Below, in pieces: positions 1 through 64,000 of a stretch of 64,000 nt of DNA (its first letter is position 1; every line of letters starts with the position of its first letter). Position numbers and translations under genes: made by a program. Where the stretch lies: the NCBI GenBank assembly GCA_905182075.1, contig CAJIZS010000001.1, positions 310,001 to 374,000 on the forward strand, written 5' to 3'. The notes beneath the pieces are model-generated. The model saw only the letters and a list, made by a program, of their open reading frames with translations. It ran no database searches and was not told where the DNA came from. The DNA comes from an uncultured Methylophilaceae bacterium. GTDB lineage: Bacteria; Pseudomonadota; Gammaproteobacteria; Burkholderiales; Methylophilaceae.

Positions 1-528
1 TTAAATAACCTTACAATAAAACTCCCTAGTAATATTACTTTTTCCTGTATTGGCCCTATGACTAAAGAAGCCCTTGAGAATAAGTTTGATATTAATGTAC
101 ATTGCCCAAAAGAAAATTATGACTCTGAAAGTTTAATTAAAAATAAAATATTTGATTACATTCAAGATAAAAAAATTTTAATTATTCGGGGGACAGGTGG
201 TCGGGAAACCTTAAAGAATTCACTTGAAGAAAAAGGCGCCAAAGTTGATTATGGTGAATGCTATATTCGAAACTACCTACCCATTGAACAAAAAAAATTA
301 ACCCAAGAAATTAAAGAGTGCACTTCTATATTTATATTAATTTCAAGCTATGGCAGTGCATCAAATTTTAACCAGCATCATGGGCCATGGATTGAGGATT
401 ATAAAACAAAATTTATTGTAAACCACAGAAATATTGCGTCTCTTTTAAAAAGTGGTTACTACGGCTCTCGCTTAAATGAAGTTATTGTTACAGATAATTT
501 AACTGGAATCATTACTAGATATAATTAA
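1..528 (+). CDS. hemD: Uroporphyrinogen-III synthase, 5' partial
   Basis: C-terminal ~175 residues of HemD, which cyclises hydroxymethylbilane to uroporphyrinogen III in tetrapyrrole synthesis. The frame is open from base 1, so the N-terminal part lies outside the window. The segment CIGPMTKEAL followed by LIIRGTGGRETL and then a Tyr-containing alpha/beta repeat is typical of proteobacterial HemD; the family is weakly conserved, so the call rests on these two blocks and on overall size. The stop at 526-528 lies 5 bases from the end of the convergent reductase gene. No frameshift is visible here. Confidence 0.8.
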   Translation, partial: LNNLTIKLPSNITFSCIGPMTKEALENKFDINVHCPKENYDSESLIKNKIFDYIQDKKILIIRGTGGRETLKNSLEEKGAKVDYGECYIRNYLPIEQKKLTQEIKECTSIFILISSYGSASNFNQHHGPWIEDYKTKFIVNHRNIASLLKSGYYGSRLNEVIVTDNLTGIITRYN

Positions 529-533
529 AATAA

Positions 534-1546
534 TTAATTATTTGCTTGCGGAGCGAAAGTAAAAGCATCAGCAAAAAATTCTTCTTCTGGAAGCCCTTTG
601 CTTGTGAATTCATTAAAAGCAGCTTCAACTAAACCTGGAGCACCACAACAGTAGACTTGAATGTTTTCTAAATCCTAAAGATTCTAATTTTTCATAGATA
701 CTTGGTAAAAACTCTTCCATTTCAGATTCATTTACTTCTGTACTTTGAACTTTATCAATTAAATTCATCAATTGATTTTGCCCAATCTAAACAAAGATTA
801 TGCATATATAAATCGTCAAATTTACCGACACCTCTATATAAAAAGATTGGTCGCTTTATTTTATTAATACACATATCTTCAATTATTGATTTTATTGGCG
901 CAAAACCTGTTCCTCCTGCAATAAAAATAATTGGTTTTACGCTTTCACGAAGGTAAAACTGGCCAATTGGTGCCTCAATTTTATGTATAGATTTCACTTT
1001 CATCTCTTCGAAAACATGATGAGTGAACTTACCTCCTTCAATCAACCTTAAATGAAGTTCAATTAAATCATCATATGGACTGCTAGCTATTGAAAAAGCT
1101 CTTCTAGAACCATCCTCCATTAAAAATTCAATATATTGCCCCGCCTTAAATTTTAGTACTTCATTTCCCGGAAGCTTAAGTAACATTTTCATTACCTCAT
1201 CATTAAGCTTCACAAGAGATTCAACGCGAACCGGGAAAATCTTTGGGGCATTCTCAGGTGCTATTTCTGCCTCTCTGGTTTGCACCACTAAATCTTCTGT
1301 TGCAAGAGCTTTACAACATAAGGTAAAACCATTTTCTTTTTCAGTATCAGAAAGATAGTCACTGTTCAATGGTTTGATTGCAACAAAAACTTTATTTATT
1401 ACTTTAGCCTTACAGGCTCCGCAGGATCCGTTTTGACAGCCATAAGGTATATTAATACCAGCTGAAATTGCTGCCTCTAAAATTGTTTGGCTTGGCCTAA
1501 CCAGAAAAGTCTTTCCGGAAGGCAAAATCTTTACGTTATAGCTCAT
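534..1546 (-). CDS. AscD-like ferredoxin reductase (CDP-6-deoxy-glucoseen reductase family)
   Basis: Flavin and iron-sulfur electron-transfer protein of about 337 residues. An N-terminal plant-type 2Fe-2S domain carries YGCQNGSCGACKAKV plus a later Cys in TLCCKA, followed by an FNR-like module with the FAD motif RAFSIASSP and the NAD(P) motif GGTGFAPIKS. The start chosen is the ATG at 1546 (MSYNVKILPSGK), overlapping the end of fxsA by 11 bases, which suggests coupled translation. Near 755-775 and again near 675 the frame must shift to reach the C-terminal YCCGAPGLVEAAF and FFADAFTFAPQ blocks, probably sequencing indels. Similar genes occur widely in betaproteobacteria without a sugar-deoxygenation pathway; the real electron partner is unknown. 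Confidence 0.75.
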
Positions 1547-1964
1547 TATTTTTATCTTCGCCATCTTCTTCACGGCTAAACTCTCCCTCAATAACGTCAC
1601 CCTTGCCTTTAGTATTTGTTTTTTGTTGGTATTCATTTTTACTTACCTGTTCTTTAACGGGAATTAAAAGTAAAAATAAGGCAATAATATCTGTAAGTAC
1701 TCCTGGGAATAAAAATAATGCTCCAGCTAACAAGTTTTTAGCTGTCCCCATCAACAAGCCAATTGGGCTACCTCCTTGGCTCATTAGGCTCAATAACCTT
1801 GGTAGTACCAAAGATTTTTCCTCATTAATAAGTTGCCAGCCCAATATAGCCATAGTTATTAGGTAAACAAAAAACCACCACCCATACTGACTAAAAAGAT
1901 ATATCAGTCCAGCAATTTCAAAGCCAGGTAATAAAATTAAAGCAAGAATTAAGATTTTTCGCAT
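1536..1964 (-). CDS. fxsA: FxsA family inner-membrane protein
   Basis: A 142-residue membrane protein beginning MRKILILALILLPGFEIAGL, with three or four hydrophobic segments in the first 100 residues and a charged cytoplasmic tail. The PGFEIAGL start, the central GWQLINEE block and the FLFPGVLTDIIAL segment match the FxsA family (known in E. coli for suppressing F-exclusion of phage T7). No biochemical activity is known. It is the first gene of a two-gene minus-strand unit with the ferredoxin reductase. The frame is intact. Confidence 0.8.
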   Translation of the reverse strand: MRKILILALILLPGFEIAGLIYLFSQYGWWFFVYLITMAILGWQLINEEKSLVLPRLLSLMSQGGSPIGLLMGTAKNLLAGALFLFPGVLTDIIALFLLLIPVKEQVSKNEYQQKTNTKGKGDVIEGEFSREEDGEDKNNEL

Positions 1965-2075
1965 AATTAATGAGTTATGATAAATTAAATTAGTTTAAGA
2001 ATATGAGAACGTAAACCCGTTTTAACACTCTTATCTATTATTCAATTATTATAACCTCAATTATTAACTTATAAG

Positions 2076-3778
2076 ATGCCAAGATATTTAAATTTATTTA
2101 TTATTAGTATTTTTTTAATAGGTCAGTATATCAACTGTATTTGCAGTTGATAACTCTGTATTTTATAAAAACGAACAAAAATTTCTTCCGCTAGAAGAAG
2201 CCTTTAATATTAATTTAGAGACTACAAGCAATAAAAAAGAAGTAAATTTAGTTATATCTAATGAACCAGGTTATTACTTATATAAATCTAAAATAGCCCA
2301 ACAAGTCCATTATTATCAATTGAATTAGATTTGCCTGAGGGTAAAAAAAAACAAGACGAATTTTTTGGAGAACAAGAAGTCTATTATGGTCAGGTTAGAG
2401 CACTTATTTCATTATCCAACAGCCCCTCCAAAACACAAAAATTTATTATTGAATTTAGTGGAACGGTATCTTCATTACCTACAGTAAAATAATAGCTTAC
2501 AAAGAATTCTCAAACAATAATCTAAATACGTCATCTGAAACTTATTCTATTATTGATAAATTGTCTTCTCAAAATTTTATCACAACATTATTCGGTTTCT
2601 TTTTTGCGGGCATCCTTCTGGCACTCACACCATGCGTGCTTCCCATGGTGCCTATTTTATCTGGAATAATATTAGCAGCCAATCCAAAGAAATCAATCTC
2701 TTATACACTTAGTTATGTGGGGGGTATATCTTTCACCTACACTCTATTAGGAATCACAGCAGGGGTTACTGGAACATTGTTATCCTCAAGCTTACAAAAT
2801 GTAAATTTTTTAATTTTTAGTAGTATTATTTATCTTATATTTGCTTTATCAATGTTTGATTTTATTAAGGTTCCTTCATCTCCCTTACAAAATATTATTA
2901 GTAAGTATTTAAACAATTTTAAAGCTAATAATTTACTTAATATATTTTTACTTGGGCTTTTTTCTTCCCTAATATTAAGCCCTTGTGTCGCCCCACCACT
3001 TGCGGCAGCGATATTATATATAGGAAAAACACAGGATTATGCGTTAGGTGGACTTGCTCTATTTTTTATGAGTATTGGTATGAGCCTACCCCTTTTAATT
3101 ATAGGTTTTTCTTCTCAAAAGATTTTGCCTAAAGCAGGTCCTTGGATGTCCTCTGTAAAAAGAGTCTTAGGGTTTATTTTATTTGGCATGAGTATTTATA
3201 TTATTAGGCCATTACTAAGTGAAACTTTATTTGTTACCTTGCTTCTTCTTGTATTAACAGCTAACTTCGTCTATTTATTTATTTACTCAAAAAATAGTTT
3301 AATAATTAGATCTATTTTTATTCTTTGTTTAATATTCTCATCTTTATTTACACTTCACAACCTTAAAAAATTAATTTTTGAGCAAGATTCTACTGATAAA
3401 CATTCACAAATGAGTCTTGAATTTACTAAAGTAAACTCTATATCTGATCTTAATTTCCATACTAATGGCGCCATAAATAAACCTATTCTTTTAGATTTTT
3501 ATGCAGATTGGTGTGTAGCTTGTCTTGAATTTGAGAAATTCACTTTTACTGATAAAGAAGTGAAAGCTATTATGAAGCAATATATTTTACTAAAAGCAGA
3601 TGTTACGTCAAACACAAATGAACACAGTTTGTTACTTAAAAAATTTGATTTGTTTGGTCCCCCTGGGATTATATTTTTTGATAGCAAAGGCAAAGAAGTA
3701 AAATATCTTCGCACTATTGGTTTTAAGGATTCTGCAGAATTCTCTATTCTTTTGGAAGAAGCTTTAAAAAATGAATAA
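2076..3778 (+). CDS. dsbD: Thiol:disulfide interchange protein DsbD
   Basis: Carries electrons from cytoplasmic thioredoxin across the inner membrane to periplasmic thiol proteins. From 2076 a signal peptide and N-terminal periplasmic domain are read with frameshifts near 2130, 2290-2320 and 2490 (blocks FLPLEEAFNINLE, GYYLYKSKI, FFGEQEVYYGQ). From about 2561 the frame is intact: eight-helix membrane domain with the two redox Cys in LALTPCVLPMVP and LSPCVAPPLAAA, then a thioredoxin-like domain with DFYADWCVACLEFE. The Cys pair expected in the N-terminal domain is not visible: FSGTVSSLPTVK stands where the Cys-rich segment should be. The gene overlaps the downstream TlpA-like gene by 8 bases. 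Confidence 0.9.
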
Positions 3779-4298
3779 AACAAGTTTATTTAAAATTTTT
3801 TTGGTTGGACTCATAGCTATGAGTCTTGGAATAACAATAAACAAATATTACGGTGAACACAGATCATCCAATAAAGACATGCCCACGAACTTATTGTTTA
3901 ATACATCGCTCCCTGATAAATTTGGAAGCATGATTTCTCTTAGTGATTATAAAGAACAATGGATATTAATTAATTTCTGGGCGACATGGTGCGAACCATG
4001 TAGAGAAGAAATTCCTGAATTAAATGAATTTTACGAAAATAATAAAAAAATAACATTAATTGGTATTGCAATTGATGAGGTGGCATTGGTCAAGGAATAT
4101 ACAGAAACTGTTCCTTTACACTACATTTCTCTGATTTCAGATATGAGTGGCGTTGCCCTATCTAAATCATTGGGAAATAATAGAGGTGTCTTACCTTTTT
4201 CTGTATTAATTAGCCCTACTGGAGAAATTAAAAGTACTTTCTTAGGCAAACTCACCCAAAATGATTTAACTCAGATTATCCCAAGCTTCGTTGACTAG
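3771..4298 (+). CDS. TlpA/ResA-like periplasmic thioredoxin
   Basis: A 175-residue membrane-anchored redoxin: an uncleaved signal anchor (residues 6-25, IFLVGLIAMSLGITI) followed by an AhpC/TSA-TlpA fold with the active site FWATWCEPCREEIPEL near residues 71-85 and the cis-Pro region VLPFSVLISPTGE. It starts inside the end of dsbD (overlap ATGAATAA), so the two are probably translationally coupled and DsbD probably keeps it reduced. Likely roles are cytochrome c maturation or protection of periplasmic thiols. The frame is intact. Confidence 0.85.
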   Translation: MNKTSLFKIFLVGLIAMSLGITINKYYGEHRSSNKDMPTNLLFNTSLPDKFGSMISLSDYKEQWILINFWATWCEPCREEIPELNEFYENNKKITLIGIAIDEVALVKEYTETVPLHYISLISDMSGVALSKSLGNNRGVLPFSVLISPTGEIKSTFLGKLTQNDLTQIIPSFVD

Positions 4299-4300
4299 CA

Positions 4301-4320
4301 TAATTACTTAAAAGTAATTA
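4301..4320. terminator. Perfect inverted repeat after the dsbD-tlpA pair
   Basis: Nine-base arms 4301-4309 (taattactt) and 4312-4320 (aagtaatta) separated by two bases, 3 bases after the TlpA stop. No T tract follows, so terminator function is only plausible. Confidence 0.35.
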
Positions 4321-4330
4321 AAATGTAGAT

Positions 4331-4428
4331 AAATGTAGACAAATGTAATTAAATTCGTCAAAAATGCACTTAAATGAATTTATTTAAAATAATTAAAATG
4401 TAGACAAATGTAATTAAATTCGTCAAAA
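4331..4428. repeat. Two copies of a 33-base direct repeat
   Basis: The 33-base unit beginning aaatgtagacaaatg and ending attcgtcaaaa occurs at 4331-4363 and 4396-4428, offset by 65 bases, in the tlpA-aroQ gap. A third partial aaatgtaga lies at 4321-4329. There is no coding potential. It could be a local duplication, a regulatory pair or an assembly duplication. Confidence 0.8.
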
Positions 4429-4462
4429 TTGTATTTCTATTAAAATTATTGCTTAAAAAACT

Positions 4463-4894
4463 ATGTCAGTTAAAAATATTAGTGTAATCCATGGGCCAAA
4501 CCTCAACCTCCTTGGTGAGCGTGAGCCTGATCATTACGGGACATTTAGTTTAGCGGAGATTAATAAACGATTAATAAATGAAGCAAAAGCTCTTTCAGTA
4601 ACGATTGATATATTTCAAAGTAACAGTGAATCAGAACTTATTGAAAAAATACAGGTGAATACTAGTGATTTTATTATTATAAATCCAGCAGCCTTTACCC
4701 ACTCCTCAATTGCTATGAGGGATGCTCTTTCGGCAAAAAAAATACGGTTTATTGAAGTTCATATTTCAAATGTATTTGCTAGAGAGTCATTTAGGAAAGA
4801 ATCTTATTTTTCCGATATTGCTGTTGGCATTATATCTGGCCTAGGAGCTGAGGGGTACATTGCCGCTTTAACTTATGCGGCTAAATTAGATTAA
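4463..4894 (+). CDS. aroQ: 3-dehydroquinate dehydratase, type II
   Basis: Third step of the shikimate pathway (3-dehydroquinate to 3-dehydroshikimate). The 143 residues match the full family length. Diagnostic blocks are [18 protein letters not shown] with the catalytic Tyr, [13 protein letters not shown], the [18 protein letters not shown] active-site region and [13 protein letters not shown]. Intact frame; followed 21 bases later by accB, an arrangement common in beta- and gammaproteobacteria. Confidence 0.97.
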
Positions 4895-4915
4895 AATATT
4901 CAAGAGGTGTATTAA

Positions 4916-5382
4916 ATGGATTTAAGAAAATTAAAAAAACTAATAGATTTAGTAAAAGAGTCAGGGATAGAAGAACTTGAGCTAACTGAAGGAGAAGAAA
5001 AAGTAAAAATTAGTCGGCATAATAATAAAGCACAATCTTCAGCGCCTGTTAACTATGTTCAACACCCGATACAACCACCGAAGTGACTCAGCAACCGCAA
5101 GCTCATCTGAAGAGTCCTTTAGGTAAAGTAGATACAACTACAATAGATAAAAGGATGTATTACTTCACCAATGGTTGGAACTTTTTATAGAGCCGCTTCT
5201 CCTGCTCCAACCCATTTGTTGATGTAGGAACTACCGTAAAAAAAGGAGATACATTGTGTATTATAGAAGCCATGAAGCTCCTGAATGAGATTGAATCAGA
5301 TAAAGATGGAGTAATAAAAGCTATTCTTTTTGAAAATGGGCAACCCGTTGAGTTTGGGGAGCCACTATTTATTATCAGTTGA
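4916..5382 (+). CDS. accB: Acetyl-CoA carboxylase biotin carboxyl carrier protein (frameshifted)
   Basis: Carrier subunit that shuttles carboxybiotin between AccC and the carboxyltransferase at the start of fatty acid synthesis. It starts [17 protein letters not shown] after a gaggtg-type ribosome site; a Pro/Ala-rich linker follows, then the biotinyl domain with the lysine motif [12 protein letters not shown] near 5268 and the end GEPLFIIS. The reading frame breaks near 5085, 5155 (before [15 protein letters not shown]) and 5208, so no single ORF covers it. All parts are present in order; sequencing indels are the simplest explanation. It forms an operon with accC, 24 bases downstream. Confidence 0.9.
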
Positions 5383-5406
5383 TCACTATTCAGGATTTAA
5401 TAATTA

Positions 5407-6749
5407 ATGTTCGATAAAATCTTAATTGCCAATCGAGGTGAAATTGCTCTTAGAATTCTCAGAGCTTGCCAAGAAATGGGGATAAAAACTGTAACAGTTC
5501 ATTCTCAAGCTGATTCTGAAGCTAAATACGTAAAACTATCCGATGAGTCTGTATGTATTGGTCCAGCTTCATCAAACTTAAGTTACCTCAATGTACCGGC
5601 TATTATAAGTGCGGCTGAAGTTACGGATGCACAAGCTATTCATCCTGGGTATGGCTTTCTTTCAGAAAATGCTGATTTTGCTGATCAAGTAGAGAAAAGT
5701 GGTTTCATATTTATTGGCCCTAAACGCAGAAACTATAAGGCTTATGGGAGATAAAGTTAGTGCAAAAATTGCTATGAAAAAGGCAGGAGTTCCCTGTGTA
5801 CCAGGTAGTGAAGGTGCGCTTCCAGATGATCATCTTGAAAATAAAGCTGATGAAATTGGATTTCCATTATTAATAAAGGCCAGATCTGGCGGTGGTGGAA
5901 GAGGTATGAGAGTTGTTCATACAGAAGCTGCTTTCTTAAACTCGTTGCAATGACCAAAAGTGAAGCTCAGGCTGCATTTGGTAACCCTGTTGTTTACATG
6001 GAAAAATTTTTAGAAAAGCCACGTCATATTGAATTTCAAGTCTTAGCTGATGACATAAAAATGCTATTCATCTTGGGCGACAGAGATTGCTCTATACAAC
6101 GCAGGCACCAAAAAATTATTGAAGAAGCTCCTGCTCCCGGTATAACAGACAGACAAAGAGAAAAAATGGGAGCTCGATGTGCAAAAGCATGTAAAAAAAT
6201 TGGTTACCGAGGAGCTGGAACATTTGAATTTCTATACGAAGATGGAGAATTCTTTTTTATTGAGATGAACACAAGGCTTCAAGTTGAGCATCCTGTAACA
6301 GAAATGATTACTGGCATTGATTTAGTCCAAGAACAAATTAAAATTGCTTTATGGTGAGAAATCAGTTTTCTCAAAAAGATATTTCATTTAAAGGGCCTTC
6401 ACTCTGAATGTCCGAATAAATGCTGAAGATCCTTATAGCTTTGTATCCATCACCAGGAGATTAATCTAGATTTCATATGCCTGGAGGACCAGGAATAAGA
6501 GTTGACACTCATGCCTATGGTGGCTACAAAGTACCTTCACATTATGACTCCATGATTGGTAAAATTATTTCATATGGAAAAGATAGAAAGCAAGCCATTG
6601 CAAGAATGAAAATTGCTCTTTCAGAAGCTATAATAGACGGGCCAAAAACCAACATCCCTCTTCACCGTGACTTAATGGACGATCTTGCATATGGTGATGG
6701 TGGAGTCAGCATACATTACCTCGAAAACAAGTTAGATAAAAAATCATAA
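5407..6749 (+). CDS. accC: Acetyl-CoA carboxylase biotin carboxylase subunit (frameshifted)
   Basis: ATP-dependent carboxylation of biotin on AccB. The protein is recognisable end to end: [34 protein letters not shown], the ATP-grasp glycine loop [53 protein letters not shown] and the C-terminal [13 protein letters not shown]. The frame changes near 5727-5735, 5943-5950, 6355 and 6400-6475. No domain is missing, so the gene is probably functional in the organism. It sits between accB and prmA, tightly spaced. Confidence 0.93.
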
Positions 6750-6752
6750 TTT

Positions 6753-7594
6753 ATGGCTTGGACAAGTCTTATTATAAAAATTGATAATCTAAACGTTGAG
6801 TCAATATCTGATTATCTTATAGAGCTAGGAGCCGCTTCAGCCACCATTCAGAATTCACACCTAAACGAATCAGATGAAGAGTTAATTTTTGGAGAGCCTC
6901 ATGATGGGCCTGCTCAATTTTGGGAAAAAAATGAAATTCAAGCACTTTTCGACAAAAATATTAATATAAAAGAAATAATCACGAATGTAAAAAATGAATT
7001 TGAATTTGTAGCACCCGTTGGAACTTTAGAAGAAAGTATAAAACTTAAAGTTAATAGCGGAGGTATTTCACCAAAAATAAAAAAAGTTTGGATAATTCCA
7101 TCATGGCATGACTTTGTGGATACAAGTGCAATAAACATTATTATTGATCCTGGACTGGCATTTGGAACAGGTGCCCACCCAACGACTCAACTTTGTATCC
7201 AATGGCTTATTAATAAAGTTAAATCTCATTCTAATGTTTTAGATATAGGCTGTGGCTCTGGAATACTTAGTATTCCATGGGATACTTAGGTGCAAAAAAA
7301 GTAGTTAATCTTAAGGATAAGCCTATTAAAGCTATGAGTAAAGTTAATAAGACTGATATTGAATGGATACATAGTGATAATGCAATTGAATTTAAGGGAG
7401 ATTTGGTTGTTGCCAATATATTATCAAGCGCTTTAAAAATTGATGCTTATTTTATAATTGATAAAAACAACCTTCCAATTGATTTAAGATTAGGAACAGA
7501 GAATGAAATTAAAGAAATTTATTCTACTTGGTTTGATTTTGAAGATTCTATAATTAAAAATGGGTGGGTGTGTATTTCTGCTTCAAAAAGATAG
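6753..7594 (+). CDS. prmA: Ribosomal protein L11 methyltransferase (frameshifted)
   Basis: SAM-dependent trimethylation of ribosomal protein L11. It starts MAWTSLIIKIDN 4 bases after the accC stop; the PrmA-specific N-terminal domain is followed by FGTGAHPTTQLCI and the SAM loop VLDIGCGSGILSI. A frameshift at about 7275-7285 links to LGAKKVV and DLVVANILSSAL, the latter matching the DLVVANIL motif IV. The stretch after it (7440-7510) fits the family poorly, then ISTW-like and NGWVCISASKR close the protein. Context accBC-prmA supports the call. Confidence 0.88.
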
Positions 7595-7715
7595 CAAGAT
7601 AGTACAAAGCAATCACCTGGGTTAATTGTGCCTCGATACTTTGATGATTTAACTTATATTTATTTACTTCGATTTACTTTTTCTTATTTTAAAATAAAAA
7701 GCTTATAATAATCAT

Positions 7716-8126
7716 ATGTTGAATATTAAAAATTATTTCTTAATTCTATTTTCATTATGTTTAATTGGTTGCGCTTCAAGTGCTCCCCAACTAGAGCAAT
7801 TCCCCGCACCGCATAACAATTATTCCGGCAGAATCATTGAGGGATATTTTGAGACTGAAGATTCAAATTTGAGAATGATACGATCATGCAAAAGTTATGG
7901 TGGCATCAAAGAATCAAGTATAAAAGATGAAGGTCAAGATTTACTGCTTCAGGAAATAATTTCTTACCAATGCAAACATACCGATAAACTAGGTGATGAG
8001 CTAAATATTGATGGTAAGTCCTCAAAACGTCTTTCAGGAACTGTAGCTAGAAAGAAGTGTGAAAATTTAGGCTTTAAAATAGGTAAAAAGTCTTTTGCTA
8101 ATTGCCTTAAAGAGCTTACACAATAG
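7716..8126 (+). CDS. Small predicted lipoprotein, unknown function
   Basis: 136 residues with an N-terminal signal ending in the lipobox LIGC (Cys 19), then a soluble region with four further Cys residues (in IRSCKSYGG, SYQCKHTD, KKCENLGF, FANCLKELTQ) that could form disulfides. I do not recognise the family. It precedes two other small secreted or repeat genes. The frame is intact. Confidence 0.6.
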   Translation: MLNIKNYFLILFSLCLIGCASSAPQLEQFPAPHNNYSGRIIEGYFETEDSNLRMIRSCKSYGGIKESSIKDEGQDLLLQEIISYQCKHTDKLGDELNIDGKSSKRLSGTVARKKCENLGFKIGKKSFANCLKELTQ

Positions 8127-8130
8127 AATT

Positions 8131-8484
8131 ATGTTAAAAAAAATTTTTTATTGCTGCTTTTTATTATTTAAGAATAATCTAGCTCAGGCTACGAAAAAAA
8201 TATTTCTTTTTCATGCAAAGGGATTAGTAGTTTCGAACTTATGGGTGCTTCTGGCGTAAAAGAAGAGACAAAAAATATTTCTTATAAATTTATTGAATGG
8301 AGCATTACAGGATTTAAATAATATAGACTGTGGTTTTGACTCTTCTAAAATAACCTGTGATTCGACTTTCTTAAATTTTAGAAAATTAACGATTGACTTA
8401 AAAACTAAAGAAGTTAACGACTTTATATCTGGAAACAAGGGTTTTGGTCAATATATTGAAAAAGACAATAAAGAAAAGATATAA
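8131..8484 (+). CDS. Small putative secreted protein, frameshifted
   Basis: ATG at 8131 opens MLKKIFYCCFLLF, a signal-like start. The frame then has to shift to read NISFSCKGISSFELMGASG and again near 8290 to read DCGFDSSKITCDSTFLNFRKL, ending at 8484. The combined product would be about 115 residues. The family is not recognised; the three blocks are collinear and likely one gene with two sequencing indels. Confidence 0.4.
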
Positions 8485-8738
8485 ATGATTCTAATCAAAA
8501 AAATAGACAGCAATCATTTTAGTATAAAAATTTCAAACAATACTATAACAACACACAATATAATACTTGATGACGACGATTACTTTAGAACCATTTACTC
8601 CAGCCAAATGCATAGAATCTTCTTTTAAGTTTCTTTTGGATAGAGAGCCAAATACGTCAATTTTAGAAAATTTTAATCTTAAAATAATAAATACAGCTTG
8701 GTTCTTTATAATGAAATATTTTCATATTTTTGATTAAA
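8485..8738 (+). CDS. Small conserved-type cytosolic protein, frameshifted
   Basis: Starts MILIKKIDSNHFSIKIS, then after a shift near 8570-8600 reads TPAKCIESSFKFLLDREP and ILENFNLKIIN. The SFxFLLxREPxxSIL pattern followed by a FxLxxI segment resembles a short domain of unknown function found in many proteobacteria and actinobacteria. The 3' end near 8738 is uncertain because of a possible further shift. No function can be assigned. Confidence 0.4.
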
Positions 8739-9164
8739 GTTTTTTTTATTTATCTTTTAGTATATCTTTTAATCTATTATCTACCAAAATCATTTACTAT
8801 ACACAAAATAAAAAATTTAGTAATAATAATTTAAAATATCAAGTTACATATATCAATGGCATAAAGCACGGAAAAGAAATATTTTGGTACGAATCAGGAA
8901 TTAAAAAAATTGAAAGCCATTTCATAAATGGCAAAGAGAATGGGTTATGGCAACAATGGTATGAAAATGGTCAATTAAAATCAGTATTCTCTTATAATAA
9001 ATGGCAAAGAGAATGGGTTATGGCAACAATGGTATGAAAATGGTCAGATAAGATCTTTCGTAAAATTTATTAATGGGAAAAAAGATGGGGAAGAGGTTTA
9101 TTTTAATAAAGATGGCTCCATTACCTCTACCGATTTATACACAAATGGAAAAATAATAAAATAG
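8730..9164 (+). CDS. YwqK/MORN-like repeat protein with N-terminal membrane segment, frameshifted
   Basis: A hydrophobic N-terminus (VFFIYLLVYLLIYYLP) leads, after a shift near 8830, into about four MORN-like units of the kind NGKxxGxWxxWYxNGQ (YINGIKHGKEIFWYESG, NGKENGLWQQWYENGQ twice, NGKKDGEEVYFNKDG). Such arrays are annotated as YwqK-family antitoxin-like; the antitoxin role is documented for few members and no toxin partner is seen here. The likely start is TTG at 8730. A 50-base exact internal duplication offset by 73 bases puts the second copy out of frame unless one base is spurious. Confidence 0.55.
8924..9046 (+). repeat. Exact 50-base direct duplication inside the YwqK-like gene
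   Basis: Bases 8924-8973 and 8997-9046 are identical over 50 bases (both begin ataaatggcaaagagaatgg). The period is 73 bases, one more than the 72 expected for a 24-residue coding repeat. Confidence 0.95.
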
Positions 9165-9191
9165 TTTTTTAAAAAAGGAATTATATTTAAC

Positions 9192-10194
9192 ATGATAAAA
9201 GCATTCGCAGCATTAGAGGCAAAAAAAGGTTTGGAAGTTTTTGAATTTGAAGCTCAACCCTTAAAACCTAATGAAGTTCAAATAAAAGTTGAATCTTGCG
9301 GAATTTGTCATAGTGATCTTAGTGCAATCGATAATAGTTGGGGGGCTTCGAAATTCCCAATGGTTGCAGGGCATGAAGTTATTGGGAAAGTAATTGGTAT
9401 TGGTTCAAAAGTTTCTTTACATAAAATCGGCAATCGAGTTGGGTTGGGTTGGCATTGTGGATACTGTAACTCATGTGAACACTGTAATTTGGGAGATCAC
9501 AACTTTTGTGGCTCTACAAAAAAAACAGTTTTTAGTCAACATGGTGGATTTGCAGAAGAAGTATCCGCTGATGAAGTAAGTGTAATCCCTATCCCGGAAG
9601 GTGTTAAGCATGAAGACGCAGGTCCTCTACTTTGCGGAGGCATAACTGTATTCACCCCAATAGTAGAATTCGATATTAACAGTAGTCATAAAGTAGGAAT
9701 TATTGGTATAGGGGGGCTTGGCCACTTAGCTATAAATTTTTATAAAGCCTTAGGTTGTCATGTAACAGCTTTTACAAGCTCGCAAGACAAAAATGAGTTA
9801 ATCAAATTCACTTGGTGCAGATAAAATAGTTTCTTCAACTGACAGCTCATCAATAAAAGCTTTGGGTGCTCAGTTTGATTTTTTAATATCCACCGTTAAT
9901 GTTAGGTTAGATTGGAATTTATTTCTAAATACTGTCAAACCGAGAGGGAGATTACATTTTGTTGGTGCAGTTCTTGATCCAATTGCTGTCTCTGTATTTT
10001 CTCTAATGGGTGGACGTCGATCAATTTCAGGCTCCCCGGTTGGCAGTCCAAAAAATATCACCAAAATGTTAAATTTTTGTGCAGAACATAAAGTATCTCC
10101 GATGGTAGAACATTTTAGCTTTAGCGACATAAATATTGCTATTAACAAACTACGTGCTAATAAGGTTAGATTTAGAGCTGTATTAACCTGGTAA
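9192..10194 (+). CDS. Zinc-dependent alcohol dehydrogenase, cinnamyl/YahK type
   Basis: NAD(P)-dependent oxidation of an alcohol or reduction of an aldehyde; the substrate cannot be told. Catalytic zinc ligands lie in CGICHSDLS and AGHEVIGKV. The four structural-zinc Cys are in CGYCNSCEHC and the following NFC. The Rossmann motif is GIGGLGHLAI. One frameshift near 9810-9830 links to LGADKIVSSTDS and FVGAVLDPIAV. Total about 333 residues, normal for the family. It begins with a clear aaggaa ribosome site and ends 4 bases before the next gene. Confidence 0.88.
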
Positions 10195-10198
10195 TAAA

Positions 10199-10504
10199 AT
10201 GGCAAATTATAATGTTAGTGGCTTAATAACTCTTGCTGAATTGGCTAAGCTCAAAAAGCCTTTATGGTTTGTATACATTTTAAAATGTGCGGATAATACT
10301 TATTACACAGGCATCACCAATAATATTAAGAATAGAATTACTAATCATGAAAATGGAACTGGAGCAAAGTATACTAAAGGACGAGGGCCGTTTATATTGG
10401 TATTTCAGGAATCACGTCCAGATAGAAGTAGTGCAAGTCAAAGAGAGCGACAGATAAAAAAATTATCTTTGAAGCAAAAGAAACAATTAATTGAATCGGG
10501 CTAA
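10199..10504 (+). CDS. GIY-YIG domain protein (UPF0213/YhbQ-like)
   Basis: 101 residues with the GIY-YIG nuclease fold: WFVYILKCADNTYYTGIT supplies the first motif, the helix NIKNRITNHENGTGAKYT follows, and a basic tail ends with RERQIKKLSLKQKKQLI. The typical start would be near the Trp at residue 22; here 20 extra residues are predicted upstream, so the true start may be internal. Small stand-alone members are of unclear function. Confidence 0.8.
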   Translation: MANYNVSGLITLAELAKLKKPLWFVYILKCADNTYYTGITNNIKNRITNHENGTGAKYTKGRGPFILVFQESRPDRSSASQRERQIKKLSLKQKKQLIESG

Positions 10505-10622
10505 TGTGTGTAGTGAAAAATTTGCTTTATTCTCATATGCCTATATACTTCGCTCTCGATAAGATTGACATTAGTGTTCTTAATTAGCAATCTTTTTAAA
10601 GAACTACTTAAGGATATATCTA

Positions 10623-11892
10623 TTGTCTTTCCAATCACTGAATCTTCACCCATCAATTCTTAAAGCAATTACTGATCAGGGCTATAAAGAAGCTACACCA
10701 ATACAAACAAAAGCAATACCTGAAATACTTCTAAAAAAACATGTTTTAGCAACTGCTCAAACAGGCACAGGTAAAACTGCTGCTTTTGTACTTCCGATTC
10801 TACATTTTCTCTCTCAAAATGAAAAAAAAATCAAAGGTCCAAGGGTCCTCATTGTAAGCCCAACAAGAGAGTTAGCAAATCAAATTACTGATAGTATTAA
10901 AAAATATAGTCGTTATCTTAAAATGAATTCTGTAACAATAACTGGTGGTATGTCTTACACCTTACAGAACAGACTACTTTCAAAGCCTATTGATATACTA
11001 ATTGCAACTCCTGGAAGGCTTTTAGACCTATACCAACAAAAGAAGATTAATCTCAAAGCCGTAGAGATTATGGTTTTAGATGAAGCCGATAAGATGCTTG
11101 ATATGGGATTTGTCCCAGATATTAGAAAAATATTTAATGCTACAAATAAAGACCAACAGATGCTTATGTTTTCTGCTACTTTAGATCAAAATGTTTCAAA
11201 AATAGCGCAAGAATTTCTATCCTCCCCATCTCAAATAACAATAAAGCCAGAAGCCAATGGCCACGTTAACATTGAACAATCACTTTATTTTGTAGATAAC
11301 CAATCTCACAAACAAAAATTATTACATCACTTTTTAGAGGGTGAGGATGTTAACCAAGCTATTATTTTTACCGCTACCAAAAGGCAAGCAGATAAACTTT
11401 CTGATGACTTGTATGATTTAAATATTAAATCTTCATCACAACTATTATGACATGTCACAAGGAAGTAGAACAAAAACAATTAATCGGTTCAAAAGAAATG
11501 AGATTAAAGTTTTAGTAGCAACTGATTTAGCATCACGTGGAATAGATGTTAAACATATAACACACGTAATCAATTATGATTTACCGAGGTTTGCTGAAGA
11601 TTATGTTCACAGAATTGGAAGAACAGGTAGGGCAGAGCAAACAGGTAGGTCTTTATTATTTTATACCGATAAGGAAAGATCTTCAAAAGAAGCGATAGAA
11701 AAACTAATGGGAATTGAAGTTAAATCTGTTCCAGGAATGGAAGCTAAAAATACTCAATCAGACAGCCCAACAAGAAAAAAAGGAAGGAGTGGCAAGAAAA
11801 GACCTTTTTTTAAATCTGCTAAATCTTTTAAAAATCAGAGTAATGCGCAAAAAAGAATGAAGAGTAAGGGACCAAAGGCTTCAGTAGCTTAA
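10623..11892 (+). CDS. rhlE: ATP-dependent RNA helicase, RhlE-type (frameshifted)
   Basis: DEAD-box helicase. Starts with TTG at 10623 ([15 protein letters not shown]). Motifs in order: Q motif [59 protein letters not shown], then after a frameshift at about 11445 [23 protein letters not shown] and [10 protein letters not shown]. The C-terminal tail is Lys/Arg/Ser-rich, as in RhlE. The RhlE rather than DbpA/SrmB assignment is by overall resemblance. Confidence 0.85.
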
Positions 11893-12377
11893 TCACTTAC
11901 CCCGAGATCACTTATTGAATAAACGCCTGTTGGTCGATCCTTATCTATTTTCCAAAATCGCTTTTTTACAATACGGCATCGATCTCGATTTATATCAGAA
12001 ACCCCAAATTTTAGTTTTGCATTTGGGATAATTCGGTAAATATGTCTTTCTATCCCGTCTATAGATTCTGGCGCATCGTCGTGAGCACAAAAAATTAATA
12101 TATTCTTTTTTCTCTTTTCTGTTTGCCGAGAAAACACAAGGTCATCTCGTCCAACCTCTTTTAAATGTTTCTTTATCTTTTCAATTTCCTTATCTGTTAA
12201 TGGCTCTAACTTTAACAAACTAACTCTTTTCATTAACGAAATTGCATTAGCGTTTATCTTTTCTTTATTTAATATTTGCGGTATAAACCTAACAATCCAT
12301 ACTTCTTTTTCTTTAGATGCCTTTAAATTAGTTATAATTTGTTCAACTGGGTATTTTGTTAAAATTGGTGGTCGCAT
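11889..12377 (-). CDS. Hypothetical cytosolic protein
   Basis: 162 residues, intact, overlapping the end of rhlE by 4 bases in convergent orientation. Features are a highly charged middle ([16 protein letters not shown]), a hydrophobic strand with an acidic end ([17 protein letters not shown]) and a basic C-terminal segment ([16 protein letters not shown]). No family recognised and no membrane segment. Confidence 0.5.
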
Positions 12378-12580
12378 ATTAGAAATCAGTACAAATATTA
12401 TTTAATACAGTATCCTACATTACAATATTTAAGTAAATCATATCATGATGAAATTTGAACCTTATTTATACTATATTTTATGAAATTCTCCACTTTTGTC
12501 TGGTTTTAGTGATTTTAATTTAGCAACGATTTTGGACGAATAAAAAATAAATAATTTTTTTTTGTTTTTTAAATTATCAT

Positions 12581-12934
12581 ATGAATATGACATTAATTAT
12601 TATTAAATTAATTTTAACTTCTTTAATTATTGTTCTGGTAACTGAGGTCGCAAAATATTCAGACAAACTTGGTGCATTTTTTGCATCTATACCACTGGTG
12701 ACAATAATTGTTCTTTTTTGGCTTTTTTATGAAGATCAGTCTACTGAAAAAATTGCAAATCACGCTTATTATACTTTTTGGTATGTCCTGCCAACCCTAC
12801 CGATGTTCTTATTTTTCCCTTGGGTAATAAAAATTTTGAGCTTTTGGCCTGCTTTAATCCTTTCAATAATATTAACTGTATTTATTTTTATTATTTATGC
12901 CATTTTTTTAAAAAAAATATTGGAAGATCTTTAA
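12581..12934 (+). CDS. DUF3147-like membrane protein, copy 1
   Basis: 117 residues with four predicted transmembrane helices. The block TEVAKYSDKLGAFFASIPLV and the later THxxLPxxPxFLFFPWVI-like segment match the small DUF3147 membrane family of unknown function. It is paralogous to the next gene, 31 bases downstream, with the same layout (TELSKKNTTLAAILLAMPIV), so the pair may form a heteromeric membrane complex. The frame is intact. Confidence 0.65.
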   Translation: MNMTLIIIKLILTSLIIVLVTEVAKYSDKLGAFFASIPLVTIIVLFWLFYEDQSTEKIANHAYYTFWYVLPTLPMFLFFPWVIKILSFWPALILSIILTVFIFIIYAIFLKKILEDL

Positions 12935-12965
12935 TAATTGAATTAAATACCTTTTATTTGGTCGA

Positions 12966-13307
12966 ATGTTTATGTCTATACTATTAAAGATTTTTATTGC
13001 TGTTTCAATTATTATTTTAGCTACTGAACTTAGTAAAAAAAACACTACGTTAGCTGCTATCTTACTTGCAATGCCAATTGTTTTATTTGTCTCGTTTACA
13101 CTAATATGGGAAGAATCAAAAGATTCTCAGAAAATTGCATTGCTTACTCATGAAACATTAATGTTTATACTGCCTGTTATTCCTTTTTTGTTTTTATTAA
13201 GTTACTTGCTTAGAACTGGGGTGAGTTATTATATTTCTTTAGGTATTTCAACGATTGGCATTACTTTTGCAACACTAATAGTTCAAAAATATTTTTTACA
13301 TTCTTAA
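12966..13307 (+). CDS. DUF3147-like membrane protein, copy 2
   Basis: 113 residues, four predicted helices, paralogue of the preceding gene (shared TE-[VL]-[AS]-K pattern after helix 1, shared xLPxxPFLFxL in helix 3). The two probably arose by tandem duplication and then diverged strongly. Function unknown. Confidence 0.65.
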   Translation: MFMSILLKIFIAVSIIILATELSKKNTTLAAILLAMPIVLFVSFTLIWEESKDSQKIALLTHETLMFILPVIPFLFLLSYLLRTGVSYYISLGISTIGITFATLIVQKYFLHS

Positions 13308-13626
13308 TTTTTAGACTCTATTATATACGCTTTACTTCTGGGGAGATTTTACAATCTAGTTTTATTTTTTTGCTTTATAGATTGAGTATAATACCCATGC
13401 AAATGACAATTCCAGCACCGCCTTTTTTTCCAATACTGTTGAAAACAACATGGGTTTTGTTCAACTTAATCATATATCGACAGAAAAACCAGGAATGCAA
13501 TCTTTTGTTAATAAATTAAACAAAATTTTAGATTTAGACATAAAATATTTGTATAACGAATATTATGAATGAACCATTTTTACTATTAATAATAGATTCA
13601 CTATTTCTCTCCAAAAAATTTAATTA
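13308..13626. other. Gene-poor stretch with one short open frame
   Basis: No recognisable gene. A plus-strand frame at about 13440-13572 reads MGFVQLNHISTEKPGMQSF and ends KYLYNEYYE; it is open back to an upstream stop without a start and could be a remnant or part of a chimeric patch. The remainder is AT-rich spacer. Confidence 0.4.
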
Positions 13627-13653
13627 AAAAAAGGACCCCTAAGGTCCTTTTTT
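13627..13653. terminator. Rho-independent terminator, bidirectional
   Basis: Perfect 11-bp stem, arms 13627-13637 (aaaaaaggacc) and 13643-13653 (ggtcctttttt), 5-base loop, T tract on both strands. It can end transcription of the small minus-strand gene that stops at 13678 and of anything from the left. Confidence 0.9.
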
Positions 13654-13677
13654 AATTATAACTAAACTAAATCCATA

Positions 13678-13914
13678 CTACTTTCTAGCTTTCCAAATTG
13701 AATACAGAACCCAAACAGCTACTAACCCAACAATACCTTGACTGCCTAGATTGTTAATAAGACCTGTTACTGTCCCAATTACATCTGGTGTTCCAAAGAA
13801 TGGTACAGGTGCACCACCCATCAAAATTTCAAGAACAATTGATAAAGCTAATAGACTAACGATTGTTTCTGATAATCCCCCAGCCCATTTTCTTACAGTA
13901 GTTAATATATCCAT
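13678..13914 (-). CDS. Small two-helix membrane protein, unknown
   Basis: 78 residues starting MDILTTVRKWAGGLSETI with a strong aggaga ribosome site 6-7 bases upstream. Two hydrophobic segments (SLLALSIVLEILMGG and GIVGLVAVWVLYSIW) flank a Gly/Pro-rich loop with GTVTGLINNLGSQG. Its own terminator lies directly downstream, so it is a monocistronic, probably well-expressed gene. Family not recognised. Confidence 0.65.
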   Translation of the reverse strand: MDILTTVRKWAGGLSETIVSLLALSIVLEILMGGAPVPFFGTPDVIGTVTGLINNLGSQGIVGLVAVWVLYSIWKARK

Positions 13915-14175
13915 TTCTTATTTCTCCTGTTGTAATATAGAAAAAGTTTAAACTTTCATCTCTTTAAACTTAATCTATTTTAATCCTTTTAATCATAAAA
14001 AACACAATATGTTGTGAATTCATATTTAAATTTTACTATATGTAGTATTTATGAGATATAATTTTAGGTTCCATTAAATGTAATGTCTTTTATTTATATC
14101 GATCATTTTAAATATAGAGGCAATAATTAATTACGTAATCGATTAATAACTATTATATTTTTTAATGTTCAATTA

Positions 14176-14853
14176 TTATTTATCATCGCCTAAAAACTTA
14201 TCGTCTTTCCACTTTCCACTAAACTCAACACCGTCTGGACCTGTGTAACTTCCTAGTCCATTTATTTTATCGTCCTTAAATTCCCCAATGTAAGTTCCAC
14301 CATCTGGAAAAGTATACATCCCATGTCCATTCAGTAAGTTATCTTTATATTCCCCTACATGAGTTCCACCATCTGGACTAGTGTAAGTTCCCTGTCCCTC
14401 TTTTTTATCGTTTTTAAATTCCCCGACATGAGTTCCGCCATCTGCATATGTGGTTGTACCATGGCCGTTTATTTTATCGTTTTTAAATTTCCCGACATGG
14501 GTTCCACCATCTGGACTAGTGAAAGTTCCCTGTCCTTCTTTTTTATCGTCTTTAAATTCTCCGACGTAGGTTGCCACCATCTGGAAAGGTATAAATCCCA
14601 TGCCCATTTATTCTATCGTCTTTAAATTCGCCGACGTAGGTTCTACCATCTGGACCAGTGAAAGTCCCTTGTCCTTCTTTTTTATCGTCTTTAAATTCCC
14701 CAATATTTGGTACTCCATTTGGATAGGTATAAGTCCCTTGTCCTTCTTTTTTATCATCTTTAAATTCTCCCGACGTAGGTTGCCCCATCTGGAAAGGTGA
14801 TTTTTTTCATAGTTTAAATTTTTCCAATTCTTAATACTAAATTCTAGATTCAT
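14176..14853 (-). CDS. MORN-repeat protein (frameshifted)
   Basis: About nine tandem 23-residue MORN units of the form GEFKDDKxxGxGTYTxPDG (69-base DNA period), read from 14853 down to the stop at 14176, with frame changes near 14770 and 14600. Two alternating unit types are visible, KKEGQGT and KINGHGT. The N-terminus before the first repeat is short (MNLEFSIKNWKNLNYEK) with no clear signal peptide. MORN arrays are structural; the ligand is unknown. The repeat number should be treated with caution because assembly of tandem repeats is error-prone. Confidence 0.75.
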
Positions 14854-14867
14854 GCAAAATTACCGAA

Positions 14868-16676
14868 CTACTCCACTGTGACTGACTTAGCTAAGTTTCT
14901 TGGTTTATCGACATCCGTTCCTTTTCGCAATGCAACGTGATATGCCAGCAATTGAACAGGTATTGAATGAATAATAGGAGATAAAACACCTGTATGTCTT
15001 GGAGCTCTTATAACTTTAATACCTTTCTGTTCAATAAAATGACTATCTGCATCAGCAAAAACAAATAATATACCTCCTCTTGCTTTTACTTCTGGACAAA
15101 TTAGAAAGTACCTGGTTCTACAAGATTATTATCAGGCATTAACCCAACAACAGGCATATCTTTATCAACTAAGGCTAATGGTCCATGTTTTAATTCCCCA
15201 GCAGCATAGCCTTCTGCATGTATATAACTGATCTCTTTTAATTTAAGCGCTGCTTCTAGTGCAATTGGATATGATGCTCCTCGTCCTAAAAATAGAGTAT
15301 GATGTTTATTTTTAAATTGTTTTGCCATTATCTTCATGCCTTTTTCAAGCTCAAGAATGCTATCCAACCAAGCACCTTAAGTCTTCCATATTTTTCTGTA
15401 CTTAGAAATGGTGCCTTTTACTTGCGCCAGTTTCAAGGCAATCATAGTAAGCACTGTAATTTGAGTAGTAAATGCTTTTGTTGATGCAACTCCTATCTCA
15501 GGACCTGCATGTGTGTAGGAACCACAGTGTGTTTCTCTAGAAATTGAACTTCCAACGACGTTGCATATTCCGATAAGAGTTGCTTTTCTTTCTTTAGCTA
15601 ACTTAATTGCTGCTAATGTATCTGCAGTTTCACCAGATTGTGAAACAGTAATAACTAATTGATTTTTATTGGGAACTGATTTTCTATATCGGTATTCACT
15701 TGATATTTCTATTGTTGTTGGAATTTGAGCTATATCTTCAAACCAATATTTAGCTGTTAATCCAGCGTAATAACTCGTTCCTGCTGCAAGAATTAATATG
15801 CTGTCTATATCATTTAATACTTCTTTAGCTTTACTCCCAAATAATGAATAATCAAATTTATTGTTATCAATAACAGCTTCGATCGTATCGCCCAATTGCT
15901 CTGGGTTGTTCATAAATTTCTTTTTGCATAAAATGATCATGAGGTCCTAAGTCCATCGATGATACCTTTACTTTACTATGATTTATTTTTCTAGTGACTT
16001 TTTTTAAATTACTACAAAATATATCTAGCGAAACATAACCAGTTCCTAAATCTCCATCTTCAAGATAAATAATTTTTCGGGTTACCCCCAATAAAGCACT
16101 GATGTCAGATGCATATAACAATCCCATTCTGACTTTCCTTGACCAATAATTAGTGGGCACCCTAACCTTGCACATATTAATTCTTCTTTATTGTCCACAG
16201 CAATTACTGCTATAGATTAGAACAATGCTTTTCTGACCTAAATAACATTCACACGTTATAAAACTTTACTAATTTTATATAATAATAATGAATACTAGTT
16301 CGATTGACCTCAGTATCTGTTTCAGATTCAAACTTATATCCTAATTTTTTTAATCGAATACATTGTTCTTCATGATTTTCAATTATGCCATTATGAACAA
16401 CAGCAATCTTGTTGTTAGAAACATGTGGATTTACATTATTTGGAAGTCCATGGGTTGCCCATCTAGTATGGCCAATAGCAAGATTCCCTAAATATTAGTT
16501 TTTTTTATTTTATTTTTGATTGAATTTACACGGCCAATAGATCTAATACGCTTAATACCGCCATTTAATATCGCAATACCTGCAGAGTCATATCCTCTGT
16601 ACTCCAACCGCTCTAATCCATCGATTAAAATAGGTAGAACATTTTTATTAGATATGCCTGCGACTATTCCACACAT
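14868..16676 (-). CDS. glmS: Glutamine-fructose-6-phosphate aminotransferase (frameshifted)
   Basis: Makes glucosamine-6-phosphate for peptidoglycan and LPS. The N-terminal Cys2 of [10 protein letters not shown] is the glutaminase nucleophile; [12 protein letters not shown] follows. After several frame changes (about 16490, 16240-16150, 15900-15940, 15370, 15100) both SIS domains are seen ([55 protein letters not shown]) and the end reads [11 protein letters not shown]. Length about 600 residues, as in the family. Start is 4 bases after the glmU stop. Confidence 0.93.
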
Positions 16677-16679
16677 AAT

Positions 16680-17745
16680 TTAGTTCTTCTTTGGTTTTTC
16701 CCAAGTAGGAATGCTAGTTTGTTTGGCTCGAGACAATGATAGTTCATTTGCTGGGGTATTTTTTGTTATTGTTGACCCTGCTCCAATTGTTGACCCTGCT
16801 CCAATTTTAACTGGAGCAACAAGCTGTGAGTTTGAACCAATAAATACATTGTCTTCAATAATTGTGGGTAGTGTGAGGTAACCATCATAATTACAGGTTA
16901 TTGTTCCCGCACCCACATTAACGTTATTGCCAACAATACTATCACCCACATAGCTCAAATGATTTATTTTAGTGCCCGCACCAATTTTAGAATTTTTTAT
17001 CTCTACAAAATTTCCGACATGCACATTACTACTAGTCTCCGTTCCTGGTCTCAGTCTTGCATAAGGGCCGACTATATTTTTTTTGCCAATTTTTGAATTA
17101 TCTAAATGAGAATAGGGTTTTATAATAGAATCATCTAATATTTCACAGTCTTTAATAATAGAATATGCACCTATCGTTACATTTTTTCCAATTTTAACGT
17201 TCCCTTCAAAAATACAACCTACATCAACAACTACATCTGACCCACAATTTAGATTTGTTTAGCTGTAATATTTGAAATATTCCAATGGCTTCTTGTTCTG
17301 ATTTTTTCAATTGTATCTTTTGTTGGAATTTTTGCTAATTCTTTTTTAGAATTAATACCAGAAATGGTAATTTCAGTTTTTATGTCCAATTGTAATCTTA
17401 ATTTTATCTTTTTTAGCTAAAGCTACTATATCAGTTAAATAATATTCTTTTTGAGAATTTTTATTTGAAATTAACGACAACCAATTAATTAAAAAATTTA
17501 TCTTCAACTTCAAAACTAGTAATTTCAGTTATTTTTTTTTGAATATCATTGCAGTCTTTTTCTTCGACTATTGCTTCAATACTGTCAGCCTCCCTTACAA
17601 TTGTTAATCCACCAACCTTAACTTTAAAACTTTGATGACCTATTTCTATTAATTTTTTTAAGTTGCCTATATCTACTAATGGAACATCTCCATATAAAAT
17701 TAGTGTTTTCTCGCCTTTTAATTTTGGAACCGCTATTTGTACCAC
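16680..17745 (-). CDS. glmU: Bifunctional GlmU, N-terminus replaced
   Basis: N-acetylglucosamine-1-phosphate uridyltransferase / glucosamine-1-phosphate acetyltransferase. Visible in order: [21 protein letters not shown] of the uridyltransferase domain, then after shifts near 17480 and 17380-17270 the left-handed beta-helix repeats ([37 protein letters not shown]) and the end [19 protein letters not shown]. The first ~80 residues, including the nucleotide-binding LxAAGxGTRM loop, are absent: at about 17742 the sequence changes to unrelated DNA. Either the N-terminus was lost or, more likely, this is a chimeric join. Confidence 0.85.
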
Positions 17746-17848
17746 TTCCAGTTATGGTTTTAGGTCTTTTCGCGAGTTCAGTGCAAGCATTAGTTTTTTC
17801 AACACTTTCAGCTGCCTACATTGGTGAATCATTAGAATAATAAATTAT
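17738..17848 (+). pseudogene. Foreign patch: C-terminal end of an ATP synthase subunit a on the opposite strand
   Basis: Read on the plus strand, an open frame gives [20 protein letters not shown] then [11 protein letters not shown] and a double stop. This matches the last helix and tail of AtpB (QAxVFxxLxxxYI), unlike the host AtpB at 23634-24438, which ends [11 protein letters not shown]. The remainder up to 17980 has no recognisable gene. It replaces the glmU 5' end. Confidence 0.6.
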
Positions 17849-17980
17849 TTTAGTTTAGTGATTGCAAGCAATTTTAAACAAATCAAGATTTGTTAATTTT
17901 GTATAAATAAAAATTATTTCAGCAGCAATAAAACTACTTATGAATCCTATTATTTCAGCCGCTTTTTCTTTAGTATAAAC

Positions 17981-18009
17981 AAAAAAAGCAGCTCTAAGCT
18001 GCTTTTTTT
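17981..18009. terminator. Rho-independent terminator of the atp operon
   Basis: Perfect 12-bp stem with arms 17981-17992 (aaaaaaagcagc) and 17998-18009 (gctgcttttttt), 5-base loop. On the minus strand it follows the atpC stop by 15 bases, ending the atp operon before glmU. Confidence 0.92.
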
Positions 18010-18024
18010 GTTTAGCTCATAAAG

Positions 18025-18440
18025 CTAATGCTTAATCTTTCTTAACTTTTCTATTGCTTGAATCTGAGCCAGTGCCTCGGTAAGTTCAGCTTGGGCTTTA
18101 GCATAGTCCACGTCAGAGCTTTTATTCTTCATTGCTTCTTCTGCCGCTTTTTTTGCTTTTGTTGCTTTTGTTTCATCTAAATCTTTACCTCGAATAGCTG
18201 TATCAGAAAGAATAGTAATATGTCCTGGCTGAACTTCTAGTATTCCACCAGAAATAAAAATTAGATCCTCATTTCCTTTATCAACCATCTTTATTCTTAC
18301 TGAACCAGCTTTTAATAATGTAATCATTGATGCATGATTTGGATAAATACCAACTTCACCCATTTTTGCTGGTGCCACCACAAATTCAGCTTCACCGGAA
18401 AATATAGACTCTTCTGCACTTTACATCAATTTGGATTGCC
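18025..18440 (-). CDS. atpC: ATP synthase epsilon subunit (frameshifted 5' end)
   Basis: F1 epsilon: beta-sandwich with [20 protein letters not shown] and [21 protein letters not shown], then the helical C-terminal domain. The N-terminal AIQIDVK and [11 protein letters not shown] blocks lie upstream in another frame (shift near 18415), so the start is near 18440; no clean ATG is visible there. Last gene of the atp operon. Confidence 0.9.
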
Positions 18441-18445
18441 TTTAT

Positions 18446-19854
<1,409 letters not shown>

Positions 19855-19896
19855 TTATTTATCCTTAAGAATGAATTGGAGGAGTTTAAAAAAAAT

Positions 19897-20783
19897 TTAA
19901 GAGACAGATTTGGGTTCAGGTACAATTTCTGATATTTCTTTAGTAATAGCTGCTTGTCTTGCTTTGTTATAAATTATTTGTAATTCATCAATCAGATCAG
20001 ACGCGTTATCTGATGATGATTTCATGGCTACCATGCGCGATGCTTGTTCTGAAGCAATATTTTCTACCACAGCTCTATAAGTTAATGATTCAATAAATCT
20101 AACAAATAAAGACTCTAAAACTTCTTTCGCATCAGGCTCATATAAATAATCCCAGTAATGAGAATACTCTTTATCTATTTCTTGATCATTTGATGAAATT
20201 GGTAATATTTTATCAATTGTCGGTATTTGACTAACGGTATTAAAAAATTTATTGTAAGCAACATATACCTCATCAACATCCTTAGATATAAATTTATCGA
20301 TTGTTGATTTTATTGTGCCTAATAAATCTTCTATTTTAGGTTGATCGCCCACTTGAGTTGACTGAGATATTACTTCGCCGCCAATTCTTTGAAAAAATCC
20401 TGCTGCCTTGTTACCAAAAACACTATAACTTGTATCAATTTCCCATCTTTTTCCCTACTTTTCATTTGGGTAGACTCAATGACTGTTCTTAGATACATTA
20501 TTATTTAATCCTCCGCATAAGTCCCCTGTCTGACGTTACTACTATATAAACCTATATTTTTTATCTGGTCTCTTGCTATCAAAAAAGGATGCTTATATTC
20601 AGACTGTGCATGAGATAAATGGGCTGTAATTTGACGAATTTTCTCAGCGTAAGGTCTGGCTGCTGACATTCTATCTTGCGCTTTACGCATTTTAGATGCA
20701 GCTACCATTTCCATAGCTTTTGTGATTTTTCGTGTATTTTCTACACTTTTAATCTTGGTTCGTATTTCTTTACTTCCTGCCAT
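19897..20783 (-). CDS. atpG: ATP synthase gamma subunit (frameshifted)
   Basis: Central rotor shaft. The start [20 protein letters not shown] is canonical. A break around 20360-20530 (where TSDRGLCGG-like sequence is scrambled) precedes the second half, [15 protein letters not shown] to [20 protein letters not shown] and ITKEISEIV. Both helices of the rotor are present. The last residues (PEPKSVS) differ from the usual GGA-type end. Confidence 0.92.
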
Positions 20784-20796
20784 TTATTATCCTTAT

Positions 20797-22310
20797 TTAA
20801 AAAGCGTTTGAAGCTTTAAATTCCTCGACCGCTTTAGTAAGTTTTATTCTCTTGTTCCTCTTTCATCTGCATGACCTTCAATCACAACTTTATATTTTGA
20901 AGCTAAAAATCCATGGATATCGTATCATGAGTTTTTAACCGATACAATGGCTAAAATTGTTGGCGCAAAACCAATAGACATATTTGAAACTGTTAATGGA
21001 GCATATTGCGCTTGCTTCATTAGTTCAGTAAACATTTTTCCTCTTTCAAGTTGCTTTCTAGTTGCTTCATCTAAATCAGAAGCAAATTGAGAGAAGGCTG
21101 CGAGTTCTCTATATTGAGCTAATGCTAATCGAACACCACCACCAAATTTTTTAATTACTTTGGTTTGTGCAGCTCCACCAACTCTGGATACAGATATACC
21201 TGCATTAATAGCAGGTCGAATACCAGCATTAAATAAATCACTTTCTAAGAAAATTTGCCCATCTGTAATTGAAATAACATTTGTTGGAACAAAAGCAGAG
21301 ACGTCTCCAGCTGCTGTTTCAATAACTGGAAGTGCAGTTAACGATCCTGTCTTACCCTTTACCTTTCCTTTTGTAAACTTTTCAACATAATCTTCATTAA
21401 CACGAGCAGCCCGCTCTAGTAATCTTGAGTGAATATAAAACACATCTCCAGGATATGCTTCACGACCTGGAGGTCTTCTAAGTAATAATGACATTTGACG
21501 ATATGCGATTGCTTGTTTAGTTAAATCATCATATACAATCAGCGCATCTTCGCCACGATCTCGATAGTATTCTCCCATCGTACATCCCGCATAAGGGGCT
21601 AAAAACTGAAGAGCAGCAGAATCAGATGCTGATGCTGATACCACGGTTGTATATTCCATAGCTCCGTTTTCTTCAAGCTTTCGAACAACGTTCATTATTG
21701 TTGATGCTTTTTGACCAATAGCAACATAAATACACTTCATGTCTTGGCCTTTTTGATTAATAATTGCATCAATTGCTACAGCTGTCTTACCTGTTTGTCT
21801 ATCACCAATAATTAGCTCACGTTGACCTCTACCAATAGGTACCATTGCATCAATTGCTTTTAAGCCTGTTTGAACCGGTTGTGATACAGACTTTCTAGCA
21901 ATTACGCCAGGAGCTACTTTTTCAAGCTTATCTGTTTCTTTTGTTTTTACAGGGCCTTTTCCGTCGATTGGATTACCCAAGGCATCCACAACACGACCTA
22001 TTAGTTCTGGGCCAACAGGAACCTCTAGAATTTTTCCTGTACATTTGCATACATCACCCTCAGAGATATGCTCATAATCGCCTAAAATAACTGCTCCAAC
22101 CGAGTCTCTCTCAAGGTTTAATGCAAGACCGAAAGTATTTCCAGGAAATTCAATCATCTCCCCTGACATAACATTTGATAACCCGTGAATACGAACAATT
22201 CCGTCAGTTACTGAGACAACGGTACCTTGTGTTCTAGCCTCAGAGCTAACTGAAAAATCTTTTATTCGATTTTTAATTAATTCACTTATTTCTGATGTTG
22301 ATAACTGCAT
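20797..22310 (-). CDS. atpA: ATP synthase alpha subunit with disrupted C-terminal region
   Basis: Non-catalytic F1 nucleotide-binding subunit. Intact from [16 protein letters not shown] through Walker [17 protein letters not shown], the arginine-finger region [17 protein letters not shown] and [20 protein letters not shown]. The open frame then stops at 20925, about 50 residues early. The authentic end [15 protein letters not shown] reappears in another frame at 20838-20797. Between them lies a fragment of another protein (Pal-like). Expected start spacing to atpH is kept. Confidence 0.95.
20845..20925 (-). pseudogene. Foreign patch: Pal/OmpA-like fragment inside atpA
   Basis: The minus-strand frame reads [20 protein letters not shown], the conserved peptidoglycan-binding core of Pal lipoproteins ([17 protein letters not shown]). 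It occupies the place of the C-terminal alpha-subunit helices. Confidence 0.65.
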
Positions 22311-22326
22311 TAAATATCTCCTAATT

Positions 22327-22478
22327 TTAAGCTTTTAATTTATAAGCTAAGTTTAATAATTGTCCTTTGACAGAGGCATCAATAACGGTATCACCAACAT
22401 GAATGATGCTGCCGCCTATTATTTCCTCATCTACTGTTTCGTCGTCCATTTTTTCTTCTTGAATTTTTTTTCAAGACT
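22327..22478 (-). pseudogene. atpH: ATP synthase delta subunit, C-terminal remnant only
   Basis: The minus strand reads ETVDEEIIGGSIIHVGDTV then [17 protein letters not shown], the conserved C-terminus of AtpH (IGGxxIxxGDxVIDxSxxGQL). The remaining ~140 residues are missing because the sequence switches to an NtrX/NtrY fragment at about 22480. In the real genome a complete atpH is expected here. Confidence 0.85.
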
Positions 22479-22479
22479 T

Positions 22480-22830
22480 TTAATTAACTCGATCAATTCC
22501 ATCTAGTTTACTTTCTTTTAACCAAATATCTAAAATAATTAATTGAGGTTTAGATTTTTTAATTGATTTAAATGTCTCTTCTGAATTTGCAGCTAAGTCA
22601 GTAGAATAGCCTTCATCAATTAAGATATCGGATACTAATTCACGGATATCTTTTTCATCATCCACAATTAATATATCACCCATGTTCTTCCACCTCTATG
22701 CTATTATTAGCTATTTTTTCGTTATCAATAATGATTTCTTTTGGAAAGATAATACGCATTTTAGCGCCAAAATCTTCATTGTTCGAGAATGGAGATGCAT
22801 CTAACAATTCTAAAGAACCTGGTGAGCATC
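22480..22830 (-). pseudogene. Foreign patch: NtrY C-terminus plus NtrX receiver domain
   Basis: The minus strand first reads [20 protein letters not shown] and IFPKEIII, the last part of a histidine-kinase ATPase domain ending at a stop that overlaps a new ATG. That ATG at 22683 starts MGDILIVDDEKDIRELVSDI and continues with PQLIILDIWL, a response-regulator receiver with the acidic pair DD, phospho-acceptor D in ILDIW and a cut at about residue 64. The gene order ntrY-ntrX and the sequence style fit SAR11-type alphaproteobacteria. It replaces the end of atpF and most of atpH. Confidence 0.75.
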
Positions 22831-23270
22831 GCAGAATGATCTTCTTTTTTAATTTCTTTTTGAAGAATTTTTTCTGCTGCAGAAATAGCTAGCTGTGAAA
22901 CTTGTGTCCTAAGATCTTCTTTGGCCCTATTAATTTCTTGATCAATTTCAGATTTAGCACTTGTTATAATTCTGTCTCCCTCTTCTTTTGCAACTTTTTT
23001 TGCTGACTCAACAATTTCTGAAGCTCTTTTTTCTGCTTGGCCTATAATTTCAGCCGACTTTTGCTTTGAAATGTTTAGCGATTCCTGGTTCTTTTTTTCC
23101 GCAATTTCAAGAGATGCTTTCCCTTCATGAGCAGCAGCTAAACCATCAGCAATTTCTTTCTGTCTTTTTTCAATTGCATTTAGCAAAGGCGGCCAAACAA
23201 ATTTAACCGTAAACCAAATTAATATTGCAAACGCTAGAGCCTGCGCAATTAAAGTAAAATTAATATTCAT
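22830..23270 (-). CDS. atpF: ATP synthase b subunit, 3' end replaced
   Basis: Peripheral stalk: one N-terminal transmembrane helix ([20 protein letters not shown]) followed by a long charged coiled coil with [18 protein letters not shown] and [17 protein letters not shown]. The last ~10 residues are lost in the NtrY/NtrX patch that begins near 22830. The length is otherwise normal for AtpF. Confidence 0.93.
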
Positions 23271-23321
23271 TTAAACTCCAACTTTTTTAAAATGCTTTAT
23301 AGAAAATTAAATACTTTTTAA

Positions 23322-23597
<276 letters not shown>

Positions 23598-23633
23598 TTA
23601 GTTTAAAAATTAAAATTTTAGTTTAAAAAAAAT

Positions 23634-24438
<805 letters not shown>

Positions 24439-24444
24439 TAGGTA

Positions 24445-24861
24445 TTATTCCTTTTTATCAATTTTAATATTATCAATATTTGATATCGCAATAGCTGATA
24501 TCAATGCCGCTGCAATCAATCCAAAAACTAACGCCATTGGAACTAGATCACTATAAAACTTAAATTCTAACCAAAGTACAACCAATATAAGTAGTATCTT
24601 AATAGCTTCTGCTTTTAAAGCATTTATAACAATGCTAGCTGGATTGTCTTTATTTTTTTTATTCGCAATAGGACTCGCTACTACTACCCCTAAAACCACA
24701 GGCATTATACCTGCTAACAAGGATAACCCAGCGTGTATTGTAAATATAAATCCTAAAATTATTGCTACAACAATACCAAAGACTAATTGCCTAACAATCA
24801 TTTTTCTGTATGTTATGGGCAAGAAATCTAATTTTTTAGTTAGTGCCTGAAGCTCATTCAT
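24445..24861 (-). CDS. atpI: ATP synthase protein I
   Basis: 138 residues, four predicted helices (FGIVVAIILGFIFTI, SLLAGIMPVVLGVVV, IKILLILVVLWLEF, LVFGLIAAALISAIA). The gene lies directly before atpB, the usual place for atpI, which assists c-ring assembly. Sequence conservation in this family is low; position and topology support the call. Confidence 0.85.
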   Translation of the reverse strand: MNELQALTKKLDFLPITYRKMIVRQLVFGIVVAIILGFIFTIHAGLSLLAGIMPVVLGVVVASPIANKKNKDNPASIVINALKAEAIKILLILVVLWLEFKFYSDLVPMALVFGLIAAALISAIAISNIDNIKIDKKE

Positions 24862-24936
24862 CGAGATTAAGTTTATACTTATACAAAATTTGAAATTTTC
24901 TATGTATTTGCTTCAACAGTCAAGCTCTTACATAGA

Positions 24937-25756
24937 TTATTTTAATTTCTTTAGTACCTTATCTAATGACTCTAAATTTGGATAATTAATTTTTAAAATA
25001 CCATTTCCCTTTGTTTTATGCTGAATACTTTGATTAAGTAGTTTGTTGTCAAATTGAGATTCTAAAACTGATATATCTTTATCATTATTGATACAATCCA
25101 ATGCAACTTCCAATATCTTTAATTGTTCTTCATCAACATTTTTTTTGTTACTTATTTTTTGGCACAACATTGCTTGCTCATCCAAACCCAAGGATAATAG
25201 TGCTCTTGCATGTCCCATTTCGATTTTATTATTCTAATCTTTTAACATCTTCATTAAGATTTCTCAGTCTCAGTAAATTTGATACAGCGGCCCTCGAACG
25301 ACCTACAGCTGCTGCTGCTTCTTGATGCGTCATCGAAAACTCTTCACGTAAACGATGCAAAGCATTTGCTTCTTCCATCGGGTTTAGATCTTCTCTTTGA
25401 ATATTTTCAATTAAGGCCATAGCAATCGCATTACGATCTGCCACATCTCTCACTAGGGCTGGAATTATGTCCAAACCCGCAAGCTTTGATGCTCGCCACC
25501 GTCGCTCGCCAGCAATAATTTCATAACGACTATTACCGACTGGTCGAACAACGATAGGCTGAACAAGTCCTTGAGCGCGTATCGAGTCCGCTAATTCCCC
25601 GAGCGACTCTTCTGACATGTCCACCCGCGGTTGATATTTGCCTGGCTGAATCACATCCAAAGGAAAGTATTGCAAACTGTCACTAATGCCTTCCTCCTGA
25701 TGATCCACATCAGCCAATAAGGCATCTAACCCTCTACCTAACCCTCTATTCTTCAT
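24937..25756 (-). CDS. parB: Chromosome partitioning protein ParB (frameshifted)
   Basis: CTP-dependent parS-binding clamp. Start MKNRGLGRGLDALLADV; the CTP/ParB motif ENIQREDLNPMEEA and the IIAGERRWRASKLAGL block; the HTH SMTHQEAAAAVGRSRAAVSN. A frameshift near 25225 leads to KIEMGHARALLSLG, and the C-terminal dimer region ends LKINYPNLESLDKVLKKLK. The first two-thirds (about 25250-25700) are noticeably richer in G+C than flanking genes. The start overlaps the parA stop by one base. Confidence 0.95.
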
Positions 25757-26514
25757 TATGCATTTCCTTTTAATATTTCTTCAGCTAATGCTAAGTAAGC
25801 TTTTGCGCCCTTAGACGACTTGTCATAAAACAAAGCAGCTTTACCATGACTGGGAGCTTCGGCCAATCTTACATTTCTTGGAATGATAGTTTTATAAACT
25901 TTTGATCCGAAATGCGAAGACAGTTCATCAGATACTTGCTGAGCAAGTGTATTTCTTTTATCAAACAATGTCCTTAATAAACCTTCGATTTCTATACTTG
26001 GATTCAATTGCTTTTTTACTCGCTTAATTGTTCCAACTAAATCAGATAACCCCTCTAATGCATAATATTCACATTGCATTGGAATCAGTACAGCCTTCGC
26101 AGCAACTAAAGCGTTAACAGTTAATAAATTTAATGCCATGCAGTCAATTAAAATAAAATCGTACGCGTTATCTAAAGACTCAATTTCTTTCTTTAATATG
26201 TATTCTCTTCGTTCAATATCTACTAATTCAATCTCTGCACCCGCTAAAGCTTGATTTGCAGGGCATACATCAAATAAGCTTTCTTTTGACTTTATAATGC
26301 TGTTATTCAACGATGATCTTCCAATAAGAACATCATAAATAGAATATTTAATTTCAGATTTATTTATTTGCTCACCTGTTGTTGCATTACCTTGAGGGTC
26401 TAAATCTATCAACAGCACTTTCTTTTTCCTTGTTATTAGGCAAGCCGCTAAATTTACTGTTGTTGTAGTCTTCCCAACACCACCCTTTTGATTTGATATT
26501 GCAAAAATACGCAT
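25756..26514 (-). CDS. parA: Chromosome partitioning ATPase ParA (Soj)
   Basis: Deviant Walker A SNQKGGVGKTTTTVNLA near residues 7-23, A' region VLLIDLDPQGNAT, and FILIDCMALNLLTVNAL, where most family members read DCPP. The change to CM may be a sequence error. 252 residues, intact. Works with ParB and the parS sites at 29102 and 29146. Confidence 0.96.
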   Translation of the reverse strand: MRIFAISNQKGGVGKTTTTVNLAACLITRKKKVLLIDLDPQGNATTGEQINKSEIKYSIYDVLIGRSSLNNSIIKSKESLFDVCPANQALAGAEIELVDIERREYILKKEIESLDNAYDFILIDCMALNLLTVNALVAAKAVLIPMQCEYYALEGLSDLVGTIKRVKKQLNPSIEIEGLLRTLFDKRNTLAQQVSDELSSHFGSKVYKTIIPRNVRLAEAPSHGKAALFYDKSSKGAKAYLALAEEILKGNA

Positions 26515-26559
26515 AAAATTTAATTTACCCTAATTTGTGATTTAAATTTTGAACTGTTA

Positions 26560-27144
26560 CTAAGTATCTTTCTGCATCCATAAAAGGCACAGTGATATTT
26601 CATCTACACGCAATTTATAAATTCCAGCTTTTATGTCTAGAAAATCAGCTTTCCAATACCCATCTTTTTTAATCAAAGGGCGAGTAAGCTTTATAAAAAA
26701 GTCCATTTCAGAAAAGGCCCTTGTTATAATTCCATCAAAATGATCTTTATGAGACATTTTCTCCACTCTATTATGAACTACTTCTGCATTCTTAATATCT
26801 AGTTCTCCAATTACCTGCTTGATAAAAGCCGTTTTTTTTCCGACTTTATCAACCAAAGTGATATGTGCTTCTGGCAATATAAGCGCCAATACAATTCCTG
26901 GCAAACCTGCTCCCGCGCCAACATCTAAAATTCGGCTCGATCTAATATAAGGCGTGACTGCCATACAATCTAAGAAATGATGGGTAATAACTTGTTGGGG
27001 CTCTTTTATTGCGGTTAAATTAAAAACTTTATTCCATTTTACTAATAAATCGTTGTAAATCAGTAGTTTATCTATTAATTTTCTTGTGTATTGTATTTTT
27101 AATTCATCTAACCCTGACTCTAATAACTCTGATTTATCAAGCAA
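26560..27144 (-). CDS. rsmG: 16S rRNA m7G527 methyltransferase
   Basis: Methylates G527 of 16S rRNA. Blocks: [20 protein letters not shown], the SAM loop [31 protein letters not shown] and [12 protein letters not shown]. 194 residues, near normal length; the C-terminal 30 residues (after [14 protein letters not shown]) fit less well and may contain compensating indels. It overlaps the end of mnmG by 8 bases, the classical gidA-gidB pair. Confidence 0.93.
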
Positions 27145-29037
27145 CTTTTTCTTTTTCCCCTACATTAGCTTTACGGTATTTTTTCTTTAAGTAAATTAAT
27201 AAAATTGAAATCGTAGCTGCTGTAACCCCTGACATTCTTGAAACTTGGTCCATGGTTTCTGGACGATACTTAGCTAAAATTTCTCTACCTTCGTTACTTA
27301 GCCCATGGATTTCATCATAATTTATGTCATTGGGTAACTTTACATTCAGTTGTTTCTTATTTTTATCTATTTCTGCTTGTTGCCTTACAATGTAACCTGA
27401 ATACTTAGCTAAAATCTGAATTTGCTCTCTAACTTCAGTGATTTCATGTCCCTTTTCTCCAATAAGCTCCATCAAATCTTCGTAATTAACATTAGGTCGC
27501 TTTAACAGATCAAAAGCAGTATATTCTCTCACCATAGTCTTGCCTAGTTTCTGGATTTGCAATTTTTTATCTATTTCGGCAGGTTTTATAATTAATTTCT
27601 TAAGTCTTTTTTCTTCTTTAAGGTAACCGTCCCTTTTCCTACTAAAGTTTTCCCAGTGAGCATCACAAATTAGCCCATAAGATCTTGCTTTTTCAGTTAG
27701 CCTTAAATCAGCGTTGTCCTCCCTTAACAAAAGCCTGTACTCTGCCCGACTTGTAAACATCCTATACGGTTCTGTTACTCCTCGAGTAATCAAGTCATCA
27801 ATCATAACGCCTAAATAAGACTCTTCTCTTGTTGGGGTCCAACTATCTTTTTCTTGAGCTTTCAAAGCAGCATTCATTCCAGCTATCAGTCCTTGGGCGG
27901 CTGCCTCTTCGTATCCAGTTGTCCCGTTAATCTGACCAGCAAAAAATAAGCCGCTTATTGCTTTTGTTTCTAAGCTCATTTTTAATGCGCGTGGATCGTA
28001 ATAATCATACTCAATAGCATATCCTGGTCTTATAATCTTAACGTTCTCTAAGCCATTGATTTAACAAGCTCAAGTTGCACATCAAACGGCAAACTAGTAG
28101 AAATACCATTTGGATAAACCTCATGAGTATTTAGTCCTTCCGGCTCTATAAACACCTGGTGTGAATCTCTATCTGCAAACCGATGTATTTTATCTTCAAC
28201 TGATGGGCAGTACCTAGGGCCAACTCCTTCAATGGTGCCGTTATACATGGGTGATCTATCTAGCCCTTTTCTAATAATTTCATGAGTTTCTTCATTGGTA
28301 TGGGTAATCCAACAAGAAATTTGCTGGGGATGTTCAATTTTTGGATTAATAAAAGAAAAATGAGGGGCAGGATTGTCTCCCGGCTGTTCTAACATTTTTG
28401 TATAATCAATTGAACGTCCGTCTATTCTCGGCGGAGTGCCTGTTTTTAATCTGCCAACCGGTAGCTTCAAATCTTTTAGTTTTTGTGCTAAAACTGAGGC
28501 AGCAGGATCTCCTGCCCTACCTGATTGGTAATTCTGCATTCCTACATGGATGAGGCCACCTAAAAAAGTACCAGCTGTAAGCACTATATTTTTAGCATGA
28601 AAAACTAACCCTATTTGAGTAACAACACCTTCTACTTTACTATTTTTTACAATCACATCTTCAACTGATTGTTGAAATAGCCATAAATTCTTTTGATTTT
28701 CTAAAATATTTCTTACTGCAGCTTTATATAAAACACGATCTGACTGAGCTCTGGTGGCTCTAACAGCAGGGCCTTTACTTTCGTTTAGAGTTCTAAACTG
28801 AATACCGGCGGCATCAGCAGCTCTAGCCATAATTCCACCCAAGGCATCAATTTCTTTTACTAAGTGTCCCTTGCCAATACCTCCAATCGATGGATTACAT
28901 GACATTTGTCCTAGGGTTTCTATATTGTGAGTCAACAACAATGTTTTTTGCCCCATGCGCGCTGATGCTAAGGCTGCTTCCGTCCCAGCGTGGCCGCCTC
29001 CAATAACTATCACATCAAAATTGTTTGGAAAGTCCAT
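27137..29037 (-). CDS. mnmG: tRNA 5-carboxymethylaminomethyl-uridine synthase MnmG (one frameshift)
   Basis: FAD-binding partner of MnmE in wobble-uridine modification. FAD motif [71 protein letters not shown] in the second half. A single shift near 27980-28050 splits it. About 633 residues. Just upstream lie the parS sites and mnmE. Confidence 0.96.
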
Positions 29038-29101
29038 TATTTAAAATTTTATTTATTAAAAAAAGAATTTTACTGTATTTTATGAAATATAGACATTCGA
29101 T

Positions 29102-29117
29102 TGTTTCACGTGAAACA
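29102..29117. promoter_or_regulatory. parS centromere site 1
   Basis: Perfect 16-base palindrome tgtttcacgtgaaaca, identical to the ParB-binding consensus. It lies in the gap between mnmG and mnmE, about 3.8 kb from dnaA and 2.6 kb from parA. Confidence 0.95.
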
Positions 29118-29145
29118 ATTTAATTAAAACTAGGCTACAAAGCAT

Positions 29146-29161
29146 GGTTTCACGTGAAACA
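29146..29161. promoter_or_regulatory. parS centromere site 2, overlapping the mnmE stop
   Basis: ggtttcacgtgaaaca, one mismatch (first base) from the 16-base parS consensus, 44 bases from site 1. On the minus strand the TGA of the site provides the mnmE stop codon, so the last codons (Cys-Phe-Thr-stop) are written by the parS sequence. Confidence 0.9.
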
Positions 29162-30475
29162 TTTATTATTACCTATACAAAATTGACTAAATATCTCACC
29201 CAACAAATCATCAGATGAAAATTCACCTGTGATTGAAGATAAACGCTTTTGAGCTATTATGAGTTCTTCTGCGACTAGTTCTGGAGCGCCTAGATTAGCT
29301 AGTCCCAATTTAAGGGCGTCACTAACCAAACTCAATGCATCAACATGTCTCTTTCTTGCAATAAACAAACCTTCTGAATTTTCAGATACTTGAGTTTTTC
29401 CAATGATAGTAATTATATGATTTTTCAATAAAGTTAAGCCTTCACCATTTTTAACTAGTGAGGTGGTATCAGCATTTATTAAATCTGCTATTGCCTCAGC
29501 CTGAACTAAATCAATTTTATTGAAGATAAAAAACTTTTTGATATCAGGTGGTAACTGCTTTAATAGCACTTTTTCGTATTTTCCAACACCTTGATTTGCT
29601 TCTACAATAACTAGTGCAATATGAGATTTTGCAACAGAGTCCCATGTCTTATCAATCCCAAATTTCTCCACGACATCATCCGTCTCTCTTAGCCCTGCTG
29701 TATCTGTGATATGAACAGGTATGCCCTCTAGGTTAATATCACTGGATATAGGGTCCCTTGTGGTTCCTGGAATATTGGTAACAATAGCTTTGTCTTCTCC
29801 AGACAATTGATTCATTAAACTAGATTTGCCAACATTAGGTTGGCCGACTAAGACAATATCAATGCCTTCTCGTAAAAGCTTACCTTGCTGAGCAGATTAA
29901 TAATAACTTCATACGTAATCTGAAAGTTTATTAATTTTTTCACTCACCTAAATTTACTATCTTTTTGCATAATTCTGTCAAAAAACTCCAAAAACCGAAG
30001 TTCTTGAGGTGCTTGTAAGTCATTGATTTTAATAGAAAAGTCTACCGCTCAAGGAATTTATTGCAGCTTTGAGCAGCATTAGCATCTTGAATTTATTAGA
30101 TCGGCAATTGCTTCCGTTTGACTAAGATCAAATTTCCCATTTAAAAAGGCTTTTTTGGAAAACTCACCAGGATTTGCAATCCTTGCTCCATTAATACAAA
30201 GTAATTCAAGTATTTTCTGTTGAATAAATGTCGAACCATGGCAACTAATCTCAACTACATCTTCCCCCGTAAATGAATGAGGATTTTTAAAAATAGTTAC
30301 AATTACATGATCTATTTCTTTGTTAACTTACCATTCTCACAAGATCTATTGAAGGAACAATCTGACAAACTTTTTTTGCAAGTGAAGTCTCAATCTGAGT
30401 TGGCGCCCCAAAGCCCAAACCACCAACACCAGATGCGGTTGAAATTGCGGCAATAGTAAAAGGATCGTTAAGCAT
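29150..30475 (-). CDS. mnmE: tRNA modification GTPase MnmE (frameshifted)
   Basis: Starts [20 protein letters not shown] at 30475, overlapping the yidC end. N-terminal THF-binding domain with [20 protein letters not shown]; after several shifts (30345, 30055-30110, 29880-29990) the G domain shows [40 protein letters not shown] and NKID. The C-terminal Cys motif FCIGN normally ends FCIGK; here it continues NKCFT into a parS site. Complete in order. Confidence 0.93.
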
Positions 30476-32076
30476 GGCCTTTCTTTTTCAATGCCGCCGC
30501 ATGTATTTTTCTTAATAACGACCATATCTACTTTCATTGATAAAATATTATTTACCGTGTCAATTAAAACCAGTCCAGATGGAAAGAAAAAGAAAAATAT
30601 ACTAAACACAATTGGCATCATCATCATGAGTCTAGCCTGCATAGGGTCAGTCGGCTTGGGGTTTAATTTAGTTTGCAAGAACATAGATGCAGCCATTAAT
30701 AGTGGCAATACATAATAAGGGTCCTTGGAGGAAAGATCGGTGATGTACAGAAAGGAAGCATTTCTTAGCTCCACTGAACCCAATAAAACCCAATAGAGGG
30801 CGATAAACACGGGAATTTGGATCAATATTGGTAAACACCCACCAAGAGGGTTAATTTTTTCTGTCTTATAGAGCTCCATCATTGCTTGTTGCATTTTTTG
30901 TTTATCATCACCAAATTTTTCTTTCATACTTTGAAGTCGAGGTGCAAGTTCACGCATCTGTGCCCATCGACCGATAACTCGCTGCTGATAGAGGATAAAA
31001 TAATAATTTCATTAGGTTTAGTTTTTAAAATAATTGATAGGCCCCAATTAATAACCATTTTCTGAATCCCTGACATCACAGAAAATAAAGGGGATGCAAT
31101 AAACGTTAACCACCCATAATCTACGGTATAAGGCATACCTTTAGCAGCTTGCTCTAGATCTGATTTGGCTTGGGGGCCAGCGTATAAATTTGAATCAAAT
31201 ACCACTCCCTCCCCAGCCATTAATTCATCCAAAGAGATAACAAGACCAGAAGCGTAAATATTGTTAGCAATTTTTTTAGAATATAATTCTCTTCTTTTGT
31301 CGTCGCGAACAATCCACGATGATGCGAAGTACTGTTGAATTATTCCTATCCACCCATCATTAGCAGATATTGAAAAAGATTTTGAATCTACGTCGTCAAA
31401 GCTCAACTTATTAAAATTAAGATCATCAGTGTAATAAGCTGAAGTATTGATATGGCAAGATCCAATACCTACAGTTAATCATGAATTAATTGATAATAAG
31501 CACTCATCTTTAATGAATTATCTGAATTATTTTTTATGTCATAAGAAACTTTAATCAAATAACTATTTTTAGTGAAGGTATAAATTTTCCTCACCACTAA
31601 GCCATCTGCTTCATATGTAAATGGAACGACTAGAGTATCCGAACTCATTTGAAAATTATTTCGAGTTGAAGTAAAGACTGATTTATGTGTAGGTAAATTC
31701 TCGCCTAATAAGCCTGTTTGAGCAATATATAAAAGTGGATTTTGAGAATCACTCATTAACTGAAAGTAACCCTCAGAATCATCAGCTAAATAATTTTTTA
31801 GAGACAGGTTTCTTATGTCGCCTCCAACGGAACTAATGTCTATAGAATATAAATCCGTTTCAACCTTTATTAATTGACTTTTTTGGACAACATCTGTGCT
31901 TATAGGCTTTAGTGTTTTCTGAAAATCATTATTTTTATTTTTGACGGAAGGGCTTGGAACACTGAGATCATTTTGTTGCTGTGGCTGTGTTTCAATATTT
32001 TTTTTCTGCCAAGAATCCCACAACAATAAAACTGAAAAAGACAAAAGAACAGACTATCCTGGAAAAGAAATAGCAT
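30468..32076 (-). CDS. yidC: Membrane protein insertase YidC (frameshifted)
   Basis: Large periplasmic beta-sandwich domain ([39 protein letters not shown]) preceded by one N-terminal helix ([12 protein letters not shown]), then the conserved five-helix core: [58 protein letters not shown]. Frame changes near 32045, 31470 and 30955. The start near 32076 is uncertain; the stop most likely is the TAA overlapping the mnmE start. Its place after yidD-rnpA-rpmH is canonical. Confidence 0.94.
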
Positions 32077-32090
32077 CCAAGGTCCAATAT

Positions 32091-32303
32091 TTATTTTGGT
32101 TCGGGGTCATACCCACCTTTACAAAATGGATGACACCTTAAAATTCTTTTGAAACCTAAAAAACAGCCCTTAAAAAATCCAAACTTATGTAAAGCATCAA
32201 TTGTATACACTGAACATGTCGGAGTAAACCTGCAATGTGACCTAAAAAAAGGGCTCAAACATTGCTGGTAAGCCTTTATAAAAAAAATAAGTGCTTTAAC
32301 CAT
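32091..32303 (-). CDS. yidD: Membrane protein insertion efficiency factor
   Basis: 70 residues from MVKALIFFIKAYQQCLSPFF, with the three-Cys pattern CRFTPTCSVYTIDAL and RCHPFCKGGYDPEP typical of YidD. Start at 32303 chosen because it lies one base past the rnpA stop. Intact. Confidence 0.95.
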   Translation of the reverse strand: MVKALIFFIKAYQQCLSPFFRSHCRFTPTCSVYTIDALHKFGFFKGCFLGFKRILRCHPFCKGGYDPEPK

Positions 32304-32304
32304 G

Positions 32305-32619
32305 TTATTTAATACTCGCAATCAAAGTCTTTATTTCCTGGTTTAAATCGTCAAACGAGTCTTTATAGAAAGACTTTCTTACTCTAATAATCATATCAAA
32401 AGAAAAGGGTTTTGATAGCTGATTCTTAATAATTTCTCGAATAGATCTACGCATATAATTACGTTTAACAGCTAATGACTCTGATTTTTTAGAAACAATA
32501 AAGCCTAGGCGATAAACACCCAGGTCGTTAGGACAGAAATGTATAAATAAGTGAGGGGATGTTATTTTTTTTTTATAATTAAAAACAAACGAAAATTCAT
32601 TTGGTGTTCTTAACTTCAA
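32305..32619 (-). CDS. rnpA: Ribonuclease P protein component
   Basis: 104 residues, basic. Contains RLGFIVSKKSESLAVKRNYM followed by RRSIREI, the family's RNR-type RNA-binding motif, and IIRVRKSFYK. Between rpmH and yidD as in nearly all bacteria. Intact. Confidence 0.95.
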   Translation of the reverse strand: MKLRTPNEFSFVFNYKKKITSPHLFIHFCPNDLGVYRLGFIVSKKSESLAVKRNYMRRSIREIIKNQLSKPFSFDMIIRVRKSFYKDSFDDLNQEIKTLIASIK

Positions 32620-32643
32620 GTTTTTTTTATTCGAAAGAATAAA

Positions 32644-32778
32644 TTAAATACCTAAACGAACTCTTCCTTTAGCGCGTCTTGATGCTATTACAGATCGGCC
32701 GCCCCTAGTTTTCATTCTTACTAAAAACCCGTGTGTCCTTGCTCTTCTTACTTTCGATGGTTGATAAGTTCGCTTCAT
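32644..32778 (-). CDS. rpmH: 50S ribosomal protein L34
   Basis: 44 residues: [20 protein letters not shown] then [19 protein letters not shown], a full and standard L34. Start at 32778, stop at 32644-32646. First gene of the leftward origin-proximal operon. Confidence 0.97.
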
Positions 32779-32930
32779 TATACTACTCCACTACGTTAAT
32801 CTTTGAAGCCGAACATTACTCATGTAGTAAATTTTGTCAACGAAATGTGCCTTAAATAGATTAAAAAAGGTTGTGGATAACTTTAAGAATTTAAGATAAT
32901 ATCGATGCTAATATAAGTAAAAAAGTTGAG
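32779..32930. promoter_or_regulatory. rpmH-dnaA divergent intergenic region with DnaA box
   Basis: A 152-base AT-rich gap between divergent rpmH and dnaA. It holds one perfect DnaA box at 32872-32880 (tgtggataa, reverse of ttatccaca). It must contain both promoters; I cannot place -35/-10 boxes with certainty. Confidence 0.75.
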
Positions 32931-34255
32931 ATGAATACAGAAGATTTTTGGGCTCTGTGCCTAAATAAATTTAATAAAAAATTAACCACATTTATGAAAC
33001 GAACATCTATAAAGGAAATTCATTTAAATTTGATAAGAATGATAAAAAATACAAAGTCATAGCGCCTAATAAATTTGCAATCGAATGGATTAAAGACAGA
33101 TTTTTAGACGAGCTAAGCGATCTGGCAGAAAAACACCTAGATCATAAAAAAATTATATTTATAACTGGTAGCAAAAAAACTTTAATAGAAGACACCCAAA
33201 ACTTTCCTACCAATAGTCTAAAAGTAAAAAGCAACACAAAAGCTACAGGTTTAAATAAAAACTTTAATTTAATGATAGACAAGTAAAGCCAACCAACTAG
33301 CGGTTGCTGCAGCCAAACAAGTTGCAGAAAGCCCTGGTAGATCTACAACCCTTTATTTATATATGGAGGTGTTGGCTTAGGAAAAACCCATTTAATGCAT
33401 GCTGTGGGCAACCACTTAAAAAGTATTACCCCGGACGCAAAACTTATATACCTTCATGCCGAAAGATATGTTCATGACGTAGTTAAAGCTTATGAAAACA
33501 AATCGTTTGATGCATTTAAAAAAAACTATCATTCACTAGACCTATTACTAATAGATGATATTCAGTTTATGAATGGTAAAGAAGCAATGCAAGAAGAGTT
33601 CTTCTACGCATTTAACTCTCTAATTGAAAATAAAAAACAAATTATTATTACTTGTGACTCTTACCCAAAAGAAATACCTGGGGTTGATGACCGACTAAGG
33701 ACAAGATTTAGTTGGGGCTTAACGGTAGCAATTGATCCCCCTGAACTTGAAATGAGAGTTGCTATTCTTTTAAAAAAAGCTGAACAAAATAAAGTTGATT
33801 TACCTGAAGATGTAGCATTCTTTGTGGCCAAACAAATTCGATCAAATGTAAGGGAATTAGAGGGTGCGTTAAATCGTATAGTCGCCATGTCAAACTTTAT
33901 GAATGTACCTATTAATACAAACCTAGCCAAAGAATCACTTAAAGATTTAATCGCTGTTAGGGGAAGGCAGGTTAGTGTTGAAAATATTCAGAAAACAGTT
34001 GCAGAATACTATAAAATAAAAATAGCTGATATTTTAAGTATAGAAATTAAAGAAACTTCTCAGCCTAAGACAAGTGTTGCAATGAGCCTTACAAGAGAAC
34101 TTACGAATTTGAGTTTCCCAGAAATTGGGGCAGCTTTTGGTGGAAGACACCACACCACAATAATGCATGCTTGTGATGAAATAGAAAAACAAAGACTAAG
34201 TGATCAAAACATTAGTCAAGATTTAGGTTTTTTAACTCAAGTTTTAAGAGGATAA
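32931..34255 (+). CDS. dnaA: Chromosomal replication initiator DnaA (frameshifted N-terminus)
   Basis: Start [18 protein letters not shown] at 32931. Domain I/II is broken by frame changes near 33000-33060 and 33285-33350. Domain III is intact: Walker A in [19 protein letters not shown], Walker [12 protein letters not shown], sensor region [20 protein letters not shown]. Domain IV has the box-binding helix-turn-helix [20 protein letters not shown]. Length about 440 residues. Confidence 0.96.
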
Positions 34256-34474
34256 TGCATAAGTTGTGTATAAGTTGTGTATTAGAATACGGTTAACAAA
34301 GAAATAAATTTAAAACTTAAAACTATGCAGAATTGATCCACAGTAAAGTGATGACAAACACATAGGTTTAAAAGTTAGCTAAATTATTGTTTTTAAATAA
34401 TGATAATATTAAAAACAAATAAAATAGCTTATTATTATTATTATTATCTTAAAACTATATATAAAGAAAATACT
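34256..34474. promoter_or_regulatory. dnaA-dnaN intergenic region, candidate oriC
   Basis: 219 bases, very AT-rich, with DnaA-box-like nonamers: tgtgtataa at 34265-34273 (one mismatch), tgtgtatta at 34276-34284 (two mismatches) and tgatccaca at 34334-34342 (one mismatch), plus an A/T-only run near 34385-34450 that could unwind. Together with the perfect box at 32872 this is the likely origin zone. Confidence 0.55.
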
Positions 34475-37928
<3,454 letters not shown>

Positions 37929-37936
37929 AGTTCAAC

Positions 37937-38822
37937 ATGACCTTAAGAGAGCTTAGATTTATAGTTTCTGTGGCGCAAGAGAAAAATTTTAGAAGAGCCG
38001 CAGCCAAAAGTTTTGTAAGTCAACCTGCTTTGAGTTTAGCAATAAAAAAAATAGAAAATGAATTAGGTGTGTTGATTTTTGAAAGAAACCGTATGGGAAG
38101 TTTCACTACTGTAATTGGTGAAAAAATACTTAGGCAAGCAATTATTGTTTTAGACGAAGCAGAGAAAATTAAAGAATTTGCTGTAATGAGTAAAAAAGAT
38201 TTTAAAGCTCCATTTAGATTAGGCTTAATATACTCAATCGCACCATATTTATTCCCTTTATTTTCTTCAATTGATAGTGGAGCTAATTCTCCTTTCATCT
38301 TAAAACTTATATAAGTTAGAGGAACAATTAAAAAAGGGCTCAATAGATGCCGCCATAATAGCTTTACCTCTAGAACTTTCAGGAATGGAGACCGTACCCT
38401 TATATCATGAACCTTTTGAGGCAATTGTACCTAGCCAACACGATTGGGCTAATAGAAAGGAAGTTAAACCAACAGATTTGGCTAATCAAAAAGTTTTATT
38501 GCTCGACAACACTCATTGTTTCAGTAATCAAGTTTTAGAAGCCTGCCCAGGAATACATGAAAATAGTCAAATTTTTGCAGGGAATTCTTTGGAAACAATT
38601 AGGAATATGGTTGCTTCAAACTTAGGAGTCTCTGTTTTACCTAAAAGCGCAACTAGTCAAAAATACACTGACCCAATGATAAAAATTATTCCATTTAAAA
38701 GCCCTGCCCCTTTTAGAACTGTAGCCCTGGCTTATAAGAAAAGTACTATTAAAAACAATGAGATTAATGAGGTTATCAAAATAATTCAATCGTTAAGTGT
38801 TGATGCCTTTAAATTACTATAA
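37937..38822 (+). CDS. oxyR: LysR-family peroxide sensor OxyR (one frameshift)
   Basis: MTLRELRFIVSVAQEKNFRR opens a LysR winged-helix domain (SQPALSLAIKKIENELGV). A shift near 38312 leads to the effector domain. The two redox Cys are in THCFSNQVLEACP, spaced as in OxyR Cys199/Cys208, which makes OxyR rather than a generic LysR. 9 bases after gyrB; end overlaps cbbR convergently by 6 bases. Expected targets are catalase and alkyl hydroperoxide reductase genes, none in the window. Confidence 0.88.
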
Positions 38823-39718
38823 AACTATTTTATTTAAAATAACCTGAGTTTGACTAATAATATAATCTTTTAATAATTCCACAGACCGATTTAACGTGGT
38901 TGGGCGAAGTGTAACTACATGCCACTTTCTATTTATTGGTGTATTAGTTACATCTAGTATTTTTAATTCACCATTTTTTAATTCACTCGCTAGCGTGTGT
39001 CTAGAAACAAAAGATATTCCAAGATCAGCAATTACTGCTTGCTTAATACTTTCATTACTAGACATCTCCATGACTATCTTTGGGTCTATTGCATGATCGT
39101 TTAAAAAAGTTTCCATGTGAGCTCTAGTACCAGAACCTTTTTCTCTTGTTATTAGCTCAAAATTACTAAGTTGTTCAGGCTGAATTTTTTTTATGCCAGC
39201 TAGGGGGTGATTTGGGCTAGAAATAAATACGTGAGGGTGATCTGCTAAGGTATAAACTTTAGTATTAATTTCTTTTGGGACTAATCCCATTATAGCTATG
39301 TCAATATTTCCATCTCTAAGTAACTCTATAAGTTGATCTCTATTTCTGACTTCTAAAATAAATTTGTATTGGGGATACTTTTTTCTAAATTGTTTAAGGA
39401 CTTGGGGTAAAAAATATTGTGCTGTACTAATTATTCCAACTTTAATTACTTCAATATCACCACCTTTTAAATCAGACCAAGAATACATTTTTTCAATTAT
39501 AATTGCACCTCCATTAGGGTTTAATAATAAATATTCACCAGCTGAAGTTTGTTCGGGATTGTCAAAAATAATTCCACATCAACAAGTGACTCTATTTCTT
39601 TCATTTGCATAGAAATAGCAGGCGGGGAAATATGAATTTCTTCAGCAGCACGGGTAAAATTTTTATGCTTTGCTGCTGAAACAAAGATTCGGAGTTGACG
39701 TGATGAAATATTTATCAT
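38817..39718 (-). CDS. cbbR: LysR-family regulator, CbbR type (one frameshift)
   Basis: N-terminal HTH MINISSRQLRIFVSAAKHKN and SPPAISMQMKEIESLVDVEL; after a shift near 39520 the effector domain reads VGIISTAQYFLPQVLKQF, ITREKGSGTRAHMETFL and GISFVSRHTLASEL. The VxTAxYFxP and REKGSGTR blocks are characteristic of CbbR, activator of Calvin-cycle genes, sensing the NADPH or RuBP state. It is divergent from fbp-prk, which supports the assignment. Confidence 0.85.
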
Positions 39719-39952
39719 TAAGGATATCTTATTATTAAATTAAGTAATTAATACTTTACCTTAACCTTAAAACACTTTAGAGTCAATTTAGTATGATGGT
39801 TTGTATTTATTAGGTATTATTAAATTTAAGATATTTGAAAAAACACATTATAAGTTTGGTGAAAAAGCAAACATACCTGAAGCATTAATAATTATTAAAA
39901 AAGAAGATGTTATGGAATCAAGAATTTTAGAACCTAAAAAAGTATAAATTTT
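39719..39952. promoter_or_regulatory. cbbR-fbp divergent intergenic region, partly foreign
   Basis: Bases 39719-39800 are AT-rich and probably hold the divergent promoters and CbbR site. From about 39825 to 39948 a plus-strand frame reads HYKFGEKANIPEALIIIKKE then ESRILEPKKV and stop, the C-terminus of an unidentified protein that looks like another foreign patch. Confidence 0.5.
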
Positions 39953-40926
39953 ATGAATCTTCAAAAATTTTTAATTAATCAAGAAATTTCCGAGAATTTA
40001 AAAGAAGGAATTAACTGTGTTACAAGAGCTATAATAAAAACGAGTAGTATTATTGAAACAGCACCTTTATTAAAAAATCTAGGTAAGCTAAAAAAAATAA
40101 ACATACAAGGAGAACAACAAACAAAGCTCCAAAACCAAATAATATTTTTATTGATGAATTAAAGAAAACAAAATCAGTAATTGAAGAAGATGAAGAAGAA
40201 ATTGATGAAGAAATTATTTTTGATAAAGTTAGGTCTGAAAAGCAACTTTTAGTTTTTTTCGATCCCCTAGATGGATCGTCAAATGTTGAGGCAAACGCAT
40301 CTGTAGGATCAATTTTTTCAATATATGAAGTACCCTATAAAAATAAATTGAATAAAAAAGATTTTTTACAAAAAGGTAAGAAACAAATAGCCGCAGGCTT
40401 TAGTGTCTTTGGTCTGTTCATAATCTAAAATACTTTTGGAAAAGGCACATTCAAATTTTGTTTAGATAGAGATAAAAATAATTTTGTGATGGTTGATGAA
40501 AATATAAAGATACCAATGGAAGCTGAGGAATTTTCTATCAACATGAGTAACGAAAGATATTGGGGGGCTTCTACTAAAAAATATATTAAGGATTGTCAAC
40601 TAGGTGCTGTTGGGCCTAGAGGTAAAAATTTTAATATGCGTTATATCGCTTCTTTAGTTGCTGACGTAAATCGAATATTAACGCGTGGTGGAATTTATTT
40701 ATATCCTCGAGACAATAAAGATTCAAAGCAATTAGGCAGACTTAGATTGATGTATGAAATTAATCCGATGGCATTTATTGTAGAGCAATGTAATGGTTTG
40801 TGTACCGATGGAATTGAAGATATTTTAAATATTCAACCTCAAAGTATTCATGAAAGAGTCCCAGTAGTTATTGGAGCAAATAATGAGGTAAAGTTAGTGT
40901 CAGATTATTATCACAAAACTAAATAA
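39953..40926 (+). CDS. fbp: Fructose-1,6-bisphosphatase class I (frameshifted)
   Basis: Dephosphorylates fructose-1,6-bisphosphate (Calvin cycle or gluconeogenesis). Metal/phosphate motif FFDPLDGSSNVEANASVGSI at about 40259-40316; YIASLVADVNRILTRGGIYL and LRLMYEINPMAFIVEQ in the C-terminal half. Frame changes near 40130 and 40420. About 325 residues, complete. First gene of the fbp-prk-pnt cluster opposite cbbR. Confidence 0.92.
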
Positions 40927-40962
40927 ATTATAAATGAAATCTATTAAGTAAAGGGAGAGATT

Positions 40963-41829
40963 ATGTCTAAAAAATATCCAGTTATTGCAATTACAGGCTC
41001 ATCTGGGTCTGGCACCTCTACTGTTAGAGATAGTTTTCAGCATATCTTTACTCGGGATGGTATTGATGCTGACATCATTGAGGGGGATGCTTTTCATAGA
41101 TACGAAAGACATGAAATGGATGGGCTTATTAAAAAGAATCGACATAATTCAGAAATAGATTTTAGTCACTTTAGTCCAGACGCTAATTTATTAAGTGATT
41201 TAGCAAAAACATTTCATCAATATCGTAAAAATGGAAAATATAAAAGAGTAATTGATGGCAACCGTACTGTTAAATCTATAATTTTTAAACAAAAAACAGG
41301 GAGCATGACCCCCTGGGAAGATGCAAGCTCAGAATTATTATTTTATGAAGGACTTCATGGTGGATACTTAGGGCCAGGAGCAGACGTAGCTAAACATGTT
41401 GATTTACTTGTTGGAGTTGTTCCAATTATTAACTTGGAGTGGATACAAAAGTTACATCGTGATAACAGGGTCAGGGGATACTCCAAAGAAGCTGTTATCG
41501 ATACGATATTAAATCGTATGCCAGATTATATTAATTATATTGCGCCGCAATTCTCCAGAACACATATAAACTTCCAAAGAGTTCCAATGGTTGATACTTC
41601 AAATCCCTTCATAGCTAAGGATATACCAAACGCAGACGAGAGCTTTGTTGTAATACGTTTTGATAACCCTAAGGGCGTAGATTTTAATTACTTGCTAAGA
41701 ATGCTTCATGGATCAATGATGACAAGACCAAATACAATTGTTGTTCCAGGAGGAAAAATGGGGTTAGCGATGCAATTCATTTTTACCCCACTTATTAGAG
41801 AACTTAATGAAAAAAGGAAAAAAAGTTGA
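40963..41829 (+). CDS. prk: Phosphoribulokinase
   Basis: ATP-dependent formation of ribulose-1,5-bisphosphate, a Calvin-cycle marker. 288 residues, intact, the bacterial class I size. Walker A region ITGSSGSGTSTVRDSF; EGDAFHRYERHEMD; SHFSPDANLLSDL; FYEGLHGGYLGPGADVAKHV; RMPDYINYIAPQFSRTHINF. Ribosome site aagggagag precedes the ATG. With fbp and cbbR alongside it is strong evidence for a Calvin cycle. Confidence 0.96.
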   Translation: MSKKYPVIAITGSSGSGTSTVRDSFQHIFTRDGIDADIIEGDAFHRYERHEMDGLIKKNRHNSEIDFSHFSPDANLLSDLAKTFHQYRKNGKYKRVIDGNRTVKSIIFKQKTGSMTPWEDASSELLFYEGLHGGYLGPGADVAKHVDLLVGVVPIINLEWIQKLHRDNRVRGYSKEAVIDTILNRMPDYINYIAPQFSRTHINFQRVPMVDTSNPFIAKDIPNADESFVVIRFDNPKGVDFNYLLRMLHGSMMTRPNTIVVPGGKMGLAMQFIFTPLIRELNEKRKKS

Positions 41830-41999
41830 CCCTTATAACTTTAAAAAAATTATTTGCTCAGGCAGCTAAAAATGCTGGACAAGTATAACGTAGAGGTTTT
41901 ATTAAGTGTGGATAATATAAATGGTAGTTTATTAGGCAGATACTCAATTGATGCAAAAATATTATTGCTATGATTAATCCTACAGTAATTCCAGTATAA
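41830..41999. other. Unassigned stretch between prk and pntA
   Basis: A short plus-strand frame reads MLDKYNVEVLLSVDNINGSL then LGRYSIDAKILLL and stop; no family is certain. The pntA start codon is not visible, so this stretch probably includes another chimeric join. Confidence 0.35.
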
Positions 42000-43074
42000 A
42001 TTATTGGTATTTTAAAAGAAACCCTTAGTGGTGAGGCAAGAGTTGCAGCTACCCCTGAAACAGTAAAAAAAATGCTTCTTCTTAAGAGTGATGTTCTGGT
42101 TGAAGAAGGTGCAGGAGATCTAGCTGCAATTCCAGATAAAATGTTTGTTGAGGCGGGAGCTACAATTAGTAACCGATCAAATGTTTTAAAAGCTGATCTA
42201 ATTTTACAAGTTAGGCCTCCTGAGGCAAAAGATTTAGAGCGGTTAACCTCCAAGCAATATGTCGTAGGTTTGCTGGAGCCTTTTAATAAAGAACTAACTA
42301 AAGATTTTTTAGATAAAAAAATTACTGCTTTTGCATTAGAGTTATTACCAAGAATAACTAGAGCTCAATCTATGGATGTTCTATCCTCTCAAGCAAATAT
42401 TGCAGGGTAATTACCCTGTAGGCGATCTTGCAGATTATTATAAAAAATTTATGCCTATGTTGATGACCGCAGCGGGAACTGTCAAAGCAGCTAAAGTAAC
42501 ATATAAGTTTTAAAGAAGCTACTTATTCAGCTACAGCTAAAAGACTTGGAATTAAAAACACACCAAGTGAAGATCATATTGAAAATATGCAATTAGTTTC
42601 AGAAAAAATATTTGAACCTTTGCGAGAATGGGCAGATCATCCTATTAGAATTAATAGTATGTTTAGTTTATTGATAGTCTGCAAATGCTCTTTTTAGCAG
42701 AAAAATGCTACTAGATGTCAGATATTATTATTACTGACATGCACTTATTCCTGGTAATAGAGCTCCTAAGTTAATCGACAAAAGCAAATGGTTGATTTAA
42801 TGAAACCAGGCTCTGTAATTGTTGATTTAGCTTCTCAGCAAGGAGGGAATTGTGAATTATGAATAACAAAGTTTGTCAGGTGGAAAACGTCACCATAATT
42901 GGTTTTAATAATTTACCAAGTATGTTGAGTTCAGATGCATCAGCACTATACTCAAGAAATATTTTTGAATTCGTTAAATTATTAATCAACGAATCAGGAA
43001 ATTTACATATTAATTTAGAAGACGAACTTGTTTCAGGGTGCTTGCTAACGAAAGAAGGTAACTCAATTAATTAA
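42000..43074 (+). CDS. pntA: NAD(P) transhydrogenase alpha subunit part 1, internal segment replaced
   Basis: Soluble NAD(H)-binding subunit of proton-translocating transhydrogenase. [77 protein letters not shown]. The Rossmann domain that should follow is replaced at 42505-42690 by a peptidase fragment. The end returns with [26 protein letters not shown] and [13 protein letters not shown]. Several indels. Followed by pntAB and pntB in the usual order; it can supply NADPH for CO2 fixation. Confidence 0.92.
42505..42690 (+). pseudogene. Foreign patch: M15-type peptidase fragment inside pntA
   Basis: An open frame from 42509 reads [20 protein letters not shown] and [20 protein letters not shown], matching the N-terminal half of phage-type zinc D-Ala-D-Ala carboxypeptidases (FxxxEaxxSxtAxrlGIxNxP...EPlRexxxxPIxInSgfR). 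Such genes are frequent in marine phages. Confidence 0.7.
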
Positions 43075-43084
43075 AGGAAGTTAT

Positions 43085-43393
43085 ATGGCTGAATTATTAA
43101 CGATACAAAATATTACAATTTTCGTATTAGCAATATTTGTGGGGTATCACGTTGTTTGGAATGTCACGTCTGCTTTACACACGCCGCTAATGTCTGTAAC
43201 GAATGCAATTTCTGGAATTGTTATCGTTGGCGCAATATTGCAAGTTGTGGAAATTAACGGGGAGATAGTAACATTTAGTAGCATTTTAGGAGCAGTTGCT
43301 ATATTTTTCGCAGCAATTAACATATTTGGGGGATTCTTTGTCACACAAAGGATGTTAGAGATGTTTAAAAAGAAGGAAAAGAAAATTAAATGA
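43085..43393 (+). CDS. pntAB: NAD(P) transhydrogenase alpha subunit part 2
   Basis: 102 residues with three or four helices ([50 protein letters not shown]). The split alpha subunit (PntAA + PntAB) is standard in many proteobacteria. Ribosome site aaaggaag; overlaps pntB by 4 bases. Intact. Confidence 0.93.
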
Positions 43394-44700
43394 CAATAGA
43401 ATCAATATCAATGCTGTCTTACCTTATTGCCGCTATATTTTTCATTTTGGCGTTAAGGGGTTTATCATCTCCTACTAGCGCACGTTCTGGAAATCTATTT
43501 GGGATAGTTGGGATGATAATTGCTGTCCTTACAACACTATGGACAGGCAATCAGTTAGTGCCACTTTTAATCTTTGCCCCTCTTATACTTGGTGGAGGTA
43601 TTGGTATTTATGTAGCTAAAAAAGTCGAAATGACAAAAATGCCTGAATTGGTATCTTTATTTAACGGTATGGGTGGAGCTTGTGCTGCACTTATAGGCTT
43701 AGTAGAATTTCACCATTATGTAGGCGATAGTATGAGCATGAGTGTTATTCTGGGGGCATTTATTGGCGCAATTACTTTTACTGCATCTGTAATAGCATTT
43801 GGGAAACTTTCTGGAAAATTTGGTGCAAAACCAACAGTATTTAGAGGTCAACATGTAATAAATTTTATTATTAATGTATATGAACCATTCTGGGTCATGG
43901 ACATTGTATTTGATGATGATCATTGCCTTTGCTTTAGGTGCGCATTTAGTAGCCGCAATAGGTGGTGCTGATATGCCTGTAGTAGTTTCAATGTTGAATA
44001 GCTATTCTGGTTGGGCTGCTGCTGCGACAGGGTTCTTACTTGGAAATGATTTATTGATTGTAACGGGTGCTTTAGTTGGCTCATCTGGCGCTATTTTGTC
44101 ATACATTATGTGCAAAGCAATGAACCGATCATTTATATCTGTTATTCTAGGTGGATTTGGAGGCTCAAAAGGTCCTGCCATGGAGATTGATGGAGAGATG
44201 ATAGCAACGGATGTAAATACAGTTGCCGCACAATTATTGTCCCGGGTTATGGAATGGCTGTTGCTCAAGCTCAGCATGTCGTAAGAGAGCTAGGAGAGCT
44301 TCTTGAAGCTAATGGAACAGAGGTGAAGTACGGAATTCATCCTGTTGCTGGGAGAATGCCAGGTCATATGAATGTATTATTGGCTGAGGCTAACGTCCCC
44401 TATGACGTTTTAGCTGAACCAGATGACGTTAATCCAACAATGGATGCTGTAGATGTAGCTGTTGTTATTGGTGCCAATGATGTTGTTAACCCATCAGCAA
44501 CTGAAGAGCCAGGAAGTCCAATTTATGGAATGCCAATTATAGAAGTTCATAATGCCAAAACAGTTTTTGTTCTTAAAAGGTCTATGTCATCTGGTTTTGC
44601 TGGCGTGCAAAATCCTTTATTTTTTAAGCAAAATACCCGAATGTTATTTGGAGATGCCAAAGAATCTATTGGCGGTCTAGTATCAGAATTCAAAGATTAA
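43390..44700 (+). CDS. pntB: NAD(P) transhydrogenase beta subunit (two frameshifts)
   Basis: Membrane plus NADP-binding subunit. [38 protein letters not shown]; after a shift near 43890 [20 protein letters not shown]; after another near 44245 the NADP domain [50 protein letters not shown] and [20 protein letters not shown]. About 455 residues, complete. Confidence 0.96.
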
Positions 44701-44756
44701 TATTCAAACCCTTAGCCTTGTAAAATACTACTGTATAAATAAGTTAGAATTAGATT

Positions 44757-45062
44757 ATGAAAATTATTGTAGTAAGCGGTGGCTTTGACCCAATCCATTC
44801 TGGACACATAGAGTATATAAGCTCTGCGAAAACATATGGAGAAAAGTTAATAGTTGCTCTCAATAGTGATAATTGGCTTATAAAAAAGAAGGGTAAATTC
44901 TTTATGCCCTTTTCAGAAAGAAAAAAAATACTCGAAAATATTAAGCATGTAGATGAAGTTATTGATTTTGACGATGATGTCCAGGGGACTTGCATAAATG
45001 CTTTAGAGAAGATTAAAAAATCCTATCCCAATGACGAGATATCTTTTGCAAATTACATGTAA
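44757..45062 (+). CDS. Nucleotidyltransferase of the cytidylyltransferase family, truncated
   Basis: 101 residues: VVSGGFDPIHSGHIEYISSA with the HxGH motif (HSGH), then VALNSDNWLIKKKG and PFSERKKILENIKHVDEVID. It stops at 45062 right after EISFANYM, where relatives continue with a GGD-type segment, so the 3' part is missing. Relatives include heptose- or glycerol-phosphate nucleotidyltransferases and phage enzymes. It could be host or part of a foreign stretch. Confidence 0.6.
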   Translation: MKIIVVSGGFDPIHSGHIEYISSAKTYGEKLIVALNSDNWLIKKKGKFFMPFSERKKILENIKHVDEVIDFDDDVQGTCINALEKIKKSYPNDEISFANYM

Positions 45063-45387
45063 TTTTTCAATCCGATGAACCAAAAATAGCTAAAGGCCAA
45101 AAGTTAGCTAAAGGCCAAGAGCAACTCAAACAAAAAGTTAAATATAGTAAAGAATTTTTAAAAAGGGTTAAAGACATAGATTTAAATTTGACTGATTCAA
45201 GCAAAAAATAAAATTTGAAAGTTTTCATTATTAGTAGGTGACTCTAGTATCGACAGAGACAAGCAGCAATAGACACTAGGAGGAATCAAATTATCATAAC
45301 TGAAGATGGTGAATAAAAGAAAGCTCAGGATATAGTATTATAAGGATGCATACCCTGACCTTTTTATATTTTACTCGTCAATAGAAT
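45063..45387. other. Unassigned 325-base stretch
   Basis: Contains a near-tandem duplication of agctaaaggccaa (about 45089 and 45106), a short Lys-rich frame (KIAKGQKLAKGQEQLKQKVK, stop near 45211) and another short frame with RQRQAAIDTRRNQIIITEDG that recalls phage structural proteins. No tRNA or known RNA is seen. Confidence 0.35.
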
Positions 45388-45964
45388 ATGGAGAGACGTA
45401 TGGAGTTTGAAGATATTTTAAAGCTTATGAAAAGTGAGAACCATGTTTTGAAAGATAGTGGTTTTAATGAGGTATTTAAAAAATTAGAACAACCACTAAT
45501 AGGTTTTTATATGCATAGAAAACTGAATAAAAGTGAAGCTGAAGAAGTAGTGATTTCGAGCTTAGTTAAGAATTTGATTACCATACTTACAGTTTTAATT
45601 TTAACATCTTGCACTGAACAAGATCAGATAAATACTAAGCTTCTTGATCATTTTAAAAAATATAAAAAATATAAAAATGATGTTTTAAATTTACGCATTC
45701 GTGAAGATAGTTGAAAGAGTCTCGTCGCAGAAAGAAAGAAAAAAGGAAATGGAAAGGGAGGAGTGTGTGACGATTGGATTGCAAAAATTTGGAAGGGCAA
45801 TGCCTGAAAGAGAATTCGCTCTGAGTCTGAAAATGCAAAATTTTTCTAATCAACAAATAAGTTTAAGAATCGGAAGAACACTTGCTGCAACAAAAGAATT
45901 TATGAGTCAAAATTATAAAAGGTTAAAACCATTTTTAGAAGATTGTGTTGGGGGTAATGATTAA
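45388..45964 (+). CDS. ECF-type RNA polymerase sigma factor, centre replaced
   Basis: The first part reads FNEVFKKLEQPLIGFYMHRK and LNKSEAEEVV, the start of sigma region 2 (the rest of the -10-binding helix is absent). From about 45701 a second frame reads FGRAMPEREFALSLKMQNFS then NQQISLRIGRTLAATKEFM, a region-4 helix-turn-helix, ending LKPFLEDC. Between them a lipoprotein-like start intrudes. It ends exactly at the start of the next gene (a membrane protein), the usual sigma/anti-sigma arrangement. Confidence 0.55.
45548..45700 (+). pseudogene. Foreign-looking patch: lipoprotein signal peptide inside the sigma gene
   Basis: In the open frame at about 45548 (gtg atttcg) the sequence reads LVKNLITILTVLILTSC followed by TEQDQINTKLLDHFKKYKKY: a textbook lipoprotein signal with lipobox LTSC, which has no place in a cytosolic sigma factor. 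Confidence 0.5.
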
Positions 45965-46648
45965 TGACAAACAATGAAAAAGACTGGTTTGCTACTTTAT
46001 CAGGCGAAAAAGTTACTGGAATGAATCCTAGAACTAGATTACAAGCTAGATTGGTTCGCAGTGTCTTTAAAAAAAGAACTGAAGAAATTAATAAAAATAT
46101 TAATGAAGATGATAATAAATCTACATCAAAAATTTATCAGCGAATTGGTAAAAGCGGGATTATTGAAAAAAAAATCGAAACCATGGTTAAAAAAATTATT
46201 CGATAAAAATAATTGGTTAATTTTATTAGCAATTGGTGCTGGTGGAGTATATGCAACTAAGGAATATATGCGTTCAGATGTTATTCAACTCGTTGATCAG
46301 CCACAATTAATTGAAGAGCCAGTAGTGGGATCAAAAATAGGTTTTTGGGGAAATTGGTTTGATGCCCAAGGAGGCTTTACTGGTTTTTGGTCAAGGATTC
46401 AATTAGAAATGACTGGGCGCTTAGAGGAACCTATTCCAACTGATTCAACTCAATGTAGCCCTGATTATCTGTCAATTAATGGATGTTTAGCTTTAGCAAA
46501 TAATGGAGACTCTGCAGCGCAATTTAATTTAGGTCTGATGTACGAAAAAGGATTAAAAGTAGAGCAAAGTTATGAAAAAGCATTTGAGTGGTATAAGAAA
46601 TCTTCGGCTTTAGGAAACAAACCAGCATCTATAAACAGAGACTATTGA
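45964..46648 (+). CDS. Membrane protein with Sel1 repeat, possible anti-sigma factor (frameshifted)
   Basis: N-terminal cytosolic part NEKDWFATLSGEKVTGMNPR then TRLQARLVRSVFKKR. The DxWFAxLSG...R...EAxxLR pattern is common in proteins paired with ECF sigma genes. A shift near 46140-46200 leads to a transmembrane segment (NWLILLAIGAGGVYATKEYM), then a periplasmic region and one Sel1 unit (AAQFNLGLMYEKGLKVEQSY) before a foreign DnaQ-like fragment cuts it at about 46625. Function as an anti-sigma is inferred from position only. Confidence 0.5.
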
Positions 46649-46732
46649 ACAGTCAGAATTTGTGGTGGGTCATAATATTATTTTTGACATAAATATTATG
46701 GGTGCCGAGTTTCATCGAACTCTATTTTTATA
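46625..46732 (+). pseudogene. Foreign patch: DnaQ-type exonuclease fragment
   Basis: From about 46634 an open frame reads ETIEQSEFVVGHNIIFDINI and MGAEFHRTLFL then stop. VVGHNIxFDIxIxxxEF is the ExoII motif region of DEDD-type proofreading exonucleases. It truncates the Sel1 gene and fills the space before the next gene. Confidence 0.55.
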
Positions 46733-46741
46733 GGAAGAAAA

Positions 46742-47986
46742 ATGAAATTAAAAAAAATATCACTAATGATAAGTCAGCTATTACTAGCTTCCTCAATAAG
46801 TTATGCAGAACCCTGCCAAGATAAAAATTTTTGGCAAGCTTGGTATGACAATTCCCAGTTTAAGGGTTTTGGAATTCCACCTGATTCAAAGGATGTCACT
46901 AATGCCCAGTATAGATTTGCTGAGAATTACTTTATAGGAAACGTATTAACTAAAGACTATACAAGAGCAATTAATTTATTTCAGCGAGCGGCAAACTCCG
47001 GGCTTAACCAAGCACATTTTAAACTTGGACTCATTAACCATTATGGTAAAGGTAAGGTTAGAGATTTAAACAAGGCTTATGCACATTATGAAAGATCTGC
47101 AAAAAATAATAACCCAGAAGCACAATTTAATTTAGGCCTGATAAACCGATATGGATTAGGTAGATCAAAAAATATGTCAAAGGCTTTTGAATGGTTTACA
47201 AAGTCTGCTGTTCAACAAACTGCACTAGATATTAATCACTGCAAAATTCAATTAGCAGGAGTAATGGAAGCCCAATTTAATTTAGCACAAATGTATCACT
47301 ACGGATTAGGGGTTTCGAAGGACATAGCACAGGCAGCTTATTGGTATGAAAAGGCAGCTCTAAATAACATGAAAGAAGCCCAATTTAATTTAGCTAAATT
47401 ACTAATCAAGGGAAAAGGAGTTAAATATGATTTTAATAGAGCTATGGAAAACTATCGACTTGCAGCACAACAGGGTTTGGCTGAAGCACAGCTTAATCTC
47501 GCGCAAATGTTACATTATGGACCTAAAAATTTCCAAGATCATGCTTTGGCCTATGTTTGGTACACCAAGGCAGCTAAAAAAGGATTCTCCGAAGCAGAAT
47601 TTAATTTAGGACTAATGAAACATTATGGCCGTGGCACTCATCGTGATTATCAAGCTGCTTTAAGTCATTATTTGAAATCTGCTAAGGGCGGTCAATCAGA
47701 AGCACATCTTAATTTAGGTTATTTATATCATTATGGCCTGGGTACTTCTGTCGATAATAAAAAAGCGTTTTCATATTTCACAAAAGCAGCACAAGAAGGT
47801 TTCCCGCAAGCCGAATATCACTTAGGCATTATTTACGAGAGAGGCTTATGGGTTAAAAAAGATTTAGATCAGGCAACTTCATGGTTTGAGAAAGCTGCGG
47901 CACAAAATTTAACTGAAGCACAACTCATAATGAGTGAGCGCTCAATTAGAGAGCCAGACGATGTTGATATGTATGCAAAAAATTAG
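46742..47986 (+). CDS. Secreted Sel1-repeat protein
   Basis: 414 residues, intact. Signal peptide MKLKKISLMISQLLLASSIS cut after SYA. Eight to nine Sel1 units (AxFxLGLxxxYGxGxxxDxxKAxxWxxxAA), such as AHFKLGLINHYGKGKVRD, AQFNLGLINRYGLGRSKN and AQFNLAQMYHYGLGVSKD. Between units 3 and 4 there is a ~15-residue insertion (TALDINHCKIQLAGVM) that breaks the register. Sel1 arrays are protein-binding superhelices. It lies downstream of the sigma and Sel1 membrane genes, so the three may form one signalling locus. Confidence 0.85.
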   Translation: MKLKKISLMISQLLLASSISYAEPCQDKNFWQAWYDNSQFKGFGIPPDSKDVTNAQYRFAENYFIGNVLTKDYTRAINLFQRAANSGLNQAHFKLGLINHYGKGKVRDLNKAYAHYERSAKNNNPEAQFNLGLINRYGLGRSKNMSKAFEWFTKSAVQQTALDINHCKIQLAGVMEAQFNLAQMYHYGLGVSKDIAQAAYWYEKAALNNMKEAQFNLAKLLIKGKGVKYDFNRAMENYRLAAQQGLAEAQLNLAQMLHYGPKNFQDHALAYVWYTKAAKKGFSEAEFNLGLMKHYGRGTHRDYQAALSHYLKSAKGGQSEAHLNLGYLYHYGLGTSVDNKKAFSYFTKAAQEGFPQAEYHLGIIYERGLWVKKDLDQATSWFEKAAAQNLTEAQLIMSERSIREPDDVDMYAKN

Positions 47987-48004
47987 ACAATTTAAAGGTA
48001 TCTT

Positions 48005-48127
48005 ATGTATAAACTTAAATCTTTTTATATGGTAATAACACTATTAATTGCTTTATTCTTTTTAGCAGGAATAGTTGAGCTGAAAGTGGAGAACAGACTT
48101 GAGACAATTAGCCTTACAAATAAATAA
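48005..48127 (+). CDS. Small single-helix membrane protein
   Basis: 40 residues, MYKLKSFYMVITLLIALFFL then AGIVELKVENR. One helix with basic N-terminus. Preceded by aaaggtat, 18 bases after the Sel1 stop. Family unknown; overlaps the following lipoprotein frame. Confidence 0.4.
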   Translation: MYKLKSFYMVITLLIALFFLAGIVELKVENRLETISLTNK

Positions 48128-48257
48128 GTTAAAAATAGTACTTATAATTTTTATTATTAGTGGTTGTGTAAGCGCTCCAAAAGTCGAAGTAGGAAAGGTA
48201 TCAATTATTTTGGAGCCTGTGCACGCCTCAAAAAACTATATTAACTCAATAATATAG
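48099..48257 (+). CDS. Small predicted lipoprotein
   Basis: 52 residues from a TTG at 48099: basic start, hydrophobic run KIVLIIFIIS and lipobox ISGC followed by VSAPKVEVGKVSIILEP. It overlaps the preceding gene by 29 bases in another frame and is followed by a terminator, so the pair looks like the end of the operon. Confidence 0.5.
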   Translation: MRQLALQINKLKIVLIIFIISGCVSAPKVEVGKVSIILEPVHASKNYINSII

Positions 48258-48294
48258 CGGAAGGTGTATTAAGCATTACGGTTAGGTTTTGTAT

Positions 48295-48310
48295 GAGGGC
48301 TTAGGCCCTC
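48295..48310. terminator. Rho-independent terminator
   Basis: Stem 48295-48300 (gagggc) and 48305-48310 (gccctc), loop ttag, followed on the plus strand by ttatttttttt. It ends the Sel1 operon and overlaps the stop of the convergent small membrane gene. Confidence 0.85.
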
Positions 48311-48537
48311 TTATTTTTTTTAATTTTAAAATGCCACAATGTTAGTTTATTAAACATTGCATAGTTAATAACTAATATTGCCGCAAAACCAAAAAATACG
48401 TAAAACCAAAGATCATAGAAGCCATCAGTAGCAATATAATCTGAACGTGGCATATAGAACACAATGTAGATTACACCGCTAAGATATAACGTATTAAATA
48501 GGGTAAATATATTTAAAATTATTTTTTTTATTTCCAT
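48301..48537 (-). CDS. Small two-helix membrane protein, unknown
   Basis: 78 residues. Helix 1 IILNIFTLFNTLYLSGVIYI; a short loop with MPRSDYIATDGFYDLW; helix 2 FYVFFGFAAILVINYAMF; basic C-terminus KIKKNKRA, giving both ends a likely cytoplasmic location. Family not recognised. It follows the DUF3293-like gene by 4 bases. Confidence 0.55.
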   Translation of the reverse strand: MEIKKIILNIFTLFNTLYLSGVIYIVFYMPRSDYIATDGFYDLWFYVFFGFAAILVINYAMFNKLTLWHFKIKKNKRA

Positions 48538-48541
48538 AGTT

Positions 48542-48967
48542 TCATTTTAATAGAATTAATTGAGGAATGGCATCATTATTAATCCATAAGATTGCATTTT
48601 GGTGAAATTGATTACCTAGTTCTTTGGCGAGCGATAATTCTGTACCAAAAACCAGAAAACTTTTTTCACCTGGATATTGAGTTTCAGGACAAATACCTTC
48701 GGATAGAATATATGGATAATTCATCTTTATTAGTAAAGATTCGAGCTTACTATTCATTGATTTATTTTGTTTTGTAGTCATTTCTTGGCTCAATGGGTTA
48801 TAGGCAGTTAAAAAAGAAGCTTGATTTCTATTAAATTTTTGATATAAATTTATGAGATCCGAAGACGTTTTCCCTACTTTTAAGATAAATTTAGATTCAG
48901 AGTAAACATGATACTCTGCGTTTATATATGACTCTAAATTTTCAGGACTAATATTAGATGAAACCAT
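48542..48967 (-). CDS. DUF3293-like protein
   Basis: About 141 residues if started at MVSSNISPENLESYINAEYH (48967); an upstream in-frame ATG at 48976 is also possible. FLTAYNPLSQEMTTKQNKSM, with the TAxNPxS...N motif, and the closing NQFHQNAILWI fit the DUF3293 family of unknown function. It overlaps or abuts the AOX-OYE fusion gene on the same strand, so co-transcription is likely. The frame is intact. Confidence 0.6.
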   Translation of the reverse strand: MVSSNISPENLESYINAEYHVYSESKFILKVGKTSSDLINLYQKFNRNQASFLTAYNPLSQEMTTKQNKSMNSKLESLLIKMNYPYILSEGICPETQYPGEKSFLVFGTELSLAKELGNQFHQNAILWINNDAIPQLILLK

Positions 48968-48976
48968 AAGTTGCAA

Positions 48977-50725
48977 TTAGCTTTTTGGGTAAAATGGATA
49001 GTCTGTATAACCTTCCTCGTTGCCACCATAAAACGTTTTTTCGTCTGCTTCATTGAGAGGTAGATCGTGTTCAAGCCTATAAACAAGATCGGGATTAGAA
49101 ATAAAAGGTATTCCAAAAGCTACTAAATCAATTTTAGTAGATTCACTCCGATATTTGTCATTTCCATTATCAGCCATATTATAAAGACCTCCGGAGTCTT
49201 TAAATGAAAGGTGAACCTGATTAAAGTCAAAAGGAAGCTTGCCATGTGTGTTATTAGTTTCTCCTTCATTTACATGAAGATAAGCTAATTTTTTTCTTCC
49301 TAAAGTTTTTGCTACTTGATTAAAAAGATCTTGTGGCTCCGAGTCAGAAATATCGTTAAATCCTGATACTGGAGAAATTCTACAACCAATTCTATGAGGA
49401 GGGTAGATTGTTGAAATGGCTTCAACAATTTCAGCAAGAAATCTTATTCTATTTTCAATCGGACCACCATATTGGTCTGTTCGATGATTTGTACTATCTC
49501 TTAAAAATTGATCTATAAGATATCCATTAGCACCATGGATATCTACCATATCAAATCCCGCTTTTTTCGCATTTACGGCAGCTTGTCGGTAGTCCTCTAT
49601 AATTCTAATAATTTCTTCCGTTTCAAGGGCACGAGGCATTGAAACACTCACTTTCTCTGAGATATCTCTATTAGGATTTAAGCCTGCTTGAAGCCAAACC
49701 TCAGCTTTTGCTTTAATGGCTGATGGAGCAACAGGTTCAGAGTTATTAGGCTGTAGTTCTTCATGTGAAATTCGACCAACGTGCGAAAGCTGTAAACATA
49801 TTTTTCCGCCACCCTCATGCACCGCATCAACTATATTTTTCCAACTTTTTGTTTGTTCTTCTGAATAAATTCCTGGTGTTCCGCAATAGCCTTGTCCTTC
49901 TTGGCTGATTTGAGCAGCCTCAGCAATTATTAAGCCCGCACTTGCCCGTTGTTGATAATAAGTAGACATGATTGAAGTGGGAATTCCTTTAATAGAGGCT
50001 CTACTTCGGGTAAGTGGTGCCATGATAACTCGATTGAATAAAGGTAGGTCACCCAATATAAACCTATGGTAAAGGCTATTAGAGCTAGTAAAAAAAGGCT
50101 CTTCTTTTTTTATTTCAGCTTCAGGTACAACTTTAACTTTATCTTGGTCTAGGGTATCTGCTAATCCGTGATTAACTTTTGAGTGTCTTTCCTTATCATC
50201 ACGAACTGCTTCTATGACGTCAAGTAAGTTAGCGTCTGCGTCTAAATTCCAATAATCCTTGGCAATTTTTGGAGCATCAATATTAAGAGATGGTTGGGCT
50301 GTTACTTGTTTGTGGTATGCAGTGTAACTAGAAGCGACTTCGTCTTCGAAATATCCTACTAATCTGTGAGCAGTTCTTTGGAAAAAAACATAAAGTAAGA
50401 AATAGAAATTCCAAAAAATTATTTGTGCCAATAAAATTAATAAGCGCTCATACCATTTAGGCTTAGTAATTTCTATAAAAGTCATTAAATGCATGCGTTC
50501 GTTTTCAGCCTCATCAAGTAAAATTTTAATCCAACCACGATCATCTTTCATCTTTATAAGACAGGTTAAACGAATCCACATACTTCCAACCATTCCAGGA
50601 ACTGCTGCAACTGTTTCTAAAACAACAGCTCTATGACCATAGCGTTTAGCAAAAAAAGTATCAGCAAAAAGACGTAAAATTTTAGTAATGGTGAGTACGA
50701 TATGATCACTTACGGATACAGGAGT
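48977..50725 (-). CDS. Alternative oxidase / Old Yellow Enzyme fusion
   Basis: One open frame carries two enzyme domains. The frame is open from 50725; the first ATG is at 50593. Upstream of it lie FADTFFAKRYGHRAVVLETV and AAVPGM with the first diiron Glu. Numbered from that ATG, AOX motifs are ENERMHLMTF (E32, H35), two membrane-associated segments (51-71), GYFEDEVASSYT (E83) and RDDKERHSKVNH, where the family's ExxH has Lys134 in place of Glu but keeps H137. A ~30-residue linker without Met joins a complete OYE domain: ILGDLPLFNRVIMAPLTRSR, QLSHVGRISH, the HGANGYLIDQFLRDS catalytic HxxN, QYGGPIENRIRF, and IDLVAFGIPFISNPDLV. Roles: quinol:O2 oxidation and FMN ene-reduction. The start is unclear because a TGA at 50728 interrupts the N-terminus. 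Confidence 0.85.
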   Translation of the reverse strand, partial: TPVSVSDHIVLTITKILRLFADTFFAKRYGHRAVVLETVAAVPGMVGSMWIRLTCLIKMKDDRGWIKILLDEAENERMHLMTFIEITKPKWYERLLILLAQIIFWNFYFLLYVFFQRTAHRLVGYFEDEVASSYTAYHKQVTAQPSLNIDAPKIAKDYWNLDADANLLDVIEAVRDDKERHSKVNHGLADTLDQDKVKVVPEAEIKKEEPFFTSSNSLYHRFILGDLPLFNRVIMAPLTRSRASIKGIPTSIMSTYYQQRASAGLIIAEAAQISQEGQGYCGTPGIYSEEQTKSWKNIVDAVHEGGGKICLQLSHVGRISHEELQPNNSEPVAPSAIKAKAEVWLQAGLNPNRDISEKVSVSMPRALETEEIIRIIEDYRQAAVNAKKAGFDMVDIHGANGYLIDQFLRDSTNHRTDQYGGPIENRIRFLAEIVEAISTIYPPHRIGCRISPVSGFNDISDSEPQDLFNQVAKTLGRKKLAYLHVNEGETNNTHGKLPFDFNQVHLSFKDSGGLYNMADNGNDKYRSESTKIDLVAFGIPFISNPDLVYRLEHDLPLNEADEKTFYGGNEEGYTDYPFYPKS

Positions 50726-50747
50726 TCAAATCTGACCGTGACTACCA
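50724..50747 (+). other. tRNA 3'-end-like remnant at the AOX 5' boundary
   Basis: Plus-strand gttcaaatctgaccgtgact followed by acca has the order T-loop TTCAAAT, T-stem CTGAC, seven acceptor bases, discriminator A, CCA. No matching 5' half lies upstream. It coincides with the point where the AOX reading frame breaks, so it may be the edge of another foreign patch. Confidence 0.35.
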
Positions 50748-50801
50748 CTTAATTTTAATTTAATTTTTTAATAGCAGTAATTATTTTTTAGATTTAGGTC
50801 A

Positions 50802-50894
50802 TTACGAACGTTTTTTAAATAATTCAACCTCACAAGCATCTATTTGACACGCCTCTAGAAGTAAAATAATTACCGTCAATAATAATAGTATCAT
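50802..50894 (-). CDS. Tiny lipoprotein-like ORF after dsbA
   Basis: 30 residues, MILLLLTVIILLLEACQIDA then CEVELFKKRS. The ATG overlaps the dsbA stop (taatg), a coupling arrangement. It has a hydrophobic run before a Cys but no good lipobox. It may be real or chance. Confidence 0.25.
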   Translation of the reverse strand: MILLLLTVIILLLEACQIDACEVELFKKRS

Positions 50895-51389
50895 TAATCT
50901 TTGAAGATTTTATAAGAGCGTGATAATTTTGCTTTCATAGAAAAAGAATTAAATGCAGCTTTTACCTTATCTTTATCTAGTTTTCCATTTATTGCTATCC
51001 AATTAATAGCTCCATTAGTGTCGCTGGGGTTAAGAACTTTTTCTTTGTGAATAGCATTAAATAATTTTTCATGAAGTGTATTTTCTAATCCCAAAGATTC
51101 TAAAGCATAATAAGCTTTAGCCATAGGCACCCAATCTTTTCTTGGTATTGCTGGCATTCTTTTAAAAATTACATCTTTTGGAAGGTTATCTGCCCATTTG
51201 TCTAGATATGGGTCCATTGTGTAACAGTGGATACATCCGTACCAAAAAAGCTCTATAACCTCAATTTTATCTACTAAATCAGCATCCAGATTTTTAGTTG
51301 CTGCCTCTACATTTAACTCCAGGCTCGGGCTGAACTGCGAACGCTATAGTCGAAAAAAGAGCAAATAAAACAATAAATATTTTTTTCAT
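50894..51389 (-). CDS. dsbA: Thiol:disulfide interchange protein DsbA (one frameshift)
   Basis: Periplasmic dithiol oxidase. Signal peptide MKKIFIVLFALFSTIAFA; active site ELFWYGCIHCYTMDPYLDKW with a CIHC pair; helical insertion RMPAIPRKDWVPMAKAYYAL. A shift near 51315 separates the signal region from the rest. About 165 residues, shorter than many DsbA proteins (~190). It stands between the SPOR protein and the AOX-OYE gene, as expected for the betaproteobacterial argS-SPOR-dsbA order. Confidence 0.9.
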
Positions 51390-51411
51390 AATGTTTTCCT
51401 TTATACCTAAT

Positions 51412-51966
51412 TTAGGATTTAGGCTTGGTTAGTTTAATTAAGTTCGGTTTAAAACCATCTTTAATAAGTTTTTCTCTAATCTCTCTTGCTTTCACTAATT
51501 CTAGGTAAGGACCTACACTAACCCTATGAAAGGTGTTGTCACCAATTTTGGCCGACATAATAACTGATTCAAAACCCATTAAAGCTAAAATTGCTTTTAA
51601 ATTATCTGCCGCAGAGCTTTCAGAAAAGGCTTCAACTTGAAGGTAATAATTAATATCTCGATTTTGGTCTATAATTCTCTCAATTTTTTCTTCGGTATAG
51701 GTGGAGTTATTTTTTGGAAGAGTGTTATAGAAATCATAACTTGTATCATCATCAATATTGATTGCATCTTCATCCCCTAAGGCTGAATTTACTTCTATGC
51801 AGGACCCTATTGTTTCTTTGGAAATAAAAGGGCTTTTTCCATTAGTTATGAACAAGGTTACGGCAATTGATACCAATATCCCTAAAAGAAGACCAAAAAA
51901 AAGCCCATTTGTAAAAGGAGTCCCTTCTGCTTTTTTTTCTTTTTTGGTTCTATAGTCTTCAGCCAT
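51412..51966 (-). CDS. SPOR-domain membrane protein
   Basis: 184 residues: a short basic cytoplasmic N-terminus (MAEDYRTKKEKKAEG), one transmembrane helix (GLFFGLLLGILVSIAVTLFI), an acidic linker and a C-terminal SPOR domain (YYLQVEAFSESSAADNLKAI, FHRVSVGPYLELVKAREI) that binds denuded peptidoglycan at division sites. Intact; 11 bases from argS. Confidence 0.88.
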   Translation of the reverse strand: MAEDYRTKKEKKAEGTPFTNGLFFGLLLGILVSIAVTLFITNGKSPFISKETIGSCIEVNSALGDEDAINIDDDTSYDFYNTLPKNNSTYTEEKIERIIDQNRDINYYLQVEAFSESSAADNLKAILALMGFESVIMSAKIGDNTFHRVSVGPYLELVKAREIREKLIKDGFKPNLIKLTKPKS

Positions 51967-51977
51967 TTTATTATCCT

Positions 51978-53582
51978 TTACATTTTTTGAGGTGCGCTAA
52001 TACCTAATAATTGTAATCCATTTTTTAAAACATGTTGAGTTGCATGAATTAATGAAAGTCTAGATAGCATTAGACTTTCATTTTCAACTAAGAATTTGCT
52101 GTCATTATAATAGCTATGAAGTTCAGCGGCACATTCTTTTAAATAATTTGCAATTTGGTGAGGAGCAATTTCATTTGTTGCACTAATTATTATTTCAGGA
52201 AACTCGCTGATTCTTTTGATGAGCTTTAGCTCCTGAGGGCTTGTTAAAGTTAATGCATCATCAAGTTTTAATGATGAAGGGTCTCCTCCCCATTGTGATA
52301 AAACACTTGAAATTCTAGCATGAGCATATTGAATATAATAAACGGGGTTATCATTATTTTGACTTTTGGCTAGATCAATATCAAAAGTGAGCTGGGAATC
52401 AGCTCGACGAGCAATAAGAAAGTACCTGGTGGCGTCACATCCAACCTCATCAATTAAATCTTTTAAAGTTACAGCTACCAGCTCTTTTTGAAATTTTAAC
52501 TTCTTTTTTATGAAGTAATTTTTTGGTAATCTCTGAGTCGGGCCAATTTTTTGGTATGTTTTTATTTAAACCCTGAAGTCCTGCTCGGACCCGAGTGATG
52601 GTACTGTGATGATCGGCACCTTGCTCATTGATGACACGCTCAAAGCCGCGTTGCCACTTGTCATGATGGTAAGCCACATCTGGAACAAAATATGTGTAAT
52701 CACCATCTGTTTTTCTCATTACTCGATCTTTGTCATCTCCAAATTTAGTCGTTTCTAGCCATAAGCACCCTCTTTTTTTCGCCAATTAAGGTTTTAACAA
52801 CTTCCTTAGCTTTGTATTTATACTTGTTCAAGCGTAAAAACATCAAACTAAACTTGAAAGGCCTGCAAGATCTAAATCTTGCTCATTTCTAAGATAGGCA
52901 ATACTAAAATTTCTAATATTATTTTTGTCGTTTTTATCTCCGGATGCTTGAATATCTCCTACTAAGCCCAATTGTTCCACCAGATCCACCTATTTGATTT
53001 GCCCTTAAATAAATACCTTTATAACCATCAAAATATTGGTTAGTAGAGTTATCATATAATCTAAATGTAACACCAGTTCCAGTTCTACTTCCTTCATAAA
53101 AATAAAGGTCAGTAGAACTCCCTGTTACATTTACTCTATCAGTTGCGTTTATAGAGCCATCTACACTTAAAAGTCTTCCTGACATACCATAACTAGTAAA
53201 TGTCAATCTTGACTCAGATGATACAAACTCAATTTGAATTTTTTGGTCGTTACCAGTTTTATTCTTCCCATATTGATTTTTTAATTTAAGTACCTCATTA
53301 ATTATTTTATGGCGAGCTTTTGCATTTAAAAAAAAGTTTAAAAAACCAGCTCCACCAATATCAATTTTTTCTATAATATCTTCTTGGCAATTTGTTTAGT
53401 ATGTCTTGTGCAATTTCACGAGGAGGTTTTTTAAGCTTTTTAGATAACATTAAGCTTAGATTGGTTGAAAAATCACCATGTTCAATTTGTTTAGGCCTAT
53501 CTATAATAATAGACCTTGAATCAAAGTCGTTATCAAATTCTTTAACAACTGTGTAAAGTAAATCAGTAAGGTGAGCTTTCAC
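51978..53582 (-). CDS. argS: Arginyl-tRNA synthetase with active-site segment replaced
   Basis: GTG start at 53582 ([20 protein letters not shown]). The N-terminal additional domain ([33 protein letters not shown]) is present and the frame reaches IEFVSS, where the catalytic HIGH segment (ANPTGPLHVGH in relatives) should begin. Instead about 270 unrelated bases follow. The host frame returns with [63 protein letters not shown] and the end [13 protein letters not shown]. Additional indels near 53370, 52790 and 52440. The host gene is presumably complete in vivo. Confidence 0.93.
52940..53222 (-). pseudogene. Foreign patch: phage-like structural protein fragment inside argS
   Basis: The minus-strand frame reads [40 protein letters not shown] and [20 protein letters not shown], a Thr/Ser/Gly-rich beta-type sequence with no charged catalytic features. 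It resembles repetitive tail-fibre or neck proteins of marine phages. It replaces the HIGH region of ArgS. Confidence 0.6.
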
Positions 53583-53619
53583 AAGGTTACAATAATAGTT
53601 AAAAATATATTTTACTCAA

Positions 53620-55851
53620 ATGACGGAGGAGAAAGGAATAAATTTTAATTTGTGTGCAAAAGATAAACAAAAAATATTAAAAGTCGCTATCGACGTTCCA
53701 GTTGACCAGTTATTTGATTACTTAGCTAATGATGAATTAATAGTTGTAGGCCAATACGTTACCGTATCATTTGGAAGAAGAAAGATGGTTGGGGTTGTCT
53801 GTGCAATTGTTTCAGAATCATCTTTACCACATGCCAAACTAAAAAAAATATTATCTGTTGATTCTGAAGTCATATTTGATGCCAAAATGTTTCAATTATT
53901 AAACTTTGTTTCGAATTATTACCATTTTCCAATTGGGCAGACAATCTTATCTGTAGTTCCGAGTCGAATCAAAAAGAACCTTAATCAATTGCGAGAAAAA
54001 GAAAGGCTTTATAAAAAGACTGTCAAGCTCTCAAAAAATAGCATTGAAAAGATTCCATCGAGACAGTTAAGGCTAAGGAGAGTTGCACATGCGTTATTAG
54101 AAAAGAATATGAGGCAAACTGAATTAATGCAATTGGTTTCAAATTGGACAACGTGTATAAAGCAATTGAAAGATTTAGGTTATGTGACATCAGTAGTATT
54201 TGAGCCTGAATTGAATGCTAAATTAGATACTCCCCCAAAATTAAATAACGAACAAAAATTAGTCGTAGAAGCAATATCAAAGCACAAGTCGTTTAATCCT
54301 TGGTTAATTCATGGCATTACTGGAAGTGGAAAGACCGAAGTTTACATGCGTCTTTTAGATAAATTCTTACTATCTGAAAATGAACAAGCATTAGTTTTGG
54401 TCCCAGAAATCAACCTAACTCCTCAACTTGAAGAGCGGTTTAGAACTAGATTCCCGAAAAAAAAATTGGTTTCACTTCATAGTCATTTGACAGATATAGA
54501 GCGTCTAGATAATTGGAGGATGGCTAAATCTGGCGAAGCTAAGATCATTATTGGAACACGTTTGTCAGTATTTACTCCCACCCTTGATTTAAGATTAATT
54601 ATTATTGATGAGGAGCACGATGCTTCATTTAAGCAGCAGGATGGCTTAAAATATCATGCTCGAGATGTTGCAATGATAAGGGCTAAAAATGCAGGGATTC
54701 CTATAGTTATGGGTACCGCTACTCCATCTCTTGAAACCTGGTTTAATGCAATTAATAAGCCACAAAAATATAAGTATCTTAAGTTATCAGACCGCGCCAT
54801 AGAGTCTTCAAATTTGCCTGAAATTCAAACGTTACAAGTTGATATGAAAACTAAAAATGGAATTTCACGAAAATTAATTGACTCAATAAAATTGCGATTA
54901 GATCGAAAAGAACAGTCATTAGTTTTTATTAATAGACGTGGTTTTTCTCCTGTTTTAGCATTTGCTCCTCATGCAGTTGGTGCGCAGAGTGCGCATAGAT
55001 GTAGCTCTAAGTTAGTAGTGCATTCCTGAGAAAAGATCGTTTGAAATGTCATCATTGCGGGTACGATCAATTAATAATGGAAAACTGCCCTGATTGCGAT
55101 CACGAGGAGTTAATACCATTAGGAGCTGGCACACAAAAAATTGAAGAGATATTAAAGGCATACTTCCCAAAAGCAAACATTTTAAGGGTTGATCGAGATA
55201 CAACTAGATCTAAAAAAGCATTAAGTGATTTATATAAAAAAATGAATAATCGTAAAGATTGATATTTTAGTAGGCACACAAATGCTTGCTAAAGGACATG
55301 ATTTTCCATATCTTACTTTAGTAGGAATTTTGGATACTGATAATGCTCTGTATAGTTCAGATTTTAGGGCTTCTGAGAGACTCTTCTCGCAAATTTTACA
55401 AGTGTCTGGTAGGGCAGGAAGATCTAATATTATGGGAGAAGTATTAATTCAAACTGCTTTTCCAAATCACCCTATATTTGATGCGATTAAGGAACAAGAT
55501 TTTGATGCCTTTGCCAACTCTCTTCTTGAAGAAAGGCGAGATATGCAATTGCCGCCATATACTTTTACTGCATCTTTAAATGTCGAATCTAAAAATTTAG
55601 ATAATTCTATGAAGTTTCTTAATGATTTGTCAGAGTGGGCAAAAGAACTTTCAACAACTGTAAAAATATTCGGACCAGTTCGCCCTTCTATGCAAAAATT
55701 AAAAGGATATGAAAGGGTGCGTTTATTTATGCAAGCATCGTCTCGCAAAGAGATTCAAATTTTTTTAAGTGTTTGGGCCCCTAAAATCAGTGCGCATTCT
55801 TTAAGCAATAGAGTTAAGTGGTCAATAGATGTTGACCCAATTGAATTCTAA
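53620..55851 (+). CDS. priA: Primosomal helicase PriA (frameshifted)
   Basis: Replication restart helicase. DNA-binding domain LKVAIDVPVDQLFDYLANDE; Walker A LIHGITGSGKTEVYMRLLDK; IIGTRLSVF; DEEHDASFKQQDGLKYHARD; VMGTATPSLETW; FINRRGFSPVL. The zinc region is scrambled by two single-base errors at about 54960-55035 but CHHCGYDQ and CPDCDHEEL remain. Further shift near 55262; then ILVGTQMLAKGHDFPYLTLV and VSGRAGRSNIMGEVLIQT. About 740 residues. Divergent from argS with a 37-base gap. Confidence 0.95.
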
Positions 55852-55883
55852 GTGGTTTTTATTAATTCCTATACAATAATAAT

Positions 55884-56679
55884 ATGACCAATACTCCTCC
55901 AAAAGTTATGACATTTTCAGCAACTGATCCAACAGGAGGCGCGGGGCTTCAAGCAGACTTATTGACCTTATCAAGTTTAGCTTGTCATCCACTATCAATT
56001 ACAACTGCTATAACAGTTCAAGACACTGTTGGAGTTAATGCTTTAATGCCTGTTGATTCCCAATGGGTAAACGATCAGGCGCGAACTATTTTAGAGGATA
56101 CAGAGGTTTCTGTATTTAAATTAGGTTTGTTGGGCAGTGCTGATAATATTGCTATGGTTGCAGAAATTATTACTGATTATCCAGATATCCCTTTAATTTT
56201 AAACCTTGCCTACAATGTTCATGGCAACGAACCCTCAAGCTCTGAGGCAGCTCTTTTGTCAGCATATACATTAACTGCCTCTAAAGACAAACAAATTATT
56301 TCATTCAGAGAGAATGCCATTATTTTTATAGATCCTACTATTAACCCTGATGGTCGTGATCGCCATACTAATTACAGGAACACACGAAAAAACTAAAAAA
56401 GTAGTTAATACCTTCTACTCAAATGATGGGGGGATTAAGCCATTTCAGTGGGAGCGCTTGGAAGGAAGTTACCATGGGTCTGGTTGTACACTAGCTTCTG
56501 CTATTGCAGGTTACTGTGCTCAGGGTTTTATATTAGAAGCTGCTGTTGAAGAAGGACAATATTTTACCTGGCAAGCTTTAAAAAATGCTTTTAAGGTAGG
56601 AATGGGGCAAGCAATTCCTGATAGGTTTTTTTGGATTAACCATAAGGACCAGAACGATGGAAGATACACCCATCATTAA
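55884..56679 (+). CDS. thiD: Hydroxymethylpyrimidine kinase, middle replaced
   Basis: Phosphorylates HMP and HMP-P in thiamine synthesis. N-terminal MTFSATDPTGGAGLQADLLT, THxxxITTAITVQDT-like ITTAITVQDTVGVNAL and FKLGLLGSADNIAMVAEII are host. At about 56206 the sequence switches to a carboxypeptidase fragment. ThiD returns at ILITGTHEKTKKVVNTFYSN and WERLEGSYHGSGCTLASAIA with the anion-hole GSGCTLA. Overlaps thiE by 23 bases. Confidence 0.88.
56206..56370 (+). pseudogene. Foreign patch: M14 zinc carboxypeptidase fragment inside thiD
   Basis: The open frame reads AYNVHGNEPSSSEAALLSAY and later IIFIDPTINPDGRDRHTNY. HGNE is the zinc-binding HxxE and DPxxNPDGRDR the following conserved block of M14 peptidases, close to flavobacterial members. 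The intervening spacing fits a real M14 protein, so this is a continuous fragment. Confidence 0.75.
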
Positions 56680-57290
56680 AGGTATCTATGCAATCACTCC
56701 AGAAGAAGCCGATACAAACGTTTTGGTTGAAAAGGTTGAGGCTTGTATTCGAGGAGGTGCTAACTTAATTCAATATCGAGCAAAGCAACTTAGTGAGGAT
56801 TTAAAGTACGTACAGGCTGAATATTTGAAAAAATTGTGCGATCAACATAATATCCCATTAATAATTAATGATGATCTTGAATTATGTGTGCATTTAGATG
56901 CATTTGGCGTACATTTAGGTGCAAAAGACAGTACTTTAACAGAAGCAAGAGAATTATTAGGTCCTCATAAAATTATAGGGATTTCTTGTTATAACGACTT
57001 GGAGTAGGGTTGAAAAAGCAGTGGATGATAAGGCAGATTATATAGCATTGGGTGCCTGTTTCCCCTCTTTAACTAAGCCTGCAGCGCCACAAGTAAAATT
57101 AGAAATGATTGCTGAAGTAATAAAAAAATATCAAACACCAGTAGTGGCAGTTGGAGGAATTGATCTTAAGAATGTAGATTTACTGATTCAGCAAGGAGTT
57201 GAATGCGTTGCTCTGATTAATAGTCTGTTCAAGGAGAAGAATATTGAAACTGTTACACAAAAATTTAGTCAATTATTTATTAAGTACTAA
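56657..57290 (+). CDS. thiE: Thiamine-phosphate synthase (one frameshift)
   Basis: Couples HMP-PP with the thiazole phosphate. GIYAITPEEADTNVLVEKV; GGANLIQYRAKQLSEDLKY; LIINDDLELCVHLDAFGVHL; after a shift near 57005, ADYIALGACFPSLTKPAAPQ and VVAVGGIDLKNVDLLIQQGV. About 210 residues, complete. Between thiD and hemL; no TPP riboswitch seen upstream of thiD. Confidence 0.94.
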
Positions 57291-57299
57291 GTATTAATT

Positions 57300-58566
57300 A
57301 TGGATAAAAATAAAACATTATTTGAAGCGTCTCAATCTATTCCAGGAGGAGTAAATTCACCAGTACGAGCATTTTCTGCTGTAGGTGGAACGCCAATATT
57401 TTTCAAAAAAGGATTAGGAAGTTACATTTGGGATGAAAATGATAAAAAATATGTTGATTATATTAATTCATGGGGGCCAATGATTCTTGGGCATGCCAAT
57501 GAAGCTGTTATTCTTGCGGTGCAAGAAGCCTCTAAAAATAGTTTATCTTTTGGTGCCCCAACATCTAGGGAGCTTCATATGGCAGAGGCACTAGTAAAAC
57601 TGATTCCAAGTATGGAGCAGGTTAGGTTAGTCAGTAGCGGGACTGAAGCAACTATGAGTGCCATTAGAGTTGCACGAGGATTTACCAGTAGAGATAGAAT
57701 TATAAAGTTTGAAGGTTGCTATCACGGACATGCTGATGCATTGTTGGTGAAAGCAGGATCAGGTGCTTTAACCTTTGGGCAACCCAGCTCAGCTGGAGTG
57801 CCGAGAGATGTTGCAAAACATACTCATACCTTGCCTTTTAATGATACTAAAGCTTTAAAAAACTGTTTCAAAGATATAGGAAGTGAGATTGCTTGCGTAA
57901 TTATTGAACCAATTGTTGGAAATATGAATTTAATTCTGCCAGATATTAATTTTCTTAGGTCTCTAAGAAGTCTTTGTACAGCACTTCTTATATTTGATGA
58001 AGTAATGACAGGTTTTAGAGCTGCCCCTGGAGGAGCTCAGGAATTATGGAATATATCTCCGGATATTACCTGTCTTGGAAAAGTTATTGGTGGAGGTCTT
58101 GCCAATGGGCGCTTTTGGTGGAAAGAGAAATATTATGCAGCAATTAGCTCCAATAGGCCCTGTTTACCAAGCCGGTACTTTATCTGGAAATCCTGTAGCA
58201 GTAGCAGCTGGACTGAAAACGTTAGAGCTAATCCAAAAGCCAAATTTTTATGATGACTTATCTTTAATGACTAAAAGGTTAGTGGATGGAATGACTGATG
58301 TAGCAAAGTCAAAAGGGATAAGCTTTTGTGCTAGAAATATAGGCGGTATGTTTGGGATGTATTTCAGTGATTATCCTCCAAATAGTTTTGATGAAATAAT
58401 GAATAGTAATCGAGAAAACTTTAATAAATTTTTCCACTCAATGCTAGAACAAGGCTTTTATTTTGGGCCATCAGCATTTGAGGCGGGCTTTGTATCAGCT
58501 GCGCACTCAAAAAAAGATATTGATCGCACAATTGAGGCATCAATTTATGCTTTTGATCAGCTCTAG
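57300..58566 (+). CDS. hemL: Glutamate-1-semialdehyde 2,1-aminomutase (one frameshift)
   Basis: PLP enzyme giving 5-aminolevulinate in the C5 pathway. [65 protein letters not shown]; the PLP Lys in [10 protein letters not shown]; after a shift near 58110, [20 protein letters not shown] and [20 protein letters not shown]. About 425 residues. Confidence 0.96.
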
Positions 58567-58664
58567 TTTATTAGGATATAGCGTTGAAAAAATACACAAA
58601 TAAGAATAAAATTGAAGGTTCCGTATAAAGCAACAAGCAGCATAAAAGAAAAAGAAAAAAATAA

Positions 58665-61600
58665 ATGGCAAATCGAAAAAACCAAAAACAAGGATTGTAC
58701 AATCCGAAAAATGAACATGATTCATGTGGAGTTGGATTTGTTGCTAACATTCATGGTAGAAAAAAGCCATAAGATTGTAAAGCAAGGCCTAGAAATTTTA
58801 ACAAACCTAACCCACAGGGGCGCCACTGGCTATGATCCTAAGCTTGGAGATGGCGCAGGTTTATTAATTCAACTTCCTGATAATTTTTTACGCCAAGAAA
58901 CTGAAAATTTAAATCTATTATTACCCCAGCTTGGACACTACGGTGTTGGAATGATTTTTTTACCGCAATCGAAAGTACTGCGTGAAAAATGTGAAGTAAT
59001 TATTCTAAAACGAGACATGAAAAGAACAAGTTAATATTGGATGGCGTGATGTACCAGCAGATCTCTCAATATTGCTCAGGCCGCAAAAGATGTAGAGCCA
59101 ACTATTAAGCAAATTTTTATTGGAAGAAATAAGAACTGTAAAACTCAAGCAGCATTTGAAAGAAAATTATTTGTAATTAGGAATTGGAATTGAAATTGAA
59201 GTTGGAAGAAATGAATATTGATGATTCAGCTAATTTTTATGTTGCATCAATGTCTTCAAGAACTATAGTTTATAAAGGAATGCTTCTTGCAAACGAAGTT
59301 GGTATCTATTTTAAAGACTTATTAGACGAGTCAGTACATTCTGCTTTAGCCTTAGTTCATCAAAGATTTTCTACAAATACTTTTCCATCTTGGGAGCTAG
59401 CTCATCCTTATAGATTAATAGCTCATAACGGAGAGATAAATACAGTTCAGGGAAATGTAAATTGGATGAATGCACGTCGAGATAAAATGCGGTCACTTTT
59501 GTTAGGATCAGATTTGGAAAAGTTGTGGCCTTTAATAGAAGATGGCCAATCAGATACAGCTTGTTTTGATAATTGTTTAGAACTTTTAGTTGCAGGGGGC
59601 TACAGCCTTCCTCATGCAATGATGATGTTAATTCCAGAACCTTGGGCGGGTAATGCACTCATGAGCGATGAAAGAAAAGCTTTTTATGAATATCATGCAG
59701 CATTAATGGAGCCCTGGGATGGCCCTGCTGCAGTTCCATTCACAGACGGAAAATTAATCGGAGCAACACTAGATAGAAATGGGTTAAGACCAGCTAGATA
59801 CCTATTAACTGATGATGGGGATTTAATGATGGCCTCAGAAATGGGGGTTTTAAAGTTCCCAGAAGAAAAAATTATAAAAAAATGGCGCCTAGAGCCAGGA
59901 AAAATGTTGTTGATTGACCTAGAGCAAGGAAAGTTAATCGAGGACGATGAAATTAAAAAATTATTATCTACTAGAGTAGAATCCGAGATTGGCTAAAAAA
60001 ATCTCGATATTTTTTGGGCGATCTAAAAGCTGTTAAGGGTCAATTCACTCAGACAGAAAGCTTATTAGATTTGCAACAAAGTTTCGGGTACAGCCAAGAA
60101 GACTTATCTTTTATTTTAACGCCCGATGATTTCGGTCTGGGCAAGAAAATCAGGATCTATGGGGAATGATTCTGCTCTCCCTGTTTTATCTAACCGCGCC
60201 TAACTTTTTATAATTACTTTAAGCAACTATTTGCCCAGGTCACCAATCCTCCAATAGATCCAATTCGTGAAAATATTGTCATGTCATTAGTTACGTTTAT
60301 TGGACCTAAACCAAATCTTTTAGGTATTGAGATGATTCACCGATTTAGATTAAGGCAGAAAATATGTCATTGTAGTTATTATAGCTCAGTTGTTTTCCAT
60401 GTATCTGTTTAATATTTAAATCTGTAGTTCTTGAGTAAATAGCAGCCTGTTGATGAGGATTTTCACCATATCTTAATTTTTCAATCAAATATAGCAATAA
60501 AGCAAATAAAGCAATTACTGATGGTACAACTTAATAATTCTCTCTGATAGGAAAACTTCAGTAAAAAGTCGCAATGCCAGCCTTACTTGCTGTCCTCAGC
60601 ACGCATCGACACTTAGTAGCTATTCATAAGCGAACTCAAGTAGGAATAATTGTAGAGACTGGAGAAGCAAGAGAGGTTCATCATTTCTGTCTTTTATCTG
60701 GTTTTGGAGCAAGAGGCAATTTGTCCTTGGTTGGCTTATGAAACAATTAAAACATTAACTGATGATTTCTTTACTGCCCAAGAAAATTTTATAAAGGCTG
60801 TAGGTAAAGGTTTATTTAAAGTTATGTCAAAAATGGGTATTTCAACTTATCAATCTTATTGTGGCGCTCAAATTTTTGATGCTATTGGATTATCTTCGAA
60901 TTTATTGAAAAGTATTTTACTGGGACAACTTCTAACATTGAGGGCATTGGAATAAAGCAAGTTGCTATGGAAGCAGAAAGAATTCATAACTTAGCTTATG
61001 GAAACGATCCCATTCTAAGTAATGCTTTAGATGCAGGAGGGGAATACGCTTTTAGAATAAGGGGTGAGGAGCACATGTGGACTCCAGAATCCATTGCTAA
61101 ACTTCAACCTGCTAGAAGAAGACAATAATTTTGCATACTATAAAGAATATGCTCAAATAATCTAATAACGAAGCTCACTAGGCATATGACTCTTAGAGGA
61201 TTATTTTCATTTAAGAAAAATCACTCCAATTAATATTAGATGAAAGTTGAGCCAGCAAAAGAAATTGTCAAAAGATTTGTTACTGGTGCAATGAGTCTTG
61301 GTTCAATATCTCCAGAATCTCATGCAATCACTCGCTATTGCGCTATGAATCGTATTGGGGGGAAAAGTCAATTCTGGAGAGGGAGGAGAAGACTTAAACG
61401 TCGCTTTCCAATTCTTAAAGATACTACTCTTCAGCATTGGGATCTGAATTGTGTAGGAATAGCTTAAAAGCAGGGGATTCTTAAGTCAAGAATTAAACAA
61501 GTTGCATCTGGTAGGTTTGGAGTATCTGCTGAATATTTAGCATCAGCAGATCAAATTCAGATAAAAATGGCACAAGGTGCAAAACCAGGCGAAGGAGGAC

Positions 61601-63228
61601 AATTACCCGGACATAAAGTTAGTGAATATATAGCAAGGCTAAGGTTTTCTGTGCCCGGGGTAGGATTAATATCCCCCCCTCCTCATCATGATATTTATTC
61701 TATTGAAGATTTAGCTCAATTAATTCATGACTTAAAAAATGCAAACCCAAATGCAAGTGTTTCAGTAAAGCTAGTAGCGGAAACGGGAGTTGGAACAGTG
61801 GCTGCTGGAGTAACTAAAGCTAAAGCAGATCATATTGTTATAGCTGGTCACGATGGAGGCACAGGAGCATCACCTTTAACTTCTATTAAACATGCAGGCC
61901 TGCCTTGGGAACTTGGGTTAGCTGAGACCCAGCAAACCTTAATGTTAAATCAATTAAGAAGTAGGGTTGTCCTACAATGTGACGGTCAATTAAAAACTGG
62001 GAGAGATGTTGCCATTGCTGCACTGTTAGGTGCTGAAGAGTTTGGTTTTGCAACAGCTCCACTCGTAGTAGAAGGATGCATAATGATGAGAAAATGTCAT
62101 CTTAATACCTGCCCTGTCGGCATAGCAACTCAAGATCCAAATTACGTAAAAAATTCACTGGCAAGCCAGAGCATGTTGTTAATTTCTTCTTTTTTATTGC
62201 AGAAGAAGCAAGAGAGATAATGGCATCATTGGGTATTAGAAAGTTTAATGATTTAATTGGACGCTAGTTTTTCAACTTCATGGTCATCTTTTAAAAGTTT
62301 AGCTTTTGATTTTAGTAAAGTATTTTCTACTTGCTCTTCAATTATTTCGACAAGTCCATCTTCATAAACTTCCGTGGTCTTGAGGCAGCTCTTGATAATA
62401 TTCTTATTGAAAAGTCTTTATCAGTGATTGAAAATAAAAAAACAATAAAATTTGATATCCCTATTACAAACACTAATAGAACTGTTGGAACATTGTTGTC
62501 ACATGAGGTAGCTAAAAGATATGGGAATAAAGGATTGGATGATGATTCCATTCAGATAAATTTTAAAGGAGCAGCTGGTCAAAGTTTTGGAGCTTTCAGT
62601 ACCAAAGGTTTAACTATGAAAATCTAGCGGAAATACAAATGATTATTTTGGAAAAGGACTTTCAGGGGCTAAAATTATTGTAAAAATACCTAAAGAATCA
62701 ACTATTATTTCTCACAAGAACGTTATAACTGGAAATACAGCGCTTTATGGTGCCACTTCAGGAGAAGCTTATATAAATGGAATTGCTGGAGAAAGATTTT
62801 GCGTAAGAAATTCTGGGGCCACAGCAGTTGTTGAAGGAGTTGGAGATCATGGATGTGAATATATGACTGGGGGAATAGCACTAATACTTGGAGATGTAGG
62901 AAGAAATTTTGCTGCAGGAATGAGTGGAGGTATTGCTTATATATATAAGTCTAAGAAATTTGATAAAAGAAACTTTAACATGGAAATGATTCATAAGGTT
63001 GAAAAAAAAGATGTAAAGACTGATATGCCTAAGCATTTAAATTTAGCAGATGAAGTTATTTTAAAAACTTTAATTGAAAAACATAGTCAGTATACCAATA
63101 GTAATGTAGCTAAAAAGATGTTGAAAAATTGGGATAAAGAGCTTGAAAATTTTGTAAAAGTTATGCCGATTGAATATAAAAGAGCTTTAACTGAAATGAG
63201 TTCTTCGAAAATAAAGGAAGTAGTTTAA
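58665..63228 (+). CDS. gltB: Glutamate synthase large subunit, two segments replaced
   Basis: NADPH-dependent GOGAT alpha subunit. The nucleophile Cys is in [17 protein letters not shown] after a short propeptide. Collinear blocks: [188 protein letters not shown]. Many indels. Two stretches (60362-60560 and 62266-62372) are foreign. About 1,520 codons, normal size. The stop overlaps the gltD start by one base. Confidence 0.95.
60362..60560 (-). pseudogene. Foreign patch: PurH fragment inside gltB
   Basis: The minus strand reads [20 protein letters not shown] then [15 protein letters not shown], matching the LRYGENPHQ...GKxLSYNN motif of the AICAR transformylase/IMP cyclohydrolase PurH. It is in the opposite orientation to gltB and interrupts it between IEMIHRFRL and [14 protein letters not shown]. 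Confidence 0.8.
62266..62372 (-). pseudogene. Foreign patch: unidentified fragment inside gltB
   Basis: The minus strand is open and reads [20 protein letters not shown] then [17 protein letters not shown], a charged helical segment not belonging to GltB. The host frame ends at RKFNDLIGR on the left and returns with [16 protein letters not shown] on the right. Confidence 0.5.
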
Positions 63229-64000
63229 TGGGAAAGGTTACAGGGTTTTTAGATTTTCCACGACAAATATCAGGAAATATAGAACCAATAGAACGAGTAA
63301 AAAATTATAAAGAATTTATAATGCATCTTTCAGATGAGGAAGCAAAAACTCAAGGCGCACGTTGTATGGATTGTGGAATTCCATTTTGTAATAATGGATG
63401 CCCAGTAAACAATATTATTCCTGATTGGAATGATTTGGTTTTTAAGCAGAACTGGCGAGCTGCACTAGATGTTTTGCATTCAACAAATAATTTCCCTGAG
63501 TTTACAGGCCGCATTTGCCCTGCGCCATGCGAAGCTGCCTGCACATTAAATATTAATTCAGATCCAGTTGGAATTAAAGTCAATTGAGCATGCGATTATT
63601 GATAAAGCATGGGAAAATAATTGGGTTATTCCTCAGCCACCTAAAAATAAAACAGGAAAGAAAGTTGCTGTAATAGGATCGGGTCCAGCAGGACTTGCTG
63701 CAGCTCAGCAGTTAGCTCGTGTTGGTCATGATGTTTGCATTTTTGAAAAAAATGCACGAATAGGTGGTCTCTTAAGAATTGGTATTCCTGATTTTAAAAT
63801 GGAAAAATATCATATTGATAGAAGAGTACATCAAATGGAGGCTGAGGGTGTCACATTTAAGACAAACAAAAATGTTGGTGAGAATGTTGATCCTGAGTCA
63901 TTAATTAAAGAATATGATGCTGTAATTTTAAATGGCGGGGCAGAATGGCCAAGAGATCTTCCTGTTCCAGGCAGAGATTTAGATGGCGTTCATTTTGCTA
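63228..64000 (+). CDS. gltD: Glutamate synthase small subunit, 3' partial
   Basis: NADPH- and FAD-binding beta subunit that feeds electrons to Glt[21 protein letters not shown]; Cys-rich iron-sulfur region with [20 protein letters not shown] and [20 protein letters not shown]; after a shift near 63580 the FAD motif [20 protein letters not shown] and [15 protein letters not shown]. Runs off the window end at about residue 257. Confidence 0.95.

Follow-up and report, generated by a model that had tools for sequence, protein, structure and literature searches.

The closest described relatives of the protein analyzed here are the alternative oxidases (AOX; PF01786), represented by T. brucei AOX (3vv9), and the Old Yellow Enzymes (OYE; PF00724) of the NemA, glycerol trinitrate (GTN) reductase, and NostocER1 kind (5epd, 4jiq, 6uff, 8bpp). 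For trypanosomal AOX, we take the diiron ligands to be E123, E162, H165, E213, E266, and H269, a numbering that agrees with our alignment to 3vv9; for OYE, we assume a catalytic His/Asn pair, a proton-donor Tyr, FMN-contacting Thr and Arg, and an active-site Trp. In several bacteria of OM43, a clade of small marine methylotrophs, the two enzymes are found in one chain. The OM43 copies checked, other than the one analyzed here, have the whole AOX domain and its six diiron ligands; the fused copies differ from other alternative oxidases in adding a complete OYE as a C-terminal extension. The OYE half resembles known members over the full barrel, with 54% identity to NerA and FMN and active-site residues retained in intact copies, but unlike the NemA class it sits C-terminal to a membrane oxidase. 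Judged from sequence comparison, AOX–OYE is a new architecture of a known enzyme, real and functional-looking, and confined to OM43 as far as we searched.

The window, the whole 64,000-nucleotide stretch of an uncultured Methylophilaceae genome that was analyzed, holds a minus-strand frame that is open from position 50725 to a TAA at 48977–48979, with no stop between the domains. The frame and its surroundings contain the following features:

48977..50725, minus strand: AOX–OYE fusion ORF, 582 codons plus TAA, with homologues in relatives
50156..50722, minus strand: AOX domain (PF01786), frame residues 2–190, Pfam E = 1.8e-66
50069..50155, minus strand: linker of ~30 residues, the gap between the Pfam domains
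49052..50068, minus strand: OYE domain (Oxidored_FMN, PF00724), NemA and GTN-reductase type, residues 220–558, Pfam E = 3.4e-73
50192..50194, minus strand: Lys codon, residue 178, at a diiron Glu site, by alignment to trypanosomal AOX E266
50726..50728, minus strand: in-frame TGA replacing the Arg codon of the relatives' "HRTP" near the AOX start, by comparison with relatives
48542..48976, minus strand: DUF3293 ORF in the same frame, directly after the OYE stop, by Pfam
50897..51334, minus strand: dsbA-like gene, conserved neighbor upstream of the fusion, a partial match with the family named on a relative's copy
51418..51966, minus strand: SPOR-domain gene, conserved neighbor, family named on a relative's copy

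An earlier note, written from the letters alone, had described this frame as AOX joined to OYE, and its coordinates and both domains were borne out by the Pfam matches. The AOX domain scored 224.3 bits in the window and 265.8 bits in the cultured OM43 strain HTCC2181, both above the cut-off of 22.7, and Oxidored_FMN was matched over its full length (profile positions 4–342 of 342 in the window; 7–342 with E = 1.4e-76 in HTCC2181). The TAA of the window frame lies at the same position as the OYE end in the aligned relatives. For the NCBIfam NemA subfamily, the scores of 393.3 (HTCC2181) and 367.8 bits (window) fell below the cut-off of 403; on sequence grounds, the fused OYE is a member of the NemA class but should not carry the name NemA.

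The window copy itself has several defects. A start codon is missing where the homologues begin, and its first ATG (50593) is already past the first diiron Glu. The letters "RDDKERH", which had been read as an intact ExxH motif, do not hold up as such: at the position aligned with E266, the window has Lys where all 16 of the other OM43 AOX copies checked have Glu, leaving the window copy with five of the six diiron ligands, so the fusion cannot be called ligand-complete from this copy alone. The active-site Trp of the OYE half is Ser. The missing start and the two replacements may be assembly errors or real decay of this copy. The genome is assembled into two contigs totaling 1.1 Mb at 47% completeness, and compared with proteins of relatives, the coding sequence within positions 1–64000 is broken roughly once per kb. 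We matched proteins from 100-kb stretches of two relatives, G019 and G015, to the window, leaving out one low-coverage G015 protein. The G019 proteins matched 32 window genes, 17 of them in more than one piece (36 extra pieces), and the G015 proteins matched 41, with 19 in more than one piece (34 extra pieces); matched against each other, the two relatives had 0 of 52 and 0 of 50 genes in more than one piece. A piece boundary mostly marks a frame change, and low local similarity can also produce one. The interrupted genes presumably include argS and priA. Given so many breaks, letters seen in the window only are weak evidence, the genes read from this assembly call for caution, and we judged the fusion on the other genomes of the genus.

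Our sample of the genus comprised 31 genomes, the window genome included. Seven carry AOX–OYE, six AOX–DUF3293, and four AOX alone; one has a stop-containing AOX remnant of 61 residues (G002), and 13 gave no match, with nothing found up to E = 10 when seven of these, each 99% complete, were searched again. The in-frame fusion with a complete OYE proposed in the earlier note recurs free of stops in six related genomes. It is complete in HTCC2181 (G015), G028, G026, and G005 and truncated by the contig start in G025, while in G009 it is spread over two contig ends, reading through the linker into OYE until the first contig ends. One AOX–DUF3293 copy (G017) is truncated by a contig end. By Pfam, OYE occurs among the 31 genomes in the seven fused ones only (in G009 as two contig-end pieces), and no OYE was found outside the fusion. 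AOX without OYE is present in 10 of the 17 AOX-bearing members and retains the six diiron ligands (the first Glu of G004 was read separately). DUF3293 was detected by Pfam in 10 of the 31 genomes, six times fused to AOX (L026–L031) and four times as a separate ORF (the window, G028, G013, and G026, the last truncated by a contig end). Compared with AOX–OYE, the AOX–DUF3293 proteins of other OM43 species occupy the same locus and have a homologous AOX, with DUF3293, of unknown function according to Pfam, instead of OYE. The architecture at the locus is thus fluid, with AOX–OYE, AOX–DUF3293, and AOX alone. PMC8262872 describes HTCC2181 as a representative of OM43-A, with a genome that recruited reads from every marine biome analyzed there; PMC10872708 would assign it to its own genus-level lineage, whereas the genus label used here groups it with the window genome.

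Catalytic residues are conserved in the other fused copies. Each of the six has all six diiron ligands, and in G015, G025, G028, G026, and G005, where positions were checked against 3vv9, the ligands are retained together with the Tyr. The Thr/Trp/His/Asn/Tyr/Arg set of OYE is likewise retained in these five genomes, whose copies extend over that region. Fused lineages are ~66–74% identical across the chain, and both halves are under purifying selection: in the four pairs taken as unsaturated, with saturated or nonnumeric pairs left out, dN/dS was 0.013–0.068 for AOX, the lowest value resting on a dS near 2, and 0.061–0.093 for OYE. The linker evolves faster than either domain (0.119–0.327 in these pairs), and for the pair G025–G028 its dN/dS was 0.94 over 32 codons. 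The earlier note had suggested a structure prediction of the fused chain. AlphaFold2 run on the HTCC2181 protein (589 residues, an estimated ~66 kDa) with 40 alignment rows gave a mean pLDDT of 84, with a confident OYE barrel and a helical AOX; residues 203–232 of the linker had pLDDT <50, and a pTM of 0.62 left the domain arrangement undefined. The linker is thus predicted to be flexible or disordered. With Foldseek, the barrel matched NerA (4jiq, TMt 0.92) as well as NostocER1, morphinone reductase, and NemA; all 50 listed of the 291 matches with E ≤ 0.001 fell on the OYE half, and no AOX structure was among those 50.

Searches for both domains in one chain gave no AOX–OYE outside the genus, among the matches listed. 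The order survey with the whole fusion covered 399 genomes, three of them from the genus, and scored at most three candidates per genome; long open frames at some OYE matches were left out. AOX was found in 10 of 369 genomes of the class and in 19 of 398 of the phylum, the window's included in both, with no AOX–OYE in the other frames of 176–260 aa and 205–343 aa, respectively. Among plasmids, 2,455 records had a match and none covered 80% of the query. Of the best 80 of 562 AOX loci, 76 end within ~150 residues of NERMH and the other four belong to OM43 (three AOX–OYE and one AOX–DUF3293); this comparison concerned C-terminal extensions, and long upstream frames at L132 and L136 were set aside. 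The surveys covered genomes and plasmids, and a rare or weak fusion could escape them. The author of the earlier note knew of no such protein, and we found nothing on the architecture in the titles and abstract openings of the papers listed, including work naming HTCC2181; a word search in the text of PMC5120137, PMC6794327, PMC8262872, and PMC10872708 returned "alternative oxidase" zero times in each.

Separate genes in related genomes, which would have spoken against the fusion, were found in the sister genus only; within the genus, OYE was found only joined to AOX. In this sister genus (g34), presumably Ca. Methylopumilus, AOX and OYE lie about 400 kb apart in G191 (at 864 and 1263 kb) and about 800 kb apart in G287 (at 477 and 1281 kb). 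Its standalone OYE is 61% identical to the fused one and has the same dsbA–SDR neighborhood but is a separate gene: in both genomes, it lies downstream of argS–SPOR–dsbA–SDR with small genes between, several more of them in G287, and priA is also present in the G191 stretch. In OM43, AOX or the fusion stands behind argS–SPOR–dsbA, with SDR in some genomes. Two further sister-genus genomes have AOX only (G424) or AOX and a 25-residue piece at G257:C1:1252376-1252450 (L159) with a 72% match to the OYE C terminus, the genome being without a full OYE match; the piece may be what is left of a gene since deleted. As OYE in the sister genus occupies the same neighborhood with the genes separate, AOX apparently relocated to a site ahead of the OYE gene already present at the dsbA–SDR locus; this is the simplest history.

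The surroundings of the fusion vary. Directly downstream of AOX–OYE, members of the OYE clade have a gene for a peroxiredoxin with AhpC-TSA and 1-Cys domains (L021:9535-10365, L022:6732-7562, L023:9547-10377, and L025:6636-7460, with the family tested on the L021 copy), at a distance of 14 nt in G026, 15 nt in G005, 14 nt in G028, and 6 nt in HTCC2181. In G009, the peroxiredoxin is beside the OYE fragment, and for the G025 copy no start could be assigned; in the window, none was seen downstream of the fusion. By eye, the peroxiredoxin N terminus resembles an export signal. Beside the fusion in the window, 45388–47986 of the plus strand holds small ORFs and a 414-residue repeat protein, and several relatives have ORFs of this kind next to AOX; we take the repeats to resemble Sel1. 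A short, apparently truncated ORF at 44757–45062 contains the letters GGFDPIHSGH and presumably corresponds to the N-terminal part of a nucleotidyltransferase.

In the OYE tree, which contains the window's copy but not that of G009, the six fused OYEs make up a single clade (100/100). The OM43 AOX copies also form one clade (100/98), in a tree whose four outgroup rows do not fall on one side of a branch. Within it, the window groups with AOX–DUF3293 copies (99/94), while the argS+priA tree (16 rows) places it with the AOX-alone species and G002 (94/92). The two trees are in conflict, and both show the window on a long branch. As AOX–OYE is found on both sides of the split in either tree, it was probably ancestral to the OM43 holders of AOX, with OYE lost or replaced by DUF3293 later; alternatively, the locus may have been transferred.

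The earlier note had observed that the linker contains no Met, so that OYE has no obvious start of its own; an ATG is indeed lacking in the window and in six of the seven fused genomes altogether, while G009 has an ATG there, and an in-frame TTG occurs in four of the seven. The aligned fused copies have the letters KKEEP in common. We compared AOX–OYE and AOX–DUF3293 linkers by shuffling: for the window against four of the six DUF3293 copies, two to three of 500 shuffles reached the observed score; the two remaining copies gave 31 and 39, and the 24 further pairs 10–171, the pairs being nonindependent. The result is suggestive of kinship between the two kinds of linker, and the common letters "KKEP" would fit a replacement of OYE by DUF3293, though statistically the signal is weak.

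With moderate confidence, we favor a reading in which the two enzymes are tethered in one chain, their sites most likely working in parallel, and in which the fusion arose once. Intact relatives such as HTCC2181 would then have a bifunctional inner-membrane enzyme. Its N-terminal AOX would oxidize ubiquinol and reduce O2 to water at the diiron site without pumping protons, and a flexible linker of ~30 residues would hold an FMN ene-reductase of the NemA/GTN-reductase type at the cytoplasmic face, where it would use NAD(P)H on electrophiles such as activated alkenes and perhaps small quinones. Working in parallel, the two sites would amount to two stress-relief activities produced together, and a single event would have set AOX in frame ahead of the OYE gene resident behind dsbA–SDR. 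The window copy, lacking a start and with Lys for the diiron Glu and Ser for the OYE Trp, looks as a decaying gene would, and this counts against the reading. So do the lack of an AOX structure among the 50 Foldseek matches listed, the pTM of 0.62, and the linker dN/dS of 0.94 for G025–G028. An assembly artefact or pseudogene, with the open linker erroneous or the gene dead, would agree with these same defects and with the 36 extra pieces over 32 matched window genes, yet the same stop-free fusion is present in other genomes, HTCC2181 among them, and both halves are under purifying selection; we consider it highly improbable. For the clade, an artefact can be ruled out as the cause of the open linker, since it is open in other genomes as well.

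The two sites could instead be coupled by electrons: the OYE half would pass electrons from NAD(P)H to a quinone, which the tethered AOX would reoxidize with O2, and the chain would be a self-contained, nonpumping NAD(P)H:O2 oxidase that serves redox balance. In these families, both sites are expected on the cytoplasmic side and have quinone chemistry in common in principle; the fused copy is the sole OYE found in these genomes, and the OYE clade has a peroxiredoxin gene right behind the fusion. A targeted literature search on OYE with quinones returned no paper, however, so that quinone reduction by the class is presumed here, and the modeled linker is disordered with the domain arrangement undefined. 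A passage of PMC3596305 states that the quinone lawsone inhibited E. coli NemA activity, with the data not shown there. Ten of the 17 AOX-bearing members have AOX but no OYE, and two sister-genus genomes have a standalone OYE, which favors parallel enzymes over an obligate electron relay, and we find coupling unlikely. Its boldest form, a one-chain NAD(P)H:O2 oxidase whose flavin half feeds a quinone burnt by the diiron half, would offer streamlined ocean methylotrophs a nonpumping outlet for NAD(P)H that bypasses NADH dehydrogenase, and is more speculative still. Less remote, although on balance unlikely, is a neutral fusion, brought about by AOX arriving ahead of a resident OYE gene, whose product would do what the two separate enzymes did and gain nothing from tethering. 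As AOX alone and AOX–DUF3293 exist without OYE, the fusion may be such an accident, and the sister-genus OYE behind dsbA–SDR, the fluid locus, and the fast-evolving linker are consistent with this. The survival of the fusion across lineages with ~66–74% identity along the chain speaks against it, as does the fact that no separate OYE gene was found among the 31 genomes of the genus. Our confidences in this reading and in that of tethered parallel enzymes overlap, since the two sites of a neutral fusion would act in parallel as well and the tethered reading leaves the benefit open.

In a cultured OM43 member, HTCC2181, AOX thus shares a chain with a flavin reductase that elsewhere is usually a protein by itself, and its relatives have DUF3293 instead or neither. 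For DUF3293, a domain of unknown function, the locus provides a link to AOX, the two being fused in six OM43 genomes and, in the window, DUF3293 coming next in the same frame beyond a single stop. With separate genes, fusion, swap, and loss, OM43 and its sister genus offer a natural series in which to study whether a respiratory bypass can be wired to NAD(P)H or to electrophile detoxification.
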